The translations under genes were made by a program, and so were the position numbers. 64,000 nt of DNA from Sipunculus nudus (lineage: Eukaryota > Annelida > Sipuncula > Golfingiida > Sipunculidae). Positions 1 to 64,000 of the stretch are shown in pieces; position 1 is the first letter of the stretch, and every line of letters starts with the position of its first letter. The stretch spans positions 12,638,839 to 12,702,838 of the forward strand of contig CM049316.1 of the NCBI GenBank assembly GCA_026874595.1, in the 5' to 3' direction. The notes below the pieces were generated by a model. It saw only the letters and a program-made list of their open reading frames with translations. It did not search any database and had not been told where the DNA came from.

Positions 1-115
1 TGTTTCCTACCGAGGGTTGTAATTTAATTCCAGACTGTTTTTATTCAACATGGTTGCATTATGTTTTCTGTAGTTTTTGTGCTCATGGAGCAAATTTTGT
101 GCATAAATAGTTTAC

Positions 116-137
116 ACTTTATATATATATAATATAT

Positions 138-192
<55 letters not shown>
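116..192. repeat. (AT)n microsatellite
   Basis: About 75 bp of nearly pure AT dinucleotide with a few phase slips. Confidence 0.95.
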
Positions 193-195
<3 letters not shown>

Positions 196-861
196 TTATC
201 CTTGTGCCAGCAAGAACATCCTCAACAGGAAAATACCAATCACAAGCTTGGCATCTGGGTGCAAGCATATGAGGATGAAATAATTATAAATGGTCAGGCC
301 TTTGTTGGGATACAACTATAATGAATTTTCTGATGACTTCAGGCTGCTCTGTCCTTTTAGCCAGTTGGTTAAAACCAAAGAGGGCAAAACATTTTTTGCC
401 ATCCATTTGCAGTTTGATAAAAACTCTTGTCTTCTGATGAGTGGGGGCTCTCTTCACTCAGCCATCCACTAAAACAACCAGTTGAATTAATGAGTTGTTA
501 ATCCCAGGTTGTTTATAGATGTATGGGGATCATGGAGAAAAAAATATCATAGATGAAGATCCTAGTGAGTCAATGTGAATAGTGCAGGGTGTATGCCTTT
601 GGGGAATAATGTCAAGGTCAAAAAATAAATATCAGGTGCAAGTCTGTGACCTATTATTAATAATGTGCCCAAAATTTCAGCTTTTGAAATTAAACCAAAT
701 TGGAGATCTTGCACAAAAATAAAATGGAGACAACGAAAGAGAGACAATTTTTTTTAAATTTGAAATTGATAGTTTTGAAATCATTGGGAACCTAAGTTTG
801 TCCACCCACAAACAGATTTTTACTTTAGTATGGATATAAACTCATCAACCACTACAGGCCT

Positions 862-884
862 CCCCCCCCCCCCCCCCCCACCCC
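862..884. repeat. Poly-C tract
   Basis: Eighteen C, one A, four C. Similar C runs occur at 9751-9773 and 37678-37690; all are likely to vary in length or be misread in assembly. Confidence 0.9.
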
Positions 885-2167
885 AGCATACACAGGGAGG
901 CTTAAAAATACAGGAAAAATTCTGTTTGTGGTCCCCTCTTAAATGAAAAAACTATTCAGTTACAGACACTTGCATCAGTTCAATAAAATGTCGACCAGCA
1001 GGGCCATAATCTCTTTAATTTGAACATTCCTATATAATAGACAGCTAATGAGGTTCTGTGATTGTCCTTGTATTATTGGGAGGTTCCACTGTAGATTTTT
1101 TTCCCAATTTTCTTTTTTAATTTAAAAATTTAGAAAAAAATTTGTAATGTTGATAAATTTCCAATTCGTCAAATTCCATTAAGAATTTATCAGTAATTTT
1201 TCCTGCTAACAGACAAACCAAGGCAGATGAAAATATAATTGAAAGAACCCATAGGGGAAGACAAAGAAATTGCTTTACTGTGAAATTTGGTAACAGATAA
1301 TAACATGTAATAATCATGTTGGACTAATACAAAAAAGTATAATTGATATAGAAAAGTTAATGAACATGAAACATGGATTTTTATAGTGTTTCATCATTAT
1401 TTGTTAACCAAATTTGATCAGCTTATTAAGAGAACCATGTGAAGGACTCAAAATAATATATATCATACATAGATGAAATGGCAAAGAAATGTATAAGGTG
1501 CTCATATTCAAAAACCAGACCAAAGAGTTCTTCTCCCACAGAGATCATTTCATCAAAGATGAGAGGTTTTCTGGAAGATAATTTTACAATGTAAATGTAT
1601 TTGTTATTTGGATGGTTTAGAAATATTCTGCTTCTTGCTTTCTCATCAGAGTTATTACCACTCAAACAGAAATATAACATGCCATTGAAAATGTTATTGG
1701 AGATGCTGCCAATTTATTTGTATTTAACTGGTTGCAAATGAGACAAACACAGAGGCAGTATTGGATTATACTCTGAGCTGGAGATTGACTGTAATAGGGA
1801 AAGTGAAAAACATAAAGCACTCCAGAATAACATCATTCATACTTTGATAATTTTGCTGATAATTTGATGAAACTCAGTGATGGACTCAACTACAACTCCA
1901 AGAGAGCATGGTGGATGTAATTAATCTTGTAGCTGCCTTAAGGAATAAATCTTTATTTGCCACTGATCATGTCTGAATTAGTGTAAATCATCCAGTTTAG
2001 GCGCTAGCTGAATAAGATTAGAATTCAGTGATTATCTTAATTAGTTTGGTCAGTGTGTCCTTTTTCCTTGAAATAAGGAACACAGATATCAGGACTGTAA
2101 CAAACCAGGTTTACTGCACAGACATGTAGGTACACAGGAAATTTAAAATTGTTGTGATTTTTATTAA

Positions 2168-3371
2168 TGATATTGATACAATGTGGGGTTGGGGAATGTC
2201 CCCACCTGTATCACATACAGTTGCTGATGCGCGTGGCAGACAATGTTCCAAGACCAGTTTGATGACAGAAGTCTTTATTCAATGGCAAGTGGTCTGGGAC
2301 AGTCTCTCTCTCTCTCTGAGAGAGCCGCCCAGTCTCTCTGACTTTCTCTGACTCTCAGTGCGCACTACAGATAGTTTTGTTACAGAGCTTTCACGTGACA
2401 TATGAGACGTACATATCCATATTTCTGCATTTCGTCATAAAAGCTACACCTTATTGGATGACTCAAAGTAGGTCACAATTACATCAGAGTTGCAAGTGTT
2501 CTTCCTATCTTTCGTGAGATCTGATTGGACAAAAGTTCTATGGAAAATCCCAAGTCTGACCTGACATACATCCACCATAATGATACGGAGGATGGGGTTG
2601 GGGGATGTCCCCACCTGTATCACATACGGTTGCTGATGCGCGTGGCAGACAATGTTCCAAGACCAGTTTGATGACAGAAGTCTTTATTCAATGGCAAGCG
2701 GTCTGGGACAGTCTCTCTCTCTCTCTGAGAGAGCCGCCCAGTTTCTCTGACTTTCTCTGACTCTCAGTGCGCACTACAGATATATAAGTTTTGTTACAGA
2801 GCTTTCACGTGACATATGAGACGTACATATCCATATTTCTGCATTTCGTCATAAAAGCTACACCTTATTGGATGACTCAAAGTAGGTCACAATTACATCA
2901 GAGTTGCAAGTGTTCTTCCTAACTTTCGTGAGATCTGATTGGACAAAAGTTCCATGGAAAATCCCAAGTCTGACCTGACATACATCCAGTTATAGACTGA
3001 CCTACAAGTCCTATTTGGAGGACAGTGCTTATATACACATGCGGAGTCTCATAAAATAACATGTTTTAATTGTGTTCTACCATTCCCTCATAAAGACTAA
3101 ACACATAAGTCATTCTGTGACACTATTTCTGTTTGTACAGACTTAAAATAGACCTTAATGGTTTGGTGTACTGTTCTCTGATTAAACTGGGAGAGAAGCC
3201 TATATGTGTGTGACCAGATGACTGGTTGTCGGGCGTCATCAATTATGAGAAGTCATTCATTGTTCAGTCTGACATGCCTGAAACTGAGCTTAAATTTGTG
3301 AAATATGAAATGTGAAATATTCCTTGAAATATGTGTTAAGTCACAAATATGCACTTTTCTACTCCATAACA
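2168..3371 (-). mobile_element. Rearranged pair of related LTRs, interior lost
   Basis: The first unit (2168-2574) and second unit (2581-3371) are about 95% alike over ~400 bp and belong to the same LTR family as 31692. They are separated only by ccaccataa, the primer-binding-site flank. The first copy lacks its U3-side ~300 bp. This looks like an LTR-LTR junction or an unequal-recombination product rather than a simple solo LTR. No coding potential. Confidence 0.75.
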
Positions 3372-3559
3372 ATATTGGCACAGCTCAGTTTATGTCCTGA
3401 AAAATTAGATCATTAACATATTGCTCACTCCTTATTACACACTGGGAGACCGATATATCATTCCAATTATGATATACTAGCACAGTTATTATCCCCTTGC
3501 AAGGAAATATACAGGAGGGGATATAGTAACTGCTCCATTTGTGCATACTCCACCTTTCT

Positions 3560-4160
3560 CTCCTTCCATCTTGCCTTCCAAAATTGGTTTGTGGTCATAT
3601 TTTAAGCCAAACCATTCCATCAAAACCTTTCATCTTTCACATATAGCTCACTTACTCATAGTGTAAGAAACTTATTGATTTACAGTCATAAGTCAAAGGT
3701 CAAGATCACAGGGCCCACTTCTACAAAAAGCTGGTAAACACATTTGAAGCCAAAGTTTTCATCCTAAACTTTCAATCTTTCACATACAGCTCACCTACCC
3801 TTAGTGGAAGAATTATTTTGAAGTCAAGTATTCAAAGATAAAGGTCACAGGACTGTCCTCATGGAAAAGCTTGTGAGCACATTTAAAGCTTAAGTTTTCA
3901 TCCCAGACCTTTCACATATGGCTCACCTATACCCAAAGAGGAAGAACTCTATTATGTGGTCACTTGGTTAAAGGTTAAGGTCACAGGACCCACTTCTGCA
4001 AAAAGCCTGTGGACATACCGGTATATTAAGTTTTCATCCAGAACCTTCCATTCTCCACATATGGCTCACCTATCAGAAGTGGAAGAATTCTCTCAATTTT
4101 GAGGCACCAAAGTACAGAGATCAAGGTCACAGAACTGCCCTACTGATTTATCACAATGTT
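3560..4160 (+). repeat. 'AAGGTCA' tandem field, left copy
   Basis: About five degenerate ~118-bp units with ggtcaaggtcacagg, 'tttcatcc…accttt' and 'cacatatggctcacc', the same unit as at 23160-23760 and 63830-64000. No element ends identified. Confidence 0.65.
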
Positions 4161-4520
4161 TAAAACATCATGTCTGATTGTGCTCCCGTGTGAGAGGTTT
4201 GTGGTGCCCTTGTTGATAAATGGTGCTGCGATGGACCTTTCATGATAATTTCAAAATAATGTCTAACTCTTCAAGAGTTATTGGAAAATATGGAAACTGA
4301 CTGCCTTCAGACACATGTTAACTTAGTAACCTTCCCGTAACTTACAGATTAAAAAATTGGCATTTCTTGGTCATGGTCACAGAAGAGCTCCATGGCATGA
4401 TTTAGTGCCGTGATCAATAATAATGCAGAAGTTCCCATGAGCTTTACATGATGACTTCAAAGTTTTCATTTTGTGTGAGCAAGACTGCTGAATAGCAGGA
4501 ATACTTCGGCGCTTATATAT

Positions 4521-7500
4521 TTTTTAGCAAACCTGTGAGCTTATGCGATGGTGCGGCATCGTGCGTCGTGCGTCATCTGTACATTAACCATAGCTATCTC
4601 TAAAATGGCAGGAGCTAGCATCACCAAATTTTTTGCAAATGATCAGTCATCCAAAAAACTTTATCAGATTTTGTTTATTTTTTTTTCTAACTGCATTTTC
4701 TTAGATTTTATAGGAAAAAAGCTAAAAAAGCTTTAAAAATCTTCTTCTCCGAACCTGTCCAGCCAAATTGTCAATATTTCACAGAAATGATCCCTGGAAC
4801 AATCTTTTTCAAGTTTGTTTGAATGGTTCCAGTTCGATGATTTTTGGCAGAGTTACAGATGGTTGAACTTTGTTAACCTTGCAAAAAAGCATATTAAAAT
4901 TTTAATCTCAGGAGCGGCTGGAGCAATCATCACCAAATTTTATGCCAATGTTGGTCACATACGTCATATCTGAAATTGAGGTATTGGTGGCGCCACCTGC
5001 ATCAGCCTTTCTTGTACGGGGTCATCAGTGCCTGTAACACACTGAGGGCTACAAAAAACTTCTTCTCTGAAACCATATGGCCAAAATTATTAATATCGCA
5101 CAGAAATGATCCTAGAGTAGTGCTTTCTGAAGTTTGTTCAAATGGTCTTAGTTCAGTGACTTTTGGCTGAGTTATGGGAAGCTGAATTTAGTCATATGCT
5201 GTAACAGCCCATTTTAGCCAAGTGGCTACAAAGATCTTCTCCTCAAAAACCACTGGGCCAAATTCTTAAATCTCACACATTAATTATCCTTAGATGTTGA
5301 TAATTCAAGTTTGTTCAAATGGTATTGGTTCAGTGATTTTTGGCTGAGTTATGGGAAGCTGAGCTTAGCCAGTTTGCTGTATCTTCCTATATGAGTTATA
5401 AACCTGCGAAACGTTTTTGACTGATGCCACTGACGCAAGTTTGTTAAATATTTTACAAGAATAATCCCTACAATAATTCTTATAATAATTGTTATTAAAG
5501 GCTCCACATGAATGATTTTTGGCTGAATTATGGAAATTGAATTGAGTCATTTTACCATATATGTTAGCTGTGTTATGCTGTTATATCTAGCCTGGCACCA
5601 TTTAATCAGCATCTATTACATCATGCCACTAGACATTTAGATTTCAGATTATCTTTGGTTAATATTGACAAGAAAGTTTTTTTTAAAAGCTTTTAAAAAA
5701 TTTAGATTTATGATTTAAGTTATTCATCATACCAGGCAATGTTACAATCATGGATATTCAGCTCTCTGTGGCTATATAAAGACAACTGTACGTGGATTAT
5801 AAATTATTGGTATCCCTACTCAACTTAATTCAAGAATTTGCCATCAATGAGATATATCTTTATTTTAATTTGCATTCAGTATGCATCCGTAATAATTTTA
5901 CATATATTCCTGATTTCTTTTTTATAAAAAATCAGCTGAAAAGCATTTTATATTGGGAAAATAAATTTCAAAGATATTTCAAGTAGGGACCACTTTTGTG
6001 TACAGATGGCAGCACTGGGTTTACCATTGGCAGATTGCCAGTGCCTTGATGTTGGCCATTAGCCAAGATGATGTCAGCTCTATAAATAGTGCCACAGTGC
6101 CAGGATTGGAAGAAGTGCAGCCAGGTAGAGGTCAAGAGTTCACTCAGTTGAGTAGCTGCATTCTATTTATAGCTTTGGCAGACTGCTCACTTCATCATAT
6201 TTGGCACCAAAGTTCAGCCTGAATCTATTTATAGCTTTGGCAGACTGCCAACTGTGTCAGATTATGCAGTAGGTCAAGAGTTCACTCAGTGCAGCCAGGT
6301 ACAGGTCAAAAGTTCACTCAGTCTAGCCAGGTGCAGGTCAAGAGTTCACTCAGTGCAGTAGCTTGAGGCAGCAATTTGTCACAGGTCACTCGGGGGCAAC
6401 TGCCTTACTCACCTAAGCCTTGTCAGCCCAGTGCATCAAACTCTGGGGAAGTTGTCTATGACCTGTCTATGCATCTTTGATGGTATTCTTATTTACAAGA
6501 CAAGTGGTGCCACCTACATTGACTTTTGCAGTGTATGCGCCTGCTTATTTCTACAGAGGAATTTGATATATCAGCCTTAAGTTGGGCATGTTTATACATA
6601 TCGGGTAGCTTTATAGTGTACAAGACTGGTGGCGCCACCTACAATAATTTTTGCACAGTGTATGTCCCTGCTTATTTCACAGGAGGGGTTTGACATATCA
6701 GTCTGACATTGGGCATATTTATATATCTCTTCGTTGTATATAAGACTGGTGGTGCCAGCTACAATCATTGTATCCGCCAAAACAGAGTTTTGCGGATACT
6801 ATGTTTTCAGTCAGACGCTGACGCTGCCGCCATTGCTGCAACTCCACAATAACCACTGGGCAGAATTTTTTAAAATTCCGAATTATGATTGGTAACATGT
6901 GAACTGCTGCGCTCTCATTTTTGGTTGACCTCTGACCTTTCCTTTCTGCCCAGCGTCCATTTGTGAGTCTGTTTCCACACATAAACCCACATATCTCGTG
7001 AACCGTTTGACTGATCAGGCTAAAAATTTTGCACAAATGTAGCCCTTGGAAAGCTTTATAACATACACTAAAAATGGTGGCGCCACCTGCAACCATTTTT
7101 GCACAGGGTCCATCTGTTCATCTGCTTTGGGATAAAATCACTCATATCTCAGAAGTGGTTTGACTTTTCCGCCTGAAATTTTGCAGGTTTATACATCCTG
7201 GACAGCTTTTTGGATTTTATGACAGGTGGCGCCACCTACATTCACATTTACTCTGCAGACATCTAAGCTCATATCTCGGGAACCGTTTGACCGATTGAGC
7301 CAAAATTTTGCATGTGTATAGATCTCACATAGCTCTTCATCATAGGCAAAACTGGTGGCGCCACCTACAACCATTTTTGCACAGCGTCCATCTGTTCATC
7401 TCCTTTGGGATAAAATCACTCATATCTCAGCAGTGGATTGACTTTTCCACCTGAAATTTTGCAGGTTTATACATCCTGGACAGCTTACTCAATTTTATGA

Positions 7501-8116
7501 CAGGTGGAGCCACCTACATTCATGTTTACTCTGCAGACATCCAAGCTCATATCTCAGGAACCGTTTGACTGATTGAGCCAAAATTTTGCATGTGTATAGA
7601 TCTCACATAGCTCTTCATCATAGGCAAAACTGGTGGCACCACCTGCAACCGTTTTTGCACAGCGTCCATCTGTTCATCTACTTTGGGATAAAATCACTCA
7701 TATCTCAGCAGTGGTTTGACTTTTCCACCTGAAATTTTGCAGGTTTATACATCCTGGACAATTTTCTCAATTTTATGACAGGTGGCACCACCTACATTCA
7801 CATTTACGCTGCAGACATCCATGCTAATATGCAACACACCTCACTCTAATTCCCCTTGCCACTTAATCCATGCCTCACTTCACCCGTCACACTCTGATTT
7901 CTGCAGATACACATAGTCGCTTGTCGACTACCCATATTCTAGTTTTAAAATGTCCTAGTCTGAAACTTGCAGGTCCGAAACATCCATTTTGCCGAAATCA
8001 TAATTACTAAGGTAGATATGCAGGACTTAAGAGGATCAATATTAAATTTAAAAAATAAACCTCCATTCATACTCCCAATCTTTGCACAGGTTCGCATTAG
8101 GCCTGTAGGCCTTGTT
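4521..8116 (+). mobile_element. Family-B HINE-like element with nested family A
   Basis: Starts TTTTTAGCAAACCTGTGAGC and ends CACAGGTTCGCATT, AGGCCTGTAGGCCT, TGTTA. The 5' motif GCGAACCTGTG and the 3' CACAGGTTCGC are exact reverse complements in the consensus, followed by a hairpin. That arrangement is typical of Helentron-associated non-autonomous elements. The interior holds tandem units with the GGTGGCGCCACCT palindrome and a gttcactcagtgcagccag array (5998-6400). A family-A element sits at 6770-7942. Several small ORFs are repeat translations. Confidence 0.75.
6770..7942 (+). mobile_element. Family-A HINE-like element, copy 1
   Basis: Begins with a hairpin GTATCCGCCAAAAC/aga/GTTTTGCGGATAC and ends with the stem-loop tagtcgcttgtcgacta and …TATTCTAG before T. 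The core has ~280-bp tandem units, each of two diverged ~140-bp halves, with the AGGTGGCGCCACCT palindrome and 'catatctcgggaaccgtttg'. The 3' subterminal motif is decayed here (ctgcagatac). Confidence 0.75.
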
Positions 8117-9750
8117 ATTTTTATTTATTAAGATTTAAAGCACAAAATTTGTGGAAAGTATAAAAAAAATATAACACTTATGCCAAGAAAAGACATAATT
8201 TAATATCTTTCAGATTATCGAAATACTAAATAAGCATGAAATGTAATAATGAAAGCAATTTAAGAAATTTACATATTTGTTTTAAAAAATTGAATCATGA
8301 CTATGTGATGATCGTTTTCAGCACCTCTATTGCTCTGCCTCTCTAGGTAACCATGCAGGCAAAGACCATTGTGCTTTTAGCCCTGGATTCATCCCCCACT
8401 TCTCCAGATGCTGGATTGGTTAGCTGAACTGATGCTATCTAGAATTTGGGATGAGATCGCTATTGATTTATTCATTGTCTTATTCCCCTTGTAGGAACAT
8501 TTTTCCGCTGTATCCTCTCGTTATTTTTTCGTTGTCTTCCCATTGAACGACCACCTCCCTTTCAATACCCACTTGGCTTATCCCTGGATCTTCCATTTAT
8601 AGCCATGCCATTTCCTTTACCTTGTACAAGACTGGTTATAGGTCTACATCTTTTACATTTAAATGACTTATCTTGGTGTGTTCATCTTATTTATTAGCCC
8701 TACATGAGATCCTTGTAATTTCTTTATAGTATCTAGCAATGTTAAAATGGCATTGTCACAGATCAAAACTGATACGTACAATCCATTGTATGTTGGAATG
8801 TTTCTTTCCCATCAGTTTTTGGCTCCTTTATTGTTAGGGTTACTGTTGAGTAGTATTCCATATTTTGCTGGTGAATGGTGGCATGTATGTAAACTAACAA
8901 AAAATTGCACTTAAAAACTCAGTAAAATTGTAGTCATGAACAACTCACCCATCTTATGATCAATGAAACAAAAGTCTATGTAAATTTTTCTTGAAATTTA
9001 AGACCCTTCCTGCTGATACCTGGCCCTTTGGCAATAGATTAACATAGGTACTTCTTTGAAGTATGACAGTTTGGTTGCTAACTTTGGTTAACTACTTTGA
9101 CATTTATATTTATGAAGAAAATGATAAAAAGGTTTTCTCTCTTGAATATTGGATCATCTTTGTACACTTGAATATGTTTTGTTGTTTCATTATATCTATT
9201 TTGCTGTGTACCCATGTTACCAGAAAATAAATTGGTTCTGTTTAATTTAACCACAGTAGACCTCTAATCCCTTTCTGTCCACCTGCCTTACTTGGTTCAG
9301 TCATTTTAATAGTTTCTGTTCCTGGTGGTGATTGGTTGCTTAGTAATATATTTTGGCCACTGTCTCATTATTAGTGCTGGTACTTTCAGTGATAGGTTTA
9401 GTATAGGTATAGTTTATTGACACCTCCTAATAACAGACAGAATTTCATGTCCTTCCTTACTGCTGTTTTATTAGGTATACCAGTGTTAAATACTTCCATA
9501 GATAAGGCCTAGCAGGTGCCCTGAGGTTTAAATGGCCTTTTTAGCTAGCCAGAACAAAGACATTTCAATTAAACTTAATACACTGATGTACAGTGACAAT
9601 ACCCTGCACAGCTTTTAAAACTTTCCCCATATTTTAATTTCTGGACCAGTAATTAGCACTTAAAGAACAAAATTTGTACAGATCCCAACCATGCTCAGGT
9701 TACAGTTTAGAGATAACTCTTTATAACTCATACAGCTTACATATTTATGT
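8117..9750. other. No gene recognised
   Basis: AT-rich, apparently single-copy sequence with no ORF of note, no splice-supported exon and no repeat shared with the rest of the window. Confidence 0.65.
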
Positions 9751-9773
9751 CCCCCCCCCCCCCCCCCCCCCCC
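9751..9773. repeat. Poly-C tract (23 C)
   Basis: Uninterrupted C followed by GGGG. It lies at the left edge of repeat D and creates a Pro-rich stretch in a meaningless 96-codon frame. Confidence 0.92.
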
Positions 9774-9779
9774 GGGGAG

Positions 9780-12360
9780 AATTTGTTTTCAGTGCCATCA
9801 TCTGTTTTCATTGTTGCCAGTCATTGTCACCTGTCAGAAATTTTGTGAACGAAATAACTTTTGAAGGGATGCGTATTTTCCTCCAAAATTTTAGAGATCT
9901 TGGACGAGTTCAAAACCGGGTGACCTTGATCTTCATCGTCACGGTCAAATCTACCAAACTGTGAAATTTTTGTGACATAACTTTTGGAGAATTTATCATT
10001 TTGTCCTCAAATGTTATTCTTCAAGGTCAAATCTGCCAAAATGTAAAATTTTTGTGAACCCCATAATTTTTTAGCTCAGCTGACTGTAAGTCATCTGAGC
10101 TATAGCGATCACTCTTTGTCCGTCGTCCGTCTGTCGTGCCGTCCGTCTGTCCGTTAACCTGGCACAAATCGTAACAGCTGGACCTAGAATCTTGTAACTT
10201 TACATTCTGAGAGGTCCATTAAAAATCTCCTTGGAAACCAGAAATGAGGTCTCTGTTACCCATATCCTTTGAGCTATGGGGCCCCAAAGTACCCCCCAGA
10301 ATAGTCAAAAATTTCATACAAAAACTTCAATATCTCATTAACTACATCACTGATGGTCATGATTTTTGGCATACACATTGATCATGAGATGTTCTATCAG
10401 TTCCTACAGACTGGTTGCCCCGCCTATATTTTTCAATTTTTTACAAATTTTTTTCTCTGTTTTTTAGACCTTTAAAAATAAAATGTGAACATCTGTTAAC
10501 AGGGCACAAATCGTAAAGACTGGACCTAGAATCTTCATTCTTGACATACTGAGAGACATATAAAAAGTCTTCAAGGAAACCAGAAATAAGTTCTCTGTTA
10601 CCCATATCCTTTGAGCTATGGGGCCCCAAATTACCTCCCAGAATTGTCAAAAATTTCATACAAAAACTTCAATATCTCATTAACTACATCACTGATGGTC
10701 ATGATTTTTGGCATACACATTGATCATGAGATGTTCCATCAGTTCCTGCAGACTGGTGGTGCCACCAGTATTTTTTCAAATTTTTACAATTTTTTTTTCT
10801 CTATTTTTTAGACCTTTAAAAATGTGAACATCTGTTAACAGGGCACAAATCGTAAAGACTGGACCTAGGATCTTAATTGTTGACATACTGAGAGACCTAT
10901 AAAAAGTCTTCAAGGAAACCAGAAATTAGGTCTCTGTTACCCATATCCTTCGAGTTATGGGGCCCCAAATTACCCCCCAGAATAGTCAAAAATTTCATAC
11001 AATAACTTCAATATCTCATTAAATACATCACTGATGGTCATTATTTTTTTGCATACATATTGATCAAGAGGTGTTCCATCAGTTCCTGCAGACTGGTGGT
11101 GCCACCTGTATTTTTTCAAATTTTTACATTTTTTTCTCTCTATTTTTGAGACCTTTAAGGATGTAGTTATCTGTCAACAGGGTACAAATTGTAACAACAG
11201 GACCTAGAATCTTCATTCTTGTCATGCAAGGAGGCCCATGAAAAGTATCTGTGGAAACCTGAAATTAGGTCTCTGTTACCCATATCCATCAGGCTATAGG
11301 ACTCTGAAGTATCCCTCAGAATAATGGACAATTTGATACAAAAGCTGAAGTATCTGAACAGCTAATGCAGAGATCACCATGATTCTTTGCATGGATATTG
11401 ATTATGGAGTGTTTCATCAGTTTCTGCAGACTGGTGGCACCACCTGTATTTGTTCGGGTTTTTTTACAAATATTTTTCTCTATTTTTGGGACCTTTAAGG
11501 ATGCTGTCATCTGTTAACATGGCACAAATTGTAACAACAGTATCTAGAATCTTCATTCTTGTCATGCAAGGAGGCCCATGAAAAGTATCAGTGGAAACCT
11601 GAAATTAGGTCTCTGTTACACATATCATTCAAGCTACAGGACTCCGAAGTATCCCTCAGAATAAAGGAAAATTTGATACAAAAGCTGAAGTATTTGAACA
11701 ACTAATGCAGAGATCACCATGATTCTTTGCATGGATATTGACCATTAAGTGTTTTTATTAGTTTCTGCAGACTGGTGGAACCACATGTATTTTTTTTTAA
11801 AGTTTATGCATTTTTTCTCTATTTTTGAGATATATAAATACAGTCACAATCTTGGCCTGTTGTTTAATCTGTTTGATGCTTCAGTTGAATGGGTATATAC
11901 TACCATTCAGATGATAAAATTTCCTTTGGCGAATCTCTTCCCAGTCAGCTAAGCATCATGACCCATGGGTCACTTGTTAAGTTTTTCACATGTTGTCCTT
12001 GAATTCGATACACCAATTGATCCTACCAAGTTCATGGTAGAGTTCGAAACCCGGTGACCTTGACCATCATTCTCGAGGTCAAATCTGCTGAAAAGTAAAA
12101 TTTTTGTGAACCTCATAATTTGTTATGTATTTATCATTTTGTCCTCAAATTTTGTAAACCAATTGTTCATACCAAGTTCTATGAGGAGTTTGAAACGAAG
12201 TGACCTTGATCAGGATCTTCAACTTCAAGTCAGCCGAATTATAGTTATTGCCTTCTAAACGCGATATCTTTTGAAGGGCTGAAGGGTTAGGAATCTCCTA
12301 TATAAATTTGGGGTTAAAGGTCAAGGTCACAGGTCACCTTTATCATGAAAACATCAGATT
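9780..12360 (+). repeat. Repeat 'D' split by the family-C insertion
   Basis: 9780-10066 and 11979-12360 share gaccttga…aaggtcaaatctgc, aaatttttgtgaac and cataattt units. They read as one element interrupted at 10067. A related unsplit copy lies at 41960-42490. A 23-C homopolymer is just outside at 9751-9773. Confidence 0.65.
10067..11978 (+). mobile_element. Family-C HINE-like element with five ~340-bp core repeats
   Basis: Head TTTTTTAGCTCAGCTGACTG; tail gtcagctaagcatcat, GACCCATGGGTC, ACTTGTTAA. The head's AGCTCAGCTGA reappears inverted in the family tail (TCAGCTGAGC). Core units contain 'gactggtggtgccacc' at 10409, 10751, 11091, 11429 and 11770, about 340 bp apart. It is inserted into a 'gtgaccttgatc…aatttttgtgaac' repeat whose halves flank it. 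Confidence 0.75.
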
Positions 12361-13995
12361 ACAGTTTTTTGTTGGGCTTATTGCTCCATTGCTTATGAAG
12401 ATATTTCTGTTTAATATTAGCAGGAGAGTGATGGATTTTGATGAAACTCAAGAGAAATATTAACAAATGTGATATCTCACCTAAGTTTGATTCCTGCAAA
12501 AATTGAAGCATATTTAATGAGGTCAGAGATTGCAATAAATATGATAGGCATATTACGCACCCCTGTGGTTTCTCTTTGTTTTCTGAATGGCCTGTTCCTC
12601 CAACTCTGTTTTCCTCAGATGACTTCATTGTCACAGTTTTGAACTAGGATGGGAGTGTCAGGTGTGAGCTAATGAAGCTACATGCTTGCATTATATTACA
12701 TGTTATTAATGTTAATTAATAATTCAAGTCTTATTTGTTATTTTTTGGCAAATTCTTTGGGGTAAAAATCACTGATGAAAGAAATAAACAATGTTATTTG
12801 TGATTTTATAAAGGCACCATATTGGGCCTCAGATATTTTCCCACAGTTTAGTGTTGTTTTTCTACATTAATCAGGGAAAAGATCTCTTTTTCCCCCTCTG
12901 ATATTCCATCTGGATAAAAAGAACATAACTATAAGACAAATACATTATCATAAAAAATGGACTAGTACATAGTAAATATGTACATAGTAAATGAGATCAG
13001 AAAGGAAGTCTTGACATCAGATGAGGCCACTTTTTCTATATCAGATCTTCCCAAAACTGTTTTGTTTTTACTTCAATCAAACAAAGGATTTGTTTCTGAA
13101 ATAAATTCTGTACATTATATTCTTGTTCATATATATTACATTGAAGCAGTTACCCAAATAAACCAAGTGAAAATAATTTATTTGTAATTTCAGATAAAAG
13201 ACTCAATAAATGAAATGATTCTGGTGTATTTAATCCAATTTTGTTTCATTAGAGCAGTATACCTTATATATGCATTCTCATTTATCCAATTATTCTTATT
13301 AACTGAAAACAAATGATGGAACTAAATAGTCCATCTGTCAGCTTGTTTCAAATATAAATTACAAAATAACAAAAAGCTGCATATGTTTGAAACAGATAAG
13401 AACTATCAAAAACATTTAAAAAATCAGGTAAAAAATATGGAGAAAGTGATGAAAAGTACATTTTGTCTTACTTCATGTATACAGATACAGGTATATTTAA
13501 GTTTTGAAAATGTAACACCTATTGAAGCCATAGTTAACAGCTCCATGTCTTGTATGTTTTACTCTCTGTTTATCTTATGTATGACAGTTTTGAAAAAAAA
13601 AAATGAAACGTATATTTAAGCTGTAGTTCATATGGTCCATGTTTAGTAATGATTGTCACATGTTATTATGTCTGAGTCAGCATTTTATTGAACTGAATCA
13701 GAAAATCACATTAGTTGACAAAAAGGTATATGGCACATACAGCTTGTTGAAAGGCTGTAGTTCTGCAATGAAATGTATATGTGGTGTTTCTGAAGAAAGA
13801 ATATACAGATCAATATCTATAAAACACATCACAAAAGACTTATTGTAAAGCAACTTTGAGTGCATGTGTACTGCTGTATATGTCCAAGACATACTTGGCT
13901 GTATAATGAGTCTCTGTCTTTCTGTTTGTGTGTTGCTTTGTGGGTATGGTTGGTTTGGCTCTGCCAAAATAACAGAGATTATATTACCGCTTCAT
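12361..13995. other. No gene recognised
   Basis: AT-rich unique sequence. Frames of 69-91 codons (12634-12359, 12978-13187, 13383-13619, 13639-13848, 13967-13698) have no domain, no splice context and overlap on both strands. Confidence 0.6.
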
Positions 13996-15182
13996 TGTAT
14001 CCGCCAAAACGAAGTTTTGCGGATACTATGTTTTTGACCGGGTTCCGCCGCCGCCGCCGCGTTCGTTTCCGGAGAACTCCTCTGAGACTACTGGACAGAT
14101 TTTTCCGAAACTTACACAAATTATCGGGTCACATGTGAACTGGTGCCTAACCAAGTGACCTTGACCTCTGACCTTTCGTCTCTGCCCAGCGTCCGTTTGT
14201 GCGTCTGTTTACACACATAAACCCATATATCTCGGGAACCGTTTGACCGATCCGGAAAATTTTTTTACACAAATGTAGCCCTGGGATAGCTTTATAACAT
14301 ACACAACAAAAGGTGGCGCCACCTGCAACCATGTTTGCACAGTGTCCATCTGTTCATCTGCCTGGGGTTAAAATCACTCATATCTCTGCAGTGGTTTGAC
14401 TAATTCACCTAAAATTTGGCATGCATATACATCCTAGATAGCTTTCTCAATTTTATGACAGGTGGCGCCACCTACATTCACGTTAACGCTCCACACATAA
14501 ACCCATATATCTCGGGAACCGTTTGACCGATCCGGAAAAAATTTTTACACAAATGTAGCCCTGGGATAGCTTTATAACATACACAACAAAAGATGGCGCC
14601 ACCTGCAACCATGTTTGCACAGTGTCCATTTGTTCATCTGCCTGGGGTTAAAATCACTCATATCTCTGCAATGGTTTGACTAATTCACCTAAAATTCGGT
14701 ATGCGTATACATCCTAGATAGCTTCCTTGATTTTATGACAGGTGGCGCCACCTACATTCATGTTAACGCTGCAGACATCCAAGCTCATATCTCGGGAACC
14801 GTTTGACCGATCCGGAAAAAAAATTTACACAAATGTAGCCCTGGGATAGCTTTATAACATACACAACAAAAGGTGGCGCCACCTGCAACCATGTTTGCAC
14901 AGCGTCCATCTGTTTGTCTGCTGTGGGATAAAATCACCCATATCTCTGCAGTGGTTTGACTTTTCCACTTGAAATTTTGCATGTGTATTTATCTTGGATA
15001 GTTTCTCGTTCAAATAACAGGTGGCGCCACCTACAATCATGTTTATGTGGCAGAGATCCAATACTAATATTTTACATATGTAACTCTATATCCCCTTGCC
15101 ACTCAATCCATGCCTCACTTCACCCGTCCTTCTCTGATTTTGGCGGATACACGTAGTCGCTTGTCGACTACCCGTATTCTAG
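13996..15182 (+). mobile_element. Family-A HINE-like element, copy 2
   Basis: 5' hairpin GTATCCGCCAAAACGAAGTT… at 13997; 3' GGCGGATAC at about 15142, the stem-loop gtagtcgcttgtcgactac, and terminal CTAG at 15182 followed by TT. Palindrome-bearing units recur at 14312, 14592 and 14872, an exact 280-bp period. Insertion is at CAT|TG…CTAG|TT, with no clear target duplication. Confidence 0.8.
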
Positions 15183-18129
15183 TTAAATGATGAATTTCTT
15201 TTAAATCTATTCATGTGTTAGTTTGTATGATCTGCATTTATGCTACTTGTTATTTACAAGAGATAAAGCTACCAGACATAAAAGTGATTTTTTTTTGTTG
15301 AAGATATTTAAAAGTTTTCATTGATTTAAGTAATTTGGTTCCTTTTTAACCTATATCTGTCTTCCAGCTTCTTTGATTGACATTAGAAATTTATCATCAT
15401 CAATTCTGCATCAGCCTATGTCCATGTGGAAATCAACTTTAATATATTTTAATATATGTGAGTGCACTTATAAGACCTGTCTATGTGCCTGTCTGCCTCA
15501 TATATATCTGTTACTTTCATTTTTTGCTTATCTCGAGAAATGATCTAATGACTAATTTCATTTAAGGTTGATACCTTTGAAAGAATGTGATTAGTTGACT
15601 TTCAGACTCTTAAGATATATCTAATTTGGCAACCTGGCAGGATTTCTTAAATTCCTATCATGCTCATTGTCTCAAGGAACATTTGAGCAATTGCCATGAA
15701 ATATTTATCACAGATTTGTACCTATGAGAGGAGGTGCACTACAAAACTTCATACCATTGGGAAATCCAGTTTGGTGTTAATGGGGCATGGGGGGATCCTT
15801 ACTGCAGGACCTTAATGGTCCCAATTACTTCTAGTCTCCACCAATATTCATCATGTAATTTCATGAAAATAAAACTTTGCCTGTGTTGTTACACATGCAG
15901 TTGACAGCCAGTCATGTAACATGACCCCATCCTATGTGTAGGCCTAGGTCTTGCTTTAGTTACTCATGTGATATCATGAATTATTTGAGTGCATATATTT
16001 ACTACAGGCAGATTATTCACACTTTGCAAAGAACTGAGTGACACATATATATAGATGATACATCCCTGGTACATATTCCCAGGGATCATAAGCCTTAAAG
16101 ATTGTCAAATTTGATGTGCAATATTTCAGTGTTCTTAAACTTATGTTTTATGATTTTAAAATAAGGACTGAAAAGACTGTTAAAATTATGAATAATAAAC
16201 TGTACATATCAATTATACAGGGAGAAAGATTAAAAGTAAAATGCCTCTTGTTTATATCAATTTGGAAGTATTAATCATTCTGTGTTTGACTAGAATAAAT
16301 TAATTCATCATGTGAGGTCCTGACTTTTTGTTTGTTTCCTTTAAAAAGTCAGGGATATTTATTTTGGAGAAGAGTTCTTTAAGAAGTGAACATGAACATT
16401 GTTCAGTACAAGTGACTTAAGCACATCCCTTGTTTTTCTTTCATTCCTTTTTACTTTGACTGAATGAGGTTTTACTACATAAATATGGCACATTTCCTGA
16501 ATCATGTTAAAATATGCAGGTTATGTACAAGAGCCCCTGATCTCATAAATTCTGTTTTATATGGAAGTTCCTTTGAAATTGTCCTCATACAAAGTCATTT
16601 TCATTTAAAATGCATGATTTCCATGGAAATGGTACCTGAATCAATCTGCAGGAAACAAAACTGCATGAATATTTAGGTATATCACACAAATGTTATGAGG
16701 TTAATGTATATAAACAGGACTTAAATCATAAATACATTTTCATGTATTACACATGTCAAGCTAGGTAATGTCTAATTATTGTATTCTCTGAATAATCATC
16801 TCTCAGCTGATATTTTGATTATTTCAGTCTAAAATAAAATATATATAGCAATAAGAAGTAACTCAGACATCATCAGTATCAGTACTACTTATGGAACAAA
16901 GTTTTATTTGTGCTTTCAAACCTAAATTTGAATTTCAAACAGATAAAGTTGATATGTAATGTGAGTATACCTATTAAGTCTTCATGCTCTTATAGGCATT
17001 AAGTTAATTAAACTATCTTTGAAATGTGACAAGAGTCAATGTGATATTGGCCTGTATCTGTGAAATAAATGTTTGGAATTCAAGTGAGTTTAATTTAGTG
17101 TTTGACAGCCCAAAAGTCCTATAACACTTTGTCTGTGGGAATGTCCATAGCATTTTGTATGTAGATATCCTGGTCTTAATCATTCTGCTAACTTTGTCTT
17201 GAGACATATTCTCTCTAGACTTCATTTGTAGTATATTTATCCAGTGTCATTTATTCAGCAGAAACTGTGCTCAGATCACATGGCATTTCATATATGTTAA
17301 TGCATGTCATGTCATGTGGGATTCCTCAATAGACTATGTGTTGTACCATATATGTATTGTGGCATATTTTCCATGGACATTATTTTCTGTGGCACCTTGA
17401 CTTCAGATATTACTTTATTATTACATTTTGTGATCAGACTTTGTTCTTTTTAATTTTGTCAATGGATGATGTCTTGTTACCTTAGATAATAACTATTTAT
17501 GTCATTGCAGAAAATGGAATGATTAAATCTGAATTAAAACAAGTAATTTATGCTGCTTAATACATTATTACAGTGCCAGAGTAAGTAAGCCATCTCACCA
17601 CAAATACCTAGATAGGATTGTCAGTAATTGGCTGTTTACCACTACAGTCATCCCTTAATACTGGGCCAGTGATACCAGCACTAAATTGACTGGATGTATT
17701 AACAATCGGCACAGTCATAGCTACAACAACACAATTGTAGGCTGCCAGTAAGCGGATCTTTGTAAGGCATTGAATGCTGATGCATTTGACACAAAATCAA
17801 TCTTATTGTTAATGTGTGGTTGGCCAGGCTTTCTCATGTGTCACAAATAGGCCAGCTTAGTGGATAAGATGGGACAAATAGAATTAATTTGTTTGGATCG
17901 TTGTCTGTTCTGTTCCTTTGATGTCTAGATGGAAAATATAACCATGGTTTAATAGAAAAGTTGATTTGGTGCATTTGAAACATTTTGTAGTGATTCATTC
18001 CATCAGGTTTGTAGGTGCAGGATTACAAAAACAATAAAATACTTGAGTCTGGCAAAGGAGGTATTGTATAGAATACAAAGGATCAAACAAAATCATAATG
18101 TCCAAACTTCAAACTTAATATTTAGTTAA
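15183..18129. other. No gene recognised
   Basis: About 3 kb of AT-rich unique sequence, the longest repeat-free stretch. Frames at 16464-16676 and 17225-17013 are not recognisable. VAC14 N-terminal coding motifs were sought here and not found. Confidence 0.6.
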
Positions 18130-18950
18130 TTTTTAGCTCACCTGACTGAAAGTCATCTGAGCTATGGCGATCACTCTTTGTAAGTCATCTGTTCATCATG
18201 CCATCTGTCCCTCTGGCTGTCAGTTAACAAGGCACAAATTGTAACTGCTGGAAACATGATAATAGGTCTCTGTTACCCATATGCTCCTAGCTATTGGGCT
18301 CATAAGCACCCCCCAGAATAATTAAAGATTTGATAAAAAAAAGCTTAAGCCTGAATAACTAAAATGCATTGATCGCCATGATTCTTTGCATGCATATTGA
18401 TCATGGAGTGTTTCATCAGTTCCTGCAGACTGGTGGTGCCACATGTATTTTTTTCAAATGTTTACACATTGTTTTCTCTATTTTTGAAACCTTCAAATGA
18501 AGGAGTCTGGCTTTTAATGAGACCTAGAATCTTCTAACTGTACATCCTAGCCAAATTTCCTTGGAAACCTGAAATTAAGTCAAAGTGACCCATATTCTGC
18601 AAAATATGCGAAAGAACATGATTTGAGCACCCTTTCCAACAGATTTGCCTGATTGGTTACGGCTGGACCTTTCATTAAGATCCATGGAAATTCCTGTATA
18701 AATTTCTTGAAAACCTGAAATAATGTCACAGTGACCTATATTCTGCAAGCTGCAAGAGCATGATCTTACTACTCTGTTAGTCATATATACTTAGGCACAA
18801 ATGGTAGCAGCTGGATGTAGAATAAGGTCACTGTAACCTATATCTAAGGTCTATTGGCAAAATCCATGATTTTGGGCACTCTTGGAGTCATTTTACCCAT
18901 AGTTCAAGGTTCCTTGAATTCAGCTGAGCTTCATGGCCCATGGGCCAATT
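18130..18950 (+). mobile_element. Family-C element, copy 2
   Basis: Head TTTTTAGCTCACCTGACTG and tail ttcagctgagcttcat, GGCCCATGGGCC, at 18919-18947. It has one core unit with gactggtggtgccac. The terminal palindrome differs from copy 1 (GACCCATGGGTC) by paired changes that keep pairing. Confidence 0.72.
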
Positions 18951-19139
18951 TTTATCAACATGCTCAATGCACACTTTTGTATGACTCAAATCTGATAGTA
19001 CTGAAAATAAGAACATAGGAGATATAAAATATTATCTTAAGTACAGAAACTGAATTAGGACTGTAACGTACCAGAGTATACTGTTTACTCCTAATTTTTC
19101 AAATCTCGTGTCTTGAAGTATCTGTAGGTTTTGTCACTA

Positions 19140-19430
19140 CTGGCTTCTGTGGTCTAGGCTTAGAGTACAGTAGTCAAAGCTGCAAGGTCGTGAGTTTTAC
19201 GCTACGCCAAGGTGGTATGTTTTTCACGGTTTGCTCCCACCATGGGTGAGTAGTCTCTAGGCTAAATGGAAAGTTGGTGCTCCACAGCCATAGTTAAGTT
19301 GCAAATAAGTATGCCTTTCTGGGGTTCCTGGGTGATTTGACCTATCAATGGGGACAATTACACACTGAGGACCCACAGGTGCAGTAGTCACCAGGCCTGG
19401 GTAGCACCAATATCAGAGGAAGTGTGTGCT
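19140..19430 (+). mobile_element. Possible SINE
   Basis: tggtctaggcttagagtaca and gctgcaaggtcgtgagtttt are spaced like weak A and B boxes of a tRNA-derived promoter. No clear poly-A or target duplication seen. Confidence 0.3.
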
Positions 19431-19663
19431 ACCTCCCTGTCAAGTTGAGTCCAAACCAGAATGGAATTCTGCACATGTACATACTTAGTAAAGTTTTCAT
19501 TGAAAAGTAGAGATGTTTACCTCCCACAAAAAAATATTGAGATAAAAAAGTTTTGTCACTAGCTGAAGTAAAGTACCAGGGGTTCAATATCATATCACAT
19601 TGTAATGGTGTGAAAGATGTGTCAGGCACATACATATGATATCAAAATGTCTTAAATGTTATA

Positions 19664-20010
19664 AACCTGCCCTAGTAGTCGAGTTGCAGGGGCGGATCCA
19701 GGGTTTAGGAAAAGGGGGGGTCCAACCCAGGAAGACTAATGAATTTCCTAAAAAAAAATTCATCAGGTCCAAAAAAGGGGGGGGGCCCAGGTCGCAAAAT
19801 TTTGTCAAAAACCCTTTAAAAAAGGTTGCTTCGGATGAAAAAGGGGGGGTCCGGACCCCCTGGACCCTCCCTGGATCCGCTTCTGAGTTGGTCAGCATGT
19901 CTGACATCTTGAGTTGATACACAGGAAGGAATGGGTTCAAATCTGACAGTGGGAGGTATCAGCCCATGCCTGACATTAACCTAGAATCTTATATTAAATT
20001 TGAAAATAAT
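19664..20010 (+). mobile_element. tRNA-derived SINE-like sequence interrupted by the MITE
   Basis: With the 199-bp MITE removed, tagtcgagttggtcagcatg resembles a pol III box A and gggttcaaatctgac at about 19932 matches box B (GGTTCAAATCC-like), about 50 bp apart as in tRNA genes. It does not fold as an intact tRNA. The downstream body is unassigned and its 3' end is uncertain. Confidence 0.5.
19687..19885. mobile_element. 199-bp MITE inside a tRNA-like SINE
   Basis: Termini CAGGGGCGGATCCAGGG and CCCTGGATCCGCTTCTG form inverted repeats. AGTTG flanks both sides (19682-19686, 19886-19890), a 5-bp target duplication. The interior has poly-G and poly-C tracts. It shares ends with 44446-44599. The CAG…CTG ends recall hAT elements, but the 5-bp duplication is not the usual hAT length, so I leave the superfamily open. 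ORFs on both strands are artefacts. Confidence 0.82.
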
Positions 20011-20690
20011 CATACACCAGCAGCTTTATTTGCTTTCTAGTATTGGGTTTGCCAGGCATAAATGGGGATGTGGATGGTCGTCCCACTGGGGGATTAGAAA
20101 TGGCAGGCTGTGTGATTACCAAAGCCAGTCTGTCCTGGAGGAAGCAGTGGTGATTCAGTGTGTATAACCCAGTGTTGTCTGGCCCTGGCTGACCTACTGG
20201 ATACTTGAAATCTGCACAGATCTTAATGATCATACATTATCAGCAATGCCCACCTAGGATTAAGATTGGTAAGGGTACTTAATGTGCATTAAATTTAAAG
20301 GCAACAATTCGCCTACCTTTTTCTATAGAAATTATGTAATTTCTGGCTTACCCTGTATTCATATATTAATGAAGTCTGTTAAGAAAAGTTCTTTTGATAC
20401 CTCTGTGATGGATGTATGAGCTTGTGTATCTAAAAGTTGTTAAAAGACACAGCAGTTTTAACGAACAGAAAATCCATGTACATGTGAGCTGGTTTGTTAT
20501 TTATATGCATAAGGTGAAGGGTCACTGGTTGCAAAACACATTTTGCAAAACTCTGGCTCTTCTGACTTGCAGCCAGATGTTCTTGTTGAATGTATTTGAA
20601 ATTTTTGTTTGGCACCCCACATGCTGTAAATATGCGGATATAAACAAATTGAACAGACTGTGTGTGGAAAGGTTGGCATTTTCTCGCCTA
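20010..20690. other. No gene recognised
   Basis: Unique sequence with overlapping 60-98-codon frames on both strands (20412-20708, 20615-20430, 20679-20497), which argues for chance. Nothing else seen. Confidence 0.55.
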
Positions 20691-22089
20691 TTTTTAGCGA
20701 ACCTGTGAGCTTATGCGATGGTGCGTCGTCTGTCGTCTGTCATGCTTCATCTGTGTGTTAACCATAGCTATCTCAAAAACGGCAAAAGCTAGCATCACCA
20801 AATTTTCAGCAGATAATCAGTCATCTGAAAAACTTTATCGGATTTGTTTATTTTTTTACTAACTGCATTTTCTTAGACTTTATAAGGAAAAAGCTAAAAA
20901 AGCTTTAAAAATCTTCTTCTCCGAAACTGTCCAGCCAAATTGTCCAATATTTCACAGAAATGATCCCTGGAACAATCTTTCTCAAGTTTATTTAAATGGT
21001 TCCAGTTCAGAGATTTTTGGCTGAGTTACAAGAGGTTGAACTTAGTCATCTGTCCAAAAAAGCACAATAAAATTAAAATCTCAGAAACGACTATAGCTAT
21101 AATCACAAAATTTTATACCAATGTTTTTCACATATGTTATATCTGAAATTGAGGTATTGGTGGCACCACCTACATTGATGTGTTTTTTACAAGCGAAAAT
21201 GTAATTTTAATCTCTTCTGATTTATGATGAAACTGTTAAGCTGATTGGTTTTAACTTTAGAATAATTCGATTGGTTTAAACTTTACAAGAATTATTCTAT
21301 GGTAGGGTTCTGACAGTGTTTTAAGAATAGATTTGGTAAATACAGCTTTAAAAAAGCATTGTAGCCAATTGAAAAAAGGCTTTCTGTGTTTGAAAACAGA
21401 TTTGACAACATGCTGAGTTTCAGCAGCCAAGGCAATAGGTCACTCAGTACAAACAGGTGGGGTCCAGATATCACCATGGCAACTGACCTGGCTCTGGCGG
21501 GTGTCTAGACAATGTGTCTGTACATCTAGACACAGCGTCTAGACATCTAGACACAGCATCTAGATGTCTAGACACAATGTCTAGACGCAGAATTCCCAGA
21601 TTATTGGAACTATATCTTTGAGCTGTTTGAAAAAACTTGGTTTGCATTTTAAGTGAATCGGGTTTATCATCAGGTCGCTCATATCTCAGAAGTGGTTTGA
21701 CTTATCCACCTGAAATTTTGCAGGTTTATACATCTTGGACAATTTTCTTGATTTTATGACAGGTGGCACCACCTACATTCACGTTTACGCTGCAGACATC
21801 CATGCTAATATGCAACTCACCTCACTCTATTCCACTCTATTATACTCTTTAATCCATGCCTCACTTCACCCCTCCCACTCAGATTTCTGCGGAAACCCAT
21901 AGTCGCTTGTTGACTACCCATATTCTAAATGTCCTTGTCTGAAACTTGCTGGTCCTAAACGTCCGTTTTGCTGAAATCATAATGACTAAGGTAGATATGC
22001 TGGACTTAAGAGGATCAATATTAAATTTTAAAAATAAACCTCCAATTTATACTCCCAAACTCTGCACAGGTTCGCATTAGACCTTGTTT
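20691..22089 (+). mobile_element. Family-B/A chimeric element, copy 2
   Basis: Family-B head at 20691 (TTTTTAGCGAACCTGTGAGC). Family-B sequence runs to gtttatcatcaggtc near 21675, where family-A core begins (ctcatatctcagaagtgg) and continues to the A 3' end near 21926. The B tail then resumes to cacaggttcgcattag with a truncated hairpin. A gtctagac array lies at 21500-21590. Confidence 0.72.
21500..21592. repeat. TCTAGA-rich palindromic array
   Basis: The words gtctagac and atctagac recur about nine times at ~10-bp spacing, giving overlapping 6-8-bp palindromes. A shorter relative lies at 39834-39893 at the same place in the other chimeric element. Confidence 0.8.
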
Positions 22090-22404
22090 AAAGGATTCAA
22101 GAGATTTTCTTTAGTCAGTAGACATCAGATATCAGAATATGCCCCTTTAAAGGAGGTGGTTACCTACAAACAAAAATGATTAAAAAAAATATCCAGGTAC
22201 ATTTCTTCCAACCATTGGAGAAAGAATTGAGCTGCAGTATCTTAATCAAGATTAAACTGCTTGCACTTACAAATCCCCATGTTTAGCATGGAAGTCGCAA
22301 ATGTAAAGTATTGTAAATTAAGACAAGGTGGTGGGTTAGTTAAAAATCAATACATGCTCTCAGAGACATATTGATATGGGTGTAGTTTAATGAATAGAAT
22401 GGCA

Positions 22405-22575
22405 CCATTAGTGGGGCTCAGTGGTGGGATGGTTTATGTACCAGGGCTCTGCTGAAGAGGTTACAGGGTTAAAACATTCTAAGGAAACTTCTTATGGCAG
22501 TCTTGGGCAAGCTCTTAATCCATCATGTGTACTCTCTTAACCTCTAGGATGTGACTGGATACTGGCATATTTCTC
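22405..22575 (+). mobile_element. Possible SINE with 'TTGGGCAAG' body
   Basis: ggggctcagtggtgggatgg (A-box-like) and ttacagggttaaaacattc (B-box-like) precede gtcttgggcaagctcttaat, which resembles a central domain shared by several metazoan SINEs. Heavily diverged. Confidence 0.4.
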
Positions 22576-22952
22576 CATAACGACCTCCATGAGATCCAGA
22601 GCTTGAAAAATTTAGCGGTGACACTGATTACAGTGTTTTATTCCTTATGAGTGATATAATCATAAAACCATGCATTGTTCTTCATGAAAGCTTGGTTTCT
22701 GTATCACTTTATGGATGGTATGACATATTGATATATTGGTCAGAGAAGGTGGCTTGATTTACGTCACTAATGAGGGCTCTAATACCAGAATCAGCTGTAG
22801 TACTATAAAGTGTGTATGTACTTTGTTCATGAAATGTTACCAAACAAAGAACCATGATAATTTTATTATACACAGGGCATTTAACAAATGGGCCATATAT
22901 ATTATATTATGTGAAGCATCAATTGTTCTAGATCTATCCATCCGTCCATTTA

Positions 22953-24060
22953 TTTTTAGCTCAGCTGACTTTCAGTCATGCTGGGCTCTAGCGATGGGTC
23001 TTTGTCCGGCGTCCTTCCGTCTGTCCGTCCGGCCGTCCGGCCGTTAGCAGGGCACAAATCGTAACCGTAGGGGCTAGGGCCATGAACCCTATGCAGTCTT
23101 AGAGGTTATAAAAAGATCTCCTTGCAAACCTGAAATTAGGTCACTGTGACCTATATTTTCGAAGTTATGGGGTGTGTTTGCACCCCCCAGAAATAACTCT
23201 TTGAGACAAAATTTTCATCCCAAACCTTCCATCTTTCACATACAGCTCACCTACCAACAGGGGAAGAACCATAATTTTTTTTAGGTCAAAAGGTCAAAGG
23301 TCTAGGTCACAGGGGCCTCTTCTTTGAAAAGCCTGTGGATGCATTTTAAGCCAACCCTTTCATCCCAATTCTTTGATCTTTCACATATAGCTCACCTACA
23401 AAGTTGGAGAAGAATCCTATAGATTTTGAGGTCACAAGGTCAAAGGTCAGGGTCACAGGATCCACAACTTTGAAAAGGTTGTGGACACATTTCAAGCTAG
23501 ACTTTTCATTCCAAACCTTCCAGCACTGATATTGTTTCTCTGCCAACAGGGGAAAAGACCTGTTGATTTTGAGGTCAAAGGTCAAGTTCACAGCACCCAC
23601 TTCTTGCGTGGAGTCTTTTTCAGGCAAAATTTTCAATCTTTACCTTCAATCTGTCATATATGGCTTACCTACCAATAAGGGAAGAAGCCTATTGATGTTG
23701 AGGTCAAAAAGTCAAAGGTCAAGGTCACAATATTTAATTGTTCTAAATGCTTGTGAGCATATTTCAAGTGTAACTGTTCAACCCAAACCTTCAGTCTTTC
23801 ACATATGCCACATCTATGCATCACTCAGTTTGACTCAAACTTCATATTTATGGGTCTTTTTGCTTGAATAAATAACTTATTGATTTTGGGGTCAGCTGGT
23901 CAGCAGGTTAAAGGTTGCAGGTCAAAGTTATTCACCCATTGGTTGCAAAGTAATTACACCAGATTTAAGTGGTTAGTAGTTACCCATCATTTAGAAAGAA
24001 TCCAGTTGATATATTGGCAAAAGGCCAAGGTCATAGGTCAGGGATGTTCACAATTACTTA
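22953..24060 (+). mobile_element. Family-C-like element with 'AAGGTCA' tandem core
   Basis: Head TTTTTAGCTCAGCTGACTTT then gtccg-rich sequence. From about 23160 it carries ~118-bp degenerate tandem units of the type 'aggtcaaaggtcaaggtcac … ctttcacatatagctcacc'. No clear tail. Three overlapping ORFs here are read-throughs of the units. Confidence 0.6.
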
Positions 24061-24589
24061 TTTTATAGACCATCTCTATTTTTCTTGTATATATAACCAT
24101 CCCACTCCAGCTGGTACATCTCCCTGTGTGGCTGTAGTTGTGAGTGACACTGGTGACATATGACTCCCTTTTGTATCAGCCTATTAAGTGATAAGGCTCA
24201 GTGATAAGTACCTCGTTACTTCATAACAAAAACACTGTTGTCAGAATGCTTCAGCCAGGCATTAAGACTATGAGAATATAGTATTAAGGTTTAGCTACTG
24301 ATTTATAAGATGATGGGAACATTTTGCAGTTTATTTTATGGAATCCTAGCAATAAACTTAGTTTCCTAGATATCTGAATATTTTAATATATATCACCACA
24401 TATAAAAGCAAGTGTTTGTTCTCATAATATGTGGATGTGTACCTTGATTTAGGATGGCTTTTTGTTTTATTTCAAGACTCTTAGTCATGCTTTCTGCATT
24501 TCTTTTCTTTCAGGTTTGGCAGTTTACCTACCCTGCTGACACCATTGAAAAGCAGAGTGATAATAAAAAATATTGGACTTACACTTTTT

Positions 24590-25389
24590 ACAATTGCATA
24601 TCTATAAATCTGATATGAGGGCCTGGACATGCCTTTTGAATTATTTTGGGCATCCATTACTGGATAATTTGCCCCAAGTTTGGTCTCTTATTGGAGAATG
24701 TGGGATATCAAATGTCATACTTGTCAGAAATCCATTATGTCTGCCAGTTAGCCACCTTAGAAATTCTTTCTTCAGTGCAGTTTCAGTAATTTTTCTTTAA
24801 TGTTTGGTCCGATTTAGAAAATGTTTGTTGTCTGATTTCAGACTTGTCAGAAGTTCAATATGGACATCAGGCAACCATCTTTTAATTCCTTTTGATCATT
24901 TTATCTCAAGAACAGTTAAAGTGAATGCAGTTGGATGTATATTTATGTAATCTTGTAAAAGATTGGGTCAAATATTTCTGAATAAATATTACCATCATTT
25001 ATAAAAGTGCAGTACAGTTGGCTTGTATTGAATAAAAATTCACACAGAAGCACCTGTTTCTCAATAATTCTTGCATGTATTTCCTTGATTTTTGCTATAT
25101 ATTTTGATCTTATATTTGCCCTTTGTGGTGTTCCTTTTGAGACTGACAGGTTTCAAGCAAGCTGTTGGAATAGTTCCTGATAGCTTAACAATCATGCATT
25201 TTCCTCAGACCATCAATTCACTGTGTTTTAACCAGACATAGGTGATATATATTTCTGTTGTCATAGAAAATTTTCAACAAATTGGCAAATTGGTTCTTCA
25301 AAATTTGACTGGAAGTTGTGAATCTCAGTCCATGATGTCACAGGTCATGCTTGGCAGCTGAGCGTCATGACCCATGGGTCACTTGTTTA
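24590..25389 (+). repeat. Family-C-like remnant with intact tail
   Basis: Tail ggcagctgagcgtcat, GACCCATGGGTC, ACTTGTTTA at about 25353-25389 is the family-C 3' end. The upstream ~750 bp has degenerate units with 'ttttaattccttttgat' and 'attctttc'. The head is not recognised. Confidence 0.5.
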
Positions 25390-26073
25390 TATCACCATGA
25401 TAACCTTAAAGCTTTTCATATATAGGTCTTTATAAATATTTACCAATAAGGCATCAATACCTGAGTGCAAATCTCAGCGAATTCCACAATAATTGATCAG
25501 GCCAGAGGTTACTAGAATTTTTTTGTGGTTTTCCCTGACAACTCAAGGAGTGTGTCATGGTCTTTTATGACTGACTTGATGCAGTTGAAACATCTAGCCA
25601 TCCTGTTTGCTAAAACAAAAAAAATCAACATCAGTTAGAAATTATATGCAGGGTTCTAAACATATTTAATAGATAGTTTTATTTGTCATTGAAGTACTCT
25701 CATGTATCATTCCAAAACAAAATAATATCATTAAAATTGAACCATAAAATTCACTCATACCAGGACTGAGTCTTGTGTTTGGGAAACAAATTAAAATGAA
25801 AAGACTGATGATACTTTCTGTCTGCCAGTGGCACTTTGTACAAATCTTGAATGTGTCATCGTCGCCATAGTATCACTTCTAGAGCTATAAGGATACTTCA
25901 AAATGGAATCTGGTGGCTTTCCTGTCTGTCAGAGGATCTGCTGTAGCTTAGTGCAGTCTAGAGGTTGTCTTGGTGTCTCCAGGTGATGAACAGGTAGGTC
26001 ATGTGACAAGAATAACCAATCACAGAACATACTGACCAATGACCCCCTTGCCTGCAAAACACTCAAAGTTTCA
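25390..26073. other. No gene recognised
   Basis: Unique AT-rich sequence between a family-C tail and a family-B head. No exon supported. Confidence 0.6.
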
Positions 26074-27442
26074 TTTTTAGCGAACCTGTGAGCTTATGCG
26101 ATGGTGTGGCATCGGCCGTCGTCTGTACGTTAACCCATACTCTCTTGAAAACGGTAAGAGTTAGCATTACAAAATTTTATGCAAGAAAATTAGTCATCTA
26201 AAAAACTCTATCAGATTTTGCTTATTTTTTGGCTAACTGCATTTTCTTTGATTTTATAGGGAAAAAGCTTAAAAACCTTTAAAAATCTTCTTCTCCGAAA
26301 CTGTTCAGCCAAATTGTCCAATATTTCACAGAAATGTTCCCTGGAACAATCTCTCACAAGTTTGTTCAAATGGTTCCAGTTCAGCGATTTTTGGCCGAGT
26401 TACAGGAGGTTGAACTTTGTCATCTGTCCAAAAAAGCATATTAAAATTTCAATCTCAGAAATGGCTGGAGCTATCATCACCAAATTTTATGCCAATGTTT
26501 GTCACATGAGTCTTATCTGAAATTGAGGTATTTGTGGCGCCACCTGCATCAGCCTTTTTTGTACGGGGGCATCAGTGCCCTTATCATACTGAGGGCTACA
26601 AAAAACTTCTTCTCTGAAACCATAAGGCCAAATTGTTTAATATCGCACAGAAATGATCTTAGGGTAGTGCTTTCTGAAGTTTGGTCAAATGGTCTCAGTT
26701 CAGTGACTTTTGGCTGTGTTATGGGAAGCTGAATTTAGTCATATGCCGTAACAGCCCATTTTAGCTCAGTGGCTACAAAGATCTTCTTCTCAAAAACCAT
26801 TGAGCCAAATTCTTACATCTCACACATTTCTTATCCTCTGATGTTCATAATTCAAATTTGTCTAAATGGTTTTGGTTCAGTGAATTTTGGCTGAGTTATT
26901 AGAAGCGTAACTTAGCCATTTTTCTGTATTTTCCTAAATGAGTTATAAACCTGCAAAATATTTTTCGACTGACACCACTGAGGCTAATTTGTTTAATATT
27001 TTACAAGAAAAATCCCCTGAATAATTCTTATAATAATTGTCTTTTATGGTTCCAAAGAATGAATTTTGGCTTAATTATAAAGATTGAATTGAGTAATTTT
27101 ACCATATATGTTAGCTGTATGAAGCATATACATCTAGCCTGGCACCAGTTTATCAGCATTGGTTACATAATGCCACTAAACATTTAGATTTCAGGTTATA
27201 TATAATTAATATTGAAAAGAATGTTTTTTAAAAGCTTTTAAAAAATGTAGATTTATGATTTTAGATATTCCTCATGCCAGGCAATGTTTACAATAACAGG
27301 TATACAGCCCTCTGTGGGTATATAAAGACGGCTGTACATGGATTATAAATAATTAGTATCCATACTCTATTTATTTCAAGAATTTACCATCAGTGAGATG
27401 TATCTGTATTATAATTTCGCATTCAGTATACGTCTGTTGTAA
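26074..27442 (+). mobile_element. Family-B element head, copy 3a
   Basis: Starts TTTTTAGCGAACCTGTGAGC and follows copy 1 (4521-5950) closely, including the palindrome unit at about 26536. It is interrupted where a second family-B head begins at 27443. Either the second element inserted into the first or the head was duplicated. Confidence 0.65.
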
Positions 27443-29928
27443 TTTTTAGCAAACCTATTAGCTAATGTGATGGTGTTTGGGCGACCAGTTTCTGTCACAT
27501 GTGCAATAACCCATACTATCTCAAAAACGACTGGGGCTAGCTTCATGAAATTTAATGCAAAAAATTAGCCATCTGAAAAACTCTGCATTTTCTTAGATTT
27601 TAAAGAGAAAAAGCTAAAAAAATTTAAAAAATCTTCTCCAAAACAGTCAAGCCAAATGGTTCAATATTTCACAGAAATAATCTCTCATACCATCTCTCTC
27701 AAGTTTGTTCAAATGGTTAAATTTTGGCCAAGTTACAGGAAGTTAAACTTAGTCATCTGTCCAAAATAGCATACTAAAATGACAATCTCAGAAACGGCTG
27801 GAGCTATCATCACCAAATTTAATTCCAGTGTTGGTCACATGAGTCATATATGAAATTCAGGTATTGGTGGCACACCTGCATTGACTATTTTTTTGTACTG
27901 GGGTCATTGGTCATCTGTACATTAACCCATAATTTCTCAAGAATAGCAGGAGCTACCATCCCCAGATTTTATACAATTATTTGTCACATATTATATGTTG
28001 TGGGATTCAGCTTATTTTTTTTTATAACTGCGTTTACTTAGATTTATAGGGAGAAGGCTGAAAAACCTTTAAAAACCTTCTTCTTGTAAACGGTCCAGCC
28101 AAATTGTTCAATATTTTACAGAAATGATCCCAGAGGCAAGCCTTCTCAAGTTTGTTCAAATAGTTTGCATTTGATGAATTTTATCAGAGTTACACGAATT
28201 TGAACTTAGTCATTTGGCCAAGTAAGCATACTGACATAGTAATCTCAGAAATGACAGAACCTAGCATTGCCAGTATTGTGCAAATGTTGGTCACATGACT
28301 CATATTTGAAGTTGCAGATTTCGTGGTGCCACCTACATTGACCTTTTTCTTATGGGCAAAAATCTCATAATTTTGGCCTCTTTCAGCTTATAATGTTTAT
28401 GATGAAACTGTCAAGTTGAATGGTTCAGTTTTTCAAAAGAATTATCCTAGGACATGGTTCTTTCAATCATATAAGAATAGACTGAGTTAGTTGATTTTTG
28501 GTTGAGTTGTGAAGAGCTTAAGTTGGTCTTATGGCCATTATTATGTCTATTTCAAACTTAGGACTGCAATAGTGTTCTTTTTAAAAGTTGTATCAATTAT
28601 AACTTCTGTAACATTGCACAAAAATTAATCTTAGGTGGCCTTTGTTCAAGTTTACTTGAATGATTTTTGGCAGAATTATTGGACCTTTAACAATGAAAGG
28701 ACTTCATCATGATTATTATGGATATTTTTGGTAAAAAGTTTATGAATATGTCAGCTTTAAACAAAAGCATTTTCAAATTTTCCAAAGTCTTTCAGTATGT
28801 GTAAATTAACAGATTTACCAACAGGCCAAGATTGTGTCTGTATCTTTAAATAGGTTGAGAAACTGCCAACTGTTTCAGATTTGGCAACAGATCAAGAGTT
28901 CATTCAGTGCAGCCAGATATAGGTCAAGAGTTCAATCAGTGCAGCCAAGCACAAGGCATGTGATCACTGCATGGGTGTCATGTGAACACCTCATGGGCAG
29001 CATGTGATCACCTCATGGGTAGCATGTGATCACCTCATGAGTATCATGTGATCACCTCATGGGTGTCATGCCCCTCAGGGCTGCATTTGGAGCCAATATG
29101 TGAGCTTATGCAATGATGTGGCTACTATTTCAGATTTGACAACAGGCTAAATGTCAGTCTGGATCTATTTATAGCTTTTGCAGACTACACTCAGTGCAGC
29201 AAGGTATAGGTCAGGAGTTCACTCAGTGCGGTAGCTGCATTCTATTTATAGCGTTGGCAGACTGCCCACTGCATCAGATTTGGCACCAAAGTTCAGCCTG
29301 GATCTATTTATAGCTTTGGCAGACTGCCAACTGTGTCAGATTATGCAACAGGTCAAGAGTTCACTCAGTGCAGCCAGGTACAGGTCAAAAGTTCATTCAG
29401 TCTAGCCAGGTGCAGGTCATGAGTTCACCCAGTGCAGTAGCCTGAGCTAGCAAATTTGTCACAGTTCATTCGGGGCAACTGCCTTTCTTACCTAAGCCTG
29501 GTCAGCCCCATGCATCAGACTCTTGAAGGTAAGTTTGATGTATTGGCCTGATATTTTGACCTGTCTATGTGTCTTTGATGGTTTCCTTGTTTACAAGACA
29601 GGTGTTGCCACCTACAATTACTTTTGCACAGTGTATGTGCCTACTTAATTCTACAGAGGAATTTGATATATCAGCCTAAAATTGGGCATATTTATACATA
29701 TCAAATAGCTTTGTTGTATACAAGACTGGTGGTGCCAGCTACAATCATTTTTGTGTTGTGTGCACCAATGCCAGAATTTCAGCAGTGATGTTTGTGTAAT
29801 TTTTTCTTATTCAAAATGTTTAGTACTTGCATTGTTCATGTACACGAGAAGTAATGGTCTAGCATGAGGCATTATACCTGGTGTATTTCCCAATGCACAG
29901 GTTCACATTAGGCCTGTAGGCCTTGTTA
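27443..29928 (+). mobile_element. Family-B element, copy 3b
   Basis: Head tttttagcaaacctattagc (diverged) and intact tail cacaggttcacatt, aggcctgtaggcct, tgtta at 29896-29928. It contains the gttcactcagtgcagccag array (28900-29440) and a 25-bp array at 28975-29090. Confidence 0.68.
28975..29090. repeat. ~25-bp tandem repeat (catgtgatcacctcatgggt), about 5 copies
   Basis: Units read catgtgatcacctcatgggt plus gtcat/agcat. Each has the palindrome TGATCA and the element is internal to a family-B copy. It is absent from the other B copies I compared, so it expanded locally. Confidence 0.8.
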
Positions 29929-30372
29929 TCTAATACTTTGTTGTGTAATATATATATGTTACCAAATTTATCCATGCTATCACCTATTAGGTTTCTTTAA
30001 TATAACTTTCAACCAAGAATTATAAATCAGTAATTATATTGTATAACCTCTGATTATTGTAAGAATGCTCCCAGGCTAAAAAAAAACAACAACAAAAAAA
30101 AACAAACAGAGATAATTCAGTTGCAATTGCTTGCACTTTTGTAATAACTTTGTTTGAATAGATTTGCAGCAACTACTGTAAAGATATTCGGAAGTAAGCA
30201 AATATATAAAGTTTAACATAATCTAGCTCAATTTTATTATATGCTGAGTGCAGGCAGTGGTTGTGAATAAACATTATTTATGTTTACCATTCTGAAGTAT
30301 GACTTTGTTCCCTTCTACATAGATTGAACAAACTCTCAGTTCTCTGTAAGGTTAGACTTTAAATTCACTCTC
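29929..30372. other. No gene recognised
   Basis: AT-rich spacer with an A-rich caacaacaaaaaaaaac tract near 30088. Nothing else seen. Confidence 0.65.
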
Positions 30373-30529
30373 TTTTTAACTCAGCCAACTATAACCCTTA
30401 GCAAAAAACGAGCTTGCCGCGCATAGTTGCTGCAAACTTGCTGCAGCTTTGCAGCAACCTTGCAGCAAGGTCACAAATTGCCATGCAAATTAGTTTGCGG
30501 CAACCTTGCTGCAGGCTTGCTGCAACCAG

Positions 30530-31113
30530 TGTTCCCGCAGCCCTTTTCCTGCAGCCTTCCCGCAGCCCTTTTCCTGCAGCCTTCCCGCAGCCTTTTTCGC
30601 CCACTTCCCGCAGCCTTTCTCACACACTTCCCACAGCCCTTTTCCCGCAGCCCTTTTCCCGCAGCCCTTTTCCTGCAGCCTTCTCGCACACTTTCCCGTA
30701 GCCTTCTCGCACACTTCCCGCAGCCTCACACACTTCCTGCAGCTTCTCGCACACTTTCCTGCAGCCTTCTTGCACACTTTCCTGCAGCCTTCCCGCACAC
30801 TTCCTGCAGCCTTGCACACTTCCTGCAGCTTCTTGCACACTTTCCCGCAGCCTTTTCGCACACTTTCCCGCAGCCTTCTCACACACTTCCTGAAGCCTTG
30901 CACACTTCCTGCAGCTTCTCGCACACTTTCCCGCAGCCTTCTCGCACATTTTCCCGCAGCTTTCTCGCACACTTCCTGCAGCCTTGCACACTTTCCCGCA
31001 GCCTTCTCGCACACTTTCCCGCAGCCTTCTCGAACACTTTCTGCAGCTTCTCGCACACTTTCCCGCAGCCTTCTCGCACACTTTCCCGCAGCCTTCTCAC
31101 ACACTTTCCCGCA
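30530..31113. repeat. GC-rich minisatellite (~21-23-bp unit, about 25 copies)
   Basis: Variants of gcagccttctcgcacactttccc are repeated without interruption. Because units almost lack TA-containing triplets, several frames on both strands stay open for 150-256 codons. The predicted peptides are low-complexity (Ser/His/Pro/Phe on +, Cys/Gly/Lys/Arg on -) and shift frame between units. I read this as subterminal repeat DNA of the surrounding TIR element, not a gene. Confidence 0.88.
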
Positions 31114-31691
31114 GCTAGCCATGATATGTATAAACAACAGCACGTGGGCTCAGTTATTGTTTACAAGTAGACATGCCATGTCATTAGTCAGTGACTGTCT
31201 CTGCTCCAAATATAAATGCAGGTACTCAACAGAACAAGCTCTCATGAAACTCCATTTAATTTGCACATACAATTAAACCTTAATCCATAATGGCTTTTAA
31301 ATATAAACCAAACTTAATCAAGCTTTGTTAGAAATTACACCTTGATGAATATGAATCAGAGTACACACTACACAGTCACACGAATCCTGCATGAAGTTGT
31401 GTAGCTACATAGCTGAATAAAAGTTCTGGGTGAGTTTATTGTCAGGCCAAGGACTAGAAACATGAACCACAAAGTGACATTGGGTTACTTCAATATTGTT
31501 AGGAATTTCCCATTTACTTAGGGTGACATCTATAGACATACGTCAACCAGAATTTAGCAAATCAACTTTAAATGAAGCTTAGCCTAAGTATTTTAAAATT
31601 TGTGTGAAGATGAAAACAAAACCTTATTTAAAGTTACTGTTTCATATTCAAATCAATAAAACTCAAAATGCATTGGAGTTCAATAAATGCA

Positions 31692-32392
31692 TGATATTGA
31701 TATAATGTGGGGTTGGGGATGTCCCCACACTGTATCACAAGCAGTTGCTGATGTTGGTGGCTGACAATGTTCCAAGACCAGTTTGATGATAGAAGTCTTT
31801 ATTCAATAGCAAGTGGTCTGGGACAGTCTCTCTCTCTGAGAGAGCCGCCCAGCCTCCCTGAATCTCTCTCTGTGCGCACTACAGATAGTTTTGTTACAAA
31901 GCTTTCACGTGACATATGATACATACATATCCATATTTCTGCATTTCGTCATAAAAGCTAAACCTTATTGGATGACCCAAAGTAGGTCACAATTACATCA
32001 GAGTTATAAGTGTTTTTCCTATCTTTCGTGAGATCTGATTGGACAAAAGTGCTATGGAAAATCCCAAGTCTGACCTGACATACATCCAGTTATAGACTGA
32101 CCTACAATGCTATTTCCAAACTCTATAAACATAATCTGCCTGCCTCATCATAGAAACCAATTTAGAGCTAATTTTTGAGAGTACATTTAGGCTCTACAAA
32201 CATACTGAATTGCCATTAGATACTTGGTCATCTGATGAACATTAATAATTCTTTGGCTCTGTCTGAATATCAGAACAGACTGAAACTAAGATTGATTTTC
32301 ATTTGCCTCTAAAGTAAATTTTAGATGAAATATTGAAATATTCCTTTAAATATATGTCAAGTCACATATACACTCTTTCTCACTCCATAACA
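31692..32392 (-). repeat. LTR (3' LTR in element orientation)
   Basis: About 701 bp. It includes the palindromic ctctctctctgagag region and, on the minus strand, a polyadenylation signal within ttgaataaagact near 31795-31805. It pairs with the copy at 35165-35861, differing at few positions except at the end adjoining 31692. Confidence 0.8.
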
Positions 32393-35164
32393 TATCCCTC
32401 TGGTATTCAGAATGAGGCTCCGGCCTCATTGGCTAAGTCTAAGAAAATTTAGTTATCTCAAGAAGGATAATCGTAATATAGATGACAGAAATACAAAATG
32501 TGATGGATATATGTCTGTAGATAGTAAAGTATTACATCACTGAGGTGTAATAGATTGCACATATCAATATAGATGTGAAGTACATGAACATATGTCACAG
32601 TTCCAGATGTAACAGTGTAAGGAATTTGAGGAAGTGCCTATTTTAAAATTATGTAGCAGTACAACAACGCCTAAGCTAAAGCTTAATAAGCTGAGAAAGG
32701 AGATATATATAGCTACACATATATGCTAACTAACACAGAATTTCTTTTTTTTGTGAATGGACAATCCTAAACAATATCTAGAAGATAAAATGCTGATTTG
32801 TAATAAAATCATGAACAACATCGCAACTATGATGACATTATTTGACATCCGAAGATGACAACATCAGATTATATAAGTATGACAGCATCTAAATAGTATT
32901 AATAAATAAATATCTTAATAGATATGATGATAACATCATACACAGATTATACAAGTACTGTGCATACTGAATAAGCAATGGAATAAGTCAAAGTATGTGA
33001 ACCATTCTAGCATACAGTAAGTGATGTTGAATAAACATGTTCTGTATAACAACAATATGCATTACCAATTATAACAAGTGAATTAGCAATGCCTGTAGCT
33101 AAACATATAATTCCTATGGAAAAAGTGATCATGAATTCCTAATCTGACAATGTATTTATATACTCTTGTGCCTAAGAGCTTAACATATACATAGGTACAT
33201 GACAATCTGCTCTGTGTGTTGATCAGTACCAATGATTCAAAATACATCTTGGCTTTCACACTTGCCATTGGGACAAGTTGACTTGTGAATAATGGAAGGG
33301 TGATTTGCTACTCCTTTAGCAAAACACAACTGGTGTACCTTACCAGTGTACAAGTACATGACAGACATGAGGTCATTCCTAACAACAGAGGAATGTTGTA
33401 CATATATTCCTATTTATTACCCATTTTCTGTGCAGGAGCAAGGCGAAATATGTGTGAAAATGTGATGATAATGAAAATAAATCCCTGACAGTTGCACGTA
33501 TCGATCTAACCATATATGGATTTTGATGGTAGTTTTATTGCATGCTATTTATGTGTAAGATCAAACATACATCTGTAGAGTGATGATGTAAATTAAAAGA
33601 ATACTGTTAATGATCGAAACCTTGTCATTCCACATCTTGGTTTATGGGTGATCAGTTTCATGAATGCAGTGACCAGAATGCATTTGCTCATGAAACATGT
33701 CTGTCATAGTATGCGTAAATGTGAAATTCCTATGAGAAGAATTCCTGTGCTAATCTACATATCTTGCCTGGCATTTCCAGCTATTAATGAGGTTAACCAA
33801 ATCAAACCCTTGTTTTAGGCAATAATGTGACCACAGGTCAGTGCATTATTGACTTTTGGAGTCATCAAACTCCCCAGTTTGTCCAATTCCCTGTTTTTTG
33901 GGGGGCTTCCCAAGAACCCGTGTTTGAGGACCAAACTGTGACAATTGAAAATAAGCATCCCATTGTGCTTTGGTGACACAATGTGCTACCATTCCATTAA
34001 ATTTAAAGCCAAGAGAGCATTATGATACCTGTTGATTTGGTATGGATCAACACATGAGAATTTCTCAACATAAATGAATGCTAACATGCTGATGGTTTTG
34101 CATATTGCTCTACTCTAGGAATTATTGTATTTAAATCAATACAGTCATTTTGGTGACATTACATATAAACATCTTAGATAGACATTACTATATCAAATCT
34201 AACATTGACAGTTCTACACCGTTTAATGCAGTTTTTAAAGCCTATTCCTAACCTATCAATTAGACAGAGACATTAAATTATATCATATTACAACTATAAC
34301 ACAGCAATAAGAGAAAGTTATATTGTACTACATTCATATGAATATTTTTTTTTTGTGTTTAGTTTTACAACATATTCATACAAAAAAATCTGAAATGCCC
34401 ATATATTACAGAAGGCATGTAAATTCAGAGTCTCTGGTTTTGTTTTTCATTACCTCAGAAAATCTTGTCTTCTTTGGGTCTTCTGTGGTCTTCTCTGCTG
34501 ACTAGGCTTCTTTTTTCTTTCTGGAGTCATGGTATGGAAGGTGATGCAGAAGATAGCGATAGAACGGCAAATCTGCTTCTGGTAGTTGCAGGAACATAGC
34601 GAGGACTTGTTGTCACACCAAAACACAGTGCATGTGGTATGGCCAGTAGTATTGTTGACATAGGCCCAAAGCTGGCTTGTCCCGATATTGATTTTTTTTT
34701 GTGGCTGGTCCAAACAATGATGATCTCAGGTTGAGATATCACAGCACTTTTTTTTTGCGAAAAATGTCATTTTTGCAACTTGAAGTCACTGTTAAAGCAT
34801 TGCGCTTGTTTACAGTGTCCTTTTGGTTTAAAGATACAGAGAGAGTCTTTGATCTTCTCAAGCAGAGCCCTGAGAAACTGCAGCCAAGTTAAAGTTTGAA
34901 GAGAGAGTTCTCAGCAAAAGTTTGATACCTTCAGCAGAAGAGATGACATTCTTGATGTTAGGCTGTGATTCTGCAGACATCTAGGTCGAAGTTCCAGTAC
35001 AGTTGTTAGATATGGGAGACCAGTCAATGGCGTGTGTGGCTGTGAGAGGGGATCTTCATTCTTCACTCCAGCTGGCAGCGTTGTCGGTTTTTCTGGCGCT
35101 GATGTGCTTGAAGTGAATCCCGGTTCATCCACCATAATGATACGGGACCCGGTCTCCACCATAA

Positions 35165-35861
35165 TGATACGAAGGTAGGGTGTGGGGATCTTCCCACACT
35201 GTATCACAAGCAGTTGCTGATGTTGGTGGCTGACAATGTTCCAAGACCAGTTTGATGATAGAAGTCTTTATTCAATAGCAAGTGGTCTGGGACAGTCTCT
35301 CTCTCTGAGAGAGCCGCCCAGCCTCCCTGAATCTCTCTCTGTGCGCACTACAGATAGTTTTGTTACAAAGCTTTCACGTGACATATGATACATACATATC
35401 CATATTTTTGCATTTCGTCATAAAAGCTAAACCTTATTGGATGACCCAAAGTAGGTCACAATTACATCAGAGTTATAAGTGTTTTTCCTATCTTTCGTGA
35501 GATCTGATTGGACAAAAGTGCTATGGAAAATCCCAAGTCTGACCTGACATACATCCAGTTATAGACTGACCTACAATGCTATTTCCAAACTCTATAAACA
35601 TAATCTGTCTGCCTCATCATAGAAACCAATTTAGAGCTAATTTTTGAGAGTACATTTAGGCTCTACAAACATACTGAATTGCCATTAGATACTTGGTCAT
35701 CTGATGAACATTAATAATTCTTTGGCTCTGTCTGAATATCAGAACAGACTGAAACTAAGATTGATTTTCATTTGCCTCTAAAGTAAATTTTAGATGAAAT
35801 ATTGAAATATTCCTTTAAATATATGTCAAGTCACATATACACTCTTTCTCACTCCATAACA
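35165..35861 (-). repeat. LTR (5' LTR in element orientation)
   Basis: About 697 bp, nearly identical to the copy at 31692-32392. Immediately outside it on the interior side, the sequence ccaccataatgatacgg is present twice (about 35129-35170), so the LTR/primer-binding junction has been locally duplicated. Confidence 0.8.
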
Positions 35862-36372
35862 ATATACACGTTAACCACAGAATATTATTCATGCTGCCTT
35901 TGATATATCTGCCTTCCAGCTTGAATACATCTTTCAATCCCACCATTAATCTTAGTTTTTACTTTTACACAAAATTAAATTTAATACTACACTTTCTGTG
36001 TATAAAATTACTTGAGGAAAAATCAATCTTATCAGTGCTGGGCTGCCCTTTATCAATGCTTGCTGCGGAAGCCCTTAGGGTACAAATATGTAGTTCAAAC
36101 TTACTGGTGGTAGTAACATAACACCCTCTCTTTGTTCCTCCCATCAACTGATTGTATGTTCTAATTAATCCAATAAGTCCTCTGAACATGCTGGATCTGT
36201 TGAATGTTACTCTTACTTGAGCTATTTGGCACAGATCTTCATATTTTTAGAAGAGCTAACAAAGCACTGTCTTTTCCTAATTTTGCAAAAATGGCTGCTT
36301 TTCCCTCCAAAATCAGTTTAGCCCATCACAGCAGGGTAAGACAGGAAAAATAGGGCAAATAAAACTGTAAAA

Positions 36373-36660
36373 GACTGCGGCTAGCCGCAACCCTCCTGCA
36401 GCCTTCCTGCGCACAGCATCCAGTTGACTCTATGAGACTGCGGCTAGCCACAACCCTCCCGTAGCCTTCCTGCGCACAGCATCTAGTTAACTCTATGAGA
36501 CTGCGGCTAGCCGCAATCCTCCCGCAGCCTTCCTGCGCACAGCATCCAGTTAACTCTGTGAGACTGCGGCTAGCCGCAACCCTCCCGCAGCCTTCCTGCA
36601 CACAGTATTAAAATACTCTATAGGGCTGCGGCTAGCCGCGACCCTCCCGCAACCTTCCAG
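36373..36660. repeat. 63-bp tandem repeat x ~5 carrying the palindrome GCGGCTAGCCGC
   Basis: Unit starts at 36373, 36436, 36499, 36562 and about 36624. Each has gactgcggctagccgcaa, then ccctcccgcagccttcctgc, then gcacagcatccagttaac. The 12-bp palindrome is kept in most units. The 63-bp period gives an accidental 91-codon minus-strand frame. It is the right-hand counterpart of the array at 30530. Confidence 0.88.
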
Positions 36661-36829
36661 CACACAATTCAGATTTGCTGCACACTTTCCTGCAGCCTTT
36701 GCCAGGCAGCGGGAAGCATGCAGCTAGCTGCAGCCTTCCTGCACACTCTTCTTGCAGCCTATTTTGGTTTCTGCTGCTTTGCAGCACGGTTGCAGCAAAG
36801 CAGCGGCAAACTTTTCATTTTGCTAAGGG

Positions 36830-37010
36830 AAGTCATCTGAGCTGTAGCAATGGTCCTTTATCCAGCCGTCAGTCCTCCGGTCTTCCGTCCATTAACAGGG
36901 TGCATTTTGAACAAATTAGACCTATGAATCCAAAATTCAACATACAGTTAGATGTCACAAAATTCTCCTTACAAACCCAAAACTGGGTCACTTGGACTTC
37001 CTTTCTTTGA
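36830..37010 (+). repeat. Family-C fragment split by the 6.4-kb TIR element
   Basis: aagtcatctgagctgtagcaatgg here continues tttttaactcagccaact at 30373-30394. The two halves rebuild a family-C head across the insertion. Confidence 0.65.
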
Positions 37011-38256
37011 GAAAATGAATAGAAACCTAAATTTTTCATAAAAAAAGCTACTGTTATATTTCAAGACTGCCTGATATCAAAACCACAAGAGCTGTTTTGT
37101 TCTTCTTTGGCATAAATATTCCTTTATATATTGTCTCTTATGTAAATGCCAGAAAATAGGTCAGAATTGTGTTATTTCTTGAAGTTTTGGGCCCAAACAT
37201 AATGCACTTTGTAAATATCAGGAAAGATATTTACTCACCTAACAAGATAATTGGTGAAGCTAGAGACTTTTTTTCAGGGATATAACTTTATATATTCAAG
37301 ATTCAATTGTATACCCAAAATAGATATGAATTCTGTAAATTGTTTAAATTATTAGCATAAATATCAAATCAGTACCTTAAATTTTGTCCAACTTTGACCA
37401 TGGGGCATTGTTGTCCTGTAAGTACGGTTGACTTAATTTTCACAGCATGTACATGTAAGTATTCAATCCGTTTAAATCTTGAATTTGAAAATAAAAGCGA
37501 AAAAAATAGGCTAGTTATTGAATTTTTGGGAGGCTCTATTGTATTCACTTGCATTGTCAAGCTGCAGGCAGCCCACTTCTGGTCACTGGAGGTCAGCTAT
37601 GCCAGGGTACCTGATTTCTAATGGGTCACTGGGGGAGATCTCCTGCTGTTATAGATGCACAGTTATTCTCATATCAGCCCCCCCCCCCCCACCAAGTGTT
37701 GTGCAGAAATTATTATTATTGTTTTAACTGTATTTCCTTAATTGGAATGATGTTTCCACTCCAGTATACAAACTTTTCTTGAAATAGTAATTTTATGGAG
37801 AAATCCAGAAGATGCCATGTTGTGGTAATGTAGATTTTTTTAAAGAAATCAATTTCTTTTAAATAATTTTAACAAAGTATAATTAAGCCCATCAGTATGC
37901 ATAAATTGATGATATATGAGCCCAAATTATGGACAACCAAACTTGCAGTTTAGATTTGTGAATTCTGGATCAAGTTTTATTTTCAGATATTTATTGTTTT
38001 GATATAAGATATATTTTTTTGGTAAAAAATAAATACATTTATATGCATAATGTGGTGTTATCTGACAAAATAAGGGATATATAATGATGCAATTTAGAAT
38101 TATGAATCAACTTAATGTAGAATTAATGCAAAGGTTCTGCAATCTATATTTAAAGTATATAGCTGTAAATTGTAATATGTTCAATCTTATAAATGATACA
38201 TAGAACCCATGATCAAAATGTTTTGAATTTGCATTTGAAAATATGTTGAACCTGTT
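37011..38256. other. No gene recognised
   Basis: AT-rich unique sequence with a C run at 37678-37690. Frames at 37394-37621 and 37560-37369 overlap on opposite strands and have no domain. Confidence 0.6.
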
Positions 38257-38680
38257 TCTAGCTTAGCTGACTGAAACCGACTGATGTATAGGAATGGCCC
38301 TAAAAATGTGTCTGTTTTCCGTTCAGCCGTCCGGTTGTCAGGCCATCAAGTAGCAAGGCACAAATTGTAACTGGCCCAAGAAACTTTTGCATGAATATAC
38401 AGGGAGGTCAAAAAAAAATCTCATTGGAAACCTGAAATTAGGTCAGTGCGACCTATATCCTCCAAGCTATAGGGCTGGTAATAACCCCCTAGAATAATTA
38501 AAAATTATAATGCAAAACCTCCAGTATCTTGAAAATTAATGCATGGATTGCCATGAATCTTGTCTTAGATATTGACCATGGCCAGGGTTGTCAATTCCTG
38601 AAAACTGGTGGCGCTTTGTGGGTTTTTTTTTCTAATTTTTACGAATTATTTCTGTTTTGAGGCCTTCAAATGACAGTTAT
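38257..38680 (+). repeat. Family-C fragment
   Basis: Decayed head tagcttagctgactgaaacc, then gtccg-rich sequence, 'ggaaacctgaaattaggtc' and a palindrome relic 'aactggtggcgcttt' at about 38603. No tail. Confidence 0.55.
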
Positions 38681-39030
38681 TATGTCAGTTTCTCAGCGGT
38701 TGTCTAATCTAGTGTCCTTAAACCTTGTATGTTTATTGATTTTACAGCATTTTATTTCAGTTAATAAATTAAATGTGTATTATTATACATCAGCTAATCT
38801 CCACTTTCCTCTTTACATTCCCAGTGGTTATTTTACGCAAATATTACTGTCACATAATTGAAAAACTGATACTTGATATTTGATCATCTTTGATATAGTC
38901 CATTAAAGTGCACAGTATTAGTTTAGTAAACATGTATATTTAGCATTTGATTATCACCAGGGAGCATGGCCATTTTCTTCTAGCTTTTCAAGTGCTAATT
39001 TATATAAAAGAACAATTGAAATTGCTGAAA

Positions 39031-40512
39031 TTTTTAGCGAACCTGTGAGCTTATGCGATGGGGCAGCGTCGTCCGTCCATCGTCAGCCGTCCGCCGTCCA
39101 GGGCTGGCTTTCCACCGTCCATGGCTGTAAGTCAGAAACCTTCAGAGCTAGCAGCTCCAAATTATATGTAAGAATTAGTCACATGTGAAACTTGGTACCC
39201 TGGAGCTTATTATTGGGTATCTTCATTAATTTAGATTTTATAAAGAAAAAGCTTAAAAACCCCTAAAAATCTTCTTCTCTGAAACTGTCCAGCCAAATTG
39301 TCCAATATTTCACAGAAATGATCCCTGGAACAATCTCTCTCAAGTTTGTTCGAATGGTTCCAATTCAGAGATTTTTGGCCGAGTTTCAGGAGGTTGAACT
39401 TAGTCATCTGTCCAAAAAAGCACACTAAAATTAAAATCTCAGAATGGCTAGAGCTATAATCACCAAATTTTATACCAATGTTTATCACATATGTCATATC
39501 TGATTTTGAGGTATTGGTGGCGCCACCTACATTGATGTGTTCTTTACAAGTGAAAATGTATTTTTAAACTCTTCTAGCTTATACACTGATTTATGATGAA
39601 ACTATTAAGCTGATTGGTTTAAACTTTACAAGAATTATTCTATGGTAGGGTTCTGCCAGTTTTATAAGAATAGATTGGGTAAATACAGTTTTAAAAAAAC
39701 ATTGTAGCCAATCGAAAAAGGCTTTCTGAATTTGAAAACAGATTTGAGTTTCAGCAGCCAAGTCAAGAGGTCACTCAGTACAAACAGGTGGGGTCCAGAC
39801 ATCACCATGGCAACTGACCAGGCTCTGGGGGAGTGTCTAGACAATGTGTCTAGACGTCTAGACACAGCGTCTAGACGTCTAGACAATGTTTAGATGCAGA
39901 ATTCCCAGATTATTGGAACTATATCTTTCAGCTGTTTGAAAAAACTTGGTTTGTATTTTAAGTGAATTGGGTTTATCATCAGGTCACATGTGAACTGCTG
40001 CACCCTCATTTTTGGTTGACCTCTGATCTTTCCTCGCTGCCCAGCGTCCATTTGTGCTTCTGTTTCCACACATAAACCCGCATATCTCGGGAACCGTTTG
40101 ACCGATCAGGCTAAAAATTTAGCACAAATGAAGCCCTTTGATAGCTTTATAACATACACTAAAAATGGTGGCGCCACCTGCAACTTTTTTGCACAGCGTC
40201 CATCTGTTCATCTGCCTTGGGATCAAGCAGACATCCATGCTAATATGCAACACACCTCACTCTATTCCCCCTGCCACTTAATCCATGCCTCACTTTACCC
40301 GTCCCACTCTGATTTCTGCGGATACACATAGTCCCTGGTCAACTACCCATATTCTAGTTTTAAAATGTCCTAGTCTGAAACTTGCAGGTCCGAAATGTCC
40401 ATTTTGCTGAAATCATAATGACTCAAGTAGATATGCAGGATTTAAAAGGATCAATATTAAATTAAAAAAAAAAAACCTCCATTCATACTCCCTAACTTTG
40501 CACAGGTTCGCA
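39031..40512 (+). mobile_element. Family-B/A chimeric element, copy 4
   Basis: Head TTTTTAGCGAACCTGTGAGC at 39031. It switches from B to A sequence at gtttatcatcaggtc (about 39970-39985), the same junction as in the copy at 20691. A sequence ends at attctag near 40364 and the B tail runs to cacaggttcgca, where the hairpin is lost against tatataat. Confidence 0.72.
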
Positions 40513-41959
40513 TATATAATATTTCTGAATCTACAGTATTAGAATCATAATATAGTAAAGTTCAAATTCCTAATTAAATAAAGATTGCATGTGCTTCAGT
40601 TTACCATTACAATATTATAAAAGTGATAGGAATAATGTCAGTCTGAACATCATGATATATTCATACATTATTCTGCTTTGCAAATAACAAGAGGGACAAC
40701 TAAATTAAAGCTAATGCAGAATTCTAGTTAAAGGAACCCTACATGTTTTTGAGAGTTCCCAAGGGCAAGATCAAGAAACCAAATTTTATTTCATCAGAAA
40801 GCAATCCATGTTATGTATAGCCTGTAGAGAAAGTTAGTAACTCAGACATACAAGCCTAGAACATCACTATGATAGATGTATGCCCAGTCATCTTGATGGC
40901 CCAGATCTTATACAGGTACTTATATCACCGGGAATTGAAATCCCGATTGCATAGACTGTACAGCCCAGTCACCATAAATCAACAGTTCATAGTCTACAGC
41001 CCCACTGCCAGCCTTTTATGTAGTCCTGTAGTGCTACAAAATTGTTCTATACAGATGAAAGCCTGAAATAGTTTGACCCTTGTAACTTTCTGCAACATGC
41101 CAGCCTATAAAGCTGGCTGTCTCCACCTTGAGGTTACTGGAAGTTGTGTTGGGTCAGGGTTTCTTGCTTCTCTGTGTAACCCATACAGAATTGGTAATCA
41201 GCAGTGCCTGAAATTTCATGACAGCACAACCCAGATCACTGCAGCTATAAATGTCATGGAGTGTTTGTAAGAATGTAAAATATACATCCATGGCTTCACT
41301 TATGGATCTCACTGACATGACTGTTCTCTGTCTTTACTTTGGGGTTTCTGACCTCTTCATCCTTAGTTAGTATTTCCTGTCCATAGGTCATAGGTCACAG
41401 CTCATAAGTTACACTGCTTCGACATACATGTTTCAACTAATGTCTACTGTGGCAGAAATAAGTGATGTATTCTGCCAGTTAAAATTAAGGACTAATCCTA
41501 GGTCTGTGTATATTTTATCAAGGGAGTGTTTTGGACACTTTTTTTTTGTCTTTATACATACATTGATTTATTATGTCTTTACAAGATCTTTAAGTCTGAG
41601 ATATTAATTTCCTCAATTGTCTTATCACGCAGATTCAGAACATGTATAAAGTCAGTAAAAGCATTGATCCTAGGTGTTTAAGAAAAGAATCTGCAAGTGT
41701 TTATTGATAAACAAACTTTACAAAGAGTATATTTTAGAATCTTTTTGGCTCATATTTGTGTAGTGTTAACAGGAAAAAGTGCAGTTGTAATACTTGATTT
41801 GTGCAGTTGTAAAATTCAAAGTTTTGTTCTAGTCACAGACTTATACTACTTTTATGCCCAGGGATATATAATTGTATTTAATCGATCATATATATGAGTA
41901 TAGGTTTGAGTTTGCAAACATTCTGTTATATGAAGAAATAATTATACATAATAATTGTA
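40513..41959. other. No gene recognised
   Basis: Unique sequence, slightly richer in GC at 40860-41270, where two consecutive 65-codon frames lie. Neither has a recognisable domain or convincing splice sites. Confidence 0.55.
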
Positions 41960-42490
41960 TTCCCAAGACAAAAGGAAGGTCAAATCTGTGAATGTATAGG
42001 ATTTTTGTTAACCCCATAACTTTTTAAGTACTGCATCTATTTCCTTCAAATTTGATGCAAGAAATATTTCCATTATATCTTGGCTTTGTCGGAAGACTGG
42101 TGACTTTGAGCTTGGTTTTCAAGGTCAGATCTGTGAATATATGATTTTTGTTTACCTTCTGACTTTGGAAGTACTGCATCTGTTTCCTTCAATTTCCACC
42201 AATATCTCGAGTTTTTTTCAAGACTATAGTGACCTTGACCTTGGTTTTCAAGGCAAAACTGAAGAAATATAGGATTTTTGTGAATCCCATAACTTGTGAA
42301 TAACCACTCTCCTTCTCTTCAAATTTGATATGTGAATTCTCTCCTCCCAAGTTCAAACATCTGTGGTGGCCTTGGAAGGCCTTCTCAAGTGTCAGAAGTG
42401 TTTCTATAAAGGGGGTCTATTTTGCAAGGGGGCATGTACCTTAATTTTCTGGGGATCCTATGGCATCTCCAATGCCAGAAATTTCTAGTT
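41960..42490 (+). repeat. Repeat 'D', unsplit copy
   Basis: Three or four degenerate ~110-bp units with aaggtcaaatctgtgaat, ggatttttgttaac and cccataactttt, matching the sequences flanking 10067-11978. It has no family-C insertion. Confidence 0.6.
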
Positions 42491-44445
42491 ATAATATGTT
42501 ATATTTTCATTCATAATTCAGTGATAATATTTATACAAGTGTCTACTGCTGTATAGTTGATCCTAGATATCTCATGTGATGCTGACTGGGAAATGGTAAT
42601 TACAAGTCTATGAAGTTCTAATAATTTATTAAAATACACCCTGATACTTTTATAAATCTTTTTCTAACTCTTTTGGACCTCAGTGGTTGCAGTTGTTAGG
42701 AGAACACTTGGAAAAGAACTTAAGTAGTAGATGGGACCCTGAGAATTATACTGGAATTCTTTGGTGGTAAAGGGAAAGATGGTGCAACCATACAGGTGGT
42801 AATAAAGGTAGAAGATAAGGGAATACTTTTATGATAAAGTAGATGCTGCTAGGGCTCATAGATGAGTGGTAAAATTAAAGACGAATGAAATCTGGGGTGA
42901 CAAAGTTGAAGGTGGTAGAACTTTTGAATGGTAATTACAAGGAGCTATAATGAAATTCTTGGACGTTCAAGAAGATTTTGTAACTCAGCAGATGGCATTT
43001 AAGGGAAATATTGTAGAACTCTTGGATGGTAGTTGAAGTAGGTCATGGTGGAACTCTTTAATGGTGAAGTAAAGATGATTGAACTCTAATACTGTAGTTA
43101 AATAAAAGATGACTTAATTCTAATTGGTATAGTAAAGTAAATGATGGAAAAAAATGGATAGAAAAATTCTGGATGGTTTTTGGACAGTTGAGCTGTCTAT
43201 CGGTAACACAGAAATGTGTTTTTATTAATTATAAGTCAACTCAGCTTTAGCAATGGTCCTTCATCCATCATCTGTCCATCCGTTCGTTAAACTCTCACAT
43301 TTTGAAACTGTTGGACCTACGACAAAATTCAGCCGAGTGCCAAGATCCATGGGTCCCTTGTAATGCCAGAAACATTTAAAGCAAAGACCAGGAAGATATT
43401 TTCAGAGTGCAAAGGTGCTGTGTTTGCAAAACTACAAATTACACAATCGAAGATGAATCATGACAGATGATATGGCATGATTGATAGATGTGGTGGTTCA
43501 GGAGGGATATTTGCAAGGGGAACGCTTTTGTATGGCTCTTATGTACCATCAGTTTTATCACATGTTACAGGGCCACAGCCCCAAAATCCTGACCACAGAT
43601 GACTATCAGGGCTCTGTGCTGAACCAAACAGACACATTTACAGGAGTTTTTGAGGTAATTTCACCCTGAGACTGATTGAAGTTGTGGAGGCTTGCGGTGA
43701 TTGAGGAGACAGACTGGTGAGCATTGCCCCGTGGGATTGGTAGGCTGCTGTGACATGTTAGTGGAAGTGACAAACAGAAGAATTCCACCACCTTCAATCA
43801 GACTGCTCTCATTTGAAAAAAAACTGGTATTTAATCACAAATTTCACAGATGTTTTGACTGTCAGAGAGCATTTTTGGTACCATAACAAAGATTGCTTTT
43901 TAAGATTTTTTATTTTGTCTGATTTGTCATTAAACATACAATTTAGGTATACTTCCGGCTGTTTTTGGGTGACAGACTGTGTATATATTAAATCATCTAA
44001 ATTTCCATCAAGAATATGAAAAAAAAACCCTTATAATGTTTTCATTATTAAACAACAATTACAAATAAAGATTTACTGGTTTGATAATCATATTTATCTT
44101 GCATGTTGATAGAACACACGCATTAAAATCTAACAGTTAAACTTTTTTTACTTCTATTTACTATTTTTCATTTATTTCAATTGTTGACAGGGGAACGAAG
44201 TATTTTCCAAATTGCTTATCTCTGTCAGTTGACCACTTTTCACTCTTTGTGTCAAGACAAGTGAGACTGGTAGTAGTTCATTTTAAGTAAGAAGTAATTG
44301 TAGTTATTATTTTATGCTTATGCATACAATATGTGTAATACTTGGAGTCGGTCAGTTCTATTTGGCATAGGGAACTTTTCATAATTATCCTGATGAGCCT
44401 TTATTAAATCAGGTGATATTAATTTGTCCAGCTTATTACATGCAA
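42491..44445. other. No gene recognised; degenerate tandem sequence at 42750-43180
   Basis: 42750-43180 has decayed ~50-60-bp units around gaactcttggatggta. The frame at 43481-43669 (62 codons) and those overlapping it are unassigned. Otherwise nothing seen apart from the family-C fragment. Confidence 0.5.
43215..43420 (+). repeat. Family-C-like fragment
   Basis: taagtcaactcagctttagc followed by aatggtccttcatccatc and ccatccgttcgttaa resembles the family-C head. Strongly decayed, without core or tail. Confidence 0.4.
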
Positions 44446-44599
44446 CAGAAGCGGATCCAGGGGGGGTCCAGGGGGTCCGGACCCCCCTTTTTTCATCAGA
44501 AACAACATATTTTAAGGGCTTCAGACAAGATTTTGCGGCCTGGACCCCCCCTTTTCCAGACCTGGGGACCCCTTTTCCCAAATCCTGGATCCCCCCCTG
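44446..44599. mobile_element. 154-bp MITE, same family as 19687
   Basis: Termini CAGAAGCGGATCCAGG and CCTGGATCCCCCCCTG, flanked by TGCAA on both sides (44441-44445, 44600-44604). The 5-bp duplication and CAG…CTG ends agree with the other copy and fix the element boundaries. Three small ORFs span it and have no meaning. Confidence 0.82.
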
Positions 44600-44604
44600 T
44601 GCAA

Positions 44605-47043
44605 TATACAAGATTATTTCTTAACATCCCCACATCATAAAATCAATGTTAAAGGGACAAAATCAGGAGCAATATTATGCCTTTTATTCCTCACTGTCCA
44701 TTCAGTTTTGTTTTATACAAAAGTTTCCCAGCAAAACCATCCCAGCACACAGTCTCAGTACCTCCCATAACAAGGCTGCATGGAAGGCTGACTTTGCACA
44801 TGCGTGACAGATCCCAAGCAATGGCTAGTTTAAACTAGTCCATACATTTATACATGGAACTTCATGTCCTCTGGTATATCTCTGCTGGAAGGACATTACC
44901 ATCCATGGGCTAAATGTGAATTCATTGAACATGTTGCAACAGATCTGTACGATAGGTCCAGGGGCCTAAACTGAAATGACACACACAGTGTGAGCCCCTG
45001 TATCAAGTACCCGAGCAGCCCCAACACATGATGTTTCAGCCATCAGGAACATGTATTACCTTTTTTGGCCAAGTCAGTCAGGGCTTTGTAGTATTGTTGC
45101 ATAAGCCATGGATGGGGTACATCCCACATGCTGTGTTTATGTTGAAGCCTGTGATCATGCCTGTTCCACTGTTTTTAACACTTCACTTGTGTGCAGGAGT
45201 AGGCCAGTGGTTTCAGGACAATATTTTAGCAGGTACCAGGGCCTGGGTGATGCACGTCAGTATGTGGTTTTCCTTTCATGAAAGTAATTCCTTTCATAAA
45301 GAGCAATACAACAGTGCAGTTATTGAACATTCTACAGGGCAGTTAATAAAAATTATGCATTGAGCACAGCAGTTAATAAAAACATATGTAGTGAGCATAG
45401 CAGACAGAACGAGTTTCGAAATCAAAGGTCAGAGGTTCATTTGACTGGTATAACAGAACACAGGTATATTAATTTTGCAAGACTCCCCTGACACTTGAGG
45501 AAGTAAGAGAGCTCTGCTGGCCACAGATTTTACTTAATTGTATGGGATATATTTTGAAGTAGACCACCAGTTTCCTGGCTCTGAGCTTAATCGTCTTAAT
45601 CCAACTTTTACCTTTTATGATTATCTGTGTACGATACTTCAGTCTGATGTCTAGCTGTCACTGCAGGCTCAGGACAGTCACCCCAAGTACTAGCAAAATG
45701 TAACCAAGGCTGGGACAGCATTGCTAAACTAAGCTCCTCATACAGCAGTTCTGCTTTGTTTGCTACCTCTGGGATATATGGTTATTACCAGTAGATACAG
45801 GTGAAAGTTGCCAAATAGGACAGATGAAACCACTCAAAGTATGACCAGTTTCCCATGTGGTTCATGCGCAGGGTAGAGAATTGGACCAAGGAGAGCGGGT
45901 GACACATGTTTAAAATTTGGGTGCACAATGTGATACCTTGCTCTCATTGGTCTCATTACAATTCTTTGCTTTTGCCCACCCTGGTGGTGTAACTTAGAGA
46001 ACCTTGCAATACAGAGCAGCAGTTGAAACAAAAAAAGCTCTGGGATGACTGCAAGTCAAGCAAAGTATTCCAAATTTCATTATATTATCATATAACATAA
46101 TTGCCTATGAACAAAATATTTATATAGATTTTACATAAAATGAGCCCAGTTCTTGTAGGAAAAAAAATTTCTATCTATTTTTACACAAAAAACGTGAGGT
46201 TGTGTGATTAGTTCAAAAACTATGGGCACATCTATGAGCACTGTCAACTTGGCAGTGATGTCACACACTGGGAAATCCCCTGTGACTAAAAAATCTAGAT
46301 CTCAGTAAAAGCACAGTATTTCTGTCAGTCCCAAATTTTCAAGAGGGAATAAAAACAACATGCATAACTAGATCTGATTTGTTGATATAATTCTGTCCTT
46401 GATCTCACATGTGTACCAGCCAATTAAATCAGGGCAAAGTCTGGGATCTGGATGAAATCCTCCATTCACACCACAAATGCACATGGAATAGGTTTAGTTA
46501 ACCTGCAGTGTATATCACCACCCTGTAATAAAATAATATAACCAAGGCACAGACAGCATTGCTTAACACTTGGATATGTGGTAAGCCTTACAAGGCTCAG
46601 CTACTCCCGAGACTCGAGACTGATGCAGGTCATGCTGACAGCTAGTTATCTTTCCCCAGGGGGCGCCACCCCTGAGTTGGTATATATCCAAGGTCAGAGA
46701 GTTGGGATCTGCTTGAGATCCCAGAATAAAACCTTGGGTGATAAGGGCTGTGTCTGCTTATGTTGTTATTCTTCTCCAGTGCCTCCCCTGTGCTGACAGC
46801 CCAGTCCAGCTGAGTTGATCACTCAGACTGAGTTAGATTAATGAATATGATCACCTCAGGTATGCAGAGATCCCATTATGGACAGTCGTGTCAGCTTGGT
46901 GTTAAGTTAAAACCCACTGCCATGTTCTCAGATTGTCTTGCATTTAGTATAGAGGGATGGTTCATTGTGAACTCATATACAAGGGGACTACATGGGGGTA
47001 TATATCATTATATGAGTGTATCAATTGTTGAAGTAATTATAAG
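44605..47043. other. No gene recognised
   Basis: Mostly unique. The 111-codon frame at 45028-45363 and the 123-codon frame at 46841-47212 are the longest; neither has a recognisable domain, and the second runs into the pogo-like TIR. A loose direct repeat, taaccaaggc…cagcattgct, occurs at about 45702 and 46540. Confidence 0.5.
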
Positions 47044-47045
47044 TA

Positions 47046-48285
47046 CAGTGGAAACCCACCTTGCGACCACCCCACAATTGCGACCACCCCACAATTATGA
47101 CCACTTTGCTCGGTCCCGATTTTTTTTAGTTTATTTATGTTTAAAAATGACTCATAATTACGACCACCCCTTAATTCAGAATTTCGACCAGATATCCTGG
47201 CCCCAGCGCTAATGCAACCCCACTAATGCGACCACCGCCGAGAAGTACTGAAACAACTTTTGTCACGAGTCAATGGCTGCCCCTTGTCACAGGCGCCTTA
47301 ATGAAAGATCAAAGAGGGTAACAAGGGTTCCCAACCCTAGTGTAACCCTTCTTGACTTGGTGTCTGCGCTAAGACTCATTGTGGCGTAAGTTGTGGATCA
47401 AAGAGGGTAACTAACGGCTGATTACCTAATGAGCCGGTCTGCCTGGCTAACTGCCCTTGGGTCTTGGGCTAGCGATGCTAATTGCCCCTCAGTGATCACC
47501 TGTATTACAGCTACCAAAAGTGCGGGGGTGAGAGCTTAATATTTTTACTCATCACATAATGTTCGATCCTCATTGGTCAAATTAATGATCTAGTTAATCC
47601 TAAATGTGCTCATACCTTAATCACACTGAGTAATGAGCAGTGAGTCAAATGTATAAATACAATGCTTGCATTAGGACAAATCCGATGTCTTGCCTTATCA
47701 GATAAATCGCTGTCAGTTTATTTCTCTGCTGGTTCAGTTTGCGTTTAAATTGCTTGCTGTTGTGCGACCATGCCTCAGAAAGAGCGCACCTTGAAGGAGA
47801 AAGTGGTGTTACCAGTAATCAAGGCGGAAACACCAGGATGCAGTCAGGCTCAGCAGTTAAGCGTCAGTAAAACTCAAGTGCACGCAATATATACTCAGGC
47901 AGAGGGCTAAAAATATGACAGCCACGTATTATGTTCAATTTGTTCAAGTAGGTTATCTTCATATTGTCTCTAGTGTAATTATGTGTTAATCATCAGTCAC
48001 TACATATGTGTCAATGTATATATATTTTTATCATGAATAAATATATAAAACAATTTTGTTTTCTTTTCAGATACACAAAATAAAACATTCCTATTAAGGT
48101 TTCTTCGTTTAGTAAAATATTTTGTTATAATTCACATTAAAGATATGTAATATATACAAACTGATACACATTAAACATAGCCGTGATATATGCGACCAAG
48201 GTAAGAGTTTCACAAATAGGACCACCCCTAAATTACGACCACTTTGCTCGGTCCCCAGGGTGGTCGTAATTGTGGGGTTCCACTG
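47046..48285 (+). mobile_element. pogo/Tigger-like Tc1-mariner element, internally deleted
   Basis: Termini CAGTGGAAACCCACC… and …GTGGGGTTCCACTG are inverted repeats flanked by TA (47044-47045 and 48286-48287), the Tc1/mariner-pogo target duplication. Each end holds short direct repeats of the form GCGACCACCCCACAATT plus GACCACTTTGCTCGGTCC. At 1.24 kb it is too short for a full transposase; only a DNA-binding domain fragment remains inside. Confidence 0.85.
47770..47910 (+). pseudogene. Remnant of pogo-type transposase N-terminal HTH (46 codons)
   Basis: ATG at 47770 opens MPQKERTLKEKVVLPVIK, then AETPGCSQAQQLSVSKTQVH, and ends with a TAA stop. The LTLKEKV…I…S…L…SVSKTQV pattern is that of the CENP-B N-terminal/pogo helix-turn-helix that binds transposon ends. 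The catalytic DDE domain is absent. It lies centrally between the TIRs in the expected orientation. It may be a decayed copy or a deletion derivative expressing only the DNA-binding part; the former is more likely. Confidence 0.7.
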
Positions 48286-48476
48286 TATAAATTTTGATGA
48301 CTCTTACACACATTAATATGATTGTTGATGGCTCTGTCAAGATTCAGTAAAATACCTATACATTATAGCTTTATATATAGCCATATATTTTATGGCTCTT
48401 ATTGAAAACATGAACATTATCTTTGATAACTGGGTTAGTTCAGTGGTCACAGATTTCAGCCATATTTTATATTAAT

Positions 48477-50055
48477 TGTATCCGCCAAAACAGAGTTTTG
48501 CGGATACTATGTTTTCAGCTGGCCGCCGCCGCCGCCGCGTAGGTGTCCGGAGAACTCCTCCGTAACCGCTGGGCGGAATTTTCCGAAACCCGGGATTATG
48601 TTCGGGTCACATGTGAACTGCTGCGCCCCGATTTTGTTTTGACCTCTGACCTTTCCTTTGCGCTCTGCGTCCGTTTGTGCGTCTGTTTCCACACATAAAC
48701 CCACATATCTCGGGAACCGTTTGACCGATCAGGAAAATTTTTTTGCACAAATGTAGCCCTCGGAGAGCTTTATAACATACACCAGAAATGGTGGCGCCAC
48801 CTGCAACCATGTTTGCACAGTGTCCATCTGTTCGTCTGCCTTGGGTTAAAATCACTCATATCTCTGCAGTGACTTGACTAATTCACCTGAAATTGGGCAT
48901 GCGTAAACATCCTGGATAGCTTTACTGATTTTATGACAGGTGGCGCCACCTACATTCACGTTTACGCTGCAGACATCCAAGCTCATATCTCGGGAACCGT
49001 TTGACCGATCAGGAAAATTCTTTTGCACAAATGTAGCCCTTGGAGAGCTTTATAACATACACCAAAAATGGTGGCGCCACCTGCAACCATGTTTGCACAG
49101 TGTCCATCTGTTCGTCTGCCTTGGGTTAAAATCACTCATATCTCTGCAGTGACGTGACTAATTCACCTGAAATTGGGCATGCGTATACATCCTGGATAGC
49201 TTTTCTGATTTTATGACAGGGGGCGCCACCTACATTCACGTTTACGCTGCAGACATCAAAAGTCATATCTCGGGAACCGTTTGATCGATCAGGAAAATTC
49301 TTTTGCACAAATGTAGCCCTTGGAGAGCTTTATAACATACACCAAAAATGGTGGCGCTACCTGCAACCATGTTTGCACAGTGTCCATCTGTTTGTCTGCC
49401 TTGGGTTAAAATCACTCATATCTCTGCAGTGACTTGACTAATTCACCTGAAATTTGGCATGCGTATACATCCTGGATAGCTTTTCTGATTTTATGACACG
49501 TGGTGCCACGTACATTCACGTTTACGCTGCAGACATCCAAGCTCATATCTCAGGAACTGTTTGAACGATCAGGAAAATTTTTTTGCACAAATGTAGCCCT
49601 TGGAGAGCTTTATAACATACACCGAAAATGGTGGCACCACCTGCAACCATGTTTGCACAGTGTCCATCTGTTTGTCTGCCTTGGGTTAAAATCACTCATA
49701 TTTCTGCAGTGGTTTGACTAATTCACCTGATATTCGGCATGCTTATACATCCTGGATAGCTTTTCTGATTTTATGACAGGTGGCGCCACCTACAATCAAG
49801 TGTACGCTGCAGACATCCAAGCTCATATCTAGGGAACCGTTTGACCGATTGGGCCAAAATTTTGCATGTGTATAAATCTCACATAGCTCTTTATCATACG
49901 CAAAACTGGTGGCGCCACCTGCAGCCATGTTTGCATAGCTCCCATCTGTTTGTCTGCCATGGGATAAAATATCCATGCTAATATGCAACACTTCACCCGT
50001 TCCACTCTGATTTAGGCGGATACAAGTAGTCGCTTGTCGACTACCTGTATTCTAG
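48477..50055 (+). mobile_element. Family-A HINE-like element, copy 3 (longest)
   Basis: The 5' hairpin starts at 48478; the 3' end has GGCGGATAC (50015-50023), stem-loop 50026-50044 and CTAG ending at 50055. The core repeat starts at 48791, 49071, 49351 and 49631, exactly 280 bp apart. It has more core repeats than copies 1 and 2 but the same ends, so core copy number varies within the family. ORFs inside (e.g. minus 48855-48607) are repeat translations. Confidence 0.82.
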
Positions 50056-51250
50056 TTGTTAGATGTATTACCATTGTCCAAAATAGTTTTGGACAATGGT
50101 TTATAGATGACTCAGTATATAGAGAGAGAGAGATACATCAACCATTCCATCACATTTATGAGACTTTTTATGTGCATGGCTTCCTGTCAGGAAATGGACA
50201 AAATTGGTTTGTCTGTTGTTACCATGTAATTGCTGTGGTAGCTTCCACCTTTGTGTGTAAGTGTGATCAGGCAAGCCATTATCTAAAAGTCAGGTCAGTA
50301 GCAGGGAATAGATCAGGAATTCCCAGACATTGGCAGGGTTTGAGACAGAGTCTGTCCCAACGGTATGTCAGTGCTGTGATTTGTATGGATTGAAAGTAAC
50401 TTTGATTTGGTGGGACATAATTGAAACTGTGTGAGTATGAACAGAGACTTTTTTTGCTGGTGAACAAGGGCTTTGTGTGGAATGACTTGTGTTTGAAGTT
50501 GCCACATGAGGTAACACACATGACTTAAACAGAAACGTTGATTTACATCAAGAGAGAAACAGCACTTCAGCCAAGTTCAAAAGATTTTTGCTTTACATAA
50601 CCTTTAATTCCTTGAAGAGGAAACAAAATAATTAAATTTCAAAGTAATTTACCTCATCTTTTTTCTTTAATTTCTTTGAGACCATCTGGCCGGGTATTGG
50701 ACAAAGCACAATATAGCAACCATCATTAAAATGCATTCAGTTTAATTGATTAATAGGATAAACAGCCAACCATAGATTCAACTGATAATCAGATACAGTT
50801 GGTATTTAAAAAGGTACATGTAATAGGGAAGTTAATTTATTATTAAAATCATTAATTTATTATTAAATCCAAATGAAGTTCTCCAATGTTCAGGATAGAA
50901 ATAATTGCACATGCCTAAGTGTGTTTTAAAAAAAACTTAATAGAGTAAGTAATAAACTAGAATTTACATCCTAAGGAATGCAAGCCTTTGTGATGCTTCC
51001 AAAACCATGTTTGCATTCACTTATTTGACCCATATTCCCATGAACATTCTGGCATGAGTTACTGTTCATTTGTGGATGTTCCTTTATGATGTTTCTGAAT
51101 CTGGATAATGTGCCAGATCCAAAACCGAAATCAAATCTATTCTTCATTGGTCCACTCCCAAAATACCTTTAAAGTTTAATAAGATTCCATTTATGTCATT
51201 GCACTAGTCCTGGGATGATACTTTTTCCTACTTTTGTTGTCTCTGTCCTA
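50056..51250. other. No gene recognised
   Basis: Unique sequence with a short GA run near 50120. A 119-codon frame (50034-50393) starts inside the family-A tail and has no domain; two antisense frames overlap it. Not supported as a gene. Confidence 0.5.
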
Positions 51251-54052
51251 TTTTAGCGAACCTGTGAGCATATGCAGGGATTGGGGGTGTCCGTCCACCT
51301 ATGTTTGTACATTAACCCAAGCTATCTCAAAAACTGGTTGAGCTAGCACCACCAAATTTTATGGCAGAATCAGTCTCATGTCAAAACTTATTTTTTTGCT
51401 ATCTGCATTGACTTAAATTTTATAGGCAAAAAGCTAAAGAACATTTAAAAATCTTCTTCTCTGAAATTTCCCATCCAAATTTTTCAATATTTCACAGAAA
51501 TAATCCCTGAATCAATATGTCACAGATTTGTTTGAATGGTTTCAGTTCAGTGATTTAGGCTGAATTACAAGAAGCTGAACTTTGTCATTTCTTTATAAAA
51601 ACATACAAAAATTACAGTCTCAAGAATGACTGGAGCAATCATTGCCAGATTTTATGCAAAGGTTGGTCACATGAGTCATATTTGAAATTGAGGTATTGGT
51701 GCCACCTGCATCGACCTTTTTTGTACAAGGGTCATCAGTCATCAGTATATTAGCCCATCATTTCTCAGGAATAGCAGGAGGTAGCATCCCCAGATTTATG
51801 CAAAAATCTGTCACATATCAAATGTTGTAGGATTGAGCTTTTTGTGGTACCATCTGCATCAGCTTTCATTTTACAGGGAAAAGCTTGAAAACCTTTGAAA
51901 ATCTTCTTCTCCGAAATCATACAGCCATATTGTTCATTATTTCACAGAAATGATGCCAAGTTCTCTCAAGTTTGTCATTGAAAATGGTTTGGGTTTGATG
52001 AATTTTTGCTGAGTTACAGGAATTTGAACTTAGTCGTTTGGCCAAGTAAACATACTAACATGACAGTCTCAGAAAAGACAGGAGCTAGCATCACCAAATT
52101 TTGTGCAAATATTGGTCACATTACTTATATTTGAATTTAATAGAGGTTTTTGTGGCACTACCTACATCAAACTGTTTTCAAGGGCAAAAACCTCGTAATT
52201 TTATCCTCTTTTAGCTTAGAATTATTATTGATGAAACTGTAGTGCTGAATGTTAAATTTTTTGCAAGAATTATTCTAGGGTAGGGTTCTGTCAAGTGTAT
52301 AAGAATAGATTGGGTTTCTTGATGTTAGGTAGAGTCATAGAAAGCTGAAGTTGGTCTTGTTGCAAGTAGTAAGCCTATTACAAACTGAGGACTGCAGTAG
52401 TCTTCTTCTGCAACTCTGTTTTTTCAACTTCTGATACATTGCACAAAAATGATTCTTAGGTGGCCTTTGTTCAAGTTTACTTAAATGATTTTTGGCAGAA
52501 TGGTTGGACCTTTAACAATGAAAGGACTGTGAGATACTCTGGTAAACAAAGCTAGTACATTTATTGTATTAACAGACTGAGCTCTTTGGGTATATGAGCA
52601 GAGCTGTAAAAGCAATATAAATAATTGGTTCTATATTCAGCTTATATGTAAGATAAATCTATGTGTAAAAAATATCTGTATTCTGATTTTTCTTCCAATA
52701 GGCTTCCTAGGAAGGAAAGGGGGACATTGATTTGGGTTTGTCTGTCTGTCCCTCCGTCTGTCTGATGGTCCTTCAGGTTTTTCATTCCACTGGGACAACT
52801 TTCCCAAATTTTATCTGATTTCATTCAGATTATGGTCAGTGATTGCTCTCATGCTTACCTTGGTTGGAATTGGTTTTGGAGTGCCTGTCTCATGAGATAT
52901 AATACAATATGATATTTCATTTTTATATGATGAATAAGCATATTTAGTTTCACTAATCACCAACAGGTGTCACAGGCAGTGGACATAAATTATTTGAATT
53001 TTTTACAGTACCCACCAGGTGCTGCCATCTTTACAGCGTGGTTAAAACTATTCGTACTTACCAAAGACTTTAAAATCATCCTGGACTTGAAAGCAAAAGC
53101 AAGGAACATAAATTTCTTGAATTTGCTTTTATTCTAAACATTTAGATGAAAAAAACCTGATGAATATGTAAGCTTGAAAAAAGTATTGTAGCAAAAGTCT
53201 TTCAGTATGTGTAAATAGGTTTACCAACAGGCCAAGATTGTGTGTGTATCTATAAATAGCTTAGCAGACTGCCAACTATTTCAGATTTTTTAACAGGCCA
53301 AGTTTCAGTCTGGATCTGTTTATAGCTTTGGCAGACTGCCAATTGTATTAGATTAGGCAACAGGTCCAGACTTCATACAGTATAGCCAAATACAGGTCAA
53401 AAGTTCATTCAGTGCAGTAGCTGCAGCTGCTAATTTGTTCTGGTTCCCTCAGGCAACTGCCTTCCCCACCTGAGCTTCATCAGCCCAGTGCACTGGACTC
53501 AAGAGAAGTGTGATGTATTGGCCCGAAATTTTGACTTGTCATGCATCTTTGAAAGTTTCTGGTACACAAGACTGGTGTCACCACCTACAAAGATTTTTTA
53601 ATAGTGTATGTCCCTGCTTATTTCTCAGGATGGATTTGATATATCATCCTGAAATTGTGCATATATTTACATCTTGGATAGCTTTATAATATACAAGACT
53701 TGTGGCACCACCTTCAATTGTTTTGGGTTTCATTAGCTTAAGAGTGGTTTGATTATCTGCCTGAAATTTAACATGTTCATACATCTTCGATGACCTTCTC
53801 ATACACAAGACTGGAGGTGGCAGGCATAACCATTTTCTGTTGTTTACATCCATGCCAGTATTTCAGGAGTGATGTTTGTGTAATAGGTGCTTGTACTTTA
53901 GTTAAAAATGTTAAGTTCTTGCATTGTACATGTGCATGTCACACTTGAACTTAATTAATCAAGTACTTTTCAAATAAGCATGTTATTCTGGAAGCATTAT
54001 ACCTGATGAATATCCCATTCCACAGGTTTGCATTAGGCCTGTAGGCCTTGTT
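51251..54052 (+). mobile_element. Family-B element, copy 5
   Basis: Head ttttagcgaacctgtgagc and tail cacaggtttgcatt, aggcctgtaggcct, tgtt. The interior keeps the order seen in copies 1 and 3: palindrome units, an 'agtcattt…ggccaagtaa' stretch, then the gcagactgccaactat segment. A ~500-bp segment (52530-53100) has no counterpart in the other copies I compared. Confidence 0.7.
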
Positions 54053-56052
54053 CCAATTTTTGTTAAAAAAACTACTTTTAACCAGTTATTTTTGCTTTAT
54101 AGTATGCAACTAAAAATGCTGTGGATTGCCATGAAAGTGTGCTTGCATCATCATGATTGCACTTAAATAGTAACTTTTTACAGGTTTAGAATAATTTCAG
54201 TTTATTGAATTCAAATGCATCTATCAAAACGGAGAATAAATAATAACATTTGTGTTTCAGACCTACTTTTCACTTCTGTTTTCTTGCTGTCTTTTGTTTC
54301 ACTTTTGTAAAACATGTATTTCCGTTCATTCTTCATTTTTATATTTTATATAATGGTGTGCCGGACAGTTTGTTAATAAATATGCTCAACCTAAATATTT
54401 ACTTCTTAGTAGATTGACCAATGCCCCCTTGTCCTCACCATGCTTTAAAACATCATTAACTAGAAAGATGTGGAAGCTTTCAGAAGTTCTATGCAATTAC
54501 CGCAGATAAAAGCTTCCCCACCAAGCTGAACCCAGCAAGAACAACGAAGTTAATAAGGCCCGCATCCATGAAACGAGAGGGCTAATGCACAGACCTGATG
54601 GATATTGCTCACGTTATCTTCTCCTCTGACACCCAAAACTGTTTTATCACAGGGCAATGATCCAAAATACCCATCACCACTCGTGGCCAGCATGTGGCCA
54701 CTAAGCGAAGGTTTCCTGCTTCACAGTTTTTCGTTCATTTTGCCCAAATTGGTTCAAATGAATCTATTGGCCCCTGGATGGGCTAAGTGGGGCCTTCAAC
54801 AGATTCGCCACAGCTGTAGTTATTGAAAGTTATATTTAGCTTATGTACCTCCAGCAGCATAGGTGTTTCGACATTAAGAAAGTGGATTAAAATCCTTATC
54901 TCCAGTTTTTAGGAGCTAATAACACATGTACCTTCTCACCAGTTAAGTACAGAAAGACTCAGCCCCCTGTCTAGACGATGCATTACTGGGCCTTTCAGGT
55001 AATTCCAGTCCTCTGGTGATTAAGGTAATTCAACTTCTGCGTGGAAATTACCAACAGCCAATGAAACCAAAGATTTTAACCCAGGTCATTCAATTGACCA
55101 AGCTGCGGCTAGTCAGGCACAGTGTTTGGGCCTATTCTGCTGAAGTCACCACATTTTATCATTATCATATCTTCAAACTATATTCAGTTCACTGATGATA
55201 TACCTCGGTCCTAATGCAATAACATTTAACTGGACCTTATTCCTGTGGCAGGCCTAAATAACATGGTTACTATTGTGACATACTGGTTACCTTAGTGACA
55301 CAGATTTCCCTGGGCATAAGTCACCTACATTACTTTTGTTATCTTTTTGCAACACACCCCAGGCTGATCTGATTTGGTTTATTTAAATTTTGCTTACATT
55401 TTACTTGTTAGAAATATTATATACATCTAGGTAAGGAAAAAGCGACTTTGCATGTTATTTTTATTTTCTGCATATATATAACCACACAAGTGGAACATAT
55501 AATCAAATAATATGAGAAATATAGAACCAAGATATTAGAAGAGGGTGGGGGTTTGACCGAATCTGAACATTTAGTGGTAGCTTTCTGTCAGGTGTTTCTT
55601 TTTTCAGGTCTGTCACTAGGATTAAAGTTAGAGTAGACCTTGGCCGGGGGATGTCTTAGCTTGGAAGAAAATCTATCACCTTGAGGTTATTAGCCCTGCA
55701 CCCTGTTTCTCTGTTTCAAAGGGTTTTATATTTTGTCAGTTGTCCTTTGGATGATGCCACCTGTGTATTGTTAGAATAATGAATTTTGACATGCTTAATG
55801 ACGCTACTTGAGGATACACGTCATTTACAACTCTGCCTCATATTTATGATATATTGTACCAGTAGGCATATTTTATTTTCTTTCATGTTATTTGATCTGT
55901 GCTGATATTTAGAATATGCATATTTTGTATCACCAACATAATAATTTTTTTGCAAGACTCAATCTCAACGTAGATGAGATTCATACACCTGTTTTACCTT
56001 AATTACCTCATTACTTAAATACCTGATGTGTTACCTGTTTGATCTATTACAG
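54053..56052. other. Upstream flank or intron of VAC14; no exon recognised
   Basis: 54480-55130 is noticeably more GC-rich than its surroundings, but no VAC14 N-terminal motif or other coding pattern is visible. The 73-codon frame at 54605-54826 is unassigned. It could be intron, regulatory sequence or an old repeat. Confidence 0.5.
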
Positions 56053-56220
56053 GAGGCCTCACACTATGTAACAGACCTTGTTAGGCCAGTCCTGGCCTGT
56101 TTCTCAGACTCAGACAGCAGGGTTCGCTACTATGGATGTGAGTCACTGTACAACATCGTTAAAGTGGCTCGAGGCTCTGTGCTTCCTTTCTTCAATGATA
56201 TTTTTGATGGGCTTAGTAAG
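56053..56220 (+). CDS. VAC14: VAC14 exon A (56 codons)
   Basis: Acceptor ctattacag precedes GAG at 56053 and donor gtgagt follows at 56221; the exon is in phase 0 at both ends. It encodes a HEAT-type helical pair beginning [19 protein letters not shown] and ending [11 protein letters not shown]. The [17 protein letters not shown] segment is the most conserved block and fixes the identification. The open frame runs 9 codons into the upstream intron with an ATG at 56026, but the conserved sequence begins only after the acceptor, so I do not treat that ATG as a start. It corresponds to about residue 90 onward in vertebrate VAC14. Confidence 0.95.
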
Positions 56221-59200
56221 GTGAGTTCTTATACTTCTCATTATGTTAGATTCTCAACTGACTAAACTGTTGAAGAAATATTTTAAAAATTGTTCTCTGT
56301 AAAATTAAGAAATATGATGCTCTGAGTACAAGCATTAAATTGTATGAAATGTGAGGTTTTGTAATGCTGTTTACATGTCCCACAGTTTCTGATTAAAGCT
56401 TTACCTTAATTAAAGCAGTCATCACAATTAAATAAAATGAGATATACACACACAAAAATCAAAAGACTGTGAATATGTGGTTAATTTATTATTGCTGTAA
56501 ACATTGCCTTGTGTCCTGATTAGACAATACACACATATAGGATATATTCAGCAGTACATGTGCTGCTATCTGGCAGGCATATATACAATCAGAATCTGTT
56601 GCTGTATGTGCCTTCTGAGATAAGGTGTAATGTCACATGATTGTTTCAGCTGACAGCAGACCCAGACCAGAATGTGAGAAGTGGCTCAGACTTACTGGAC
56701 AGACTAATGAAGGTGGGTAAAGCCAATGTTCAATGTATGCGTATGCAGTACAAAAGTGTATGCAGCTAGGAAATGCACACATATTATGTATTCTCTTGGA
56801 GCACATGCGCTTGAATTTCTATTAGTGTAGATTTTGGTTAAATTTGTTACTTTTCTGGGTCATATTACTTATCCGACCTTTTCCAAGCATTTTCGCACTA
56901 TATATGGTCCATATCTTTATTATTTACTTAATATTTGAGACAGGCAGGCAAGAAGCCACCGTCTTTAGGTCTAGCAGCCATGGCATAGCAATTGAGGATG
57001 TGCTTTCTGATTGGTTCATATGTCTATTACTGGAATCTTCAGATGGTGATACGGCTGACGTAACAATGGTTCAGCCAGTCACGCATGTACTTCAAATTGA
57101 GCCCGAAACCGATGTGCCATGGATGTCAGGCTTATAAAGGGGGCCTGCATGCCTATCTCAAATATTAAGTAAATAATAAACAGATGAACCCAACAGTGCA
57201 AAAAACGCTAGGAAAATGTCAGATAAGTAATAGTTATAAGGAAATGATCCAGAAAAGAAATATATTTAACAGAAATCTACACCAATAGAAATTCAAGCGC
57301 CTTTTCTTGGAGTGATTTCACACGTGCGTATGCAGTACATATGTATGTATACATATGCAGCACATTTTGATGGCTCACAATTGCAATTGTAAACACATAC
57401 GCATGGTAATGGATAAGGAAAGTCCACACTTTGACGTCATGTGATAGGGTATTCCTCTGGTAAATGACTTCTCTACACCTGCAGCTGTATTGTATAGACC
57501 CAATTTTGCTACATATGTTTTGCATATGCATACATGTTAATGGAATCACAGGCATCAGTTTTCTAACTACTTTACACATATGTACTATGTATGGGTTGAT
57601 AATTTGATATATATACTTATATATATATATTTCTAGGCTATATTTTGCTGGCTAGTTTATTACTTTTTGGAAATAGTTTTGCATAAATTTAATAGTTATT
57701 TTACACTCCCTGTTGTGCATTACATTAAATGGCCACTACACTTTATGTAAAAGAAACTCAGACACCATCCGAGGGAAGTGGATGTGTGAATGAAAAGCAA
57801 GGTTAATGTAGAAACGTGATATTGGACTATTTGTAGGACATTGTGACAGAGAGTGCATCCTTTGATCTTGTGGCATTTATACCCATGCTGAGAGAGAGGA
57901 TTTACACCAGAAACCCATTTGCCCGCCAATTCCTGGTGTCCTGGGTAGGTATACCTCTATAAACACATGTTTTACTGTGTTTGCATTTATTTTTTTGCTC
58001 AACTGTAAGATCATGAATAATTTGAAATTTTTATAGCTATTGACCAAGCATACATGTCTACCCATCTTATACGTAGTCAACATAGGTGCACATGTGATAT
58101 CAAAGGTATACGTTTTAGAAACCAGCAGTTAAATGATCTGAGAGAAAAGTAACATTTTTTATGCAGTACAGACTGTATTGCATAAAGGTATAATCACTTC
58201 CACTTTCATTTACAAATATTAATATACAGTTGCAACTCTAAATATACCAAAAATAAAACTGTACCTCTTTTTTTCATATTCTAAAATTTTATAAATTACT
58301 TTCATAGGCCACTTCAGCATACCACTTAGACATATGTGTCCCTATTATTTTGGTAAGACATAGTTGTCTTTTTATGTTACATGTTTTAGACAAATCACAA
58401 ATGACTAATAATTGACTGAAAATAGAGAACTAAGTAAACACTGAGTCAAACATGACTTGTACAGAAAATTGCACTAAGGTAGCCATCCATCCTTTTTCAA
58501 CAAAATTGCTACACACACCCAGTAATCTTAACATATGTGAGGAATAAACACAAAAGGAAACATGTTGATATACAATGCAAATTCCATCTGTATAGTGACC
58601 GCCTTCACTTCCTGTGCCTCACATGGCTATCAATCACAAAACATAACATGATGGGAGACATGCTGGCATGCAGTGAGAAAATCAACAAAAATACAAGGGG
58701 ATTTATCAATATATGCTGAATTATTGAATCCTTTTTGCATAGAGTATGTTTTGTTGGCAAATAAATGAACATATTTTTTCTGGTTTATTCTCAAATATAC
58801 AAAACTTAAAAGCAGTGAGGCATTCTAAAAACATTTGAAAATGTTTTTATTCCCATTGAACTGTCAATGCAGGTTTCAACATGGCTCATGGGGCTTCTCT
58901 GACTTTCAAGTACACCCTCTTACATGGTAGGGGTAAAACAGCTGCTACTATTAACAATCCCCTCACGCAAAAGTTTATTGTCTGGGTCATTCTCATTGAG
59001 ATACTCTATATATTTGTAACTGTTGTGTTTTTCAGGTCAGTGTTCTTGACCATGTCCCTGACATTGACATGCTGGTGTTTCTGCCTGAGATATTGGATGG
59101 ACTCTTTCATATTCTTGGTGACTCAAGCCCAGAGATAAGGAAAATGTTAGTCCATATAATAAAAGCACGTTGCTTTAATGAGTAAAATTATAGAGAGGTC

Positions 59201-62200
59201 AAAAGCAGCTATTTAGTTTTATTCTGTTCAAGATATGGAAATGTGAATGTGACCACAGCTATTATACAGTATTAACATTATTCCTGCTTGGACTAAACTG
59301 AGTTTACCATCGATGGTTAATTATGATTTTGTTTATTAACCACATACACAGGTTTTTTTCTGCATAGTTATAAATATACAATGATTAAGATGGAAAATTT
59401 TGAAATATAGAATTAATTACCGGTACTTTATTTCATTTGGTAATGATACATTAAGTGAGAAGCTGATTTTGAATTGTACAGTGATGTGTGTTGCTGGTAT
59501 CAGAAATAAGAACTAAATACTGTATGTGTGTTAGAGAGAGGCCAGAGGTAGCAGGTGTTTGGGAGGTGGTGTGGATATGTGTGTGTGAGTGAGGGGAGTC
59601 ATGGCTGTTCATAGATTGGGGTGTTGGTTGTGGGTTGGAAGGTCTGGAAAAAGTTATTAAATGCAGGAAATATGTCAGTGATGAGCAAAGATCAAGAAAA
59701 GACAGTGACACATGTTAACCAGGTCAACATTTATTATAACATACATTGTTTCTCCTGATTCTAATATCTATAACGGCTTACAGGTGTGAAGCAACCCTTG
59801 GAGAGTTCCTTAGGAATATCTGTAAAACAGAACGCACTCTGAACTTCCCCACCATGGCCAACATCCTGATCCTGCACAGCCAATCAACAGGTAAATACAG
59901 GTGATACAGGTGTCTACTCTGATCCTGCACAGCCAATCAACAGGTAAATACAAGTGAGACAGGTGTGTATTCTGATCCTGAACAGCCAATCAACAAGTAA
60001 ATACAGGTGATACAGGTGTGTATTCTGATCATGCACAGCCAATAATCAGGTAAATACAGGTGATACAGGTGTGTATTCTGATCTTGCACAGCCAATCAAC
60101 AAGTAAATACAGGTGATACAGGTGTGTATTCTGATCATGCACAGCCAATAATCAGGTAAATACAGGTGATACAGGTGTGTATTCTGATCCTGAACAGCCA
60201 ATCAACAAGTAAATACAGGTGATACAGGTGTGTATTCTGATCATGCACAGCCAATAATCAGGTAAATACAGGTGATACTGATGTGTATTCTGATCCTGCA
60301 CAGCGAATCAGCAGGTAAATACAGATGATACAGGTGTGTATTCTGATCCTGAACAGCCAATCAACAAGTAAATACAGGTGATACAGGTGTGTATTCTGAT
60401 CATGCACAGCCAATAATCAGGTAAATACAGGTGATACTGATGTGTATTCTGATCCTGCACAGCCAATCATCAGGTAAATACAGGTGTGTATTCTGATCCT
60501 GCACAGCCAAACAACAGGTAAATACAGGTGTAATCCTTATCCTACACAGTTAACAGGTAAATACATGGGGTTTTTTTTTCGGGTGTATATTCTCAACTTT
60601 CCCACCATGGCCAACATCCTAATCCTACTTGTTATACAGCTGACATAACTTATAGAACTGAGTACATGTAGGTAATATAGCTGTAAAGCTGACTGAAGTT
60701 GTTTAAAGACATGTCTTTGGTTATAGGGATTATAATGGTGTATGTTTGATTATACAAATTATAGAAGTGTGCAAAAGGTAGTGCAACTGATTATACAGGT
60801 TATCTACAGCTGATTATTCAGTGTAAGTCTATTAAAAACACATAAGGGTATATATTAACTTGCTTCAAAAATGCTGTAAGAAAAGGAAGTAGCTTATGTA
60901 CTCTGACTTATAAATATAGGTTATATAGTATAATCCCCTGTTAACCTTTCAGATTCTCTGATCCAACTGACTGCCATCTCCTGGCTTAGGGAGCTGATGT
61001 ACTCTAGCTTACTATACAGGTTATAGCTCACCTCCTGTTAACCTTTCAGATGCTTTGATACAGCTGACTGCCATCTCCTGGCTAAAGGGGTCAGATTCTC
61101 AGATCCAGCTGACTGCCATCTCCTGGCTTAAGGAGCTGATGTACTCTAGCTTACCATACAGATTATAACTCGGCTCCTGTTAACATTTCAGATGCTCTGA
61201 TCCAGCTGACTGCCATCTCCTGGCTTATGGAGCTGATGTACTCTAGCTTACTATACAGGTTATAGCTCACCTCCTGTTAACCTTTCAGATGCTTTGATAC
61301 AGCTGACTGCAATCTCCTGGCTAAAGGGGTCAGATTCTCAGATCCAGCTGACTGCCATCTCCTGGCTTAAGGAGCTGATGTACTCTGGCTTACCATACAG
61401 ATTATAACTCGGCTCCTGTTAACCTTTCAGATGCTCTGATCCAGCTGACTGCCATCTCCTGGCTTAAGGAGCTGATGTACTCTAGCTTACTATATACAGG
61501 TTCTAACTCACCTACTTTCAACCTTTCAGATGTTCTGATCCAGCTGACCACCATCTCCTGGCTTAAGGAGCTTATGTGCTCTAGCTTACTATACAGGTTA
61601 TAACTCACCGCCTGTTAACCTTTCAGATGCTCTGATCCAGCTGACTGCCATCTCCTCGCTAAAGGAGCTGATGTACTCTATCTTATTATACAGGTTATAA
61701 CTCACCTCCTGTTAACCTTTCAGATGCTCTGATCCAGCTGACTGCCATCTCCTGGCTTAAGGAGCTGATCCTGCTGTCAGGCCGGACCATGATCCCCTAC
61801 ACCTCTGGTATCCTGACCGCTGTACATCCTTGCCTGGCCTATGAGAACCCAAAGAGGAAAAGTATCCTTTTAATAAATGCCAAAATCATTTGCTGCATTG
61901 TTTTTATGCAACCATTATATTTGAAGGGGTTTTCTGTTTTTTATTCCTAAAATTAACTTAGACTTGTGAAAGTTTTGTAATCATACAGTTTCTTTGCCAA
62001 ACAGCAAATAATCTGTTAAAATTATATTGAAAACCCCAGGAAAATATGGCAGAGATTGAGTAAGGCATGTTTAGAAACCTTGAACTGATAATTTATACTG
62101 TATTTATCAAAATGGCAGACAGTCTTTTCAGTATATATATATTAAATGAGTTGATCTTTTCTATTGTGTTCCATAATATCTGTGCTTTATTGTGTTGCAT

Positions 62201-62665
62201 TTTCAATTGTAAAATAATATTTTAAGCAATGAAATACATACTTGGACAGTTTTGTAATTGTAGATTCCCTTCAAAAAGATAAACAGTCTGTTTAAACTTA
62301 CTTTAAAGACGGGATTTGCAGATACAGTAAAACCTTGCCTGACAATCACCTCAGTTTAGTGACTACCTCAAAATGACAACCACTTTTTTACATTCCCAAT
62401 TCTATTGTGCTCTTTATTTCAGACCTTGCTCATACAACTACTGTAATTGCAAATTTTCAACAAAACACTGTCATATTATGTGTGGATACAGTTACTACAC
62501 AGTGTCAGAGTTAAATGTGTTATCTTTAACCGCTGTAACCCTCAGACACAAGGGAGGCTGCTAAGGCTGTTAACAGCAGTCTGATGAAGCTGGTTAGCAG
62601 CAAGGATGATGAAGATTCTGCTACTGATGAGCACAGCATTAGCAGCAACAACACAGAAAAACCTG
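56053..62665 (+). CDS. VAC14: VAC14 homologue, partial gene model (7 exons)
   Basis: Join of 56053-56220, 56650-56712, 57837-57944, 59036-59145, 59784-59890, 61724-61861 and 62546-62665, 814 nt, about 271 residues. All junctions are GT-AG and the reading frame carries through every one. The product aligns by eye with the N-terminal HEAT-repeat half of animal VAC14, for example [48 protein letters not shown] and SGILTAV. VAC14 scaffolds the lipid kinase PIKfyve and the phosphatase FIG4 on endolysosomal membranes and so controls PI(3,5)P2 levels; this is family knowledge. Exons for the first ~90 residues and for the conserved C-terminal half are not seen. The left part could lie upstream behind a long intron and the rest beyond the right edge. 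No promoter, start codon or stop codon can be assigned. Only the cluster of small exons between repeats marks the gene. Confidence 0.95.
56650..56712 (+). CDS. VAC14: VAC14 exon B (21 codons)
   Basis: A 63-bp exon between ttgtttcag and gtgggt, phase 0 at both ends. It encodes [21 protein letters not shown], which continues the HEAT repeat after exon A and matches the family's conserved ADPDPNVKSGSELLDRLLK region almost residue for residue. It is too short for ORF detection and was found from family similarity and splice sites. Confidence 0.93.
56802..57304. mobile_element. Fold-back MITE with ~150-bp TIRs in VAC14 intron B-C
   Basis: The left arm (GCGCTTGAATTTCTATT… to about 56950) is matched in inverted orientation by the right arm ending at 57300 (…AATAGAAATTCAAGCGC). 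The arms pair over about 150 bp, including the TTTATTATTTACTTAATATT stretch. Flanks share TCTTGGAG at 56794-56801 and 57305-57312, an 8-bp target-site duplication of the type made by hAT and Merlin transposases. The centre has an open frame of 97 codons with no recognisable domain. Non-autonomous. Confidence 0.8.
57837..57944 (+). CDS. VAC14: VAC14 exon C (36 codons)
   Basis: Acceptor atttgtag, donor gtaggt at 57945, phase 0. It encodes [16 protein letters not shown], then [20 protein letters not shown]. The DIVTES, F-P-LRERIY and ARQF blocks are typical VAC14 HEAT-repeat sequence. It joins in frame to exon B on the left and exon D on the right. Confidence 0.94.
59036..59145 (+). CDS. VAC14: VAC14 exon D (36 codons + 2 nt)
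   Basis: Acceptor gtttttcag, donor gttagt at 59146. It encodes [20 protein letters not shown] followed by [16 protein letters not shown] and the first two bases (AT) of a Met codon completed by the G of exon E. The [13 protein letters not shown] and EIRKMCE blocks are VAC14 hallmarks. The donor could be misread one base later; placing it after AT is what preserves the MCE junction. Confidence 0.93.
59784..59890 (+). CDS. VAC14: VAC14 exon E (ends inside a splice-donor minisatellite)
   Basis: Begins with the G that completes Met, then [18 protein letters not shown] and [17 protein letters not shown], and ends with the first base of an Asp codon before donor gtaaat at 59891. MANILILH matches the family's MANILVIHCQ segment. 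Its last ~23 bases and the donor form the first unit of a ~53-bp tandem array that runs on into the intron. Only this first donor keeps the protein open: reading through meets TGA at 59902-59904. Confidence 0.92.
59868..60545 (+). repeat. Minisatellite of exon E 3' end plus 5' splice site (~53 bp x ~14)
   Basis: Unit: ctgatcctgcacagccaat, then caacag|gtaaatac, then gtgatacaggtgtgtatt. The first unit is the true coding end and donor of VAC14 exon E; about 13 more follow in the intron. Units alternate between two variants (…caacaagtaaa and …aatcaggtaaa), so a ~106-bp higher-order dimer has been amplified. Every unit retains a GT donor. Unit length is not a multiple of three. Confidence 0.92.
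60940..61800 (+). repeat. Minisatellite of 3' splice site plus exon F start (8 copies)
   Basis: Acceptor-like cctttcag (one atttcag) followed by atgctctgatccagctgac recurs, with exon-like starts at 60953, 61050, 61192, 61289, 61431, 61530, 61627 and the real 61724. Spacings are 97, 142, 97, 142, 99, 97 and 97 bp. The 142-bp intervals contain an extra partial exon-like copy beginning cagattctcagatccag. The 97+142 pair forms a ~239-bp higher-order unit. Decoys share about 40 coding bases with the exon, then run into tgatgtactctagcttac and a stop. Confidence 0.92.
61724..61861 (+). CDS. VAC14: VAC14 exon F (46 codons; last copy of an exon-start minisatellite)
   Basis: Acceptor acctttcag ends at 61723. 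The exon encodes [20 protein letters not shown], then [20 protein letters not shown] and ENPKRK, and ends with the first base of the next codon. SGILTAV-PCLAY is a strongly conserved VAC14 block. Seven upstream decoy copies carry the acceptor and the first ~40 exon bases, but they diverge to stops after the ELM codons. Only this last copy continues into conserved protein. Its donor is GTATCCTTT, a minor-spliceosome type site. Confidence 0.93.
61862..62545 (+). promoter_or_regulatory. Probable U12-type intron of VAC14
   Basis: The donor at 61862-61870 is GTATCCTTT, identical to the minor-spliceosome 5' splice-site consensus. Near the 3' end, ATCTTTAAC at 62522-62530 resembles the U12 branch-site consensus TTCCTTRAY (7 of 9). 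Its branch A lies about 16 nt before the terminal AG, within the tight window such introns use. The intron is in phase 1, a common U12 phase. The other VAC14 introns here have ordinary U2-type donors. Confidence 0.75.
62546..62665 (+). CDS. VAC14: VAC14 exon G (40 codons)
   Basis: Acceptor ccctcag ends at 62545, donor gtaaga at 62666. It encodes [19 protein letters not shown] followed by the acidic, Ser-rich [20 protein letters not shown]. The first half matches the family's KEVANVCNQSLMKLV helix. The second half corresponds to the variable, acidic linker that separates N- and C-terminal HEAT blocks in VAC14. It is read in phase 1 at both ends. No following exon is recognised before the window ends. 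Confidence 0.9.
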
Positions 62666-63175
62666 GTAAGATGACTTGCTCTTTATCCATTTCTCCAAGT
62701 CATTCATCTGTATTGTTATTATCTCCAGCAGAATTGTGCTCAGGCTCATTTAGTCCATGTAAAGATGGTGGCACTTAAATGAAAAAAAGACGCATTCAGT
62801 ACAACCAATAATGCAGCCTCTTCTTTATTTATTTTTTGCGCATAAATGCTTGTGTAAAGCTTGCAAAGAAAGAATCAGTCAGGGCTTGTACCAGTACTCA
62901 GAGGACATACTTATTCCATGCATCTGTCTGCACAAAGAATAAGTGGGAATTGGACCTCTAGCTGCAGAGAAGAGGCCCAAATAGCCAACATGAGTGACCA
63001 CCCCCTTGCACACCCTGAATTATAGTAGGATTAGGTTTGGTACATGTTTCACAAGTAACCCCTGTCTAACTAGAAACAGCATTAGCAATCCTGAAAACCC
63101 TGATTCAAATTAAGTGACATGCTAATTGACATTTACCTGTATATTAATATGGTACTTTGAAACACCATTATTGTT
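62666..63175. other. VAC14 intron after exon G
   Basis: No further exon recognised before the family-H repeat. The open frame continuing from exon G to 62778 is intron read-through past a good donor (gtaaga). Confidence 0.6.
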
Positions 63176-64000
63176 TCCCCAGACAAAGTTGGGATACTAT
63201 GGTTCCACGACAGTCCCGCTGCCGCTGCAAAAAAAACTTGTGAGCGGGATAACTAAAAAAATATTTCAATGATCTTTTTCAAACTTTACATTTGTATAGA
63301 TATAGGTAAGAGGATCAAGCCTATTTAAAATGGGGTCATGACCTATGCTAGGAGAGTTACCTTGATCTTGAAAAGGTCCATTTTTGCTGAAAATAACACA
63401 AATTCTTAAAAATCTCAAGAAAGCTAGCTTGCATGGACTGGTCCAAAAATCAAGGTGACCGAAGATCTTGGATAGCCTTGTGATATGCTGGAAACTGGTG
63501 GCGCCACCTAGTAAACGTTTCTTGTTTTTACACCTTTAAATACCCCCCATAATTGCCACTTGATAGTACTGAGAGAATTAAAAGTCAAAAACTGATTGAC
63601 AGATTTCTTTCAAATTATGAACATGTAGAAAGATGGGTTATGGGATGAGGTTTACTTAAATTTGGGTCATGACCTTTACCATGAGAGTGGCCTTGACCTT
63701 GAATATTGCCATATATGGCGAAAATCACAAACCTCTTATGATATCTCCAGTGTTGATAGCCATAAGGATTTCCAACATGACTTATGTATGGCCCACTACT
63801 AAAGTAAGAACCCTATAGGTTCCAGGGTCATGAGGTCAAAGGTCAAGGTCACTGGACTCGCATCATTAAAGATATTGTTGATGCATTTTAAGCCAAACTT
63901 TTCATCCAAGATTTTCCATTTTGAACATAGCTCACTTGCCAATAGTGGATGATCCATATTAATTTTTGGGTCACAAGGTCAAAGGTCACAGAGCTATCTG
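63176..64000 (+). mobile_element. Fourth HINE-like family (H), cut by the window edge
   Basis: Head ccccagacaaagttgggat then actatggttccacgacag parallels the family-A head (hairpin followed by GGATACTATG). The interior has 'aaactggtggcgccacctag' at about 63489 and then AAGGTCA-type units to the end of the window. The tail is not in view. Confidence 0.55.

Follow-up and report, generated by a model that had tools for sequence, protein, structure and literature searches.

The window analysed in this study, a 64,000-nucleotide stretch of Sipunculus nudus contig CM049316.1, carries part of a VAC14 gene; seven exons within it join into one open protein, the translation of which matches the Pfam family PF12755 (Vac14 Fab1-binding) at 2.2e-35. 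On the downstream side, the gene continues with exons that reach 80.1 kb or more in window-extended coordinates. No sequence was found for one short exon between exons G and H, and a tblastn search for the first ~83 residues gave no match in the window or in the 40 kb downstream of it; the initial exons may have diverged or may be located upstream of the window. In the VAC14 tree, the window protein groups with Ridgeia (an annelid) and one further protein inside the lophotrochozoans (support 97/84), and a support of 100/97 was obtained for a grouping with a further protein. The lancelet VAC14 is 66% identical to the window protein over the compared part. A single gene says little about phylum, but this placement argues against a lancelet. 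The features around the intron between exons E and F, all on the forward strand, are as follows:

59036..59145, forward strand: VAC14 exon D, with GT/AG edges and an in-frame splice, placed by ortholog alignment
59784..59890, forward strand: VAC14 exon E (107 nt), whose final 25 bp seeded the left array
59891..59896, forward strand: true (outermost) donor GTAAAT, the sole donor with an open frame
59891..60577, forward strand: left array, 13 extra exon E ends with donor, in a 53-bp unit with a partly 106-bp higher-order pattern
~60595..60633, forward strand: longer decayed exon E piece (10 residues) that closes the left array, by direct reading
60953..61723, forward strand: right array, nine extra exon F starts, in a 97-bp unit that with 45-bp steps gives a 239-bp higher-order unit
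61095..61139 and 61334-61378, forward strand: decoy exon F copies without a pyrimidine tract, 17-18 mismatches to the true site
61698..61723, forward strand: true (outermost) 3' splice site, the sole acceptor with an open frame
61724..61861, forward strand: VAC14 exon F (138 nt), whose initial ~45 bp seeded the right array
62546..62665, forward strand: VAC14 exon G

The E-F intron (59891-61723) is 1,833 bp long, and the introns on either side of it, D-E and F-G, are 638 and 684 bp. The two arrays account for 687 and 771 bp of it, lengths that depend on array ends set by the analysts, and together fill ~80% of the intron, in agreement with a first-pass annotation of this DNA that had them make up most of a 1.8-kb intron. 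In the left array, a total of 14 GTAAATAC donors was counted, the true one at 59891 and 13 extra, as the same annotation had estimated; the regular 53-bp unit consists of 25 bp of the exon E end (rather than the ~23 given there) and 28 bp of the intron start. The donor 9-mer of the true site, CAG/GTAAAT, recurs in 9 of the 13 extra donors, and the other four read CAA/GTAAAT, with A in place of G at the last exon position. Several copies in the middle of the array are identical and those at its inner end have decayed; the final three are shortened, and the last (60557) retains little of the exon part. The exon E piece beyond them is the trace of an older and longer duplication.

The right array is built on the other edge of the intron, from a unit that joins the final ~50 bp of the intron to the initial ~45 bp of exon F. 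Its 239-bp block is repeated with few changes, and its first copy is strongly diverged. The first-pass annotation counted seven right-hand copies, whereas the extra exon F starts number nine. Seven of the nine have a full 3' splice site, with one to seven mismatches to the true site over 28 nt (a single base in three of the nine extra acceptors). The remaining two, which lack the pyrimidine tract, arose by a shorter 45-bp step that omits it. With the true sites included, the intron thus offers 14 GT donors and eight full acceptors, the numbers proposed in the first-pass annotation. The best array copies match their seeds at 33/33 and 40/40 positions, and neither value was reached in any of 200 shuffled introns.

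When the 1.43-Gb assembly was searched with the region and with part of each array, nothing turned up outside the VAC14 E-F locus; the counts are lower bounds, and very common words were skipped. The absence of matches outside the intron argues against a dispersed satellite, the outcome that would have made the arrays ordinary repeats, and this explanation was rejected. An assembly artefact is the least plausible of the explanations weighed here and has next to no probability. Tandem arrays are prone to error and the assembly seems to include bacterial contigs, but the copies diverge in a structured pattern, both arrays lie directly against a coding edge, and they are carried on a contig of 79 Mb. 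Bacterial contigs are probably contained in the assembly. Of the matches to the COX1 family, 10 of 11 are on small contigs (C60-C89 and C123); no mitochondrial contig was recognised among them, and the C123 candidate is, by its look, presumably a bacterial cbb3-type oxidase. Elsewhere in the window, tandem arrays with a 278-280-bp unit and a GGTGGCGCCACC core lie at 7070-7830, 14212-15043 and 48704-49970; Rfam gave no match above threshold in the window.

All 140 donor-acceptor pairs of the E-F intron were translated over the stretch that begins with exon D and ends with exon G. The frame stays open only when the outermost donor is joined to the outermost acceptor, as had been claimed from the sequence alone; each of the other 139 pairs meets a stop 161-1,561 nt ahead of the F/G junction. 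Direct reading confirmed that read-through at the true donor ends at TGA 59902. It also bore out the claim that the decoy exon F copies stop after a short peptide, here a TAA after 11 residues or a variant thereof, with the exception of the copy at 61431, which reads through the next copy before its stop.

The exon junction produced by the outermost pair aligns without gaps to 10 of 13 animal VAC14 orthologs, and the remaining three, those of zebrafish and two nemerteans, carry a short insert at most one residue from the junction. The length changes of the nemertean and zebrafish proteins fall at alignment columns 273-278, within a residue of the junction. This suggests that the splice sites at the junction shift in other animals too. 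These length changes also hint that the intron may be old, which weighs against its being a recent gain made by duplication of a coding segment together with a splice motif. A tandem-duplication origin of introns has been published (PMC2891723), but a gain of that kind needs the same repeat at both ends, and here, by direct reading, exon E is the source of the left unit and exon F that of the right; a recent gain is accordingly given a very low probability, only just above that of an artefact.

The first-pass annotation knew of no described system of this form, a claim that does not hold, as the lancelet "mirages" show the same pattern (PMC3087553). Mirages are tandem repeats that run across exon-intron boundaries, reported in lancelets from Adh3, the globins BflGb6 and BflGb9 and troponin C, among other genes; PGBD5 contains similar repeats (PMC3087553, PMC3902484). 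Their units range from 10 to 160 bp, and haplotypes differ in copy number (PMC3087553). As in lancelets, the VAC14 tandem units span an exon-intron edge and adjoin the authentic edge, here at both intron ends; the copies bear splice signals (GT in 13 of 13 donors, AG in 9 of 9 acceptors, a pyrimidine tract in 7 of 9); and the arrays show minisatellite turnover, being homogenised inside and diverged at the cluster edge. Unlike the lancelet cases, VAC14 has arrays at both edges of one intron, its copy numbers exceed the 6 and 3 of BflGb6, and its host is not a lancelet. The VAC14 E-F arrays are therefore a large, two-ended mirage, a member of a named pattern. No report of mirages so named outside lancelets, or of arrays at both ends of an intron, was found in the mainly open literature searched.

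Other known systems share part of this arrangement. An interferon-induced transcript contains, by the title of its report, a minisatellite with multiple splice donors, and in multiplying donors this minisatellite resembles the left array. We take the transcript to be that of the human 6-16 gene, whose minisatellite, unlike the VAC14 arrays, is said to have short units and donors only, with several of the donors in use. Introns derived from tandem arrays were reportedly described by Zhuo in 2007. In human duplicated genes, internal tandem repeats at exon-intron boundaries can change splicing, according to the part of PMC2812944 available. Both of these concern new or variable introns, whereas in VAC14 an existing intron seems to have been enlarged at both ends. 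Pairs of competing splice sites, engineered or natural, also come close, as in the work of Reed and Maniatis cited in PMC9225289 and in the identical-donor minigenes described there. In VAC14, as in such minigenes, identical sites compete by position only, but the locus is a natural one and offers up to 14 donors and eight full acceptors instead of a pair.

The search for mirages was extended to other exons. A total of 28 VAC14 exon edges were mapped and tested for copies, and the donor of exon J (L002, 9510-9742, on C11, 9.5 kb past the window end) is the third edge to bear an array: six decayed ~35-bp copies extend to 9960, the best and second best of which match at 24/33 and 22/33, values that none of 1,000 shuffled introns reached. 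Weak matches at the GH donor (15/200 shuffles), the CD acceptor (18/200) and the NO donor (25/200) were rejected as being at chance level for 28 tests. The complete sample of 49 exons comprised 15 VAC14 exons, 19 kinase blocks and 15 WD40 blocks; the kinase loci (8 of 16 places where two or more domain hits fall inside 10 kb) and the WD40 loci (4 of 12 places where three or more fall inside 5 kb) were picked blind to repeats. In a uniform automatic test, same-strand local copies were detected at 8 of the 49 exons, with at least 12 nt of exon overlap in six, namely VAC14 exons E, F and J and one exon each in L051, L056 and L063. Inspection of the other two, in L064 and L053, added a seventh in L064, where an edge of a RACK1-like exon is copied and the donor lies beyond the domain match. 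The mirages outside VAC14 are as follows:

L051, 4803-5000, reverse strand: acceptor edge in a gene for a NEK-family kinase; three extra acceptors are clear
L056, 1839-2050: donor of a kinase, with an 89-bp unit
L063, 4374-4646, reverse strand: donor of a WD40 protein, with three extra donors
L064, 2112-2154: donor of a RACK1-like gene, with one extra donor 42 bp downstream

The best solved relatives of the L051 kinase are NEK1, NEK2 and NEK7, and the single-stretch RACK1 matches of L064, near 1e-41, rank under some multi-repeat WD40 proteins. In L053 (1352-1641), intronic repeats copy the 3' splice site of an exon of a kinase, presumably Aurora-like; these repeats contain no exon sequence and were not counted. 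Arrays near sampled exons in L050 and L057 were judged by inspection not to derive from exons. In total, mirages were found at 7 of 49 exons, inspection included; because VAC14 entered the sample through its arrays, a separate count was made without it, giving four mirage exons among 34, in four of the 12 loci. No mirage was found in 30 further kinase loci, which are mostly single large exons and of which about two, on small contigs, may be bacterial. Although the sample is small, these counts suggest that mirages are no rarity in the S. nudus genome. In the same loci, local direct copies were detected by the same automatic test in 44 of 196 random noncoding segments compared with 6 of 49 exons (Fisher p 0.16; 0.24 with the seventh exon), so exons are not enriched for local copies. 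Given this high noncoding background, general tandem duplication explains the mirages, and an exon-specific machinery is unnecessary.

Combined, these results make it probable that the VAC14 arrangement is a two-ended mirage that arose by local duplication, was expanded by exchange, and has kept its outermost sites through exon definition and decay. By this account, local tandem duplications would by chance have spanned the exon E/intron and intron/exon F edges, and unequal exchange would have expanded them into two minisatellites; a homogenised middle with decayed copies at the inner end is what unequal exchange is expected to leave. Such edge duplications would survive as every extra copy sits between the two authentic sites, inside the intron, and the outermost donor and acceptor would still connect intact coding sequence; edge-spanning duplications can therefore persist. 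Exon definition would then pair the far edge of each exon with the nearest site across that exon, which is the outermost one, and any stray use of an inner site would lead to a premature stop and removal by decay.

With exons E and F of 107 and 138 nt and flanking introns of 638, 1,833 and 684 bp, the outermost donor is expected to win. In human minigenes spliced by exon definition, the upstream of two identical strong donors is used exclusively, and human data favour upstream donors where the sites are near-equal and the flanking introns long (PMC9225289). The effect on acceptors is weaker: the main exon-definition class shows no more than a reduction of the usual upstream preference, and the behaviour of a hybrid class fits exon definition (PMC9225289). 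By analogy with these systems, exon definition is the most likely selector of the outermost sites, a role well supported elsewhere for donors and weakly for acceptors.

Splicing might instead be loose, with inner sites often used and the products cleaned up by nested re-splicing or nonsense-mediated decay; an inner-inner splice would leave the outer pair for another round, and outer-inner and inner-outer splices would be dead ends. The near-identity of the competing sites noted above, in the donor 9-mer of 9 of 13 extra donors and in the three acceptors one base off, speaks for such use. In a count model of 14 x 8 sites with a geometric bias between neighbouring sites, productive mRNA in the case of no position bias amounts to 0.9% in one round and rises to 23% with inner-inner re-splicing; it reaches ~81-82% if each inner site is ~10x weaker than the next outer one. 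An output of 23% seems improbable for a required gene, however, and the lancelet globin and Adh3 data, which include RT-PCR, suggest undisturbed regular splicing (PMC3087553), so loose splicing is considered unlikely. Less likely still is that the arrays are a selected regulatory device through which VAC14 output is tuned by unproductive splicing. The premature stop that 139 of 140 pairs carry, never fewer than 161 nt ahead of the next junction, would suit such a device, but chance stops would act alike and unrelated genes also bear mirages. Array-array RNA pairing, by which decoys could be looped out, was rejected as not clearly above shuffles: 5 of 60 shuffles were as strong, and at the unit level 184 of 200 were at least as strong.

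Beyond the probable origin by local duplication and exchange, we advance a wider proposal only tentatively, as one rather less probable than not. In this lineage outside the lancelets, exon-edge duplication may be common enough for a sizeable fraction of genes to carry mirages of various ages, with introns lengthening from either end as they take in duplicates of their splice edges and the outermost pair being kept by exon definition with help from nested re-splicing of inner products. If this is true, the genome would be a natural library of splice-site competition experiments. The mirages found here offer natural cases of near-identical sites that compete by position alone, so that what governs splice choice, be it exon or intron definition, re-splicing or decay, can be read from ordinary RNA data; they also show a simple route to longer introns. 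Overall, the two-ended VAC14 mirage and the five more mirage exons suggest that splice-edge duplication is no peculiarity of lancelets.
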